This document shows, in pieces, positions 1 to 64,000 of a DNA stretch of 64,000 nt. This stretch comes from Thuidium tamariscinum (Eukaryota > Streptophyta > Bryopsida > Hypnales > Thuidiaceae). Every line of letters begins with the position of its first letter. Within the stretch, counting starts at the first letter, position 1. The position numbers and the translations under genes were made by a program. Location of the stretch: assembly GCA_947034885.2 (NCBI GenBank), contig OX344754.2, positions 23,578,501-23,642,500 on the forward strand. Direction: 5' to 3'. Under the pieces are notes generated by a model, which was given only the letters and a program-made list of their open reading frames with translations, did no database searches and had not been told where the DNA came from.

Positions 1-222
1 GACTAAAAAAACGAATTTGATCAATTCAAAAGCTAATATCTTGTAATCCACGTGGGAGAATTTTTGAAATTTTTTCGCCTTCTTTTTAAACCAACACACT
101 ACAAGATCCTATATTTAGATGTGTCAAAGATTAAAATTTTCAAATAATTGGTACTTGTATTAGAAATAGTAATTTTATAGCATTTTTGTGAAAAAATAGT
201 CATAGAACTTTAGGGATTATAA
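1..222. repeat. 3' part of a dispersed element, cut by the window edge
   Basis: About 35-220 is similar, in the same orientation, to 44687-44873, the right end of a TTAA-flanked element. Shared stretches include 'taatatcttg', 'gaaatttttt' and 'tctttttaaa', and both end in a TTTAGGG-type terminus followed by TTATAA or TTAA. The similarity was judged by eye. The left end lies outside the window. Confidence 0.5.
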
Positions 223-574
223 CACTTCAAACCTTGAAATCCCTAGTTATTTTTTAGCATCCAAAAACCTCTAAACTAAATCTATACCAACCCTATTCAA
301 TAGACAAACACACAAATTCATTGTAAAAGAACTATACTCCAACAATAATGAAGCCTTCAATCCTAAATTAATACTTCAAACCTTGAAAGCCATTGACATT
401 AGATGTAGCAATATCACAATGTCAGATCAAATCCAAAACAACCAAAAAGAAGAAGTGTAAATTAACAAATTCAAAAGTGAAGTCAATGTAGGGAGGCAAC
501 AATTGGAGCAACAATTGGGCAAGGTTGTGATGGAAATTGTGGATCATTGCAAGAAAGACTAGTACTATTTTGCA
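223..574. other. AT-rich intergenic DNA, no gene recognised
   Basis: Nothing coding or structured was seen. It is flanked by repeat-derived sequence on both sides. Confidence 0.5.
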
Positions 575-1250
575 TCACACTTGGAACATTAAAGTTGTCA
601 TTCATTCTAACTTTTGAAGCAAGAACCTCATTAACTTGAATTTTTTATTGGGAAAATCTAATGCAAGAAAATGAGATTCTTTATTTTTCAAAAAAATTCA
701 AAAATCATTTTGTATTTAAATGCCAATTTAGCTTATTTATCACACTTTGCAATTTCAAGGTTTTTAGTAGTGGGAAGTATTCAAATTTAATGATTAAAAG
801 ATAAAAATTTTGTGGTGTATTCCTACAGTAGGCATGCATGCAAACACCAAAAGAATTTTTTTTAAAACGTTCTTTTATTTCTTCTACATGAGTGCTAACA
901 TGGCTCCTTTGTACATACACAATTCTTAATATTCCAGATTAGATAGTTTTGAGATCATTCTTTTGATGAAGTCTTTTCATGATGAAGTTCTCCCAATTTA
1001 CCATTTTTTAGTTTTTTTGAAAATGATTTCTCCTGTTCTTTATAAATTAAAATGTTAAAATACGTATTTTTAAGGAAATTTGCACTTTTTTGATTCTCCT
1101 ACTTCAAGAACTTTTCTATGATTTTTCCTTCCTAGGATACCTTTTTCTTAAAGGTGTATATATGTAGCACTTTTTTTTTGCATTTAAAAAAAGTTCTTTT
1201 TTTAATTATATACTTCTCTTCAAAAAATCAAAAAAATGCTACAAAATCAT
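575..1250. repeat. Unclassified dispersed repeat, copy 1 (pair with 33095-33760)
   Basis: This block aligns along its whole length and in the same orientation with 33095-33760. Shared landmarks in order are a 'cacactttg' segment, 'ggtctattcctaca' or its close variant followed by 'taggcat', 'ctcctactt', 'ttccttcctagg' and 'cttaaaggt'. No open reading frame, terminal repeat or target duplication was recognised, so the class is unknown. Confidence 0.6.
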
Positions 1251-2439
1251 ATATTCTTTCTTACAATGATTTGTAATGAATAGAGGAATTAGGGTTTGAA
1301 GAAAGATAATTAACACAATTCTAAATCATTTAAAGGTAGCTTTGCTGAACTATATACAAATTTATCCAATAACCTTACACATAAAAGCTAGATAAAATGA
1401 AAAAAATATATATGATGAACTTTGTAAACAATGATGAACTACACAAAGATAGCACTTCAAGTGCAAAAACATTATAAGAGCTCAAACCACATGATTATAA
1501 AGAGAAATGTCCAAAAAATATCTCCTCACCCTTCTTATATTCTTATATAATAGAGATTATTAATAAAGATGATTAGTCCTCAAGAAGACTAGGACTTCTT
1601 TCTTATTTTCAGTTTTTTTGTGTTTAATTCTATCCAAAAACATGCTTGAAGGTAAAAGTCCTAGTTACACTTCTTGAATTACATCTTTTCAAATTGCTAA
1701 CATATTGTCTTTCTATAGTGTTGTTTAATCCCTTATCACCTAAATGGTTTGTTTCACACTGGAAAAATCAAGATTCTTCCAATCCCACCAAGTTTTTTCC
1801 TGGAAGTTCATTGGCTTGCCCAATCATCCAATTCATGAGTAGAGTAACCCATGGTTTAGTAGTAGCTAAAGCAACTTTGTCACTTCTGTGTATCCATTGG
1901 ATTAAGTCCTTTCAGGGGTTCCTTAGGGACCGATTCACTCTGCGTAGATTTACTGAACGTAGAACCCCTTGAACTTTTGGTGATCATGTTTTTCATATGA
2001 TTTATCGTTACTCATGTTAGCATTTTCACTTCTGATATCTCCAAGTGTTGTTTCCAACAACCTTCTTTGATTTACAGAATGTTCCGCTACTGACACTTGA
2101 AAAAAAAGATTTTTTTGCACTTTGGTGCTCTCGGGATTTTCTTACGATTTTGTACAATGCAAGTTTTCTATTAACAGATTCTGTAAGAAAGCAAACATAA
2201 GGTTGAGAATCTTTTTTAAATGTCATTTTTTTTATTAAATCTATTCCAAAAAAATGAAAAAAATCTCTAAACCGAAGTCTCTAATTTCTTCATCAACAAC
2301 TCGTTTAGCGCTTAGTATAATAAAGAATCTTATCCACTTCAAAGTGGGCTTTGATATGGGATCGTGAAGTATGAAAAACCAATGGCAAGATTCTATGCCA
2401 AGTTTATAAAAAAAAATTAAGTCAAGTTTATGGAAGCTA
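1251..2439. other. AT-rich intergenic DNA, no gene recognised
   Basis: A 108-codon open frame at 1646-1972 has no ATG start and no recognisable domain. I treat it as chance. Nothing else was seen. Confidence 0.5.
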
Positions 2440-2880
2440 AACTCTTTTGTTTTTTGGAAATAATTGGAATTGGGTACAAAGTTCACTATAATCCAAAATT
2501 GTGTAGTTTTTGAACTTTGAATTACTCTCAAACATTCAAAACAACTTGGATTGCCATTAAATTTTTTTTACAATAACAAGACTTTTAAAGGACATAACAC
2601 AATAAATTTTTATTGAAAACAAACATTGGATGAAAGAGACGGAAGCCGTCAAAGTTACAATCATCAATTACAGTTTGATGAGTTCAAATTGAACCTATGA
2701 ACTTTGATTGACTTTCAAAACATTTGTTCATCTTTGATTGATCTAAAAAATTTATCTCACAAACTAGACTAGTATGTACAATTTTTCCAATAAGTTTTGT
2801 TGAATTTAGACTTTAGATGCAAAAATTACAACATTTTGAATTGGACTACCAAACTATACAAGGACACTTTTTGTCTCCTT
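2440..2880. repeat. Partial copy of dispersed repeat R1
   Basis: The stretch shares an ordered series of phrases with 19640-19960 and 39750-40090, including 'aacattcaaaacaacttgga', 'gattgatctaaaaaattta', 'actagactagtatg', and 'gatgcaaaaattacaaca' followed by 'ttgaattgga'. The longest copies are about 900 bp. It is unclassified. Confidence 0.55.
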
Positions 2881-3480
2881 TGATGATGAAGGGTTAAACT
2901 CAAATTAGTAGAATTTCAAATTTCATAATGTTGTTGTTGGCTCTACACTATTTTGCAATTTTTTGTAAGTTGTTGATGTAGTAGTGTAAGCATGGAATCC
3001 CCTTAGATGAGAACTTCAATATGACAAGAAATTGATAAATAGTGTCAAATTTAAGAAAATGACAAAAGCAAAATTGAAAAATGTGGGCTTAGTCAAATTG
3101 GACCCCTCTTCTTTGTAGTGAATCCTCATTTCACATGTCAAATCTAAAAAGTTGATCACCAAAAATATGAGGTTAAAGGGCCTAACATATATAACCCCAA
3201 TTAGTTTATGGCTTCTCAAAATGTACTCTACAATTTTCTTAAATGAATTTCTAATGTGTTTTTTTCTTTAAGGTCTAGTGTATTTGGGGCTCATTTCCAA
3301 GAGCCCTCAACATTATGGAAAGCCAAGATTGCAATGAACGCCCTTGCACAAAATACAGAATAATGATAATCAATCATTTTCAAAATCAGATTTTTGATGC
3401 TAAAATTAAACTTCAAAAAAAGATTCCAAAAAGATAAACCACTAGAAATAAAAAATTGGTTAGGTTTTATTTAATTTCAA
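2881..3480. other. Intergenic DNA, no gene recognised
   Basis: AT-rich sequence with no structure that I could assign. It leads into the GC-rich region upstream of the phospholipase C gene. Confidence 0.5.
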
Positions 3481-4041
3481 AGTTTTGCAAACACGAGATT
3501 TTGATGCCTCCGGCATTTAGGTTGCACTGGGAACTGGGGCACTCAATCTGCACCGTCCGGCACACAACCCCGGCACCGACGCGCGGCCGGCAAAGCACTG
3601 AAGCTTGGCCGGCAGCGCGTTAAACGCGCCCCCCTTTCCCGTCGCCCCCACTCCGTCTCATCCTTCACGCGCCTCACGCAGGCCCGAATTTACCTCCTTA
3701 AACCACATAACAATCTGCTTTCAAGTGCCAATCATCTACCGCTACTGCCGAATGCCAGTTCTGTTCCCGGCAACTGGGCCACGAGGATCGCATCAGTCAG
3801 TCAGTCCCAATAAAAACCAAAAAGCAGCCCGCATTCCCATTCGCAAACTCTATCCACATCCCGGCTCAGTTCTTGCAACTCACAAATCCCACACTTCGAT
3901 CAGATTTGGGGAATGCAGTGTTGCGATCTCGCTTTGGGGTCTCTATGATTTGGCAGTAGTGTTTGGGAGGTTTGGGAGAGAAATTGTGAGGAGAATTTCT
4001 GTTTGGGGAGTGACGAGAAAATTGGGGCGATTTGTGCGAGG
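3481..4041 (+). promoter_or_regulatory. GC-rich promoter and 5' leader of the phospholipase C gene
   Basis: Base composition changes sharply here. The DNA before about 3480 is very AT-rich, while 3520-3720 is rich in CCGG, GCGC and CCCC runs. It directly precedes the ATG at 4042. The reading frame is open upstream of that ATG, but the only earlier start-like codon is a TTG at 4003, so 4042 is the first plausible initiator. No core promoter element is certain. The promoter role is inferred from position and composition. Confidence 0.5.
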
Positions 4042-7000
4042 ATGTACAAGTTGTGTGCAATGCCGTTCGGGCGTCGGAAGCCCATGAAGGGTGATATGGG
4101 ACAGGACCTTTCGGTGCCGCTGTTTGCGAAGTACAGCGAGCATGGGAAGATGGGCGTGCCGGAATTTTTGAAGTTCTTGCAGGAGGAGCAAGGTGAGAGC
4201 ACGTTGGGTTTGGAGGATGCCAAGCAGATCTTGCAGCAGAATCTGAAAGATCACGGCACCAAATTCAAACTCGGCTCCGGTAACTCCATGACGAAAGATG
4301 AGTTTAGCGCTTATTTGCTCAGTCCGAAGCTCAACGGCGTCCTCCCAAAAGATGTAAGTAAGCTTTGGTGGTGGGGCACCGACTTCTTTCTGGCGTGGTG
4401 ATGGGCGGATAGAGTTCCTTTTCGGGATGCTTTTGTTTGGACCTTGAGGGGTTTCTGTTTATGATTTCTGATGACACTTTTCAGATTTTTTAGTGGGAGG
4501 GTTCTTTCTGGGTGTCGTTGTGTGAAGATCTGGAGCTCTTTCCCGTTCTTGGCTCATCATAACCCTCCATTGTCTGAGACTTCAGATCTCATATTGGTGA
4601 AGAGTATTCTGTAACTACTGAAGGTCAGAATTTCTCGTAGAAAATGCTTTGTTATTGACCAGGTTATACCAAACCTCGTTGGCGACTTACTCTTCCGTGT
4701 CATCCTAGGAGCGTTCCATGAATCAAGTATCCTTTTACTGTGGAATCCAAGCTCGTCCATGTATTGTGGACTCCTGTAAAACGAACATGTTACGGCATTT
4801 CTGTAGGACCCCTCTGGCTTCGTATTCAAGGATGTCATGTCTACTAGTGTAGTTTTGAAGGATTCCTTTTATAAATGTCATCGATTATGTTTGAAATTAG
4901 AGTGCATCAAGCACCTTTAATTGAGAACGATGATTACGTGACTCTAGAAATAATCACGCTTAGTGCAACCAGTAGTCACAATCCTTTTCTATTCCTTGCA
5001 TGTAGGAAGATAGACTCGTAATGTAGAATTTAGGTTTGATCATGGAGGTTTGCATTTGGTGATGGGATTTACAGGTGTACCAAGACATGACGCAGCCCTT
5101 GTCGCACTACTTTATATTCACGGGTCACAACTCATACTTGACGGGCAACCAGCTGAGCAGCGACAGCAGCGACGAGCCCATCAAAGCGGCCCTGCAACGC
5201 GGTGTGCGTGTTGTGGAGTTGGATTTGTGGCCGGATGATCAGGGCGGCGTCAAGGTCACTCATGGAAAGTATGAACTTTAATTCTTTCTAGGTTTGGATT
5301 ATAATATTTTTTGAATTTGAATTTGAATTGTGTTCCTCCACGTGCCACACATGGGATGTATAATACAATTTTGGTGTCAGACTTTTCTTGGATCTGGTTC
5401 TGGTGATGATCGAATATGCAGTCGGTGATTTGAATGGATTTGTGATCACGCAGTGGGTCTAACTGCATATGAGCTGTAATGTAGATATTCAAGCCCTTTG
5501 GAGATAGTCCTGTTGTTTTTGGTATTAGGGGTGTAACTTCGTTTTTGATGTGGTCTGTGCAGCACACTTACCAAGCCAGTGGACTTCAAGAAGTGCATTA
5601 TAGCCATCAAGGAGAACGCATTTATTAACTCGCATTATCCAGTTTGTGTTACACTTGAGGATCATCTGACATGCGATTTACAGGCCAAGGCTGCTGAGGT
5701 TTGTGAGTTTTTCTGAAAGGCTTCTTTTCCTAACGCATGACATAAGATTTATTGGGAATTTTCTGGACTCCTTTGGAATTAATGAACACTGAACCAAGAA
5801 ATGGAATCCATATTCTTTTGGTGCGCAGTGTTTTGCTCATGTTATGTTGACTCATATTGCAATTTTTATTTATTTTCATCTCGTATTTGGTCAATGCTTT
5901 TACTCATCTTAATGCTGGGCAATGGAGTGTATTTCATCCAGGGAGTTTAGTGTAATCAACAGTCTTTTGTTTTTTAGTCTTTCCCGGTGTGTCAAGCTTG
6001 CACCATTGTTCCTGTTACAGATATTGACAGAAGTTTTAGGAGATACTTTGTATTACCCCCAAACATCGGATGCGTTATCAGAGTTTCCCTCTCCGGAGTC
6101 ATTGAAAGGCCGAATCATTATCTCCACAAAACCACCCAAAGAACAGCGTGAAGCAGATGCTGTGGCGAAGGCAGCGTTGAAAGACGAAGCCTTATTGCAG
6201 GAGCTTCAGAAGGAAGACGCGCGGGAGGAGAGTTCCACAGTCCTAATTAAGGAGGGTTCTGCAGGCCATAGGATTGGAAATGTACCAGTACACGAATCTG
6301 AGGTATGGCAATCTCAGGGTTCACAAATTCTCAACATTCTACAGAACCCCTCTTGAGCATTGTCTGAATCGGCACGATGAATTCTGTTCCATTGGTTTTG
6401 CAATGCTGAGCTGTATTTGAACAAGTGAGGGCTCTTCCCATATTCTTCAAAATTGGGAACATGTTAGAGCTTCCATTGTGCTCTGATGTGGCATGACTGC
6501 ACTCCGAATATTTCTTAGTTGCCACTGTTCTCAGAAGGTGTCATACCACTACTACTCAGGAATATTATGTTCTGTTTCTGTTGATTTTTGAGTTTATCAA
6601 GCTTTTTCTTGTTGCACATAGCAAGAAACTGAAGAATTCGTCGTAATGTTGTGTCAGAGGGTACCAGCAACTGCTCCTCCTGAACCAGCAAGTCCTTCTC
6701 CGAGGGCACAAGAATGCGAGAGTGACGAGGATGATAGTAAGAAAAATCCCGTGTATGCTCGGCTTATTACAATCCGACAAGCGAAGCCCGGGAAGGGAAT
6801 CTGTATTCAAGATCGTCTAAAAGTTGAGGAGTCTGTGAAACGGATCAGTCTTGCCGAGTCGAAACTGAAAGCTGTTGCTGAAGAGTTTCCCGACCTATTG
6901 GTCAAGTAAGATACCTGTCCTTTTGATTTGATTTGCTTAGTGGTCATTCGAGTATTTCATGGTCAATTTGATTTTCTTAATCTATTCGTAACTTCAAAGG

Positions 7001-8908
7001 ACCAAGAGTCTCAAATTGGGCCTCAGGTGTTCTTTTGCAGTTTTGACTAAGGCACATGGAAACTATCTTTTGTCCTTTTCTTGTTCCAACCCATGTAATG
7101 TTCTGTGCCGATTTTGATGATGTTTGGGCCCTTCTGAGTTATATTTTACAATATACAATCAATCGAATTGGACATTTAAAAACGTGAATTTTTGACCCTT
7201 TAGCGGTGAAAACTCTGTAGTTTGATTTTAAGAGCATTGTCCATTCCGTATTATAACTTACTCTGAAGAGGCATGCGAGTAAAGAAATCGGGGGGACTTT
7301 GGATTTTGCGTTTTTAATGATAGCACGTCGTTCTTTTATGCTTTGTTTGACAGATTTACGCAACGGAATATATTACGTGTATATCCAGATGGTGCCCGAG
7401 TAAATTCATCCAACTACAATCCTATTGTGGCTTGGAATCATGGAGCCCAAATGGTTGCTCAAAATATGCAGGCGAGGCCCTTTTCATATTGTCAATGAAA
7501 TATTTGGTCCAGAATATGTTTATTGACGAAAACAGAGTATGTATTCATTTCAATATTGTTTGTATTTAGTGAGAGGTTGCGAAAGCTTTTTTATGGGGAT
7601 GGCCATTGGTTTGTCTTGCTGCTTATATATCTGGTGAGCAACTTGGTAATGATGATCTATATATTACAACGTTTTGACCAGCATTTGGTGTGTTTGCATG
7701 TTGCAGGGTTATGGTAAAGAGCTTTGGCAAGCTCATGGCAAGTTCAGGGGAAATGGTGGGTGTGGTTTTATTCTAAAACCCAAGTATCTCCTGGAAAATT
7801 CGCCAGAAGGCAAGCCTTTCAACCCCCTGGAACACAAATCAACGGAAATTCGCTTCAAGGTGAGCTCTTTTGTCTTCGCCAGTTTCTGACACAAGGTTCA
7901 GTTAACTTACCTCAGACCTTGAATTTTGCTGCATTCGAATCAGGCGAAGTTCTGCTTGTAAAGTGATTACCAATGATTCTGACTTAACCCTCAAGGACTA
8001 AAAGGCTCAAATTGGGCCGCACGTTTTTCTGAGCAGCTTTGAGTCGGTCGTATGAGGATTTTCTTTTGTCTACTTTGATGAGCTTTTGATGAATACATGC
8101 AATGTTTTGACCTCAATTGAATTATATATTTTTCACAGTACAAGCAACGGAACTGGTCCTCCCAAGTCTCAAATACTGGTCCTCTCCACTTGATCATTTT
8201 TCTTCTCGAGATGACGGTGACTCTTAACTCAGGTTTTCTATTGTACTGGATTACAGGTGAAGGTGATGATGACCCAGGGCTGGGATAAGGCGTTTTCAAA
8301 ACGCCATTTTGACCTTTTCTCACCACCTGACTTCTTCACCAGGGTAAGATTTGTCTTTTGTTCCAAGTGTATAGTTTCCCAGGTGGCTCTGTTTAAACGT
8401 GCACTTAGTTTGATATTCTTGAAGATCTGGCTGCGTTAAAACCCTGCTAATTATTGCAATATCTAAATACAATTGTAGTAAAAGACTCTTTGTAATCGAA
8501 TGAAAAGAACTATTGTATTGCTAGCCAGTGACGATACACTGATGAGAAAATTGGAATTGGTCTTGTTTGCAGGTGCTGGTCTCTGGAGTGCCTGCGGACG
8601 TGGCGAAGTGGAAAACTTCGGTGGTAGACAACAAGTGGGTTCCGTACTGGAATGAGGAGCACGAGTTTTCTCTGAGAGTGCCGGAACTGGCCCTGCTCCG
8701 TCTGGAAGTCAGAGACTATGACGAAGAGAGTAAAGACGAATTTGAAGGTCAGACGTGCCTTCCCATCCATGAAATCAGAGACGGCTACCGATGTGTGCAA
8801 ATGTACGACAAGAAGGGCAACGAACTCAAGGAAGTCAAGATGTTGATCCACTTCCAAAAACTTGTGCTCAGTAAAGATCCCGCACCCCCCACCACGGCAG
8901 AAATCTAG
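4042..8908 (+). CDS. PLC: Phosphoinositide-specific phospholipase C (plant type), 9 exons, 633 aa
   Basis: Predicted to hydrolyse phosphatidylinositol 4,5-bisphosphate at the plasma membrane in a Ca2+-dependent way. Exons: 4042-4353, 5075-5268, 5563-5698, 6021-6302, 6622-6905, 7354-7471, 7707-7859, 8257-8343, 8573-8908 (1902 nt, whole codons). Residues 1-104 are the truncated EF-hand-like region of plant enzymes. The X domain (about 105-250) contains [10 protein letters not shown] with catalytic His122, VELDLW with Ca2+ ligands Glu152 and Asp154, and LEDHLT with Glu201 and second catalytic His203. An acidic, charged linker follows (about 255-390). The Y domain holds FTQRN, SSNYNP and a GGCGF motif. 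A C2 domain (about 505-633) closes the protein. There is no PH domain, as expected for plants. Intron 6 begins with GC rather than GT. Assignment to the family is firm; the subtype is not resolved. Confidence 0.93.
6994..7100. repeat. Intron-borne repeat, related to the one at 7988-8120
   Basis: Intron 5 of the phospholipase C gene carries 'aaggaccaagagtctcaaattgggcc' and following sequence that resembles the start of 7988-8120 in intron 7. Both later contain 'cttttgtc' and 'atgcaatgtt' or a close variant. The extent is uncertain. Confidence 0.4.
7472..7706 (+). other. GC-AG intron in the phospholipase C gene
   Basis: The exon ends ...ATGCAG at 7471 and the next bases are GCGAGG. The acceptor is TTGCAG at 7706. 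Joining at these points gives an in-frame Y-domain run (AQNMQ then GYGKELW) that matches the family closely. No GT near 7471 would do so. Confidence 0.8.
7988..8120. repeat. Intron-borne repeat with a TTAA-CCCT left end
   Basis: A TTAA at 7984-7987 is followed by CCCTCAAGGACTAAAAGG, resembling the left ends of the TTAA-flanked elements elsewhere in the window. A matching right end was not found, so it may be degenerate. Confidence 0.35.
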
Positions 8909-10839
8909 TACCCCTCTTTGAGTTTGTACCCTTTTATTTTATTTGTGTCGTTGAGCAATTCGAGATAGTGACTCTTGACGTAGTCTTGTACTACAGTTGA
9001 GCTTTAATAGATAAATGAGGTTGCACGGAACATCAACTTATGGGCTGCTTTTGCTTGTTTTTTTTTCAGAGCAGTAGGTTTTATGAATACGCCTGATAGA
9101 AATTATATTTTTATGCCATAACATGGTTACGATTGCACCCTTTGTACAGTGCAGTTTCAATGTCGCTTGTGTGATGTGTGACGAAACAGGTGTTTTAAAC
9201 ACAGTGGAATAATGATTCTCTTTTTGCGAAGTGCACAAGACTTTGTTGGGCTCAGGATGATTTACTCACCTGAGATAGTGTTCCGTTTCACCTTCGGCTT
9301 AATCTTGCTGTAGATGTTTCTCCAGTACAAATTGGGATGCTTGATTGAGATTACGATGCATAAGAATGCGGCGGTGTAAGATTTGAGTAGTTTGTGTGTA
9401 AAAATGAGGTGTTTGTATGGGAAAAGAGGAAGGGAGGGGCCGTAGTTTGTTTGGTACCCTACTCTACAAAAGACATGTATCGGAAGGAGGTAAATAAGTG
9501 CGTACTGTGATTACTGCGGACTCTACTTTCAATTTGTTTTTTCATATGATGCTCAAAAAATACTTGATAAGATATGAAATTTTTTGGCGATTGAATTCGG
9601 GAAACTAAAGTGTAACAATATGAATCTTGATCAAATGTTTATTAGAACAAGTGAATTTGTCTATGATTGCACAAACTAAATTTAAGTCTTGCATATGCAG
9701 AGACTTGCATGTTTTGAAATTTGGCATGATTATTAAATGATATGTTGAGATTCACCTTTGAAGAAAAGATTTCTACCTACAAATTTAATAGCAATTTAAA
9801 AGTAATAAAGCTAAAATCTAATTAAAAATTCCTCGCAACCCTTCACTATATAATGTGTAGTTGTTGGGTGGTGGTAAAAAATTGTGTTCCTGTTACAATT
9901 GCATAGGTTGTTGGATTGTGTAGTTATTGTTTGGTTTATCATCCATTTTGATCATTCATTTTGATCTTGTAGGAATCACTTGTTCAAAGAATAATCCAAT
10001 AGATCTCATTGCAAGTCACATTACCATAGAAGAGTACTTTCCACACAAAATTCCGATGTAGAATAGTCACACTTCTCTCCCACAAAGAAAGATTCTATCA
10101 TTGATTAGATGCCAAATGTTCATGTTAATGTTCAAGGATTAAGTTTTAAAGGTTAAGTTAGAGCATCTTGTACAAGCCTTTAAATACCACATCCCTTCAA
10201 ATGAGATCTGTTCAATTTCGAGGGGGTAGTTGCTTGTATCATTAGATATTTTTTTAGGGTTTAAAAGACTATTTCAGGCATGTTCTCAATGTTGTCAACA
10301 ATCAAAATTAAAAATTAAAAAATAAATTGTTTATCGTCCCAAAATATTATTATATGATGTGGCAGTCTCTCGACCATATCAAATCGCTTATGTGGTAGTT
10401 CCCATAGCATTTCCACAGTCGATAATTCATAGTCTTCTAAATCGCAAAAAAAACATCTAATGTACCAACAATATAACTCACAAATATACTTCCAACCAAT
10501 CACAAGTTACATAACTTGCAAAAGTAAAAAATGAGCTATCATTTTTTATGGCAATTTGCTAATCCTAGAAGAAAATATAACTTGTAGAGGGATTAGTGAC
10601 CCCTTCAAATATGGTTAATTTTGTGGGTCATAGTGAAGGTAGAGGCTAATACATTTTGAAATTAATTATTTATCGTCCCAAAACTTGAGGGCTTGGAGTA
10701 TGGAGGCCACTAAACCCGTTCCACAAAGTGAAAATGGCGGGTGGATTTACCTCAAGGGTAAAAACTGAAATTTTTTATTCTTTGCAAATTTTATTTTTTG
10801 CAGATTCTAAATTCATATTTTTGATTAGGGATCCTAAAT
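8909..10839. other. Intergenic DNA, no gene recognised
   Basis: The first part is presumably the 3' untranslated region of the phospholipase C gene. The rest is AT-rich with no convincing reading frame. 10740-10830 shares 'agattctaaattcatattt' with 22200-22240, part of a small dispersed repeat. Confidence 0.5.
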
Positions 10840-10841
10840 TA

Positions 10842-11114
10842 AGGTAGGTACACCCAAAAGTGCCTTGTTCCTAAAAGCGCCATCTACAATGCTCATACAT
10901 TTCCAAAATCAATCATGTTCACAGGCTGTAGATGGCGCTTTCAGAAACAAACTTTGACCATTAATTACTTCTGCATACGATATCCAAATCCTGTGTTCTT
11001 TGGTGCGTTGGAACATGCTTTCACTTGCCAATAAGACTGCATAAAAATCTGAACTAGCTAATAACAGGAACTAGGCACAATATGAATAAGTGGCGCTTTT
11101 GGGTGTACCTACCT
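10842..11114. mobile_element. Short inverted-repeat element flanked by TA (273 bp)
   Basis: The ends AGGTAGGTACACCCAAAAG and its reverse complement pair over about 23 bp with one mismatch, and each is flanked by TA (10840-10841, 11115-11116). A second inverted pair inside (around 10872-10888 and 10928-10943, core GCGCCATCTACA) reinforces a foldback structure. The TA duplication is typical of Tc1/mariner-derived MITEs. No coding capacity. Confidence 0.75.
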
Positions 11115-12049
11115 TAGCAAGGAACAATTGAGAACATATCCCCAAATATGGCACAAAATAGGGGGATTTTTTACTTTTATCCTTTGGTAATTCAATTTTT
11201 ACCCTGCTGGACCCACTTCGTAGGACGGATTTAGCATCCTGCTTGGGGTATTTTGAGAGCTGCTGGAGATGCTCTTACCCCAAGACCCCAACCCCAAAGA
11301 CTCTTCGCATTTGGGGACCGGGCGGCGCCTTAATATTACTCCGTAGTTTATTGTGTGCTCATTGCTTCACCCAGAATGTTAAGGGATATCTGTGCACATG
11401 ATTATTTCCAATGATTATTTCTAATATAATACAAGTACTGGAGTCACCCAGCCGCCAAAAGCAAAGGACATCTGAGCCTTTATAACGGATTGCAATCCAA
11501 CGGCTGATTTTCAACAGTTTCTCTGAACAAGAAATCTAGGTAAGACTCTAGATTGTAGTTCTCATTCATAGATACCAGTGACCTTAAACCCTAAACCCTT
11601 CCCCTTCCTAAGAATCTGCACAGTCAAGTGCCCGCCCCAGTCCCTTGTGGACTACTAGTAAGATTCCCACCGATCTCCCGAATTGCAGCGCGCATTCATG
11701 CACCGGGCACCGCAATCGAAGCTCCTCTTGCACTTGCAGGGTCCGAATCGACTATTTGTTGCCAATCCTCGTAACCGTTTGCCAATTTCCTCACCTTGTT
11801 GTTGCCAATTCTCTTCGCCATTCGCTAGTTTGCAAGCGTGAATAGAACACGATGATCGAGTTGCATTGGCAGGAGACGATGATTCGCCTTTGATTGTGCG
11901 CACCAAAGCTTCTCTTGATTTCAATAGAGTTCTTTTCTCCAATTTTTTCAGGAAATTCTAGATTGATACAGAGGTTTTAGAAGAATGATCTAGCAATGTA
12001 GCGCTCGTGAGGAGCTTTGGGATGGTTGAAGAGTAGATAGAGGAGAGTC
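11115..12049 (+). promoter_or_regulatory. Upstream region of MSH1 with a telo-box
   Basis: The tandem telo-box AAACCCTAAACCCT lies at 11586-11599, about 450 bp before the MSH1 ATG. Telo-boxes are common in plant promoters of DNA-maintenance and translation genes. Open frames at 11645-11942 lack any recognised domain and I read them as leader sequence. A leader intron is possible but not proven. Confidence 0.5.
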
Positions 12050-15000
12050 ATGCGGGGTATTCTCATGGGGTTTGGTGCCATGCCCGCGGCTCGGGCAGTC
12101 CATTCGATGATTTTGTCTCCCAGGCGGCTTCAAGAGCCGATTTCTTTCCTCAGTGGATCCAAGAGTAGCGTGCACTCTCCGTGCATTTCACGGAATTGGA
12201 CTCGGATGTTTGGGATAAGGTTAAGCGAGAGTCCGTGGCTACTGACTTTCCTGCCTCCTCGTTACTGTCAAGTTCGTACGATACGGTATCTGTCGGCGCG
12301 GCAATTGCGTCCTCGTGCTTTTCAGGCTGCGAAGAAGAGTAGCCCGGGGAGACCGACCTCGAAAGGGCGGAAATTGCAGGAAATCAAGACGCTGCAGAGC
12401 TCGGACGTGAAGTTTATCGAATGGTGGCGTGTGAAGGTGAACTGTTGTCATGTTCTTCTCAATTTGCCTCACTCACTCTGTTAGTGAATTTCGGCAACAT
12501 TGTGGGGCTTAGGGTTTATCTATGGGATAAGAAGTGCTGAGATTGGCAGTCGAATAGAACAAGTTGTATTTTTTATGGGAAAGGCAAGAGAGGATGGAGC
12601 TCAGCTCAAGTTTTCATAATTTTTGGAGCGATACTGAGTTTGAAATTGGATTTTTAATGTCATGGGGTGCCTTTTTCACAAGCAAGCACTGGTCTTTGTT
12701 AAAATTGGTCCTTCCAAACTCTTTAAAGTCTTGCATGAGAAGACTATGATCAAATAAATTTCTCCTAATGGAATCGTAGCCTGTGGTAATTTTGTTTGGT
12801 TTAAGATTGTAATTTACAACTGTGATTTTGGGAGAACGTATAGGCCATGGTTTAAGCTGCTTGACTGAATTGTGGAAGCGACCTTGCATCGTTTTTTCAT
12901 GCTGATGAGATGGGATGGCATGCAGCTGGAGAATTGCACAAAGCCTGTGACGAAGGAATTGATGAAGAAACTAAAGTTTGATAATCTTCTTGGTTTGGAC
13001 GAGAATCTCCGGAACGGAAGCATGAAGTCTGGAAAGATAAACGCAGAGATATTGGAAACGAAGCGTCAGTTTCCTCATGAAATTCTCATGTACAGGTAAA
13101 TTGAACTTCCTGAATGGGACTTTGTTTATACATTTTTTTTTTCATGTGTGGGGGTCATAATCACCTCTTTTTTTCTCATATTTTTACAAATGATCGTTTT
13201 GGAACTTACACCGAAATGAAGTAATATGAAGTAAAAGACCAAAATGAAGTAAGTTTTTAATCAATTGCTTTGGTTGTTGAATTTTGTGCCATTGCTTCAA
13301 AGTAGGACATTTAAAACTGAGTGACCTGTTCTCAGTCTTTGTATGACCGTTGAGCTTCATATTGCCTTATTGACTGTCTGTCGAAAAACTAATTGCATCG
13401 GTTGCGAACATGAACTCAGCATTTATCATCTATCTCTCTGTTGTGATGTATTGCTGTGTTACAGTATTTTTCTGTAGCGCTTTGAATTGACTAGTAATGG
13501 CACTGATGTAGATGTTCCTCTTGACAGGTGTGGTGAGTTTTATGAAGCTGTAGGATTTGATGCATGCATGTTAGTCGAATATGCAAATTTGAATCCTATG
13601 GCGCCTCGGTCCGACACAGTTCCAAGAGCAGGTTGTCCAATAATGAACCTTCGGCAAACGCTTGATATGCTCACAATCCAGGGTTTCTCAGTTTGTGTAG
13701 TGGAGGAAGTGCAAGGTCCCCAGACCAAAGGACATCTGAAAGAAAGGTTCGTTGCAGGCCATGCACATCCAGGAAGCCCATACGTGTATGGCTTAGTCAG
13801 TGCGGATGTGGACTTGGAGTTTCCCGAGCCCGTGCCTGTTATCGGGATCTCACGCTCAACGCGAGGTTACTGCCTGATATCCGTGTTGGAGATGATGCAT
13901 TCTTTCTCTGTAGAAGATGCGTTGACCGAGGAGACTGTTGTTGCAAAGCTCCGGTCTCGACAATGTCAGCAACTGTTCATGCATCGGTCCCTCCGAAATG
14001 ACAGAGCAGGCATTGCCCGGTGGGAGAAAGGAGGTAATCAAATTTCCTCCACATCTCGATAAATTCCCCCCTAAGATTTACAAGGTTCTTAATGGTAAGG
14101 TAATGCTAATCTAAGAGAACATTATACTAATGTTAAAATTAGTGTCAAGTTCATGTTGGCTTTAAATTTTCTGAATTTTAGCTGAACAGTTGCTAATCTG
14201 ATAGCAAGTAAATGCAAGTGACTCTGACATCACAGTAACATACACAGTAACATACACTAGCATTAACTTACTATGAACGCAACATGAGAGCTGTATGAAT
14301 TTAATGCCCGTTGTTGCTGTTTTCATGCTAATTTTGTTTGGTCTCCTAGGAGTCCCTGAAATGAGTTGCATCTGTGAGTGAAGTTTTGAGTTTATGGTTG
14401 CAGGTTTGCTGTTTGGTGAGTGTCAGAAAAAGCAACAAGAATGGTATGACGATGACCCGGTGGAAGGTGTTATCTTGAAGGTTAGGGAGCTTTTTGATCT
14501 GAAGCAGAATCAAGAGTTTCGGGAGATAGTAGTGCCTCCTGGAGAACGGCCCAGACCACTCTACGCGAGCACAGCGTCACAGATTGGGATTTTACCAACA
14601 TCCGGTGTCCCTAGTTTGTTGATGGTGTTATTACCACCAGAAGCAAACTATCTGTGTACCTCGTATATGCGAAACTTGCTCCTGCATCCCCCGCCTCACA
14701 GGTCAGCCATGCTCACTGAAAAAGTCATCTGGTAGAAGACGCTTTTGCCCGTATTTTCGAAGGCTATTCTGTGTGCATCGTTTGTATGTGCTCCATCTCA
14801 AGAGATTATCCGATAGATTTACAAAGTTATTCATGGTAAATTAATGTTAATTTAATCGAGCATTAGATTAGATTAATGTTAACTTAATGATTGCCTCAAG
14901 TCAATGCTGAGGACGCTAACATCACACTTATAGTAAGTGAACACCATTTGCGTCACCGTACCATGAACTTGCTATCTTATGCCTATTAATTGGCATTTAT

Positions 15001-18000
15001 TAGCATGATGATCTTTTCCAATCTAATAGGTGGGTCATATGGCCCATGGGGATTGAGTATGCCCTTCTGGCTTCAATTGGTGACTTTGATGTGACTTTGC
15101 GTTTATGAAGGTAAAATCCTCATGGCTTTCATTTCTGTACAGGGTGACTGACTGTATACAAGCTGCCTGCCGGAGGTTAGCAGAGGTGACAAGTTCCATT
15201 CCTGATTTCATCTGTGTCTCAGCCGCCAAGCTAATGAAGCTGATCGAGACACAAGAAGCGAATCACATTGAATTTGCTCGTATGCGCAACATAGCAGAAG
15301 ATATTCTTCTCATGGATAACGACCCTCAGCTCAGCAAAGTCTTAGACCTCCTCTTGGATCCAACGTGGCTTGCCACAGGTATGACTTCTAATTAAATATT
15401 TGTGCTTCCACCAGAAATGGAAGGTCAATCATTGCTGTTATCATTTCCTGGGTTGAGGATGGCTTTCTTCGATGTTGAATACAATGCATCCAATTGACTG
15501 TTTAATACCCAAGGAGAGAGATGATAGAGTCTGTAAGCTGTTGTTACTTTGTCGTTTATTGCATTACTGGTATTGAGGATTTCGTAAACGATTTTGTGAT
15601 TCAGGTATTCATATAGAGCGAAAGCAATTAGTGGATGATTGTAAATTCTTGGCAAGCAGGATTAGCAATGTACTTGCCAGCGAGAGTGACCTCGACCAGA
15701 ATGTAAGCAGCGATGAGAATATTCCTGATGAATTTTTCCGGGACTTGGAACATTCCTGGAGGGGCCGGGTGAAACGATCACAGGCCGAAGCTGAATTTTC
15801 CGAAGTTGAGAAAGCAGCAATGGAGCTCTCAAATGCTGTATGTACTGATTTTGTTCCCATAGTTCACTGCGTAAGAGGGTACCAGAGACCGCTGGGGGGC
15901 GGACTTGGAGGTCGGAGAGGCGAAATCTTCTACAAATGTGACAGTCAGGCTGTGTGGTTTAAGGGCAAGAACTTTCGCCCCACCGTGTGGGGAGATACTC
16001 CAGGTGAAGCAGAAATGAAGCTATTGATTTCCGCTTACGATGGGAAGGGGAAAAAGGCCGGTGAGGAATGGTGGACAACCAGCCGGGTTGAAGATTCTCT
16101 GACGAGATACAGGGCAGCGGTTGAGAAAGCAAGACATGCTGTCGTTCAACTTCTCCGAGACTTGGCAGGAGAGGTGAAGGTGAAACTGAGTGCAATTGTT
16201 TTTATGTCGGTGTTGTCGATCGTTGCCAAGTCTCTTTGCTTGCATGTGAGTGAAGGAAGCAGACGGAACTGGGTTTTCCCGACGCTCGTTTCATCAGATT
16301 CTAACCTGCAGAATTCTCCAGGGTATGTGTATCTTTGCCTCGACTTTTGCTCTAGTAATTGTTGTATAGCTTTGCCACTCTGAATGTATCATGTTATAAG
16401 AGTTGATGTACAGCAGTTGTACCATATGACCGCAGCGTTAAGGTCAAGTTTTCCAGATCACGAATGCACTTACTCGCTATGGGACTGATGAGGTTTCTTT
16501 GCTTTGTGTCAATTTATTGTCGCGTATGCCCTTAGATCGCATCACTGCTTCTTGGATCTGAAGCTATTCTGCTTCCTGAGCAGCCTAGTTTCTTGGATCA
16601 AACTGCTCAGTCCACATTGCAACTTCAGAGTCTAATTCGATCTCTTTTTCTTCAGTATCTGTAGAGTCTAATTCAATTGTGTTCGTTTGGCATGTTCAGG
16701 TCATTGCTACTGGAGGATCTGATTCCTTACTGGAAGGACCCAGTGTGTGAGCAAGCCGAGCCAAATACAATTGAATTGGAGTCCATGTTCTTACTTTCGG
16801 GTCCCAACGGTGGTGGAAAATCGAGCCTTTTGCGTTCGATTAGTGCAGCGGCCTTGTTGTCACTGTGCGGTCTAATGGTTCCAGCACGCAAAGCGGTGGT
16901 GCCCAGATTGGATGCTGTTATGCTTCGCATGATGTCTACGGACAGTCCAGCGGACAACAAGAGTTCTTTCCAAATGGTATTGAACCATCTTTCTTCACAG
17001 AGCCTTCGAATTTAATCAACTAAATTTAGTGACCGAATGGCCTAAATTGTCCACTTCCATAACTATACGACTGAAACGAGTGAGCTCGGAAGTTTTAACG
17101 AAGGTAAAAGATTGTAACAATAGAAATAAGAACTCGTACATACTGAATGAATCGTAGAAAGATGTTTTGAAAAGTGCAATAATCGACTGTAGCTTCTAAA
17201 GTAGTTTTTGAATTTTTGCTTGGGCACTTTGGGGTTAAGAATTTGCAGTTGATATTAATTGTTGCCACGCTTATGCAAATTTCCAGGAAATGACTGAGCT
17301 ACGGACGATATTGGCTGATGCAACATCCAGAAGTCTGCTCTTAATCGATGAGCTATGTAGGGGAACCGAGGTCCAAAAGGGCACAGCCATTGCAGCTAGT
17401 GTGATTGAATCGCTTGACCGCATTGGCTGCCTTGGCATTCTTTCAACTCATTTACACGACCTCTTGGACATGAAGCTTCGAGTACGCAATGTTGTCCAAA
17501 AATCCATGGGCGTCAAGGACGTTGACGGCCATATTGAGCCCACTTGGAAACTCGTGGATGGTGCTTGTCGTGAGAGTCTGGCGTTTGAGGTGGCCAAGAA
17601 AGAAGGCGTTCCTGACAGTGTTGTACAGCGAGCCATCGAAATCTATAGAGAAACTTTAGAGTCGAAGAAAAGGCAAGTAACACCGAATAGCAGCTTGGTT
17701 GAAAATGGAGCATATCACAAACGCAATGAGGCTCAAAATTTTGTTGAAGAGGCAGTTATCTACAGCTCTCCACTGCCTGAACAGGTCAAAACAGTGATCA
17801 CCGTGAAGCCGAGAAAAGAGCTTCTGGACCACATGGAGATTTTCAGCAGCATTTGCAAGAAGAAGCTGCTGGAGTTGGGGGAGAGGAATTCTTCGACTTG
17901 CTCGTTCATCGGTCCACGGCAACTGCCTCCTCCTTCAACCACAATGCATTCCTGTGTGTACATGTTGCAGAGGCCTGATGGGAGATTCTACGTGGGCCAG

Positions 18001-18216
18001 TCAGACAATCTCACAGGGAGAGTTCGACAACATCGTTCAACTTTAGCAGATGCCCCATTTTTGTATCTGATTGTTCCCAACAAAAGTGTGGCCTCCGAGT
18101 TGGAAACTATTCTTATCCATCAACTACCGGCACTGGGAATTCCTCTCGTCAACAAGGGAGATCAAAACCATCGGCACTTTGGAACGGCACCCCTTATTGA
18201 GGCCCCTCCTTTCTAG
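12050..18216 (+). CDS. MSH1: MSH1, organelle-targeted MutS homolog with GIY-YIG domain, 8 exons, 1173 aa
   Basis: Plant MSH1 acts in mitochondria and plastids, where it suppresses recombination between short repeats and supports mismatch repair. Exons: 12050-12436, 12926-13095, 13528-14033, 14404-14701, 15143-15378, 15605-16322, 16700-16976, 17287-18216 (3522 nt, whole codons). The ATG at 12050 opens an Arg/Ser-rich, acid-poor leader suited to organelle import. Mismatch-recognition domain I has the Phe-Tyr-Glu motif at 190-192 (GEFYEAVG). The core includes EANHIEF and PTVWGDTPGE. The ATPase has Walker A GPNGGGKSS (806-814), Walker B LLLIDE (881-886) and STHLHD. The C-terminal GIY-YIG nuclease domain (about 1084-1170) begins CVYMLQRPDGRFYVGQ. 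Length is close to the roughly 1120 aa of seed-plant MSH1, but seed-plant genes have many more exons. The exon 2 acceptor at 12925 was chosen because it gives exactly the family spacing between the WW motif and NLLG. Confidence 0.95.
14073..14300. repeat. Repeat in MSH1 intron 3
   Basis: It starts 'gatttacaaggtt' and runs through several 'ctaat/gttaa' motifs. The next intron (14812-15030) contains a similar ordered series, starting 'gatttacaaagtt'. The duplicate nature is judged by eye and the element is unclassified. Confidence 0.45.
14812..15030. repeat. Repeat in MSH1 intron 4, related to the one in intron 3
   Basis: See 14073-14300. Shared features are the 'gatttacaa' start, 'catggtaa' or 'aatggtaa', a cluster of 'ttaatgttaa'-like motifs, 'acatcaca', and a 'tgctaat' or 'gcatgat' then 'aata-ggt' or 'ctagga' end. 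Confidence 0.4.
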
Positions 18217-18970
18217 ACTTCGAGGAGTAAAATTCCCTTTTTTGGAAAGGTTTGTGAGAAAGCAGAACCTGTCGGTGTTTTGTATTCTATCGAATGGTTC
18301 TTTTGTAGACGGTAATCATTCACCCAATTTTTGGTTGTTGTAAAGACATTGGCAATATGAAGTCAGGTTGCCGAAGGCGAACCTGCAGCATGGACCTAAG
18401 TTTCGAAGAGACTGACAGTTTTGGTAAGTTTGTTGAGTTCCACCTTTTCAAAATTACGAGTAGATATGATTCGGTCAAATGGTTCATTCGCGTGAAAATA
18501 CGAAGTCGTCCTACCAATAATGTAGTGGGATACGTTTGCTTCACTTTAAGCGTTTTAACCATCTGTAGAAATGTGGGACGTCACTCTTTGGATACAAGAC
18601 CCAAGCTTTTGGAGAGCAAATTTTTATCATTGTATTTGAATTTCTTATTGGATCATTGAAAGTGGGAGGTTGTAAGTCTTACACCACTAGTCAGCCTCAT
18701 ATTTCCATCCAAAAATGAGTGGCCGTAGACCTTAATCCAAGTCATGTTTAGCGGTACACCACTGATTCCCCAGTAGGAATGTTCTCGAACAAGCGCAGAG
18801 GAACCACATCAACATCGCCATATGGAGAGCATATGTGAGACGGTTTATCGCAAGAGTTTTCTTCTAGCAGTGCATACTTGAGTAATTGAAGCTTGTATGG
18901 AATGCAAACATGGAATGCAACTAACGTGGTTGAAACTTGTATGACCTTTCTTGTTGCCTTCAACTTTTCA
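18217..18970. other. MSH1 3' flank, no further gene recognised
   Basis: The first few hundred bases are presumably 3' untranslated. Open frames here are short and have no recognised domain. Confidence 0.5.
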
Positions 18971-18974
18971 AGGC

Positions 18975-19985
18975 CCCAGGCCTTTCTGGGTTCGAAAGCA
19001 TCATTGCTTTTGAGGTCTTTTGGGGTTCAGAAACATCATTGCTTTTGAAGTGTTATAGGTTGAAATGTCACTTAGGTATGGAAATCTGAACCCTATAATT
19101 TTGTAGTATATGTGTTGTAGATGATGTGCATTCAATTCAAAGCCATTTGGCCACATGGATTGGAAGATTATAATTGGTTTTAGTGTAGGTTTTATAAATG
19201 ATGTTGAAAATTTCCTAGCATCACATTTGGAGGTGAAATATGGTTTCTATACCTATTTAGATGAAAAAACTTTAAACTATTAAGTGCTTCAAAATCAACA
19301 TAAAATCTCATTGGTGAAAAAAATATCATTCAATTGATTCATTGAGTTTGCAAAATGGCTTAGAATTGTCAAAGAAACACAAAAAAAAAGTTGCAAAAAA
19401 ACACATCTATGATTGAACCTTTTCTTGCTAAAACGATTCTCATTCACACATAGCTTCTTGGAAATTATTTGAAATTTTAACCACACAAATTAGACTAGTA
19501 TGTGCAACTTTCCCAATCTTTTTTAATTAGAAATGGACATTGTACAAAGAAGAAATAAGCCATTGTTGTACATAGCATCTTGGAATTGATATGAAATTTT
19601 AACAACACAAATAAGACTAGTATGTGCAACTTTCCCAATTTTTTATATTAGAAATGAACATTCAAAAAAACTTGAATGGGCATAAAAGTTTTACCACAAT
19701 AACTAACTTCAAGGGAAATACAAATTTTATAGAAAGCAAACATTGAATGAAGGAAATACAAGCCCTTGCTATAATGTGATTTGGTGAATTCAAATTGAAC
19801 CAATGAATCAATACATGACTTGGATTGATCTAAAAAATTTATCATCTCCAAATTAGAAGAGAGGTTGCAAATATTTCAACAAGTTTTATTGAATTCAAAC
19901 GTTAGATGCAAAAATTACAACACTTTGAATTGGACTTGAAACTATGTGATTGAAGACAATTTTGGAAGTTATACATTGACTCCTT
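18975..19985. repeat. Dispersed repeat R1, longest copy
   Basis: It begins with a doubled segment ('aa-catcattgcttttga' at about 18998 and 19032) and aligns with 39238-40090 and with 63520 to the window end. Shared landmarks include 'catcattgcttttgaagt', 'catttggcc', 'catttggaggt' and 'actagactagtatgtgcaac' or close forms. An internal duplication is visible: 'aaattttaaccacacaaattagactagtatgtgcaactttccc' type sequence occurs at about 19470 and 19595. No terminal repeats or coding capacity were recognised. Confidence 0.6.
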
Positions 19986-22440
19986 TGCAACATTCATGGA
20001 TTAAGATAATTTTTTACGACTAAATGTAACAATATAGTAATAACTCTTTAAGATTTATACTTATAAAGTACATTATTTAAACACTAGAGTTGAAATTCAT
20101 TTTTAGATACACATGGGTGTCTAGTTTATCAAAACAACATGCTAAAGAAATCTAAAATTAGCTTTCAATTGACATCATGATCCAAAACTATTATAGCTAA
20201 TAACAACCATGCCTAACCTCTAAAGTCCTGAGGCATTTTCTTCCTCAAAATTGACTCTAAACTTCCATTTCTACTACATTGTCTCCCAAAACTAATGAAA
20301 TGACTTTTTCAAAATTTAGTAATAGTACTAAATTTGTACAAAATGATGTGGTACAAATTTTAGGAAATTTGACCATACAAATTGAAAGATATTTGCATTC
20401 AAAATAGAAAATATATCCCTACAAAGCTAAAAGAAAATTACACCATGTAAAAAAATTTCAAAAAATTATGACAAAAATGTCCTTGCAAAAGCCTATCCAA
20501 TTTATCAATTTTTCCTAAGGGAATTTTGGTCTATTAGGGATAAATCTATAAATGCCCAATCATCCATTTTTTGGTTACTTTCTAACTTCATAGATTTATT
20601 AGATCCAAAAGATAGGTAAATTTTTTGAAACTTCATACTATTCTTATATAATTTGTCAAGTTATTTTTCCATAGCCCAAAAGAACTTTTGGTTTAAATAA
20701 AGATTCTACCATAGGTGATTTATAAAATGTAAAGCACTCCAAGAAATGCTCACTGTAAATTGTCTTAGAAGAGAAACCTAACCAATCAAAGGCCATCCCT
20801 CCCCTTCAAAAATAAAAATAAAAATCCATGGGTGTACTAGTGGATAAGGGGTTGATTGGTTGGAGCATCCTATGAATGTGTTTAGCCAAATGAAATTCTT
20901 GTTTCCCAATTCATGTCACTTATTTGCAAGGCTCTAAAAACACTCTTCTATAGCTCCAAACCTTGTGAAAATTGGCATGGAGGTTTTTAATTATTGACAA
21001 TTTCATATGTGCAAAAATAGCAAACAACTCTTCTGTAGAAATTTGAGATATGAGCCTAATAATTATTGTCCTCAAAAAAGAATTGTTGTTCCTAAAAAAA
21101 TTGAACCTTGATTGAAGATATCTCAACTAATGTGTAAAGTCAAAGTCTTTAAATATTGGAAGGTAGACTAATTTCACAATGATGAACAAATATATATATT
21201 GAAAAAATTAAACTATCGTTTTAGAAATCATAATTTAGAGGTGATGTGGGATGAAATGCTTAGAGCTGGTTTCCATTAGATTCTTGGATGTCTAGGACTC
21301 ACTAGAGGGGGGCTAGAGGGAAATATTGGAGTTGAATATTGAAATGGAGCTTTCCATTTAAGCGAGATGGACATGAGCTATAGGAAGAGGTTCAAAACCG
21401 CTCCAGCTTTAAAAATTGCTCCTACAAAAGTGTCATGAATAGTGTAGAGGAATGTGAAAACGGAATTGATTGAGGGGAGAAAAAAATATGGTCCTTTTGT
21501 ATATGGTTTTTGAGTAGTTAGGAGGTGAAAGAGGTGAATAGAAAATATGCATAATCAACCTTAATTGAAGTTTATTGCAAAGTTAAGTGCACTTAATGGG
21601 ATGTACAAAATTCTTTTTGAGTGGTTACTGATTAGGATGAAGATGTACAATACTAGATTATTCAAACGTCATAAAATAGAAAGATTCCATAGTTCTAACA
21701 CTTAGCTTAGGAAATGTGTCAATCTTCACTAAGAGCAAATTGGCATTGAGGTCTGCTTTTTTTTCTTAATATGAACACATGTTTTTCACTACCATATTCC
21801 TCCATTTAAAGAATGCAGTGTAGACATTAAAGACTAATAGGGCAACATTCCTACCATGCTTATAATCAAATTTTCAACTAACTCGCTCTATTCATAGGTT
21901 GAATAGAATTCATCAAAAATCCAATCTATGAGCAAATTTGGCAACCTATAGTCCTCTTTGGTTAGAAAATTGCAACTAGTTCTACATGAGTCCAAAATTT
22001 ATGATTTCACATGCCTCAAAACCACTCTTCACTTCTCTTTCTCAGAAAAATCTTTCCAAAATAATTACATCAATCTTTTATCCTATAGCGACCTCTTTCC
22101 TCTTAGATGGTTGATTCAATAGCCTCTTACTTTAGAGGGCCAGGGTGAACTAACACCCTCACTCAGCCCCTCAATAAAAAGTAGAAATTTTTTATTTTCC
22201 ATGCATGATAAAATTTGCAAATTCTAAATTCATATTTGCAATCAGAGGCCCCATAAATTTAGAACCCAATCTTACAGTGGTTAGTGTAACACTGCCACAT
22301 CAGCTCACCAGTAGGAGTTCACAAGATGTGCCCCACTCAACATGGAGTCATGGACCCCCTGAATCCTCAAGTTTCAGTTGATTCTTTTGAAGCCAAGGAA
22401 TTAGTTTTTGACCCTTTCCTTCAAACAACTCTACTATGAG
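19986..22440. other. AT-rich intergenic DNA, no gene recognised
   Basis: Only short open frames without domains are present. 22140-22270 resembles parts of 37722-38140 (phrases 'gataaaatttgcaa' and 'caatcagaggcccc'), a small dispersed repeat. Confidence 0.5.
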
Positions 22441-22820
22441 GACAAAACACCCATTCCCGCACTTGTTCCTTGGAATGGACCATAGATTCACCCAATTGTG
22501 TTAGTAGACTTTCCTTAATGTATTCGCCACATGTGTAATTGTAATTAGTTGACACAGTTGAAGGACACATAGGAGAATCTAATTGGTTGAGTGCTGATTT
22601 TCATAGGATTCAGTTTTTGGGGCACCTACCGAACGGTTTCATAGGTCCAGGGAGCCAACACTTTGAAAATTTGTAGAAATTACATACTGTATCAGAATTT
22701 TATATTATTTTTTTAATATTCATTATTTTCACTCACTAATACTAGAAAAATATCATTTTTAGAAAACACTACCTCCAACTATGCTGAATTCCTTATTTGC
22801 ACGGTTTTGGGTGTTTCCAC
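22441..22820. mobile_element. TIR element of the R2 family, copy 1 (about 380 bp)
   Basis: It aligns with 25327-25710 and, in reverse complement, with 42866-43232. The left end has 'aaaacaccca' and the right end 'tgggtgtttccac', so the termini are short imperfect inverted repeats. Internal landmarks are 'cgcacttgt-cc', 'agggagccaacacttt', 'gaaaacactacctccaacta' and 'gctgaattccttatttg'. It is non-coding and resembles a MITE. A target duplication was not identified. Confidence 0.6.
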
Positions 22821-23364
22821 TGTAAGGTAGGAGATTGTAAGCCACCAAATAAACGTGATTATTCTTGGACAGAATTATTTGCCAACAAATGTCAACACCT
22901 GTACAATACACATGCAATTTTTCACCAATGCTCATGAGAAGCAAGTTTGTACATTTTAGAAAATTTTGTTGATATTCAACCTCCTAATGGTACCTCATAT
23001 ATCACTATGGTTTATTACAGTCAGTAGAAACAACCCATTCCTAACAGTGTTATCATGCACTAAAAGTTTGTTAAAACTCATTGTTTTCCACTGTCAATGG
23101 CAAAGCTGGAAGTTAACTGGATTTTCATTAAAATGGCAATATTTTAATTGAATGGCGCAAACATTCCATTAAAATGGCACAACATTTCATTAGAGTAGCC
23201 CAAACATAGTCTACTTGAAGGACGTTCATGGAAGATTGCAATCCTAGCATGTATGTTCGTGATTCGAGGGTGTAGAATGTAGCTATCACAGAATTGGAAT
23301 TCAACCTAAGATATAGCTACAGAACACACCTTCTTCCTCCTCCACCTCTAGGCCTCCATGTTAA
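22821..23364. other. Intergenic DNA, no gene recognised
   Basis: It contains repeated short phrases ('ccattaaaatggcacaac', 'attaaaatggca') but no coding sequence. Confidence 0.45.
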
Positions 23365-23508
23365 CCCATTAACGACCAGGTCGATGACTAGTTGATGACT
23401 CTGGTTGAAAATGATAGGTTTTCATTAGTAGTCACTTCAGCTACTAATGAAAACATGTCATTTTCAACCAAATATTCATTTCCAGTCATCAACCTGGTCC
23501 TTAATGGG
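23365..23508. mobile_element. TTAA-flanked hairpin element (144 bp)
   Basis: It is flanked by TTAA at 23361-23364 and 23509-23512 and starts CCCATTAACG and ends CTTAATGGG. The two halves are reverse complements over about 65 bp, for example GGTTGAAAATGATAGG with CATGTCATTTTCAACC and TTTTCATTAGTAG with CTACTAATGAAAA. It is a near-complete foldback. The TTAA duplication and CCC terminus are piggyBac-like. Confidence 0.7.
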
Positions 23509-24681
23509 TTAAAATGGTGGAATATGTCAAACTAGCACATGAAATTTGTCAAAATGGCACATGGAATACCGCCATTTTTACATAATTGACTGTACTTGGA
23601 AAGTTAGTTTCTTGATTTAAGGCAACCTAATATCACTATTTCGTGTGATCATGGAAGGCATGGGACACCACAGTCCTCATTTTCTTCCATTCTGAGCCTC
23701 AATTGGAAAATTTGCCAAGTTGCAAGAATGCAAGTGACCTACTGCACTTGTTGGCCCAGGGACGTGGGCTCCTCAAATGTTGGGAGATTCGCTTGTCACG
23801 GCAAGCATGGCATCCGAGGCTTAATAATAAGATAATCAATCAACATGAAATTACCAAGCATTTGCCTTCGAATGACCGAGTGGACAAGATGATTAATAAC
23901 AAATTCTCCGCACTAATCCCCACAGAAGCTCCTGATTTTGCTCCTTGCACGCAATTCCAAATGTCCAATTCAACCTTGAAACACGTATAAAAGTGCCCTG
24001 CCACACCAGCAGTCCCGGACTAAGTTGATCCAAATCGAAACGGACTGACTTTCCTCAACAAGTTGGACTCTTTTCGAGGATGAAATCATCTTCATGGGCA
24101 CAAGAATTGTTCGCAGTCGTTCACAATCTTGCTTCGAAGCACGATTTTAATGCAATTGAAAAATCAATTTCATACTTTTATCTTTGAGAATCAGTTCTTC
24201 CACAGACTCCAGCTCATGAGCATCACAATACCTTAGACAGGAACAATCAACTGAATTCCTTGCAAAGCTAACTGAAATCAAAAAGTTCTAATCTGAGATT
24301 AGTAGATCAAAAGTAGACTATTTCTCAATATCACGCACTGTGTAGTGGATTCTCAGAGGTACATACTTCTATTTGAATCCCTATTGAGGAGTTTTAAACA
24401 TTTGTAGAAGCCTGATTCTTGGATCACTATGACTGGGCTCTGAGTGGAGATCACTTTGGGAACAAGTGCTAATTCTGTTTGAAATTTATTCATGAAGTAT
24501 GAAATTTCTTATGCAAACGTAAACAATGAGAGGTTGCTACTAACGTTACCCCACAGATCTGTTCAAAAATGTGTGACAATGAACATTTTTCCATCAATAA
24601 GTTACATGATTTGCTCGATCACTAGCTAAGATTGAAGCCTCCAACCAAGTTTACAAATGGGTGAGTTGCTCTTGGTAAAGT
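23509..24681. other. Intergenic DNA, no gene recognised
   Basis: A 95-codon open frame at 23703-23990 has slightly higher GC than its surroundings but lacks an ATG-initiated recognisable domain. Nothing can be assigned. Confidence 0.45.
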
Positions 24682-24722
24682 GGGTTTTAGGGTTTAGGGT
24701 TTAGGGTTTTAGGGTTTAGGGT
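24682..24722. repeat. Interstitial telomere-type repeat
   Basis: About six units of GGGTTTA or GGGTTTTA in a row, the plant telomere sequence TTTAGGG with occasional extra T. It lies about 225 bp beyond the stop of the PQ-loop gene. Confidence 0.85.
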
Positions 24723-24945
24723 CGTTCACAATCAGAGCTCTTTAAAAAGATCACTATCCTCGATCGTGACAACCATTTGGACTGAATTTGAAGGAAGACA
24801 TACAATTGTGTTTTGAAATCAGTATCTATTGTATCCGAGTGAAAATTCTCTACTTAATCCAACTCTTAAAATCTTTACAATTTAAAAAATCTTTTGTCTC
24901 TACAATTTAATGCCTTTGCAGCCATTCAATGCTATTGCAGTTGAA

Positions 24946-27900
24946 CTAGTTGAGAGACTTGTAAGGTCCTGCTTCTTGTTCTGATGATGATACATCCTCC
25001 TCCTCCTTCTTCACCTTTGAATAGTAGTATACAAATTGACCCAATATCTGGTTTGAAGAAATGGTCAAGGAAACAACCTGAAAAGGAATAATGGAACAAT
25101 TGAATGCTGATTGTGAAATGAAACTGAAATATAGATGAATACACACAAGGAAATATTGACGGAAATGAAGTTGTTGCAAGTTAATGAGGATACAAAAATG
25201 TCGAGGACAACACACACTGCAGCATCCACTAGCCAGGCTAGATTGGGCTTGAGCTGCTGCCAATCCGTGCTCCGAACCAAAATGCTGCAACAACAATTGA
25301 ATCCGCACTCAGCTGATAGTCTTAAGGCAGAAACACCTATTTCGGCCCTTGTACCTATTCTTGGACCCTAGAGTACCACTAAATTTGTCCATAGGCATCC
25401 ATTAAAGCATCTGACAAATGTTTAATTCTAATTTGCTGACGCAGTTGTAAGACACATGTATAGTTTTCATTCACTGACAACTGATTTCAGCAGGTGTTCA
25501 GTTAAAGGTACACCTATAGGAGGACGGTTCCAATGGTCTAGGGAGCCAACACTTTGGAAATTTATAAAAATTACATACTGATTCCGAAAATTTTGATTTT
25601 TTTTTAATATTCATGATTTTCACTTGCTAATTACTGGAAAAGTATCAGTTTTAGAAAACGCTGCCTCCAACTATGCTGAATTCCTTATTTGGACGGTTTT
25701 GGGTGTTTCCACTATATTTGGTGGCCTTTGACCAGAAAATGGAACCCTGAAATCTGCACTAGATTTTTGCTGACTTAGCAAATGCAACAAAACTAGTGCA
25801 CCATGATCAACTTATTTAGTAAGAGATTGAAAGACATGGATAATCTCATGTTTGTTAAAATGACAGATCGATCTAATGAAAATGGGGCTCACTTTTCAAA
25901 TGGCTTTCCTCTAATGGAAAAACCATGTTCCAAATTCCAACACAGATGGAACTGGAATATGGCCACTGAAATTTTGAAACAAACAAGATGGGGAATTTAT
26001 TTATTTATTAAACACATGGGCAAATTCCATTGAACAATACGGGAACTGTTGTTGACATACCTTCCGACGTAGGTTGCATTACCCAGTAAAGCAAAAGCAA
26101 ACATGAGCGGGTTTAGGCCCTCCACTGTGCCTCTTTTGATCTGCAAGACATCAAAGAGAGGAAAACAACACAATGTGAACTACACTTAATAACGCAACAA
26201 CTTTTAAGGTAAAATGTAAATCAACACCAGTCCTAGTTTCTCGAACTTTTGAGTAAGGTAGATGGATGTCACACAATTTTGTAAATGAAATTGACAACAC
26301 TTGCTGAGAAAATCAACAAGATGTACTGGCTCCAGAAATTTTGTTAAAATGGCGGTATTTCATAAGCCATTTGTTCATTCATTTCCTCCTTTAGCTCTAA
26401 AATCTAGGACACATGTAGATTTTAGACTGCATGATCTAAAGTGCCAAGTTTGATGAAATGTTACCATTTTAACAAAATTTTGGTTTGAACTCAACCTATG
26501 TTACAATCCATTAAGATATGTCAAATTATTCAATAACAGAGTATTAAAATCTCAGATTACTCACAACAATCAAAGCACATAATATTATCTAACAATAGTA
26601 ATCGTTGGGTAATGGAAAGTAGTAAGAGTTTATAATATTTTACATTGAGCCAAATTTGGGGAAGGCGACCGCCCATGTAAATGGCTGCCATGATCCAGCC
26701 AAAAACCTCACCAAGTGGAGAGGGCTCCTCCTGCAAGAAAGGATCCCCCAGCCAGGTGTCACGACCTGAGTGGGTCGTACCCATGGTGGTGCCACCTGGC
26801 GCACGCGGGCTCATGTATAAGCTCAAGCCTAATGATCCCACTATCAGCACTCCAGATGTCATCTGCACCAAAACATCAAAACAACATCGTCTCCAGGTCA
26901 ATAAATAATCAAATCACAACTGAATCAACAAAGGAACTCCACCAAATGGTTTCCAATGCATTTCAAAAAAATAAAAATTTAGGACTTCAATGGTAGTCAA
27001 GTGGGTATTCTAGAGGTCATTTTTTGGACACCGTAAGAATAACCCCCTAAAAAATTTCAAAATGCTGAAATAATTAGTTGTACTCCAGAGTAAGGTAGAT
27101 AGGCCATTCACTAAGTTAACCCTGAAGTGCTCCGACGTCCATATTCTGGACAATGAACAAAGGGCTTCATGGCCCTGTTTCATCCAACTAACTTCTCATT
27201 CATCAAATGTAATACTTAAATCTAGAAAGACAACCTTTTTTAATGACCAAATTCATTAAAATCTGGTAAATGATATATTTGTACAAAGCTATAAGCAAAA
27301 ATGTGCAAAAATTCAAAAAAGGATTAAGACACTTAAGGGTTAAACATTGCATTAAACCAAACACCCACCAGACAAGAACTCCACAATTTCAGAAAATTGG
27401 GAATGTTGGAATTTCGTAGCACGGCATAATCTGTGCGGTGAAGGGTTCTAGCTTTTATTATTAGATTTTAGGTTTCCTATCATTAAGTTGGAATGAAATT
27501 TTATGCAAGAGGAAACCCTTTTATGCACCATTTCTTGGAAGTAAATTCTTATTGTATTTATTGTGCCAAGGGTTTCCTCTTGCAAATTTATACAATGAGA
27601 ATTTGGCACAATAAAGACAATAAGAATAAGAGCTTGCAAATTTCTATAGGAATGTGGAGAAGGATGGATAGCACTTGCTACCTAAACCTCCATGGTTTAG
27701 ATATTAGAACTATCCCCAACACAGTCATTGGTCAAATCCTTGTTTTCTGTAGAAAGATTTGAATTTTGTCTGTGCGGTGATTAGCACATCTACATTAGAA
27801 GTTGTGCATTTTAGGCAAGAAATCTATTTCATTAGTATAGGGCGAATTCAGTTGGTTTTTACCGTTCGCAGAACTGACGAAGAGAGAGAAGGCAAGGAGC

Positions 27901-30423
27901 CTCGCTGTGGCCGAGATTCCAGCGGCGGCCCTGAGTCCTCGGTGGTGAGCAAGTAACTGTTGTGGTGGTGAAGATCGCCAGAGGAGCCTCGCACTGCGCC
28001 AGGCACGTTGTAGGAGCCCAGGGGTTGCGCATAGCTGCTGGCCAGAGACCTCGCAGACCTGCAAGTCCATCAACAATTTACAAACATCAATCAATCCGCA
28101 GTCATAACAGACGGAGAGCTCCACAAACAGCTAGTGTGTCGATGGAAACAAGAAATCTAAAGACTGAGTGAACAATTAAGGACCCGTAGAGTCCATCGTA
28201 AACTTCTCCCCAAGAGGAACGTCATCAAGCTCCTGCCATCAAAACCCAGTTTCGGTGCTTTCTATGACATCGTCAAACTCCGACTCATGATCATTCATTT
28301 CAGGCACTTTATGATTCACTCCAGCGTTTATGTTACTAGATGATATTCGCCACAATATTCAAAGGTACTTCAGATTGAATCCCAAAAGTAATACGAAACT
28401 CATAATTATGACGTAACTATCAAAACTTAGTTGATTAATCAGTCTAAGTTATCATTTTTGATGTTCTGAGGAGTAAGAAAACCACTGGTTCATCGTGAAC
28501 GCGCACAGAATGATAGCCAGCATTACAAGAGTCCGTTCCAATCACAGTGAACCGGCTCACATTGAATCCTGGGAGTTAAAAAAGTACATCAATGGTTCCA
28601 TGTGCACCAAAAGTGAATAGTGGGACCATTGGGATCCACATCGTGCTTACATTTCTCAACCTGTTGGATTAATTCGATAGATGATCGGAAGTTCTGGCTG
28701 TGCAAGGGCCAATTAACTTAATGAAGCATATTGGTTTAAAACGTACTGGATGAACAAATGCTCCCTGCTGCCGGGAGAAGAGCTCCCGTGGAGATGAAGA
28801 TGGTGAGGCACTTGGATGGACGTGGGTTGGCTTGCAGGGGGGGACTCGGCCCAGCCCCGGTCTGGAGACTGATGATGAGGGAGGAGAATTGGTTTCTGGG
28901 ATTCCATGTCTGTCTTCTGTATCTGGTTTCCAGTTTAAATCAAAGCCTTCATTAGTTTCGATGAGATCAGAGACGGAGCTCTCAAGTTTCAACTAGCTCT
29001 GTAAACACCCAAAAAAAAAGGCTTAAAATGGCATGGAATGAATTAAGAGGTGGATTCAGCAGAATTAGTTAACTCGATGTCGGTGCTGATTCATTAACTG
29101 ACCTCTGCAAACAAGACTTCCACTCTACGCTTCTTCCACCAGCTCATAACATGTTCGTAGTAGATGACTTGCAACACCAAAACGATGGTCGTCAATGTGT
29201 ACAGCTGTGCGGACATGCCAATAAAAATTGAAATAGATCAGTAAACAGGACAAAAAGCGTATAATAATACTTAAAACATATGAAGTGAAAATTAACAGCT
29301 AAGTGATGTTCAGCACTAGCTAATGCATTAGATTTAGTGGTGGACCGACTTCGAGGACAAATCGATCGATGGGCCTGGTAATCAACGGTGCAGCTAGACT
29401 ACTAGTTAACCCGAAAGGACCACCTAGAAAAGAGATTGGAAACTCACGGTGGCCATGAGAAATTGAGTTGGTAGCTGCAAACCCCCACGAACACACAACA
29501 CTGTAAATTAGATAAGAAATATCGAGCGTATAATTATCAGCAACGCAGGTAACCCTGTTTTGAATTTTCTTTCATAGATTTTCTTATCTCTTTGTACCAT
29601 TATATTATTTACCTCAACCTTTATCAAATTGGACGGTCGTAAAAGAAGGTCGTTTCTACAAGCTGATCCAAGCATCGCTTTGAATGAATGAGACATTAGT
29701 TTATGGAAGAATTGAAACATCAATCTCAAATCACTCTGTTCATCATCCAGAATACGGACTTCAGCATACAGATTAGGGATTAAACTGCGGGTCACTCTGC
29801 TTGATTACGCAGGCTCTTTTTTACTACAGTGGCGAATTTGCAACGTACCGTGGCTGGCTCCAAGTAGCATCCCATCAGGTTAAAAACGTCCCTGCTCATT
29901 CATAAAATCCAACAGAAGCTCAACTCAATGCACGAATTGAATGATTACCACCACAAATGACCTTACCGTACCCTAATCACCAGATTTATAACTACCCAAT
30001 CAAAATTTACCAACTAGCTTTTGGGTAGGATCTGCTTGGGTACCAAATGAATTGTTAAATAATCTATCTAGCAATGGAATAATCGGCATATATGCAGTAC
30101 ATCTAATTGCTTTGAAAGCGCGACTAGAATTAATTTGAGTTAATTAAGGTGCACATATTTGTCCAGGGCGTTGCGTCTGTACTGTACCCTATGACCCATG
30201 TCATCAGGAAGAGCAATGAGACTCCTTCGGTGGACTTCTCCCTGAAGTTGGTGAGGATCTGAGGAATCTCGGCCACTCCCCAACTGGCCACGCTCATTAA
30301 TCCCAGCGCCAATGAGAATCGGTCACGGCGGCTGCACACGCAGTCGAGCAAGTATCTCTGCACCCACTTGAGACAACCCTTCCCGGCTGGGCACTCCGGC
30401 ATCGGCCCAAAAACACCCTCCAT
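24946..30423 (-). CDS. PQ-loop repeat transporter (PQLC2/YPQ-type), 11 exons, 456 aa
   Basis: Members of this family export cationic amino acids from lysosomes or vacuoles through seven membrane helices. Exons in transcription order: 30423-30188, 29891-29849, 29474-29448, 29204-29103, 28992-28747, 28232-28204, 28058-27863, 26862-26644, 26140-26061, 25284-25194, 25047-24946 (1371 nt, whole codons). PQ-loop 1 is WGVAEIPQILTNF with Pro54-Gln55. PQ-loop 2 is YMGGRLPQIWLN with Pro361-Gln362. Between them lies a long hydrophilic loop (about 128-293) with an SARSLASS motif shared by plant homologs. The last helix (AVCVVLDIFILGQFVYYY) precedes a short acidic tail. The ATG at 30423 is the first in frame; an upstream TTG is ignored. 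The third exon is 27 nt and the sixth 29 nt. The sixth exon and the 5' end of the seventh are the least certain, since they rest on frame and motif continuity. Confidence 0.88.
25327..25710. mobile_element. TIR element of the R2 family, copy 2
   Basis: It lies in an intron of the PQ-loop gene (between exons 9 and 10), in the same orientation as 22441-22820. It shares 'cccttgtacc', 'agggagccaacactttg', 'ctgcctccaactatgctgaattcctta' and the 'gttttgggtgtttccac' right end. Terminal 'gaaacacct' pairs with 'gggtgtttc'. Confidence 0.6.
26332..26485. repeat. Small inverted repeat in a PQ-loop gene intron
   Basis: 'attttgttaaaatggcggta' at about 26337 is complementary to 'accattttaacaaaatttt' ending near 26482, with about 90 bp between. 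It is non-coding. Confidence 0.55.
27120..27339. mobile_element. TTAA-flanked CCC/GGG element, copy 1 (220 bp)
   Basis: Flanked by TTAA (27116-27119 and 27340-27343). It starts CCCTGAAGTG and ends CACTTAAGGG, a 10-bp terminal inverted repeat with one mismatch. It is roughly 85-90 percent similar by eye to 40939-41159 along its whole length, including 'ccatattct', 'gggcttca', 'ttgtacaaagctataagc' and 'aaaaatgtgcaaaaattc'. It sits in an intron of the PQ-loop gene. Non-autonomous, piggyBac-like by end structure. Confidence 0.8.
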
Positions 30424-33094
30424 CTCGACACTCACTCCTTGCTCAATGTATTTCAAAGTCGAGGCAGTAACTTAGGAGCTACTAGCAACCTTCAAATCTA
30501 AGGAAAAAACACAAAACAACGATAGCTAGACTCCAATTTGCTATCAAACCAGCGCCAAGCTTGCTGAAATACAGTCCAGATGTATTGGTGGCAATATATT
30601 TAACACACACAAGCGGGCTTACGATCTGTCCATGTAGCTCCCCAAACATGAGCCATTAAAAGGAATGCTAAGTTGCAAACAGATCAGCACAGTCAAGCTA
30701 AGAACAAGGAATGGCTTGCTAAAGCTGAAACGGACAACCAGGTCAAAAGCTATGAGCAAGGAATGCTAGCAAAAGCTGAAATCAGGTCATTACGGAATGC
30801 TGTGAGGAAAGGAAACACTTCAAAGAAACGATTTAGATCAGAAGGCAATGTTAACTACGACACTATCGATTGATTGAAGCCTAATCCAATGAACTCAAAT
30901 CACCCACATTGCAATTGCCACCGACCCGCTCTTCCCACATGTACAAGACCGTGTTTTGTCTACATACTCCACTAACAATTAAACACAAAAATCGATCAAA
31001 ACTACAGAGGTTTGTTTAATCTGGGACCCAAGTCGCCGGTAAGTGTTGAAGAAGCCTCGCAGCAACCTCCAAAGCGTTCCAGCGACGTAGACTCAGTCTG
31101 AAAGACTGAACCAAATAGTAATACCAACACCACCGCAACATCAATTAAACCGAAGCTAAGCCCCAGTTTTGAACCAAACCAAACGACCCCAACAAATCGA
31201 TATCTGACTGTTACATCGCCATCTCGAATTCGAACTTATCGTATCCTTTCAAAGCTAGCTGCGCCCTAGCAATTGAAAACATGGATCCATGCATGTATAA
31301 ATCTCATTATTTGTGAAGGACGGATTCGTGTCAGGTTTGGTCCCAGTGTGTTCAGTTTGGGGAGTTTGTACGTTAGTAAGCGAGAGAGCGAGAGCTGCGA
31401 GAGAGCTAGATGAGGATGATGGCGATGGTACGGTGAACTGGGGTAACTAAGGAGGGATTTGAGGAGCAGAGGACACGATGCTGTGGAGGCCTCAGCTCGC
31501 TCCATGCATGGAATAGACAGACCCATTCGCAATCTTCCGGTTGCTGACCCTGGCTGCCGCTTCTGGTGGAGCCGTGGTGGCGCAGAGCTGCTTTTTTAAC
31601 GACCGCTGATAGCGGCGTCTGATGACTTGATGAGAAGCGAGGTCCAATTGGAATTGAAGGGACTGGGGAGTGACACTTGGAACAGAAGTCTTTCTTTCAC
31701 TCTTCTTTAAGGGAACTGATATGTCATCAATAGCTTCGAATTGAGCCGTCGTTCTTTACTGCAAGTTCGTCCAACTAGCCTTCGTTTCCGACATTTGTGG
31801 GAGCGTTGCCCGAGGGACATGCTCCTTGGAATACATGCACCTTCCCTTACATACGTATTTCCAGTCACCGCAATTCTTTTTATCATCCTAATTTTGGAGG
31901 CCTAATTTTGGAGGATTACGAAATGCTTTTCAAGAGTTCTTCCCATTCAGTTTCCTCTGGTTTTGTTGTAGAAAACGAAACCCTCCCATGTGACACAATA
32001 TAAGTTATGTTAACTGTGCAAACCTGAGATTACTTTTGTGATTTCCCCCCCCCCCCCCACCCCACCCACCCACCTCTTGTGGCTGGCTGGCCATCTTAGA
32101 ATTCACCTTTATCAATCATCATTTGCTTCAAAGTGCAGCCATGGGGATGCTCATGGAGAAAGAAGATTATCATGTCTTTGTCAGTGCACAGGAACCTAAC
32201 AATTAGCTATAGTAAAGTGAAGGCATTTGATGACAAAGTGTACCTGCAGTGATCCCAAGAGATTGAATCAAGAAATTTGGCAACAGGAGTTTAAGACATG
32301 ACTTATCATAAACAAGGAAGATCAATGGTCCAAAATGTTTAAAGTGTTGCTTCCAAGTGCATGCTCTTAAGTCTGTAATCTTAATATCTGTTGTGTTGTC
32401 TACTTTTCGTTAGTTACCAAGCAGCTTACAGCTTCTGACCTTCTGAACTAGTTAGCTTGTACCCTGTACATGGCATTGGATACAGTAAACTTAAGGCTCA
32501 CCTGTCTCCACAATTGAAGTGAGTTGATTCATAGTTTCATATGCATGCTTCTCAAAAAAGTTGACTTCTGGCACTGGAGCAATAGGCCACTGCCATGTTG
32601 ACGGATGTTACCGTAAGTTACTGCCATTCTTAAGGAGCTGCATGGAGTCAGTTCTCCAATGCAGCTGGGGACCAGGGTTTTTTTTGGTACTGTTCATCTA
32701 CAGTAAAGCCCTCTGTGGCCTCCCACCAAAGACCAATATTGGGAGGGAGCCACAAACATTGGTGAGCCAGAGTGGGAAGCTGGTGATAAATCGTCAAAAA
32801 AACACCGTGCTGGGTCCCCAGCACACCCAACCACTTTGTGTCGGGGCCACTGGAAAAAAAATAATGCATTGGTCATTCTTTTTCTCCAAGCCTGCGATTT
32901 TCCATCCCTCAAGCAACAACTTTTGGTCAAATATGAAGACATGACAAGGTTGGGGTTTTGCTCGGAAATGTCATCATTGTCATATCTTTTCAACCTCATT
33001 ATGTGTGCTAATAAATTGAAATTTTCCTTTTGCATGAAAAGGTCTATCTTAATGTAGAGTGAGTGCAAGAAAAACTTACACTATTTTATGTCAT
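30424..33094. other. Upstream region of the PQ-loop gene and intergenic DNA, no further gene recognised
   Basis: 30424 to about 31600 is the 5' flank, more GC-rich near 31370-31620, possibly containing a leader intron. 32045-32074 is a C run followed by CCCA repeats. 32560-33060 has overlapping open frames on both strands without any recognised domain. Confidence 0.45.
32045..32074. repeat. Poly-C tract with CCCA microsatellite
   Basis: A run of about 14 C followed by repeated CCCA or CCCCA units. Confidence 0.9.
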
Positions 33095-33760
33095 ACTTTG
33101 AGTGACAAAGTTGTCATGTGCTATAACTTTTGCAGTAAATTAACTCTTTGAACTTGAAATTTTTTTAGAGATGAATAACTTGATAATAATCAGAGCCCTT
33201 ATTTTTCAGAAATTTTCAAAAATAATTTTATATTTTAATTTTAATTTAGCTAATTTGTCACACTTTGTAGTTTAGGGGATTTTAGTATTGGAGAGTACTT
33301 AAGTTAATGATCTAGAGCTAAGATTTCTAGGGTCTATTCCTACACTAGGTAGGCATATGCCTACCAAAACTTACTTTAAAAAAACATTATTTTATGTCTT
33401 CTATGTTCATACAAATAGGAATCCCTTGCGCACACAATTTTGAACATTGAAAATGATGTCAAGATCATTATTTAGGTGAAATCTCTTCACTATGAAGTCT
33501 TCTCAAATGGCCAATTTTCAGTTTTTCAAATTTTTTTTTCTATCTTCTACAAATTAAAATGTAAAACTATAGTGAAACTTAAAATTTTCATGAAATTTTG
33601 TACTTTTCTATTTCTCCTACTTAGAGAATTTTTCTATAATTTTCCTTCCTAGGGTACCTTCTTCTTAAAGGTATATACATCAAACATATTTTTCACTTTT
33701 AAGAAATAAATTCATTTACTAATTATATTATACTCCCAAAGAAAAAAATGAGTATTGTGC
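33095..33760. repeat. Unclassified dispersed repeat, copy 2 (pair with 575-1250)
   Basis: Same orientation and order of landmarks as 575-1250 (see that entry). The two copies are clearly diverged. Confidence 0.6.
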
Positions 33761-36084
33761 AAAACACTATACTTTTGGCGGGTCTTTCTGGCAATGACCT
33801 TGTAAAAAACTTTCTATCATTTTTCTTATAATGTAGATGTAAGATGTCACCTTGTAGTGTTTGAAGGATTTTTTTTTCCTTTTATTTATATTGGTTACTT
33901 TTGCAACAAGCTAGATTAAATGTAATTGGAGCTACTTTAAACCTCGAATGCACAATTGACCAAATGTGAATAAATGTGGTTGATTTTATTCATTGCATTT
34001 CACAATTGTAACATTCATCTAATCCTATGGTTTTTCACTCATCCAAGTTTATCATTACATGATTTTTCAACCTTTTAAGAGATTGTTTCAAGGTTGTTCC
34101 CTGTAAATGTTTCCTAAAATTGTTTTATGCTCAATGAATCGACTACTACTAGTCTAATTTTTCAAATTAAAAAAAATATTAATATATTTTTAATTTTTAA
34201 TATTTTAACAAAAATTCATTATAAATAAAAATTTGAATAATTAGATTTAAAAACTACTTAATTAGTATTATCTAATGTGGCAGTAGAGTTTTTAGAGTTA
34301 TCTTATAGCACTTCCAAAGTTCTCACAGCATTTCTACAATTCAAGAACCTACAATCTTCTAAAGGCCTCAAAAAACATGTAATGTAGATTCTACTCAAAT
34401 TGTGCAAGATTATGAAAAAAATAAAAGGGAATAAGCTGCCAAATCTTACTAAAAAAAATCAAGTGAGTTTTAAAAGAACATCTTTAAAGGATTAATAGTA
34501 AATAATTAGCATATAAATTTGTATCGATAATCACAATTTGGTAATTTATTTGGCAATAATTGACTTCCAAAAACAATGTTATACTTTGAATTTTTCATAA
34601 AAATTATAATTCTAAAGATCACATTGATTTTTAATAATTGCATAAAATCCTCAAAAAACAAAGTACTTGGCCTATTATATAATACATTTTTAACATCATT
34701 GATTAAGAGAGCAAGTTTGGTAGTCAATAGTGGAAATCATGTCTTGTTCTATCAATTTCATTACTTCCATTTACATAACATTGTCAACTACCTTAAACCA
34801 TTATTTTCCCTTTGAAATTGAGATACTCCTTTATTGAATCCCTAAGAATGAATTTCATTTCATTTGTAGAATTTTTTGGCTAATTTGGAAATGGCAATTA
34901 TTTATAATGTGGGGGGACTTCTATTTTTTTGAGGAATGAAAAGGCCCTAGAGGTTGGTTAATAATATTATGTAGATTGTTATATTTATTGAAATGACAAA
35001 ATTATATTAGAATTTGGAACTTTTCATAGTCATGTAGCCAATCTTGGCTTCTAGAGCTTTGCGCATTTGATTGTCACAATTTCAATAAGGTGAAAGCACC
35101 CTTAACCATCCTTGTACCCATTCATATACTTTGACTAAATGTATATTTAGATTTCCATTAACCCCTAAAGGATTGTTGTCCCTTCAGAAGACAAATTGGA
35201 TTTTAGATAGGTACCTATTGTCCCAATTCTTGTCATGATTCTTTAAAAAAAAATTAATGTAGAAAAACTAATTTGCTTTGTCAAAATACATTTTCTTTCC
35301 CAATTGTTGCTTGAAATTAGAAGTGATGCCCAAATAAGTTCAATATAGTGCATATCTAGTAGCAATTTTTTTTAATTTGGATATTTTTGAAATCTAAGCA
35401 TCTTTTTGAAAAAATAACTTGTAAGACTTATTTGAGAATGCAATTTCTACAATTTAAAAAAAAAATTGATGTGGTTTAATTTTCTTGCTAGAGAAATCTT
35501 ATTATTAGAATTAGTGACTTTTAACTTAATCTTAGATATTTTGATAATTAACATTATCCTTCTATATGTACCTACTTCTATTCAAGAATTTTCTTAAGAA
35601 TGAAAATTAAGTTTGTTTAAGTTATTTTTTTCCCTAGACTTTCAACTCACTTTTACACTATAAAAATTTTAAGCCCAAAATTTTGTAGTGAAAAAAATTT
35701 AAGTTCAAAAGTCAAGTGATACAGTCTTGCAATATGCAAAAGAATTTGTTTTCTTCACATTAAACAAAGATATACTACAATCTATACTGTCAAAATTTCT
35801 AAAATTTATTCTACATATTCTTGTGCTAATAAGAAATAAGATCCTATGGCTAGATGTCCAAAAATATTCATTTTCAAATTCTTTTACACTTTATAATAGA
35901 AATGGCAGTATTGAGTGTTTTTTGAAAAAATAAAGGCCTTAGTCCTTTTGAGGTCAAAGTGTTCTTTAGAAGCATCATTGAACAATATCCATTAGCTCAT
36001 TGATAATTTTGTCAAAAAAAAATTTCTTTTTTTAAACAAGTAAAATAAATTTTGGTTTCAAATCTAGTTGTATGACAATTTCAA
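33761..36084. other. Very AT-rich intergenic DNA, no gene recognised
   Basis: Short open frames only. 35162-35174 reads CCCCTAAAGGATT after a TTAA, like the left end of the element at 43931, but no right end was found nearby. Confidence 0.5.
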
Positions 36085-36235
36085 TGGTGAAGGGAGCTTC
36101 TACTATGAAGATTCATAGAAATCACATGCCATTTAAAAATTATAATTAAAGAAAAATCATAATTCTCAAATGCTAATACTACAAAAATATTTTCTCTACA
36201 AAAAAGTGCCTCCAATTGTACTGAATTGCTTACCA
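36085..36235. repeat. Partial copy of the R2 TIR family
   Basis: 'gaagggagctt', 'aaatgctaatactacaaaaatat', 'gtgcctccaatt' and 'ctgaattgctta' correspond to the right half of 22441-22820. Its right end abuts the TA-family element at 36236. Confidence 0.5.
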
Positions 36236-36535
36236 AGTAGGAGGTCCTAAAATGGAACAAGCTCTAAAGGTACACAAATTTTACACTCTTGAATGTACTG
36301 TACAAATAGTCTAAATCTGAGGAAGTGGTTGATTTAGAGCCCACTAAAATGAACTTGTTTTCAACTTCAAAAATTTGTAACTAATTCCACAAAGGTCCAA
36401 AAAATATGAAACAACTTAGGTTACATGTCAATTCCATTTTTCTTTTGATGAAAATTCATTGAAAAATATTTCAGGGAATTTTAGCTCTCCAAATGCAAAT
36501 CAATTGTTAAGTGCTCCACTTTAGGACCTCCTACC
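36236..36535. mobile_element. TA-family MITE, copy a (about 300 bp)
   Basis: The left end is AGTAGGAGGTCCTAAAATGG and the right end CCACTTTAGGACCTCCTACCT, which pair with one gap and one mismatch. The flanks are CA and TG, so the expected TA has mutated. The interior carries the family signature 'aatttgtaactaattccac' followed by 'ccaaaaaatatgaaacaact'. Confidence 0.7.
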
Positions 36536-36629
36536 TTGTTGACGGTTTTGGCAATTTCTATAGTAGTTTGAAACATGTTGTTGGAGTAACTTACACCTTC
36601 CATCATTTGTAAAACATTTGGGCAGAGTA

Positions 36630-36942
36630 AGGTAGGAGGCTCGAACTCCGACGTGCATTAAAAGCAAACAAGACTCTGAGGTACATTTTGCTTTCTTCAA
36701 TGTACCAAATCTGCACATTTCAAGAGGTGGGTGCTTTTGATGACCACAAATAAACACTTTTTTTTCAACTTCAAAAATTTGTAACTAATTCCTCAAAGCT
36801 CCAAAAAATATGTAACAACTTGGGTTAGATGCCTATTCCACTTGTCTTTCAAGAAAATTTTACTGAAAAATATTTCAAGATGTTTCACCTCCCCAAAATT
36901 CAGTTCCAACCTTTAGATGCTTGGTTTATGGACCTCCTACCT
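36630..36942. mobile_element. TA-family MITE, copy b (313 bp)
   Basis: The ends are AGGTAGGAGGCTC and GGACCTCCTACCT, each flanked by TA. The interior has the family signature 'ttgtaactaattcc', 'tccaaaaaatatg' and 'aacaacttgggttagatgcc'. Confidence 0.8.
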
Positions 36943-36961
36943 TATCTGTACATGGACTATA

Positions 36962-37371
36962 AGGTAGGAGGTCCTGAAATGGAGCGGGCATTAAGAATGG
37001 ACCCTATAAATGGTGGTTGAATGGATTGGATGTGGTTACTAAATTGACCTTTGTAGTCATTGAATGAATCAAGAAAAAAAAAAATTCAATATTCTAAGAG
37101 CCAATCATTTCCCTTGCTTTTCCCATTTTTCTCTGGAAGCTACAGTGAACACTTTAAGAAGAACTAGGATCATGAATAGGGACCTACGACACATCTCATT
37201 TGAAAATTCATAACTAATTCAAAAATGATCCAAAAAATGTAAAACAACTTGGGTTAGATGCCAATTCCTCTTGTCTTTCAATAAAAATTTACTGAAAAAT
37301 ATTTCAAGAAGTTTCACTTGCCCGAAATTGAGATTCAGTGCCTAGATGGTCCATTTCAGGACCTTCTACCT
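36962..37371. mobile_element. TA-family MITE, copy c (410 bp)
   Basis: The ends are AGGTAGGAGGTCCTGAAATGG and CCATTTCAGGACCTTCTACCT, an almost perfect 21-bp terminal inverted repeat flanked by TA on both sides. The interior signature is at about 37200-37310. It lies only about 20 bp from copy b. Confidence 0.88.
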
Positions 37372-37721
37372 TAGTGATCTGTGCCCGCAGGGACTGTCCA
37401 TCAATTCAAACTGATGAAGCTCAGTGAGTCTTATCTCAGTTAAGTTATAAGAAATGGCGGCATATGCTCTGCGACATATCTCTCTCCTTTCGGAGCTCGT
37501 ACGATGGGTATATAATATTCCCTCAAGTATATGCCCTCTAATTCCGCTCGCCTCTTGGGTCCTTTTAAGACATTCCTTTACCAATCAAATGAAGGGGGGA
37601 GGGTGCTTCCGGAAGTTCATGAATCAAATTCTCACTCGAGCGAGCTGTGTTTTTATTTGAGTTTCACTGTACAGTTTGGGACAGACTGATTGAGAAGTGC
37701 TCGGCCACTCAGGAAAACATT

Positions 37722-38140
37722 GAAATTTTTTATTTCCTCAAATGATAAAATTTGCAATCAGAGGCCCCTGGTTGGATTAGGTATTCTAGGTAAATTAGTT
37801 GAGCACAAAATCGGGGGCTTTTATTTTCGCTTGCACTCATGAAATGACTTGGTGTGGCTAAGTGAGGGGACAATTCACCCCATAATTGGTGGCTCAATTT
37901 TCTACGTTAGATGACCCCTCACTCGGCTTCTTAGGAAGACGGTTTTTAAAAATGTATCTTCCACGCATGAAAAAATTTGAAAAATTTGAATTCATATTTG
38001 TAATTGGAGGTCCTCAACTGGTCAGGAAGGTTGTACAAAGTAAATTAGTTAAGCACACAAAGTGGGGGCTTTTCTTTTTCATTTGCATGCTTGGAATGAC
38101 TTGGAAGGGCCAAGTGAGGGGGCCAATTCACCTCAATAAT
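37722..38140. repeat. Two adjacent diverged repeat units of about 190-210 bp
   Basis: 37722-37890 and 37930-38140 share 'taaattagtt-agcacaaa', 'gggggctttt', 'ttgcat/ctcatg-aatgactt' and 'agtgaggggacaattcac' in the same order. Related fragments occur at 22140-22270 and 49040-49225. Unclassified. Confidence 0.5.
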
Positions 38141-38196
38141 CCTCTTGGGCAAGATGCATTGTGGGGTGAATAAATGACAATACATTGGGTTGACTA

Positions 38197-38511
38197 AGGT
38201 TTGAGGTCCTTAGAGTGCTCCACAATCACCCACCTCTTCAAATTTCAATTGTTTGTACATGCTACTTTTATTTTATTTTATTGTGCCAACAAATTACAAA
38301 TAGTTCACATTTCAGGAGATGGGCAATTTTAGAGTTTGCTACATTTCAACTTCAAAAATTCATAAATAATTCCACACAACTCCAAAGTTTATGAAACAAC
38401 TTGGGTCAAATGCCAATTCCATTTATCTTTCAAGAAAAAATTACTAAAAGATATTCACCTCCCAAAATTCAGTTTCAGCTCGTAAATAGGTGCTTTGGGA
38501 ACCTCCTACCT
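38197..38511. mobile_element. TA-family MITE, copy d (315 bp)
   Basis: The left end AGGTTTGAGGTCCT and right end GGGAACCTCCTACCT are flanked by TA. The interior has the same 'attcataaataattcc...acaacttgggtcaaatgcc' signature. The left end is more diverged than the right. Confidence 0.72.
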
Positions 38512-38609
38512 TAAATAGTATTGATAATAGAGTCATTCAACAAAAATCCATTATCTGGTTACCTTCCCCTTCCCCAGAGGTTGTCAATGAATGTGAAAAA
38601 CCCTATGTA

Positions 38610-38935
38610 AGGGAGGAGGCTCGAAAACCGCTCAGGCTCGAAAATCGCTCACCTTCTGAAATGTATATTTCTGGTACATGATGCTTTTTGATCTTTACAG
38701 TAATGTACAAACAATGAACATTTGAGAGGGTGGGCGGTTTTGGAGCCCTATGCCATATTGACTTCAGAAATTCATAACTAACTCTACAGAGCTCCAAAAA
38801 ATATGAAACGACTTGGGTTAGATGCCTATTCAAGCTGTCTTTCAAGAAAAATTCACTGAAAAATACTTCAAGATGTTTGACATGCTCAAAATTCTGTTCC
38901 AGCCCTTAGATGGTTGGTTTATGGACCTCCTCCCT
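38610..38935. mobile_element. TA-family MITE, copy e (326 bp)
   Basis: The ends are AGGGAGGAGGCTC and GGACCTCCTCCCT, flanked by TA. The same A-to-G change occurs at both ends, which suggests a subfamily rather than random decay. The interior signature is intact. Confidence 0.78.
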
Positions 38936-39060
38936 TAGCAGCACATGTTGCAAACAATCCATGGTTAAACCTTTTTGCAATTAAGATTGTTGCAGATCTT
39001 GAACTTTCAAAATGTGCAATGTGTATGACACCAATTTGATTTTAGGGGTGTTTGACACTA

Positions 39061-39182
39061 TGGCCATCTAAGTCGAGAGGCTGTCAATTCCACCAATTAG
39101 ATTTGAGAAACCATGATTTTCACCAATCAGATTTGAGAAAACCATGGCCTCTCGACTTGGACGGCCATAGTGTGAAATGCCC
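39061..39182. repeat. Short inverted repeat
   Basis: 'tatggccatctaagtcgagagg' near 39060 pairs with 'cctctcgacttggacggccata' near 39170. Between them 'caccaat-agatttgagaaa-ccatg' occurs twice. Confidence 0.6.
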
Positions 39183-39237
39183 TTTAGATGTTTTGTAAAG
39201 CTATCAGAGACAATATACATTGTTAATTCCTAAATTG

Positions 39238-40090
39238 GTTTTGAAAACATCATTGCTTTTGAAGTGTTGTAAGTTGAAATGTCACTAAGAAATGAAAATC
39301 TCAACAATCACACAATCTTGTAGTCTAGGTGTTGTTGATAATCCAAATCAAATGAGTAGTCATTTGGCCTCATAGATTGCAAGATTTCAATGTTTTAGTG
39401 TTGAAAAAGATGCTGAAATTTGCCTAGAAACATATTTGGAGGTCAAATTTGATTTCTATAACTTCTCAAATGAAAAAAGTTAAAAATATGAAGTGCTTCA
39501 AAATCAGCATACAAATATTCTAGTGAAAGAAAATATCATTCAATTGAATCATTGTGTTGACAAAATGACTTTGAAATGTCAAAAAGTAGTTGCAAAAGAC
39601 ACATCTATGGCTAAACCTCCTTTATAAAATTGCTTTTCAATCACTCACAAATTCTTAGATTGATATGAAATGCTAACCACACAAACTAAGCTAGTATGCA
39701 CAACTTTTCCAAGAAAATAAGCCACCACTGTTCATTGTAATCCAAAAATGTTTGGTTTTGAAATTTAAATTGCTCCCAAACATTCAAAACAACTTGGATT
39801 GACATGAGAATTTCACCACAACAACTAAACTTCAAAAGGAATATATCTCATCAAATTTCATTGAAAACAAACATTGAATGAAGGAGATATAAGCCCCCAA
39901 AGTTGTAGCAATCAAATGCAATGTCATATTAAACCTAAATTGAGCGTGTGAACTTCAAATGGATTTCAAAAAATCATTACATCTTAGATCAATGTGGAAA
40001 CTTTACCACACAAACTATAAGAAAGAGAGCAAATTTTTTTTAATTGAATTTGGACATTGGATACAAAAGTTACAACATTTCAAATTGGAC
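39238..40090. repeat. Dispersed repeat R1, second long copy
   Basis: It aligns with 18975-19985 in the same orientation. Landmarks are 'catcattgcttttgaagtgttg', 'ttggcctcatagattgcaag', 'attcaaaacaacttggattg' and 'caaacattgaatgaagga'. Confidence 0.6.
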
Positions 40091-40938
40091 TTCTAAGGTA
40101 AGAGGTTCAGAAACCACCCATCTAAGGGCTGGTTCCTCCTTTTCACATATTTCCTTGAACTGGAATATTTTAACTCATTTTTCAGTCAACGAGAAATAGA
40201 TGAGGATTCTAACACAAGTTGTTTCATAATTTTTGAATTATTATTGAATTAGTTATGAATTTTCAAACATAGTCTGCTATAGGGCCCATAGTGGTGATCA
40301 ATAGGCCTTGCAAAACCATACATGCGCAGTTTGAAAAAAAATTGGCTTGGTTCAAAAACTAGCAGTGCAACATGTCAAAAGTGATGTAATTTGTTTCTAA
40401 ATGCGTCCTTTTCAAAAACTGAAATGGACGGTTGAATAATTCATTCTTTCAGATTTTTTTATCACTTGAGAGAAGGTAGTTCAACAATTAATCCTTATTT
40501 TGAATATAATCAGGAGACACCTATCCACAGAGTTGCGAATGAACCCAATGGGACTTTGAAACCATCCATTCAATTAGTGAAAACAAAGTCTTAGCATGCT
40601 TCAATGTAATCCACAATTCATTTTCTCATAGTAAATGATCCATTTCAAAGCCTTCTAGTGGACAGGTGCAAAAGCCTGAGCGGTTTATAAGCCCTCTCCT
40701 ATACATTGTGAGGACACTTTTGGTCCCTTGGGACATTCATGGTTTAATAAGTTTAAACTCAATCCTCTTTGGAGATTGGGAATTTGGGATAATCACTCCT
40801 TGAATCCCTGGGAATGAATCCAGTTTAATGTGTAGAGAGTCATTGGCTGGTTGAGTTGCTACACTCATCAAGTTCCAATTTTCTAGCCAAGAGCAAGATG
40901 AACCCCAACTGGCTTGTTAACTTAGTAATGCTGGTTAA
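40091..40938. other. Possible degenerate TA-family element and intergenic DNA
   Basis: TAAGGTAAGAGGTTC at 40094 resembles the left terminus of the TA family, and the interior has a reversed family signature around 40140-40270. A clear right end is lacking; 'atccatttcaaagccttcta' near 40650 may be it. No gene was seen. Confidence 0.4.
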
Positions 40939-41159
40939 CCCTGAAGCGTGCCGACGTCCATATTCTCGACGATGAACAGAGGGCTTCAAGGCCCTAATTC
41001 ATCCAGTTAACTTCTCATTTATCAAATGTAATACTTGAATTTAGAAAAGACAACCTTCTGTAATGACCAAATTCATTAAATTCTGGAAAATGACATATTT
41101 GTACAAAGCTATAAGCAAAAATGTGCAAAAATTCAAAAAAGAATTGAGATGCTTAAGGG
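40939..41159. mobile_element. TTAA-flanked CCC/GGG element, copy 2 (221 bp)
   Basis: Flanked by TTAA (40935-40938 and 41160-41163). It starts CCCTGAAGCG and ends GCTTAAGGG. It aligns end to end with 27120-27339 and is almost the same length, which fixes the element boundaries. Confidence 0.82.
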
Positions 41160-41190
41160 TTAACTTAATAATCTCCCTATGAAGATACAT

Positions 41191-41239
41191 TGTTTGTTTG
41201 TTTGTTTGTTTGTTTGTTTGTTTGTTTGTTTGTTTGTTT
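41191..41239. repeat. TGTT microsatellite
   Basis: About twelve perfect TGTT units. Confidence 0.95.
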
Positions 41240-42035
41240 CGATGTTTGTTACATTGAGATCTCCCGGACCGTCAGTCCCCCGGGTGCGTGTTTGGTAGCG
41301 TCGGAAAGCCCTTGATGAGGAGGGGTGCACGGGCTTTGATTCATGGTGTTCCAACCTACGGCATGAAAGTTATTGAAGTTTGAAGTTTCTATACATTAAA
41401 AAAATTAGAAAATTATTTATTCTGTTGTTTTTCTTTTCTTTTAGACCGTGGCAACGGCACAGGCCACCCTAGTGTTATAGAAGTTTGCTTATTTCAGTGT
41501 GAAACATGCAGATAAGGCTTAGTTTGCACCTCGAAATGTTCATGTACACACACTACACTTACACTCAACCCTCTCTAATTGTCGTAATTATCCACTGATT
41601 TGTCCATGCATAATTGGGCACATGTTCATCCCCCAATGATTTGCTCTCCAACTCACACCGAGTACTATCATGCTCTGGGCATGGTCTTGCAAGCTTATCC
41701 AAAATCTTCCAATTTTCTCGTACAGTATGGGTTTGGGCATGGAGCCTGCTCAGCTTATCAAGTGGCTCATCCAATCCCTTGATTCAACAACAGCATTGTA
41801 TTCTTTTGTACAACATTCATTGGGACTTACCAAATGTAGGAGAGAGACCAACCCTTATCTCACTCGTTGTGCCATAATTTTGAAGCCACCTTATTTACTT
41901 CACTAAAAAAATAACAATAAATTTCAATTGAAACTTTGAAATGCATTCTAAAAAGTGCTTGAGTGGGAACAAAAAGTGGCACAAATAATCAGATATACAC
42001 AACTCAAATAGGGTCTCCAACCTACCTTATCACTT
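41240..42035. other. Intergenic DNA, no gene recognised
   Basis: 41240-41350 is unusually GC-rich for this region but contains no recognisable domain. 41565-41906 has overlapping open frames with no recognised product. Confidence 0.45.
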
Positions 42036-42592
42036 CACTACACTAAAAAGGATATTTAGTATTAGCAACACTATTTACGAACCATGACACTAAATATCAT
42101 TAACCCTACTAAAGTAAATAACATTAAATCTAATTTGTAACACTAAAAGTACTCTATGGTAATTGTGAAATATGGAGAGGTTTACATTTAGTGTTAGAAG
42201 ACTGCGAGTTTCCAAATATTGGGAACATTGTGGGAACACTAGTAACACTATGTTGATGTGGTCGAGCGACTGCCACATCAAAAAATATTAATTAATTATT
42301 AAAAAAAAATTAAAATTTGAATTTTTTTTTCTTAAATCACTTTCTTGATTTTTAATACATTCTGAAGTTTTTTGAAAAAAATTAATTGTTTTTTTTCTTT
42401 TTTGAAATTCAAAAATTCAGACCAATAAGGGGCTAGTTGTAGCAGTGGGAACAATTTTAGAGAACAACCTTGAAAAGTCTTCCAGGGGCACACTACACTA
42501 ATTCCTTCAAAGTTGAGATTTAGTGTTGTGTGGAGTAGGGTGGTAATTACACTAAATGTAATCTAACACTAAATATCCTTTTTAGTATAGTG
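42036..42592. mobile_element. CACTA-type non-autonomous element (557 bp)
   Basis: The termini CACTACACTAAAAAGGATATTTAGT and its reverse complement match over 25 bp with one mismatch. The outer bases are CACTA and TAGTG, as in CMC/EnSpm elements. Sub-terminal AACACTAAA-type motifs recur on both sides. A 3-bp duplication is not clear (CTT on the left, TTC on the right). No transposase. Confidence 0.7.
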
Positions 42593-42865
42593 TTCTGCCT
42601 TTCATTCCTTGAAACCATTTTGCCGAAGAATGTACAGTTGTAATTTCCGAAAGAGAGTGCATTTGCAATTCCTTTAAGGTAAACTATCCTATTGTGATTA
42701 GAATGAATTGAAATAAGCTCTTAATGGGCAAAATTGTAATAGTCGTGTACAATTGAGAATTTAAATGTACATCACCACTATACTTTTGCTCATAGTGGGC
42801 TTATTCCAATTTTGACCACAATGGCGTACGTTACTTCAAGTGGGAGTCCAAAAAATAATCTCATA

Positions 42866-43232
42866 TGGTGAAAACACTCAAAACTATTCAAATAAGGAAT
42901 TCAACATAATTGGAGGCAGATTTTTCTAGTATTAGTGAGTGAAACTCATGAATATTAAATAATAATAATAATAAATTGGATGCCCTATAAAAATTTTATG
43001 ATTTTTCAAAGTGTGGCTCCCTAAACCATTGAAAATGTTCAATAGATGCCCCCAAATTTGAACATAGCTAAAATTAATAGTGAGCCAATCAAATTCTGGT
43101 ATATGTCCTTAATATACGTCAGCGAATTAAGATCAAGCATGTGGTAAACACATTAACAACAGTCTAGGGACAATTTTGGATGAGTCTAGAGTCCAATGCA
43201 AGGTACAAGTGCGGTATTGGATGTTTTTCCCT
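42866..43232. mobile_element. TIR element of the R2 family, copy 3 (reverse orientation)
   Basis: It is the reverse complement of the order seen in 22441-22820 and 25327-25710: 'aaataaggaattcaacat', 'attggaggcag', 'tttctagtattagtgagtg', 'gtggctccctaaacc', then 'ggtacaagtgcggtattggatgttttt'. Terminal 'gaaaacactc' and 'gatgttttt' form a short inverted repeat. Confidence 0.6.
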
Positions 43233-43930
43233 TATTGAATTTTTTTTTTTAAACAAATGGAATGACCCTCATTGAAACTTTGGAGTCGCTTTCAACCTTG
43301 ATAAGTATAATGGCAATGATAAGTTAATTGCTCAGGTACATTCTATATCAAACTACTGCACTGGATGGAGGTGGGGGAACTTTGTGTTGGAAGATTGTGG
43401 GGAATTTGGTGACTATGCTTGCAATGTAATGATGGAACTGTTTGCTTGCAGTCCATTTTCTCAACACTTGGAACCAGCCCTTTTTTTTTGCTTTTTGAGA
43501 AAGTGCCAACATGGCGATCACTTAAAATTTGGTGAAGCATTGTATTTCTACATTCATTCAACTTTTGCACTAAAAAATACTTTATAATTATATTCATACA
43601 CTTTATCATCTAAATTTGGCGATTTCATCCACGGTTTTCATAAAAATGGTAAATTTCTGGCGAAAAAAGGTTACTTTTTTCAATACTTTTTTGGTGAAAA
43701 AAAGATTTCTTTTTGAAATGGTGCTTTCTGGCACCATATTGCCCAAAAAAAGGGCTGCTTAGAACCTCGCAATTGGCTAACCTTTTTTTATTTTGTTTTT
43801 AAACACAAGGACCATTTCATTGGCTACCCTTTTTCAAAGAGGGGCTGGGCATCGCAAGCCCATTTCATTTGATCCCAACATCTAGGGTGGCTGGGCATAA
43901 TTTATGGGTTGTAAATTGAGTTATAATTAA
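43233..43930. other. Intergenic DNA, no gene recognised
   Basis: Open frames at 43343-43609 occur on both strands without recognisable domains. Confidence 0.45.
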
Positions 43931-44873
43931 CCCCTAAAGGATCAAACTGCGTTTTGGGGCAACATAGCGATTTCGGGCAATTCACTACAAATGGAGTTTT
44001 TATTCTTTTTCTTTGAAATTTTCACACAATATGCGTCCGAGGAGTAGCTTTAAGGTCCAACAAGTTTCATAACATTTGACTACATAGTCAAAAAGTTATT
44101 GCATGATATGTGATTTCTTTTGATCTTTGGGCAGCCTGGGCAGATTAAAAAACTTCTTTAAAAATAATTTTTTGAAAAAATGAAAAGATGAAAAATTTTA
44201 TTTAGAATTTTGTGTATGCAGGAATGTTTGAATCACTCCATTTGGATTAGTGAGTCAAAAGTTATGAGGAGATTTAGTTTGAGGTAGTTTGTGGCTAGTT
44301 ACAAAATTCCTACACTACAAAAAAAGTTTGAAATACTTTATTTAATTCAATTTTTAATAATTTTGGATAAAAATAATTGAAATAGGTGAAGATTGTTTAT
44401 TACAACATTTTAACCATTAGGATCAGAAATTTTCAATTCCATAAATAAATTTTTCACAATTTAGTGTTTTGGCTCATTTTCTACTTCTTTGTACTTGTTA
44501 TTTTTTTCCTCTATGTTTTACAACTCCAAACGATTTGAATTTTTTTTTTCATATAGCCAACTTGCCTTTAAGAATGAATCCAGAGAGTAACCGCCAATTT
44601 GAACTTTTTTTCATACAAATGTAACCTTGTGAAGTGCAGCTGCCCGGATTTCCACAGTGGTAAAAGAAGGATTTTTGTCACTTCAAACACTAATATCTTG
44701 CAATCTACATGGCGGAAATTGCTGAAATTTTTTCCACATCTTTTTAAACTTGTGCTCTAAAAGATACTATGGTTACTTTTGTCCAAAAAAAATTTCTTAA
44801 AATTTGGTAGTTGTCTAAAAAATGACTGTTTTGAAGCGGTTTTGGTGAAAACATAGTCAAAAACCTTTAGGGG
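43931..44873. mobile_element. Larger TTAA-flanked element (943 bp) with perfect 10-bp ends
   Basis: TTAA at 43927-43930 and 44874-44877. The ends CCCCTAAAGG and CCTTTAGGGG are perfect inverted repeats. The interior is AT-rich without a transposase frame. A partial relative lies at the window start (1-222). TTAA target sites with CCC termini are the hallmark of piggyBac-class elements; the class is inferred from ends only. Confidence 0.75.
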
Positions 44874-45305
44874 TTAACTTGGCAAATGGTGGCCTTCTTC
44901 TCAAAGGCACAAGGCTTACAATCAGCCCTATTTATTATTCCTGATTGGGTGGTGGCACTCTATATTTAATATGTCCATGTAGCATAGATAGTAGAAACTG
45001 CTCCACTAGGTGTAAAATCTATCAATTCTTCTTCTCTCCTTGGTTCTTAAAGGTCCTATAGTTTGATTCGATGGAAGTACTTTGGTGTGGACCATTCTCC
45101 AATGAACAATTTTTTATTTTCACTCATCTCACTATGCCAAGGAATTTAGAGCTCTTCATATAAAGAACAATCTATCACTATTCAAATATTAAACCACAAT
45201 TGAAAAGTTATTAATAGGATTAAGTACAAGTGGTATAGAGGGTTCCCAATGGTCTTTCAAGGGTTAATTACTCTTGTGTTGTTGAACTATCTAGTCAATT
45301 TGTAG
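44874..45305. other. Intergenic DNA, no gene recognised
   Basis: Nothing was seen beyond AT-rich sequence leading into the tandem repeat. Confidence 0.45.
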
Positions 45306-45906
45306 GATTTTGGAAATTAGATCCTATTGGCCACATTGAATGTTCTTTGTATGCAATCTAGGGCCATGACTTGACTATCAAAAGGATGCACATAAGAGAG
45401 ACATATCCAATCCTATCTCTTTAAGAATTCCTCCTTTGTATATTAGTGGTGCACCTTTTTTTTCCTCTAGAATGTACTCCATGGATACATGAGGATGGAA
45501 CAATTTGGAAATTAGATCTTATTGGCCACACTGAATGTTCTTTGTGTGCAATCTAAAGCCATAGCTTGACTATCAAAAGGATGCACGTACATAAGAGAGA
45601 CATGATATCCAATCCCATCTCTTTAAGAATTTATCCTTTGTATATCAGTGGTGCACTTTTTTTTTCCTCTAGAATGTACTCCATGGATACATGAGGATAG
45701 AACAATTTGGAAATTAGATCCTATTGGCCACCCTGAATGTTCTTTGTGTGCAATCCAACGCCATAGCTTGATTATCAAAAGGATGCACTCATAAAAGAGA
45801 CATCTTGAATCCTATCCCTTTAAAAATTCCTCCTTTATATACCAGTGGTGCACATTTCTTTTCCTCTAAAATGTACTCCATGGATACATGAGGATGGAAC
45901 AATTGG
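45306..45906. repeat. Three tandem units of about 195-202 bp
   Basis: Each unit begins 'ttggaaattagatc' (about 45310, 45505 and 45707) and runs through 'tattggccac', 'tgaatgttcttt', 'tatcaaaaggatgcac' and 'atgtactccatggatacatgagga'. The units are similar enough that the array looks recent. The last unit abuts a GC-richer segment at 45907. Confidence 0.85.
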
Positions 45907-46236
45907 GTGCAAGGACAGGAATGGGTAATGCCTATCTTCCTTCCACATCAATCTGTCCTTGTGCTGCCAAGTCGGGCCATGCAGCGTCGCTTTGCTACAG
46001 AAAGGGGCTTGGCAGTTGTTTTCAGAGGCTGGACTCAACCTCCAAAAGGAACAAAGAAAATAAGGCAGCGGACGGTGGCCGCGTCCCACGCTTTTGACAG
46101 GAATCCCACTTGCAAATCACTCCGTAATGTTGGTAGATTACAAACCGTACATTCCTTTGGGATGGAGCTCCCCAAGCCTTTCGCAATTTTGGTTGACCTT
46201 GTCCAGTGGTGAAGGACTTATCAGAATTATTAGATA
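45907..46236. other. GC-richer segment of unknown origin
   Basis: 45907-46212 is open in two forward frames and differs in composition from the surrounding AT-rich DNA. No domain was recognised. It could be captured gene sequence or the body of a repeat. Confidence 0.35.
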
Positions 46237-46543
46237 AGGTAAGGGAGTGTGCTCTTGAAGTGACCTTCTAAGAGCTGATTGCAATTGGGGGAAGCTAAAC
46301 TCCTTGAAACAATTTTCAATCAATTTTCATAGGAAGATAAATGGAATTGGCATTCAACCCAAGTCAATTTGTGTTTTTTGGACCTTTGTGGAATTAGGTA
46401 CAAATTTTTGAAGTTGAAATGAAGTGGTTTCTTAAAGCAAGCCCCTATTGGAATGTATACTCTTTGTACATTGAAGAAAGGAAAACTTACCTCTGTGTTA
46501 GAGGTCACTTTTAGAGCTAGGTTGCTGTTAGAGCCACTTACCT
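46237..46543. mobile_element. TA-family MITE, copy g (307 bp)
   Basis: The ends AGGTAAGGGAGTG and CACTTACCT are flanked by TA on both sides. The interior contains the reverse of the family signature ('ggcattcaacccaag', 'tttttggacctttgtggaatt'). Confidence 0.68.
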
Positions 46544-46666
46544 TAAAGATAGTTGGAATTGGTCTATTAGGAGTCTCTTACAACTTGGTTTAGCCAATCA
46601 CATAATTGGGTTTGATTTCTAAAATAGAAGCTAGGGAACTATCCCTCATAACATTGTTTACAAATA

Positions 46667-47061
46667 GGGGTTGTCACACCTTCTCTGAGAATGAAATTTC
46701 TATGAAGAATGAGAAGGTGTGGAGTGAAAGGAGGAGCCAATAAGAGTCCTTCTCCTTGAAGAAGGTGTGACTCTCCTTTTCACCATGCAAAGAATGTGAG
46801 AATGGACACAACTTGTTAATCTTCTTTACAACTTCTCAATCATCATGGTTTCTCAACCTTCATGCCTATTTTGACTTCTAGAGGGGATGAAAAAAACTTC
46901 CCAATCTTCAAAGACTGAATGGGCCCTTTGCAAGTCAAGGAGAAAATACCACGTCTTTAGTTCTTGAAGATTGAGGATGGCCCCCCCACAAGTCAATGAG
47001 AGGGTGCGACACCTTTGTTCTTTGAAGATTGAGAATAGCAGAAGAAGGTGTGACAACCTAT
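46667..47061. mobile_element. TIR element with GGTTGTCACACCTTCT ends, copy 1 (about 395 bp)
   Basis: The left end GGTTGTCACACCTTCT is complementary to the right end AGAAGGTGTGACAACC. The internal AGAAGGTGTG motif recurs several times (46713, 46763, 47043). A second, more diverged copy lies at 49424-49745. Class unknown. Confidence 0.68.
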
Positions 47062-47561
47062 AATGAGGTAGGAGCCCTTTTTGCATCCTTGAAAACAGGG
47101 TCTTTATAGTTTATATATATTTAGCGTGGCATAATACCTTTTCAACATGTGACCACTTCTTGGTTATACAATGTTATGCGTGATTAGCAAAGAAGTTAAA
47201 CCTCTCAACTTTGACTTAGAGCTTCTAATCACAATTGAAATGTCAACCCTAGAAAAACATGCTTCTATCAGTAATGTTTTCTAGGCAAAAATAACTCAAA
47301 TTCTTAGATGAACAGGTGCATTCTTTGTTACTACAATTTTTCCAAAAGTCATTTGTGGGATGTCCAAATTTTAGCCTTTGTATCCAAAAAAATTTATTTA
47401 AAATTTTTCTAAGAAAATTAATTCCCCCCTCCCCCTGCCTCAGATTTCAAAAAAATCAATTAATTAAAATAATTTCCTCCCCTCCTTCCCCCCCCCCCCC
47501 CCCTACTTAAAATTTTGAGAACCCAATTAACTTAAACAATCAATATGGAACAATTAAAAAC
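47062..47561. other. Intergenic DNA with a poly-C tract
   Basis: 47426-47445 and 47476-47503 are C-rich, the latter with a long uninterrupted C run. No gene was seen. Confidence 0.5.
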
Positions 47562-47712
47562 CCCATATCCCATATCCCATATCTCATATCCACTTCCACA
47601 TCCATATTCATACCTATATTCACTATTCACTATTCATATCATATCAAATATTCATATCCATATTTGGTATTGTACCTAGAATTTATATGCACACAATATC
47701 CATATCCATATT
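47562..47712. repeat. Degenerate CATATC minisatellite
   Basis: Many CCATATC, TCATATC and TATTCA variants in succession. Confidence 0.75.
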
Positions 47713-47901
47713 TTGAATTCCTATTTAGACACTCAAATTACATCTCACAAGGATCAACACCTTGTGTTTTTTTGAGAAATCAACAACATTTTGGAAGGGG
47801 AAACATTTAAAAAATAAAAAATCAACGACCTATGGTTTTTGAGAGAGAGGAGGGAATTAATGGTGAATCAAGAGGAGACTGCCACTTTTGGAACCATTGT
47901 C

Positions 47902-48152
47902 CATTGTCATGCATGCATTTGTTGAGCTTTTTGTCCGTCGTCTGGGACCCAAACTGATTTGCAACATTGCCCTTATCATCAAAAATGGGGGATCCATTGT
48001 ATTGTGCATTGCATGTGCTTTTATGAATTGTTTTTTCACTTGATAAGTTCTATAGAGTACTTTTTTTCTTTTTTTTGATGATAAGTGCAAACAGAATCAG
48101 TTTGGGTCCCAGACGGCGGGCAAAAAGCTCCATCATCAAATGCATGACAATG
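47902..48152. repeat. Strong hairpin: about 85-bp arms, about 80-bp loop
   Basis: The arms are 47902-47986 and 48068-48152. Landmarks in the left arm, CATTGTCATGCATGCATTTG, GCTTTTTGTCCGTCGTCTGGG and ACCCAAACTGATT, are each matched in reverse complement on the right (AATCAGTTTGGGT, CCCAGACGGCGGGCAAAAAGC, CAAATGCATGACAATG). It may be a foldback element or a small-RNA precursor. Confidence 0.8.
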
Positions 48153-48793
48153 TTACGCACAGTTCAGGTCCTCCCTTTTGGTAGTACCATGCACACCACT
48201 GCCTCACTGTTGGGGGGACTGCCTTTGAGGAGAATCATGGCCAGCTTGGGAACCAGCCAGTGGTGCCAACCAAATGCAGACCAAATGCACTTCATCGGAC
48301 TGAAAGAAGTCCAGGTGCAAAGCCCCGGCAAGCACAGGCCCTCCTCTTATGTCCGGTTGTGGAGAAGGAAACTGACATTGGGAACTTCGGAGGATTTGTC
48401 TTCAGGTGCGGAGGGACTTCAACAAAAGATACCCACAAAAGACGGAAAAACAACATATTGATGTTGAGAATTTTTCTTTTAAATTAAAAATTTTAAGAAT
48501 TAATTTTTATTTTAAGAATTAATTTTTATTTTAAAAATTAAAAATTAATTTTAATTTTAATTTTTTTAATAATAATTGTTGAGGCCTCCAGTGTGAATTG
48601 AAAGTGATTCCATTGCTGGGGATTAGGGTACAGTCTTGAATGGTACATTTACACTTGGTGGTAGGGGTAATGTTTGCTATGTGAGGACTAGAAGTAGGAC
48701 TAGAAGTAGGTCACCCTAAACCCGGCTAATTTTGAGCCTTTGATTGCAAGTATGAATTTTTTTAAATTTGCAAATCTTATCATTTGTGGCAAA
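48153..48793. other. Intergenic DNA, no gene recognised
   Basis: 48153-48461 is GC-richer with open frames but no recognised domain. 48480-48575 is simple AT sequence of TTAATTTTTA-type motifs. Confidence 0.4.
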
Positions 48794-48795
48794 TA

Positions 48796-49070
48796 CACCC
48801 TTTGTCCCAAAATGATTGTTCACAATTTTGTTGATCCTTTTTGAGCCAATTTCATTGACTATATTGCAAAAAATATAATTAAGAAAGTTTTGAAGTTTTA
48901 TGTTAGTCAAATCAATGAAGAACATTGCATGTATTCAATACAACCTATGGAAGTATTCTTCTATAGATTACATTGAAATTAGCCATAGGAAAGTATTCTT
49001 TTTACCTACTCATAACATCCTTCTAAAAACATCACATTCTAAGTGAACAACCATTTCAAAAGGGAGGGGA
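48796..49070. mobile_element. Diverged Stowaway-like MITE (about 275 bp)
   Basis: TA then CACCCTTTGTCCCAAAATGATTG on the left, and CATTTCAAAAGGGAGGGGA then TA on the right. The interior aligns with 54419-54829: 'ttcattga', 'aatcaatgaagaacattgca'. Confidence 0.65.
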
Positions 49071-49423
49071 TAACAAATTTTAGGGTTGTTAATTGTAACC
49101 ACCAACTCTAAAATCAGTTGGGTGTAGGAAGATAATTGATCAAGCATAGAATAGGGTTGTTTTTTTATATGCATCCTTGAATGACTTTGGATGGGCAAAT
49201 AAGAAGGTTGGTTCACCCTAGCTAGTTGAGATGTATTAATTAAGAATAAGGGAGAAGTACTCCGACTCTAGCTAGAGGTTGTTTAAGGTAAATTAACTTA
49301 TGACAAGTAAACCACCTATGACAAACACTAGGTCTTGTACCAACCCATAATAGACTTCATTCAATAAATGAGAATTGGGCTATATTAGGATGAGTTGGTG
49401 GTCACAATTAATAGAGGTTGTCA

Positions 49424-49745
49424 CACCTTCTCCATGGAGAATGAAACGTCTTTAAAAAATGAGAAGGTGTGCAATCAAAAGAGAAGCCAATAGGAACCTT
49501 TCTATATAATGGGCTCTTTAAAGACGGTATGATACTCTATCTAATAAGGAGAATAAAGGAGAGAGAGAGGGAAAGAATGCCCAGGTTAGACAAACTTCTC
49601 GGTCAAGCCCATTCTTCATCTCCAAAGGAGAAGAATGAAACAATTCAATCTTCGAAGAATGGACTCTTCCATAATTCAAGGAAAAAGTGCCACATTCTAG
49701 TTCTCTAAAGATTGAGGGTTGAGACAAGGTGTGATATCACCTAAT
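49424..49745. mobile_element. TIR element with GGTTGTCACACCTTCT ends, copy 2 (about 320 bp)
   Basis: The left end GAGGTTGTCACACCTTCT is intact. The right end AAGGTGTGATATCACCT is degenerate. The interior follows 46667-47061 ('gagaatgaaa', 'gagaaggtgtg', 'gccaata'). Confidence 0.55.
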
Positions 49746-51000
49746 GTTTTGGATAATGGTCGTGGAGTTATTAGTGACTACAGTAGGAACTTTCTCCTAT
49801 TGAGTGTAAGTTTTTCACAAAAAATGACTTTTAGAGGCCTTCATGTTGTTTTTGTATTAAGAAATATTTCTATTGTCCTAAATGAGGAAGATGCCCATTA
49901 TGATCAAACACACTTTTTGTTGGTTTTGAGGTAATCTTGAGTCTTAATATTTGGATCAATTGGAAAGTACACTTCAAATATTCATACCAAATTCATACTT
50001 TGTCAAAAAAACAAAATTCTAATTGGTCTCTATAATTCTCATGCTTGTTTTTATATTGGAAAAGAAGTTAAATTTTTTTTAATGATTCCAATAGGACAAA
50101 CAAATCATTCTACATCATATAGATTGGCTTATCTTATCAACTTGACTAAACAACCTATTCATTTTAATTTGAATCTCCTAACTTAGAAGGTAATGCATGA
50201 TTCTTAAACTGCATATCTTCATTTTTAGGACAAACACAATAGAGATTAAGAATCTACTCAAATCCTAGTTGGGAACTTATTTCAATGGTACATCCAAATT
50301 GTATCAATTGTTTCATCCAAAATGTTTATAACAATCTTTTAAGAACTACTTTACAATGGATAATGAAAATAACTAGTATAAGATGAATTGATTCATCTTC
50401 CTTGAATGGTGATCCAAAATCAAAATGATAGGAAAATTGTCAAGTAATATTATAAAAAGAAAAAAAATGTTTCAATTAATTGTACTAAAAATATACAAAT
50501 GTATAAACAAAAACTAAGAATGTTGGTTGGTTTGACTCCACTTCTTCTTGAAAAATACTTCTATATCTTTTGAACTTCATTAATTAATTAATTTTTTGGA
50601 GATGCTTATTTTAACATTCAAAATTTATACTAAAGTTAATTTATTTCTAAAACTTTATTGATTTTAAAGAAGACACTCATACTTCTAGTAGCCACTAAAA
50701 AACTAAAAAATTAAAATTAAATTATTTTTAGTAGACAAAGTCAATGCAATCTAAAGTAATTGGTGTATTTGGCTTTAATCAAATTAATACAAATTGTGTT
50801 TGAAGAAATTTAATAGATAGTTTCTTCAAGAAAATTTTGAGCATGTGTCAATACATACAATGCTTTCTACAAGCTACGTAAGCAAACAAAAAATGATTCA
50901 AAAAATTATCCATGTATTGTTATTGTTACTTGATTTTGCTTTAATTTTGTTGGATTTTTTTGAGGGTTCAAAAATAGTATTTTCCTAACAAATCACTCTT
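49746..51000. other. AT-rich intergenic DNA, no gene recognised
   Basis: Nothing structured or coding was seen. Confidence 0.5.
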
Positions 51001-52413
51001 TGTACAGTGGGGTACCAATCAAAATGTCGTTTTCGAATTCGCAATGAGGAAAATTTCAGTACAACCAACTTTGAAAGCCTCTCGAGAGCTCAAGAATTAG
51101 TATTTTATCACAGAAGTTTTACTACAACATCTTCTTTAAGTTAATTATATGTATGCCAAATTTCAAGGCCAAAAGATTCACCAAAAAAAAGTTATTTAAA
51201 ATCTACCAACATGGATAGTGGTGAGAAACATTTCACTACTTTCAACTTTGACACCTTCCTAAGGATTTTTTTTTCTTTTGCCATGAAATTTTTGTTATAA
51301 AACAATTTCTATGTTTCTGATATGTATAAAAAATTTCAAGGTATTTGAAATTATTTTTAAGAATTATTTTTTAAGAAGATATTTGAAATCTCCCAACAGG
51401 TGTAGTTTTGAGAAAATTTTCACAATTGCCAACTTTGACACCCTCCCAAGGGCTGAAATTTGGTTTCATACCATGAAGTTTTTTTTGTGAAGTCATCTCT
51501 ATGTTGATAATATGTTCTCCAAATTTCAAGTTCAAATGAATTACCAAAAAAAAGATATTCAAAATCTCTCAACATGTGTAGTTGTGAGAAAATTTTCACT
51601 ATTGCCGACTTTGACACCCTCCCAAAGGCTGAAAGTTTGTTTATTTAACATGAATTTTTTTGAATAAGATCAAATTTATGTTGATAATATATTTTCTAAA
51701 TTTCAAGTTCAAAACACTTACCCAAAAAAAGATATTCAAAATCTCTCAACATGTGTAGTTGTGAGGTTGAGTTTTTACATTCGTGTCAAACTTTGCTCCA
51801 CAAAATAACACTATACTAAAGGCTCAAAAACTCAACCTCACAACTACATATGTTGAGAGATTTTGAATATCTTTTTTTGGGTAAGTGTTTTGAACTTGAA
51901 ATTTGGAGCACATATTATCAACATAGAGATGACTTCACAAAAAAACTTCATAGTATGAAACCAATTTTTCAGCCCTTAGGAGAGTGTCAAAGTTGGCAAT
52001 TGTGAAAATTTTCTCAAAACTACACCTGTTGGGAGATTTCAAATATCTTCTTAAAAAATAATTCTTAAAAATAATTTCAAATACCTTGAAATTTTTTATA
52101 CATATCAAAAACATAGAGATTGTTTCATGACAAAAGAAAGAAAACACAATCCTTAGGAAGGTGTCAAAGTTGAAAGTAGTGAAATGTTTCTCACCACTAC
52201 CCATGTTGGTAGATTTGAATAACTTTTTTTCGGTGAACCTTTTGGCCTTGAAATTTGGCATATATATAATTAACTTAAAGAGGATGATGTGGTAAAACTT
52301 TCGTGGTAAAATACCAATTTTTGAGCTCTCGAAAGGCTTTCAAAGTTGACAACTTTGAAATTTTTCTCACTGCGAATTCGAAAACGACATTTTGATTGGT
52401 ACCCCATTGTACA
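51001..52413. repeat. 1.4-kb palindrome built from tandem units
   Basis: The outer ends TGTACAGTGGGGTACCAATC (51001) and GATTGGTACCCCATTGTACA (to 52413) are inverted repeats, and complementarity continues inward for hundreds of bases. The left arm holds about four diverged units of roughly 160-200 bp (each with 'caaatttcaag', 'caaaatctctcaacatgtgtagt', 'ttttcac' and 'aactttgacacc'). The right arm holds about three in reverse order. The short centre (about 51780-51830) is flanked by 'gttgagttttt' and 'aaaactcaac'. No coding sequence. Confidence 0.88.
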
Positions 52414-53214
52414 TATTTCTTGGATATGGGATGAGTATTGAATAAGTTTTAAGGATTTATCCTAGTTATGTCTAGAATTTATCCCAACATCTATATTCAA
52501 CCATAGTTTATTAGAAAATAATATAAGTCAAAAGTTCTTGGATAGGGTAGATATTAGGGGGGATTTGAGGGCATTGGAAGACTATGAGTTATTTTGAGTT
52601 CTTGAATTGTGAAATCACACTACATCTAGAGTCTGGCATCGTCAAGAGAGTGCCACATTAGATTAATTTATTGAATTATTTTTATTAAATAGATCTAAAT
52701 TTAATTTTAGATTTTGAACACTCTTTGAAATTATTGAAAAAAAATTATTTTTTCAAAAATTCAACCATTATGGGCTACTTTACATTTTCTGGGTAGGAGA
52801 AAGAATAAGCAAAGGAACAGCCATCAAATCTCTTCTAATGTATTGAATTCCTTTTACAATTATACCACTAGTAGTTAGACCAATGAAGTTTATAAATTTA
52901 TGTGTTTTTGCTTTCTTCTTCTACCAAGTGCATCTCATTCAATAATAAAAAAGAACTTGACATGAAGGAATCAATGATATTATGAATTTGCCAATGAAAC
53001 AATATTATAACCAATATGAATTTAAAAATGATGACTTTATCAACCCCTATAAGATCATGCAAAAAAATGATTATTATCCAATTTTTTCTATTGGAGTCAA
53101 AAAAATTGGGATTGGAAATGCAATTGAAAATAAACTGCAAGAATTCACTTATAGCAAGAAGTGTTGAAAATTCTCATATAATAATATTATTGACTTTTTA
53201 AAAACAGAACATGC
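52414..53214. other. AT-rich intergenic DNA, no gene recognised
   Basis: Open frames at 52898-53201 occur on both strands and are of biased composition, without domains. Confidence 0.5.
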
Positions 53215-53218
53215 TTAA

Positions 53219-53530
53219 TCCCTTAACATTTTGATGTCTTAATTGTGAAAAATGGACAAGACATTCTACAAACTTTTTTGACCACAAAACTTTTCATTCA
53301 TCCACACCAATGCTTGATTTTTAAAACCTACACTTTTTGTATGCCAAATTTGATAAAATTGAAGTAAACAATATTTACATATAAAGATGTAATCAAAAAT
53401 GTGCAAAAATTCAAGAAAGGCTACAATTTTTATAAGATGAATTTGATAAAATTGAAGTAAATAATATACAGTTATAAAGATAACAATCAAAATATACAAT
53501 AATTCAAAAAAGGCTTCAAGTGCTAAGAGG
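53219..53530. mobile_element. Degenerate TTAA-flanked CCC/GGG element
   Basis: It resembles 27120-27339 at its right side ('aattcaaaaaaggcttcaagtgctaagagg' before TTAA at 53531). Its interior phrase 'aaaaatgtgcaaaaattcaa' also matches. The left end (TTAATCCCTTAAC) is less certain. The interior contains a doubled segment of about 75 bp (phrase 'ttgataaaattgaagtaa' at about 53349 and 53444). Confidence 0.5.
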
Positions 53531-53786
53531 TTAATAATAGATCACCTTGTAGTGGATTTCTAGCCACTTCTTATATTTTAACCTTTATGATCTAAATATT
53601 GACACCCAAAAATTGATATTATTTGAATTTGAGTCCAACTAATGAAATCAAATTTTTCAAGTCTAATTTCTATCCCCTATTCAAAACCTTGATGTCCTAT
53701 ACAATGACAATTCAATAACTTTCTAGCTATAGAAAATGCACAAATAAAGTGATTTACAACAATGATGTTCAATATGTTAATACATA

Positions 53787-54113
53787 AGGTAAGAGGTCCT
53801 ATAATGGACCATCTAAGGGCTGAAACAGAATTTCAAGGAGGTAAAACTTATAAAAATATTTTTCAGTAAATTTTCCTTGAAAGATAAGTAGAATTGATAT
53901 TTAACCCAAGCCGTTTCATATTTTTCTGATCTTTTTTGAATCAGTTATCAAATTTTGTAGTTGAAAGGACATAGGGCTCTAAAATGGTGCCTTAGCTAAA
54001 ATGTACAGTGTCAGTACACTGCTGAAGGCTATGAAAAAGCAACATGTACAAGTATTGTACATTTAAGATAGGGCACCATTTTAGAACCTGCTCCATTTAA
54101 GAGCCTTCTACCT
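53787..54113. mobile_element. TA-family MITE, copy h (327 bp)
   Basis: The ends AGGTAAGAGGTCCTATAATGG and CCATTTAAGAGCCTTCTACCT are flanked by TA on both sides. The interior has the reverse family signature ('ttgatatttaacccaagc'). A central inverted motif ('acagtgtcagtacactg') is also present. Confidence 0.78.
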
Positions 54114-54115
54114 TA

Positions 54116-54416
54116 AGAATGTTCACATCAAATGCAAAACTAGCTCTAACAATTTGAAATTCTCTCACTTTGTTGTTGTAAAAATTCCATATCAATTTCA
54201 ATTTCTCACCAAATAAAAAATGTGCACATCAAGACTCCAAAACCATGTGTCCATCATGACCGTCATTCTGCTGCACAGGACTGACAAGGAACCATTGCTA
54301 TGATGTACATCAGCCCATCTTGTTGCTTATTGGTATCAGAATTCTCAACAATGTAGATGTATGTCAATCTGATGAAGTCTTCCAAGATGCATGAAATGGT
54401 CATGGCTGTCTAATAG
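54116..54416. other. Intergenic DNA, no gene recognised
   Basis: Nothing was seen between the two MITEs. Confidence 0.45.
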
Positions 54417-54418
54417 TA

Positions 54419-54829
54419 CTCCCTCCGTCCTGAAACGATCATCCACAGTTTTGTTGGTATTTTCAGAGGTAATTTCATTGATCATATTGTGAAAAACATA
54501 ATTTATGAAGGTTCCAAATTTCATACTACTAGAATCAATGAAGAACATTGCACATGTTTATTGCAACTTAAATAAAATTAGCCACAAGGACGTTTCCATA
54601 TGATCTAAGGTAAACCAGCCTATGACACACCAAATGCCTGCCAACCCATCACAGACAAAAATATTCTAGTGATGCACATTTCAGATTTTGGGTATGTACA
54701 CCATTAGTACAATTTTGCCTGTGATGGGTTGGATGGCATTTGGCCTGTCATAGGCTGACTTACCTTACACAGAAACAACCTTAAAAAACATGACATTCAA
54801 AGTGCACAATCATTTCGGGAAGGAGATAG
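54419..54829. mobile_element. Stowaway-like MITE (411 bp)
   Basis: TA then CTCCCTCCGTCCTGAAACGATCAT on the left matches the classical Stowaway terminus. The right end ATGATTGTGCACTTTG in reverse, finishing TTTCGGGAAGGAGATAG before TA, is its diverged partner. The flanking TA pairs are 54417-54418 and 54830-54831. An inner inverted pair ('ccaaatgcctgccaacccatcacag' and its partner near 54720) may be a nested insertion. Confidence 0.75.
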
Positions 54830-55104
54830 TAATAAACTTTAAAGACACCTAAACTTTTCATGGTTAACTACTATAATCCTTTCAAATATAATTACTAATG
54901 AAACCTAAATTGGTAACAACAGAATTCAAGACAAAAGTGGACACTATGCAGCCTGAAAGCCAGAATTTATGAAAATTCAAAGCAGAAAAAAAACATGTGT
55001 TTGCTGTGCACGGGAGAAAACGATTGAAACTAAAAGTATTATACTTCAGGGGGAGGGGGGAAGGGCAGACCTTATTTTTTGAATTTTAAACAACTATTGT
55101 TTCT

Positions 55105-58100
55105 TGGGAGACAAACCTGCATTGTGTCTACAGTAGTACCAAAACATGGAATGAAATGATACTTGTTTCACAGGCTGAACCGCAAGCAGAACAATGGTCT
55201 CCAAGGAAATTTAACTTCAGATTTGCTTGATGAGAACTTACCACAGAGATGATGATCGCTCTGCCAGAGATACGATCCTCAAAAACATTTATCAAACAGT
55301 AGTTCGAGCCTCGTACATGGCGAGTATGAGGTGGTATACCCTTTTTGATGACCACTACGAACTCTTCATCCTGTACATCAAGAATCCTCGTGAATCTATG
55401 AAACTACTGAAGTATAGGACTGAGTGAGAGAGCACATTTTTAATAAGCTAAACATGTTAGAAACCTAACTCTAGAGAAAATAAACTTGCAAACATGGAAT
55501 TTTACTGCAAATCGTTCAGCAAGGTGCTTCCTTAAGTCGTCCGCTGTCACCCCTTGCTTCATTTGAACAAACATGGCGGACATCATTCTTCGGCTCTGAA
55601 AACCCCGAAAGAGTTAGAACAATGAAATGTATTTGATTCCTGTTGGTTAACCAACATCTTTACACAGAAGAGACTTTATAACTCCTAACCATTATCACAG
55701 ACCTAGAAAAATCCATATGTAGGGCTGCTGCTCACATTTCAGAATGAATTGCATTCCAGTGTCAATTTACACTTCAACAAACTTGTAAAGAGGATCGAGA
55801 TTATCACCATGGGCATGAAATTTGGAGTGAAGCTGATCGTAACATCTGAGCGAACTGCATCGCCAAGCCCTTGTTTAATTTCAGGGACTGTGAGAGAACC
55901 GGCAACCAAGTGAGCTGGGGATTATCCGCCTTTCAGATCAATCAAGCCAAAATCGCAGTAGCGTGTTAGCATTTTCAGAGACATGAGGATTTGTTGCAAC
56001 AAAAATTAGCTTGCTTCAGAAGTAAATCCTAAAATGTGAATGCAGGCAAAATATACCATGGCGATGTCTTGTAATTCCGTAAGGATGAATACCCTCACAA
56101 ATCTCCGTAGATAAATTTGCCTCCCTTGCACCGCGACCTAAACACGAGGAACGTCAGCTATAATAAGTTGTCATGCCAAAAATATACTCACAATTCATCT
56201 ATCCACAAAATCCTCATCTAAGGGAGCAATGACTCTCAAGGCAAAGAATGTGTGATCTTACCTGCACCACTGACACCTGAGTTTGCATTGATGATGATAT
56301 TCTCCTTCTCGATTATTCCAGACTGAAAATAAGGAAAAAAGTGACATTATATTCACTCTCTATCAGCATTACAACATCATCACAGCATCGTCAGTAATCG
56401 TCGATACATCTTCAATAGTCCACGCTCAAAACAAGGGAAATAGTAAGCACAGATTTCTGAGTCATTCTCTCAACAACTCAAAGAGATTATGCACCTTCAG
56501 TAAAGGAGTCAAGCGAAGTTGAATTGAAGTCGGGTAGCAGCCAGGATTGGCAACCAAACGTGCTGCCCGAACCTCTTCTCTGTATATCTCTGTCAATCTA
56601 TACACCGCTTCAGTCTGTCAATTCAACAGAGGTGGTTAAAACGAGGACCAATAGATCACCCCCCATCCCCAAACTGAAGAAATTAAGAATCGGGAGAAAT
56701 TTGATAGCTAGAATTGAACAGAAAAGTCGATCCAGAGGTTTCGCTGTAGACTTAATGAAAGAAAGACTCCAGACTAAGATCTAAAATGCACCATATCTCA
56801 TTTACGTCATGCATGGGGCAGCAATATGTATTTGTGTCACCGAGCTGGCGAATAGATGACTATGGCTACGTAGGAATATAAAATAATGAGGACACGAACT
56901 TGCACATTCACGAAATTCTCATTTTTTGAAAACTCTTCAAAACCAAATCGTGACGTGGGAAAGAAATGGCTCATGAGTTCTGAGGAATTGACCTGTTTTC
57001 GGAAGCACGATGAGGTTCATTGTACCACTCTTCGTAAGTGTCAGTATTCCGACGACGAAAATCCTGCACCATTTACTCAACGAAAAAGTGTCACCCACGA
57101 GTCCTTGACATGCTAAACTAGTTTATGAACAGATGAAGATTTGGAAGTATTACTGAGCTGCAAACGCACAGGTCTTTGGTATGAGCTTACCGCTGATAAA
57201 TCCACCACCTTCAAATCGTTGGGGAGAGCTGCAATTATCTCCTGCAATAAGAAAGAACGTACTCCCAAGCATGAAGTAAGAAAATATCCATAACCTCTAA
57301 TAAAATGCACACATTGAGAACGCCTGCTTCTAGATAGAAACGAACAGTGAGCCAGCAGTGCCATGTAAAACGGTGAAAGCTAAGGGCACCAACTACTGAC
57401 TTAGAAATTTCTCGCCTATTCTTTGAACCCCTAGCTCTCATGTGGTGTCATGCCAAGGGGAAAAAGTTGTACAGTTTGATCCATTGAGAACTTTTTGATA
57501 GACATTCTGGTCCAGAGTAACCTCAATAATCAGGCAGTACATTAAGAACACCTCTTCATATGTCATCACTAGTTACAACTTAACCTCTAAAGGACCAAAG
57601 GATCAAGGCTTCACGGTTTCAAAAATGACCAATTCGTTTGATCAAATTGTGCAAATGGACCAAATTCTGGATCACTAGTATCAAACAAAACATTGCACGT
57701 GCCTCCCCCAAAACCAAATAAAATAGAACTCAAAAGATGTGCCTAAAAGACAAACTTAAAACTTCTAAAAAAACATGAGGCAGAATTCAAGCCTCTTAAA
57801 CCTTCAGGGCTCAAGAATACCCGAAGGAACTCATCTCCAGTTGTACCTGGGTGGTCCCGTGAGGAAGGCATCAGAACACGGCATCCACTTTCGAGAAGTC
57901 GGCATCCTTGACTGCAACCAGAGCTGGCAAATCCTGTAAATTGACATCATCCATGTCAAGTACATACTTTGAAACGTCGACTTCAACAGAATCCAAACTA
58001 CACAACCTCAAAATCTAAGCAAGAAAAAAACATCTGAAATCGTTAGAAAGGACGCTTTCAACCTCACCTGGGTGATCAATGGGGGAAGACAGATCCTAGA

Positions 58101-59303
58101 GACCGGCCTGCCTTCCGATCGGCCGTCATCATCCTCACTTTGAAGAGCGGGCGTGTCGCAAGCAGGCGAATTATCTGTTCACACACCCCAATTGACGACC
58201 CACGCTCTTACCACACCATACAATCAAATCACAAATCCTAAAACATCAAAAAAACTAAAAGAAACTAAAAGCTCAGCATACAGAGACTCGCACAACATTG
58301 CATGCAAATATTCATTCCTGCGCAGATTCAGGCACAACATTCTAGAACAGATAAGTTAAGAGCACTCACCCTTCTCCATTGCAGACTCAAATTGAAATAA
58401 TACTTCAATCTCTATAGAGAATTATCACATGAAGTTACGAAATTCTTCACGATTCAAAATGCGACAGTGTAAGAACTGTCATGAGCTGAAGATTGTGTCC
58501 AAAAGGACTCTAAGGTGTTTACACCCATAATGAACACTGACCAAAATGCTGACACCTATATTTGGACCCAAAAGCATCACAAATTGGATTTTGATATTGA
58601 TTACCCAGAATGCACACAATCAAAACATGAGAGACTATGAGAGCCTAGTGTTGGATATTGGTGCACTTAGAGACAATCAAGACATGAAACAGTCTCGAAG
58701 AGCCTAGTGTTGATTTTTGGTGCACCCAATATACTTTGAAAATTCTTAACTTATTCATTCAATATCCAAACAATGCAAACTAAAGTGCGATGGAATCCTC
58801 TTTCAGTGCCAATCAAAATCCGTTAAAAACAAATTATGATTTCACGATAGCAACTATGCTCAGTTTAATTAGTGACAATTATACCTGGACGTCCCTTCTA
58901 TTCCATTTCATGAACAATTCCAAGGATGTTGAGGGATCTCCCTCCAGAATGTAATGTAAGTCATTTCTAGCACCTCTGATCCCGTGTAGCACTGGCACCC
59001 AGGACCCTCGCTCCGATCACCCTTGAAAGACTTCACTGCCTCCTTCGGCACCAACGTCACCGTCATCCTCGTTCTGGAGTTTCCACAACGACCGAAGCAA
59101 GCCATGTTTCCTGCGAACGACGAGTCCTTGGAACCTCCACAGCCATCGTCCCTACAGCCATCGTCCCTCGATCTGAAATTAGGTCATTCAATCCCAATTG
59201 AAGAAGCATCCAGCGCAATTGAAGAGGGAATCGAACCAAGACACACCTGTAAGGAAGCAGTGCGAGGAATCAAGACCATTCTGGCTTGTGACGAAGTGGC
59301 CAT
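55105..59303 (-). pseudogene. N-acetyl-gamma-glutamyl-phosphate reductase (ArgC/AGPR), decayed copy, about 12 exons
   Basis: The intact enzyme makes N-acetylglutamate semialdehyde in plastid arginine synthesis. Exon remnants: 59303-58974, 58174-58068, 57933-57847, 57241-57191, 57063-56993, 56614-56495, 56322-56262, 56137-56057, 55887-55808, 55595-55506, 55370-55242, about 55190-55105. Exon 1 starts with a plastid-transit-like leader (MATSSQARMVLIP). Recognised motifs include TADRKAG, CLPHGTTQ, NPGCYPT (catalytic Cys present), SGVSGAG, TRHRH and VRGSNYC. Lesions: in-frame TGA at 59186-59184; the NADP-binding GASGYTG readable only after two compensating single-base shifts near 59010 and 58990; exon 2 one base short at the FPHL position; TGA for the first Cys of FCCLPHG at 57873-57871; a phase clash between exons 5 and 6; Gly to Arg in VYGLTE; Asp and Lys lost from IIIDAKSG; last exon degenerate. 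Splice sites mostly survive. Assembly errors could explain some lesions but hardly all. Confidence 0.85.
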
Positions 59304-62048
59304 AGCGGGCTAGCTCTAAAACCCAAAACCCAAATCTCCTGGAAACTCGGGATCGGGGGAATGTTGGAACTGTAGATGGAGATGGGTCGGGAAATTCAGA
59401 AGCGAAGGTGGTGATTGAAGGTTCAATGTGACTAGGAATTGGGGATGCCAATGAATCGTGGAAAACAGAGGATTCTCTGAAATTCCGAGGTTCGACTTTA
59501 CACAGAAGAGACCGTCCTGGTGAGTTGCAGGAATGGAGTGGACCGTCCGATTAGCTCGGCCGATGTAGACCGTGAGATTGGAGGAGATTGCTCTAACACA
59601 GGAAGCTAAGAGAGGAAAGTAATAACTCCACCCACAAAAAATTTGATTGGCACAAGGTAGGGGCACTCATAACAGCCAATTTAAGCAATTTAAGCATACT
59701 AGGAATCACTTTTTCCTGTAAAGAATATTTTTGGAGTATTAGCAATTGAAAATCATTATTTTTCAAAAAAAATATAGAATTTTTGGATAAGGCATCTAAT
59801 TTCTATGAATTTTCAAAACAGTACTCACTGGGGTAACTAAATCTGCACTCAAAGGAAATATGCCTTGATTCTCATACCAAAATCGAAATAAATCAGAGCC
59901 CGCCAACCACAATTGAGCATGGGGATGGTTTCATGGTAAATTTGGAGATACTTTTAACAAAATTCTAGTGTCAAACAATGAGTACATGTGAAATTAATGG
60001 GTGCTCCTACCTTACTTGAAAAGTTTGTTCACTATAGTAGTAGTCTACCATGGTTGACTAAATAGTCACAATTGAAGGAGTGACGTTAGGATTAAAAGGA
60101 AAATTCAATGTTACTTCTAAAAACACCTCCATCAGTCCACATGACATAAGGCGTGCCAATTTGGTTAATGAGCATGGCCAAAATCAAATGCTCCCTATAA
60201 AATGTAGGGATTGATTTTTGGTAAAGCATGGGTTGACAAATTTGCAAATCTCTCATTGTTGGGACACAAAAGAAGTCTAAGCATGCCAAACCATTTGACA
60301 AGGCAAAATAGCTTGTCTTGGTGGAGATGCTCTAAGGAAAGGGAAGAGAGTGAGGTTATTTTTTAAAACGGGGTGGGGGTCAATGAGGTTTGTGAAATTG
60401 TGATGGTAGTTAGCAATGATTTAGTTTGTATCCCATAGTTGCCAAGTAGTTGATTGTTTTTGATAGAATATTTACTTGCAATGTTATTTATGGTCAATAA
60501 AATCTCGATGACAATTTTTTTGGGGATGTTGAAGTATTCCTAAATTAAGTTGGTGGTGTGTTAGTGTGTAAATTGTTCATGGAGCTCCACTGGTGAGTAT
60601 GATTAGCAATTGTGTACTTCATTTGTGTATTCTAATGTTGGAGTGGTTAATATATTATAATTTTGAAGTTTGTAGTTGATTGAATTTTGAAAGAACATGT
60701 CATTGTAGTAGGTGAATTTGATGAATTGTAGATTGTAGGTGTTGGAAGGAGTGGTGACTAGGAAAGGTGAGGTATAAATGTAGACAATGCTAAGGCATAA
60801 ATAATTTGGAGATCCAATTACAAATTGTATTGTCAAGGCAAGTGTATGGATACAATTAATTGGATATTGTGTATCATGGGGGTGATTTTTAAATGTTCCT
60901 ACATTCATAAAGAGGTGGCATTACAACTTTGTATAAAAGAAATAGTTTGTGTAAGGTTTGAATGGTTTTGTTATATTATTGAATACCTAGAGTTTTAATT
61001 TGGAGTTGATTACAAGAAAGTAGTATATGAATCCATATGTCCAGTTGATTGGGGTTTTTAATAGATGAACATAATATTTAAAGAGGAAGAGTCTATATAA
61101 TACTTACAACAAACTAAGTAAGTTGGAGGACATCTTATTCATCCCTAAAGGAAGGTATAAGACTCTTCAATTAATGGACGGAAGGAGTCTTATTGGGGGA
61201 TATTTTATTCATCTTTGATGTTGTTTATACAAAACTCTTCAACATATAAATTGAGAGAAGGCTTCTTGATTATCTACTTATCCCTTTTCACATACATTTC
61301 TTCAACAAGTTAGAGGAATGCAAACTCTCTACTGTAATTCCCCCTAATAATTGTTAACTAATTCTAGAAGGGTCATTTTGCTCTTCTAAAAGGAAGAAGT
61401 TGGAAGCAAAATCATTCCAACCAAATGCAATGAAAGTAGCTCACAAATTAAAATAAAGGTATCCAAGGAAAGAATATTTCTTTTGCCTTGATCATAGGGA
61501 AAATGCAATGGTTCACATCCATGGTCTTGTTATTTTTCTTTCAAAATTTTGTCAAATCTATCAAATTTTGACCTCCCTAGCTTTATTCCTATTAAAATAC
61601 ACTTCTGCATTGAAGCCAACAAGGTGGATAATGGTCCAAAATAAAACTTGTTGAATATATGATATTTTGAAATTGAGAGCCATAACAAACAATTGATTGA
61701 GTATACCTACTATCAATAATACCAACTAGGCATATTTTCTATTATTTTGCATAAATGATTAAATTGGATCTATTGGGCAAGTGGCCAATAATGCACTTTA
61801 GTATGCATTATTTGGAAATGGTATAAATAAATTATTAGTGGTCAAATAATTGTTCAAAGATGTATCAAAAATTGATCAAATTCAAAGATTCAAATTCCTT
61901 CACCTATGTACTAGAGGTTTCACTAAATTTTTTTAAAATGGATATCAAATTATTAGAAAGTATTTTCCATTTGGAAGGAGTGGATTATGTAGAGTATTTC
62001 TATTTCTAAAATTCATTAGAAAAAATCAAATATTTGAAATAGAATACA
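59304..62048. other. Intergenic DNA, no gene recognised
   Basis: 59304-59650 is presumably the former promoter and leader of the AGPR locus. The rest is AT-rich with only short, domain-free open frames. Confidence 0.5.
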
Positions 62049-62051
62049 TGA

Positions 62052-63172
62052 CACTAGAAGAAAACAAGGGGTTTTGCAACTACAGTTTGCAATTGGTTTT
62101 GTAGTTGCATCAGGCATTTGCAACTAAGAGATAATTTAGAGATTGTAGTTGCAGTGGACAAGTTGCAATAGTTGCAAGCTAGTTGCAAAAAGTGAAAAAA
62201 TTATTTCTCATCTGATAGTCTCTGTAGAACTTCGTTGATGAACTCTTTCAGTGTGGTTGTTGATGTGGAACTTGATTGCCGTGACTTGTTGCAACTAGTT
62301 TGCAATTGGCTTACAATGAGCGTGCAACTGACTTTCAACTAGTTTGCAATTGACTTTCAACTAGATTATTTGTAGATTTTAAAATTTTAATCTCAATGAT
62401 TTGTAGATTTCAAAATTTTAAATTTATCTTTTTTTTAGATTAGCAATCCAAATATTTATATTGATAGATTTTACTGCTTTAAAAAATTTTACAATTTTAT
62501 AGATTTTTACAATTGGTAGATTTTTGTAGACTATAGAAATCTAAAAATTGTAAAAATTTATAAGCTGTAGAAACCTAAAAATTGTAGAAATCTACAAAGT
62601 ATAGAAATATTATAGATTTTTACCATTAAAATTCATTATACAAGAATGCTATAACTTATGATCCTTATACATTTAATCTAATGGTATTTCTAACAATTGA
62701 TATGGGATAATTGATATGAGACTTAATCCTAGTTGTTTCCTAATTGTATACTAATTGGTTTTTAGTTGTAACGTAGTTGCTTAACTATTAGTTGAATTCT
62801 AGTTGCATGATAGTTGAAAACTAGTTGAATGCTAGTTGTAGAGTAGTTGACAACTAGTGGTATAGTCGCATAGTTGCATAGGAGTTGCACAAATACATAG
62901 TAGTTGCACAATAGCTGTACAGTCGCACGATAGTTCCATAGATACTAGTCAACAATTGTAATAAACATTGATGTAGAATACCTTACGATTCTTTTTTTCT
63001 CATTCCTGCAAACTCTAAACTTCATTTTGCAACTACTTTGCAACTACCCTGCAACTACAACAATGTAAACATCAATTTGGTGCAAATATAGAGGGATGTA
63101 GTTGTACAATAGTTGCATAAGACATGTAGTTGCAGTGCAGTCGGTTGTAGCGGACACATTTTTATTCTAGTG
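62052..63172. mobile_element. Non-autonomous CACTA element (1121 bp) with TGA target duplication
   Basis: The ends CACTAGAAGAAAAC and TTTTTATTCTAGTG carry the CACTA and TAGTG termini. The flanks are TGA at 62049-62051 and TGA at 63173-63175, an exact 3-bp duplication as expected for the superfamily. Both sub-terminal regions (about 62075-62350 and 62760-63150) are packed with TAGTTGCA or TTGCAACTA motifs in both orientations. The centre is AT-rich with an inverted pair (about 62500-62605). No transposase frame. Confidence 0.88.
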
Positions 63173-63175
63173 TGA

Positions 63176-63519
63176 GTACAATATTTCATTGTTTGATTGT
63201 GTACATTTTGTATTATACTAGATACTTATAGATTTTTGTTTTCTCTTTTGACACAAATGTAGGTATTGATCTAGGGGAAATGATGATCACATGTGCATAA
63301 GCCTTAAAAGTAAAAATATAAGATATGTGCATCTATGATTATCATTTACTTAATGGTTGACAAAGATGGTGTTACAATAGTGCTAGATTAGTCTTGGAAG
63401 GACATAGCTCATGACTATGCAATCAAACTTCAAATCATTTGCATTGTATATTCTATTTTTTCATCATGCATGATGGAAATTTGTAGTTCAATTTTTAACC
63501 CCAAAGTGACATTCAATTT
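63176..63519. other. Intergenic DNA, no gene recognised
   Basis: Nothing was seen. Confidence 0.45.
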
Positions 63520-64000
63520 TTAAGGTTCAAAAACATCATTGCTTTTGAAGCTTTATGGATCTAAATGTTTTCAAGTTATATAAATCTCAACTATACTATC
63601 TTGTAGTGTACATGTTGTAGATGACATGTACAGAATTTGAAGTCATTTGGCCACATAGATTGCAAGATCATAATGTCTTAGTGTTGAAAATGGATGCTAA
63701 AATTGACCCAAAACACATTTTGAGGTAAAATTTGATTTCTAAACCTATTCAAATGAAGAACTTTACATTACAAATTGATTCAAAACTAGTATACAAACAC
63801 ATTGGTGAAAAAAAATTTCATTCAACTGACTCATTGTATCTACAAAACACCTTTGAAATGTCAAAAATCAACAAGAAAAATTGCAAAAAACACTTCTAAA
63901 GTTGAACCTCCTTCTACTAGAATGCTTCTCAATCACTCTTTAATTCTTGGATTAACATGAAATTTTACCCACACAAACTAGACTAGTATGCCTATCTTTT
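63520..64000. repeat. Dispersed repeat R1, truncated by the window end
   Basis: It starts 'aaaaacatcattgcttttgaag' and follows 19030-19500 and 39238-39700: 'atttggccacatagattgcaagat', 'tttgatttct', 'acacaaactagactagtatg'. It continues beyond the window. Confidence 0.6.

Follow-up and report, generated by a model that had tools for sequence, protein, structure and literature searches.

Among described systems, the closest to the locus examined here are the plant N-acetyl-gamma-glutamyl-phosphate reductases (AGPR, ArgC), as known from the rice (PDB 2cvo) and Arabidopsis (1xyg) proteins. AGPR is generally held necessary for arginine synthesis, and the GASGYTG motif of ArgC is involved in NADP binding. 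The second point of reference is the class of duplicated (non-processed) plant pseudogenes, in which introns are kept, a parent gene with an open frame exists, disabling lesions are present and amino acid replacements are in excess. In the literature that we searched by title or abstract opening, with partial coverage, no description of a plant AGPR pseudogene was found.

Here we analysed 64,000 nucleotides of the Thuidium tamariscinum genome (the window; positions 23578501-23642500 of contig C6, in an assembly of 363,211,507 bases and 19 contigs). The minus strand of the window carries, between positions 59303 and 55242 (C6:23633742-23637803), exons of a plant AGPR gene in their proper order, 12 out of 13. 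This copy is identical to the rice and Arabidopsis proteins at 201 and 193 of 293 residues, respectively, in ungapped alignments, and it shares with them the NPGCYPT and HRHVPE motifs. In contrast to both, its frame is broken, its glycine motif is scrambled and the C-terminal exon with the IDNLVKGASGQ segment is missing. When compared with the duplicated plant pseudogenes, it matched all the features of the class named above and we found none beyond them. The window locus is thus almost certainly a duplicated, non-processed pseudogene of nuclear AGPR, and an ordinary textbook case of the late death of one member of an old duplicate pair.

Identity and exon structure of the window locus

The identity of the locus was established with a concatenated read, made by joining exons 3-12 of the window copy by hand, that served as query for phmmer and for the curated ArgC model TIGR01850. 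Rice AGPR aligned with it over 293 residues without gaps (E = 5.6e-130) and Arabidopsis AGPR gave a comparably strong match (E = 1.7e-125), and the TIGR01850 score was 295 bits, the cut-off being 233.6. The window exons were also recovered singly by tblastn, without the concatenated read; the misframed ORF of exon 3, used as a phmmer query, gave no match. A second AGPR-like place in the window was rejected, as the next match had E = 2 and nothing further lay below it. The G+C content was 50.1% in exons 2-12 and 38.3% in introns 2-11 (the last base of exon 2 being counted as intron). A scan of a viral contig collection for plant relatives gave 62 stretches that fit a pattern, with none confirmed.

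An earlier note on this DNA had described ordered exons with mostly canonical splice sites, and this description can be extended: GT and AG border each of the 11 introns that separate exons 1 to 12 (the donor of exon 1 reads GTGTGT), so that 11 of the 12 introns of the parent gene are retained. The presence of these 11 introns leads us to reject a processed pseudogene (retrocopy), in agreement with the same note, which had left the choice between a duplicated and a unitary pseudogene to be made; it is the second locus described below that decides for the former. Exon 1 was placed by local alignment with the corresponding region of the second locus (score 45; maximum of 35 in 200 shuffles).

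Table 1. Features of the window, in window positions, with the AGPR exons compared with those of the copy on contig C1.
Feature	Position	Strand	Remarks
AGPR exon 1	59247..59303	-	57 nt, 60 nt in C1 copy; start of transit-peptide region MATSSQARMVLIPRTASLQ
AGPR exon 2	58974..59172	-	199 nt, 195 nt in C1 copy, from global alignment to C1 exon 2; last part of transit peptide, then NADP glycine motif
AGPR exon 3	58068..58174	-	107 nt, 108 nt in C1 copy; one-base deletion
AGPR exon 4	57847..57933	-	in-frame TGA at 57873-57871
AGPR exon 5	57191..57241	-	frame intact
AGPR exon 6	56993..57063	-	71 nt, 72 nt in C1 copy; one-base deletion near 3' end
AGPR exon 7	56495..56614	-	NPGCYPT retained; VYGLTE changed to VYRLTE
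AGPR exon 8	56262..56322	-	IIINANSGVSGAG; identical residues in C1 copy
AGPR exon 9	56057..56137	-	
AGPR exon 10	55808..55887	-	
AGPR exon 11	55506..55595	-	RGM changed to RRM
AGPR exon 12	55242..55370	-	last recognisable exon
Palindrome, MITE-like	54606..54767	.	162 nt; 74-nt arms, 82% complementary; downstream of exon 12
Phospholipase C Pfam-domain gene	4-9 kb		
MutS Pfam-domain gene	13.5-17.7 kb		
PQ-loop protein Pfam-domain gene	26.5-31.6 kb		

A second AGPR copy with an open frame on contig C1

A search of the whole genome with a segment of the rice protein placed the best 14 candidates scored in two places, eight of them at C1:1578474-1581563 and six in the window; since only the best candidates receive a score, a third copy in advanced decay might have escaped notice. 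The C1 locus (C1:1577375-1581777; L067:1375-5777) consists of 13 exons with 1,242 coding bases, that is 413 codons and a stop. Its frame is free of internal stops and includes both the C-terminal IDNLVKGASGQALQN segment and a complete GASGYTG motif. A TGA occurs in two of the eight matches at C1; both of these matches extend past the exon into the intron, and the spliced frame is without TGA. Intron positions are equal in the two copies, exon length is the same in 8 of the 12 exons that they share, and 250 of 293 residues are identical. The two copies are alike in intron positions and in having INANSG, whereas C1 alone has the open 413-codon frame and exon 13. The introns and the 5' end common to both copies show that the AGPR gene was copied as DNA, introns and 5' end included.

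That a further AGPR copy was to be expected elsewhere in the genome had been anticipated in the earlier note, and the uninterrupted frame on C1 answers to this expectation. Judging from its sequence, the C1 copy is presumably expressed and active and, having retained its open frame, would be the one that supplies the enzyme. This bears directly on the alternative that the window locus is a unitary pseudogene, the only AGPR of the plant being lost and the plant being either an arginine auxotroph or rescued by another enzyme. The necessity generally ascribed to AGPR in arginine synthesis may be counted on the side of this alternative, as may a genome search with PF01118, which taken alone gave only one place (C3:6788280). 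The frame found there (L052:1234-2511), intronless and of 425 codons, reads as what we take to be an aspartate-semialdehyde dehydrogenase-like protein. However, the PF01118 search missed both AGPR loci, the window copy included, probably as a result of introns splitting the domain, and the protein search did give a complete AGPR locus on C1. We therefore reject the unitary pseudogene, which has become extremely improbable, on the open frame of the C1 locus and on the activity that we presume for it. A loss of the arginine pathway would not be expected, because an AGPR copy with an unbroken frame remains on C1, and with this locus the readings of auxotrophy and of rescue by RNA processing become unnecessary.

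Lesions of the window copy

Comparison with the C1 copy allowed the lesions of the window copy to be told apart from older differences. Two in-frame TGA codons had been proposed for this locus. One of them stands, in exon 4, where the C1 copy has TGT (Cys); the other (59186-59184) belongs to intron 1, because exon 1 has its GT donor at 59246, in the place that corresponds to the end of exon 1 in C1. The proposal of at least three single-base disruptions, one pair of them in the glycine motif, was borne out. One base is deleted from exon 3 at about 58078, inside FPHLITQ, and one from exon 6 at about 56997, both placements being dependent on the alignment. In exon 2 a +1/-1 pair runs through the glycine motif within 59015-58985 (again with gap placement dependent on the alignment), the insertion preceding the first part of the motif and the deletion following it, and no intact NADP-binding GASGYTG is left in the window copy. 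As in C1, the end of exon 1 is in phase 0, and from the acceptor at 59173 exon 2 runs into a stop in frame 0, the conserved part of exon 2 being in another frame than exon 1. A continuous AGPR reading frame is accordingly lacking, owing to the TGA of exon 4, the deletions in exons 3 and 6, and exons 1 and 2 being out of frame with each other; exons 7-12, when spliced, are free of stops. The start of exon 2 (59139-59168) is a perfect tandem duplication of a 15-nt unit without counterpart in exon 2 of C1.

The 3' end of the gene is missing. A remnant of the last exon had been read at about 55105, in a gene thought to have twelve exons, but the C1 gene has 13, of which 12 are recognisable in the window, and the remnant was rejected: exon 13 aligned downstream of exon 12 with a local score of 19, equal to that of shuffled sequences (mean 19.6, maximum 24 in 100 shuffles), and at the protein level nothing in the window matched it with an E value below 0.39. 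The IDNLVKGASGQ segment is consequently absent. DNA similarity to the C1 locus ends at about 55220, and the twelfth intron has a GT donor with no exon behind it. The palindrome that follows may be a MITE; no target-site duplication could be established around it, and part of it (54656-54719) resembles window positions 42727-42788.

Replacements confined to the window copy include G112R, in VYGLTE, as well as G223R, H8R, L217F and others that are absent from C1. The loss of the VYGLTE glycine, which had been listed among the losses of strictly conserved residues, is hence particular to this copy, and the Asp and Lys of IIIDAKSG listed together with it are not, as Asn occupies both positions in C1 too.

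Residues shared by the two copies

In both AGPR copies (for C1, L067:4370-4430) IIINANSGVSGAG stands in place of IIIDAKSGVSGAG. We compared them with 53 other ArgC rows, made up of 51 bacterial loci (one truncated) and the rice and Arabidopsis proteins, and at the two Asn positions all 53 other rows have Asp at the one and 50 of them have Lys at the other. At 20 sites in total the window and C1 copies differ from rice and Arabidopsis in the same way, among them the Asn residues of IIINANSG and G97N. Since the Asn residues are common to the C1 copy, they predate the duplication, as does G97N, and represent no lesion and no decay. Reading a single locus thus overstates its decay, two of the residues taken as lost being ancestral and one of the stops intronic, and it is only the paralogue that shows this.

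Conservation in at least 90% of the other rows was seen at 96 columns; the window copy departs from these at 21 (two of which are X in the concatenated read), C1 at nine, rice at six and Arabidopsis at three. Two distant rows of bacterial origin, L050 and L051, have 25 and 41 departures, respectively, so departures alone are no proof of a loss of function. Even so, Asn at positions that are near-invariant for Asp and Lys means that the activity of the C1 copy, as read from its sequence, should not simply be assumed. Should the C1 enzyme work, carrying IIINANSGVSGAG like its dead twin, a seemingly invariant ArgC motif would have become dispensable or been re-tuned in this lineage, which we think unlikely; if it works poorly, the loss of the second copy would have been a real cost. 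Among the matches listed, the bacterial ArgC nearest to rice AGPR (L001-L010; 59-66% identical) are of Rhodospirillales type and of other Proteobacteria, mostly labelled alphaproteobacterial. This closeness is of interest for where the plant enzyme came from, although it was seen in a scan by short peptide patterns and not in a tree.

Selective constraints and timing of the loss

In 291 codons compared between the window and C1 copies we counted 28, 17 and 96 differences at codon positions 1, 2 and 3, respectively. The estimates were dS = 0.65 (bootstrap 0.50-0.86) and dN = 0.081 (0.058-0.108), with dN/dS = 0.126. The low dN/dS together with a dS of this size suggests that both copies were constrained through most of their history, purifying selection acting on both for most of the time since duplication. 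The window copy would then have been disabled through frameshifts, a nonsense change and the loss of its last exon. Signs of relaxed selection on the window copy were found at the sites identical in rice and Arabidopsis, where 17 changes fall on the window copy and three on C1 (binomial p = 0.0026). Counted among the 17 are the stop of exon 4 and one codon beside the gap of exon 6, and 21 ambiguous differing sites are omitted. Leaving out the stop and the codon beside the gap gives 15 against three (p about 0.0075, by hand).

This asymmetry also speaks to the possibility that the gene is intact and only looks broken through errors of assembly or sequencing. The indels are all single-base, as such errors would have it, but the skew of 17 to three in replacements at conserved sites goes beyond what single-base indel errors produce, the TGA of exon 4 is a substitution, exon 13 is wholly undetectable, and the C1 locus, taken from the same assembly, runs over 1,242 coding bases with no internal stop or shift. 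We give this explanation hardly any weight. Alternatively, a transcript of the locus, or a shortened protein from exons 7-12, might have taken on a new role, as the GT...AG borders of 11 out of 11 introns and the stop-free splicing of exons 7-12 could indicate. Set against this are the excess of replacements on the window branch at sites common to rice and Arabidopsis and the loss of the glycine motif, of exon 13 and of the frame from exon 1, whereas retained splice sites are to be expected if the death was recent; such a new role is very improbable.

Returning to the duplicated pseudogene, we estimated the dead time at about 18% (8-30%) of the window branch, under a model with a neutral dead period and one rate for both branches. 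Using the rate of 9.4e-9 per site and year for Physcomitrella (PMC5016923, erratum), the duplication would date to about 34 million years ago and the death of the window copy to about 6 million years ago, both being rough figures that depend on a borrowed rate. An old duplicate with a late death fits these data. The good conservation of exons 7 and 12 and the low dN/dS of the pair would, if taken alone, suggest constraint, and it is only the late death that explains them. We infer that the window locus makes no enzyme, as we infer the order and the dates of these events. The pseudogene could be used as a roughly dated neutral marker, and it counsels caution in gene annotation.

Origin of the duplication and neighbourhood of the locus

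Whether the pair arose through a whole-genome duplication or as a segmental or transposed copy is a sub-question compatible with the duplicated pseudogene. For the moss Physcomitrella a whole-genome duplication has been described, its average Ks being assumed to be 0.85 (PMC5016923, erratum), and the dS of 0.65 found here is within range of it. However, the source plant need not share that duplication, relatives of the phospholipase C, MSH1 and PQ-loop ORFs of the window are absent from C1:1.48-1.68 Mb (E <= 1e-3), and the best paralogue of the one C1 neighbour that was searched is on C7 (59% identical) and not on C6, this view of synteny covering three window genes and one C1 neighbour. A whole-genome origin is therefore quite possible, although we do not favour it. 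Window positions 47511-47839, in which no gene was identified, gave two weak matches at C1:1655261-1655436. Dispersed repeats common to the window and C1 regions were frequent among the matches listed and are uninformative on the mode of duplication.

As to the other genes of the window (Table 1), we take the MutS gene to be MSH1 from its apparent GIY-YIG end. Its coding blocks are few and long. Intron numbers of MSH1 are given in PMC10487979 as 21-23 in seed plants, none in liverworts and hornworts and zero to eight in bryophytes. Among these groups a moss would be the best match for the gene seen here. The six frames of 46500-51400 and of 59250-64000, like three frames of 43000-47500, yielded no Pfam domains at E <= 0.001, and the window contained no Rfam families and no tRNAs. 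Window positions 51066-52348 are occupied by nested repeats, both direct and inverted, whose arms measure about 94-169 nt and are up to 96% complementary, and related sequence is present at C1:1624893-1625555. A short interstitial run of about five copies of TTTAGGG, the plant telomere-type unit, is located at 24686-24722.
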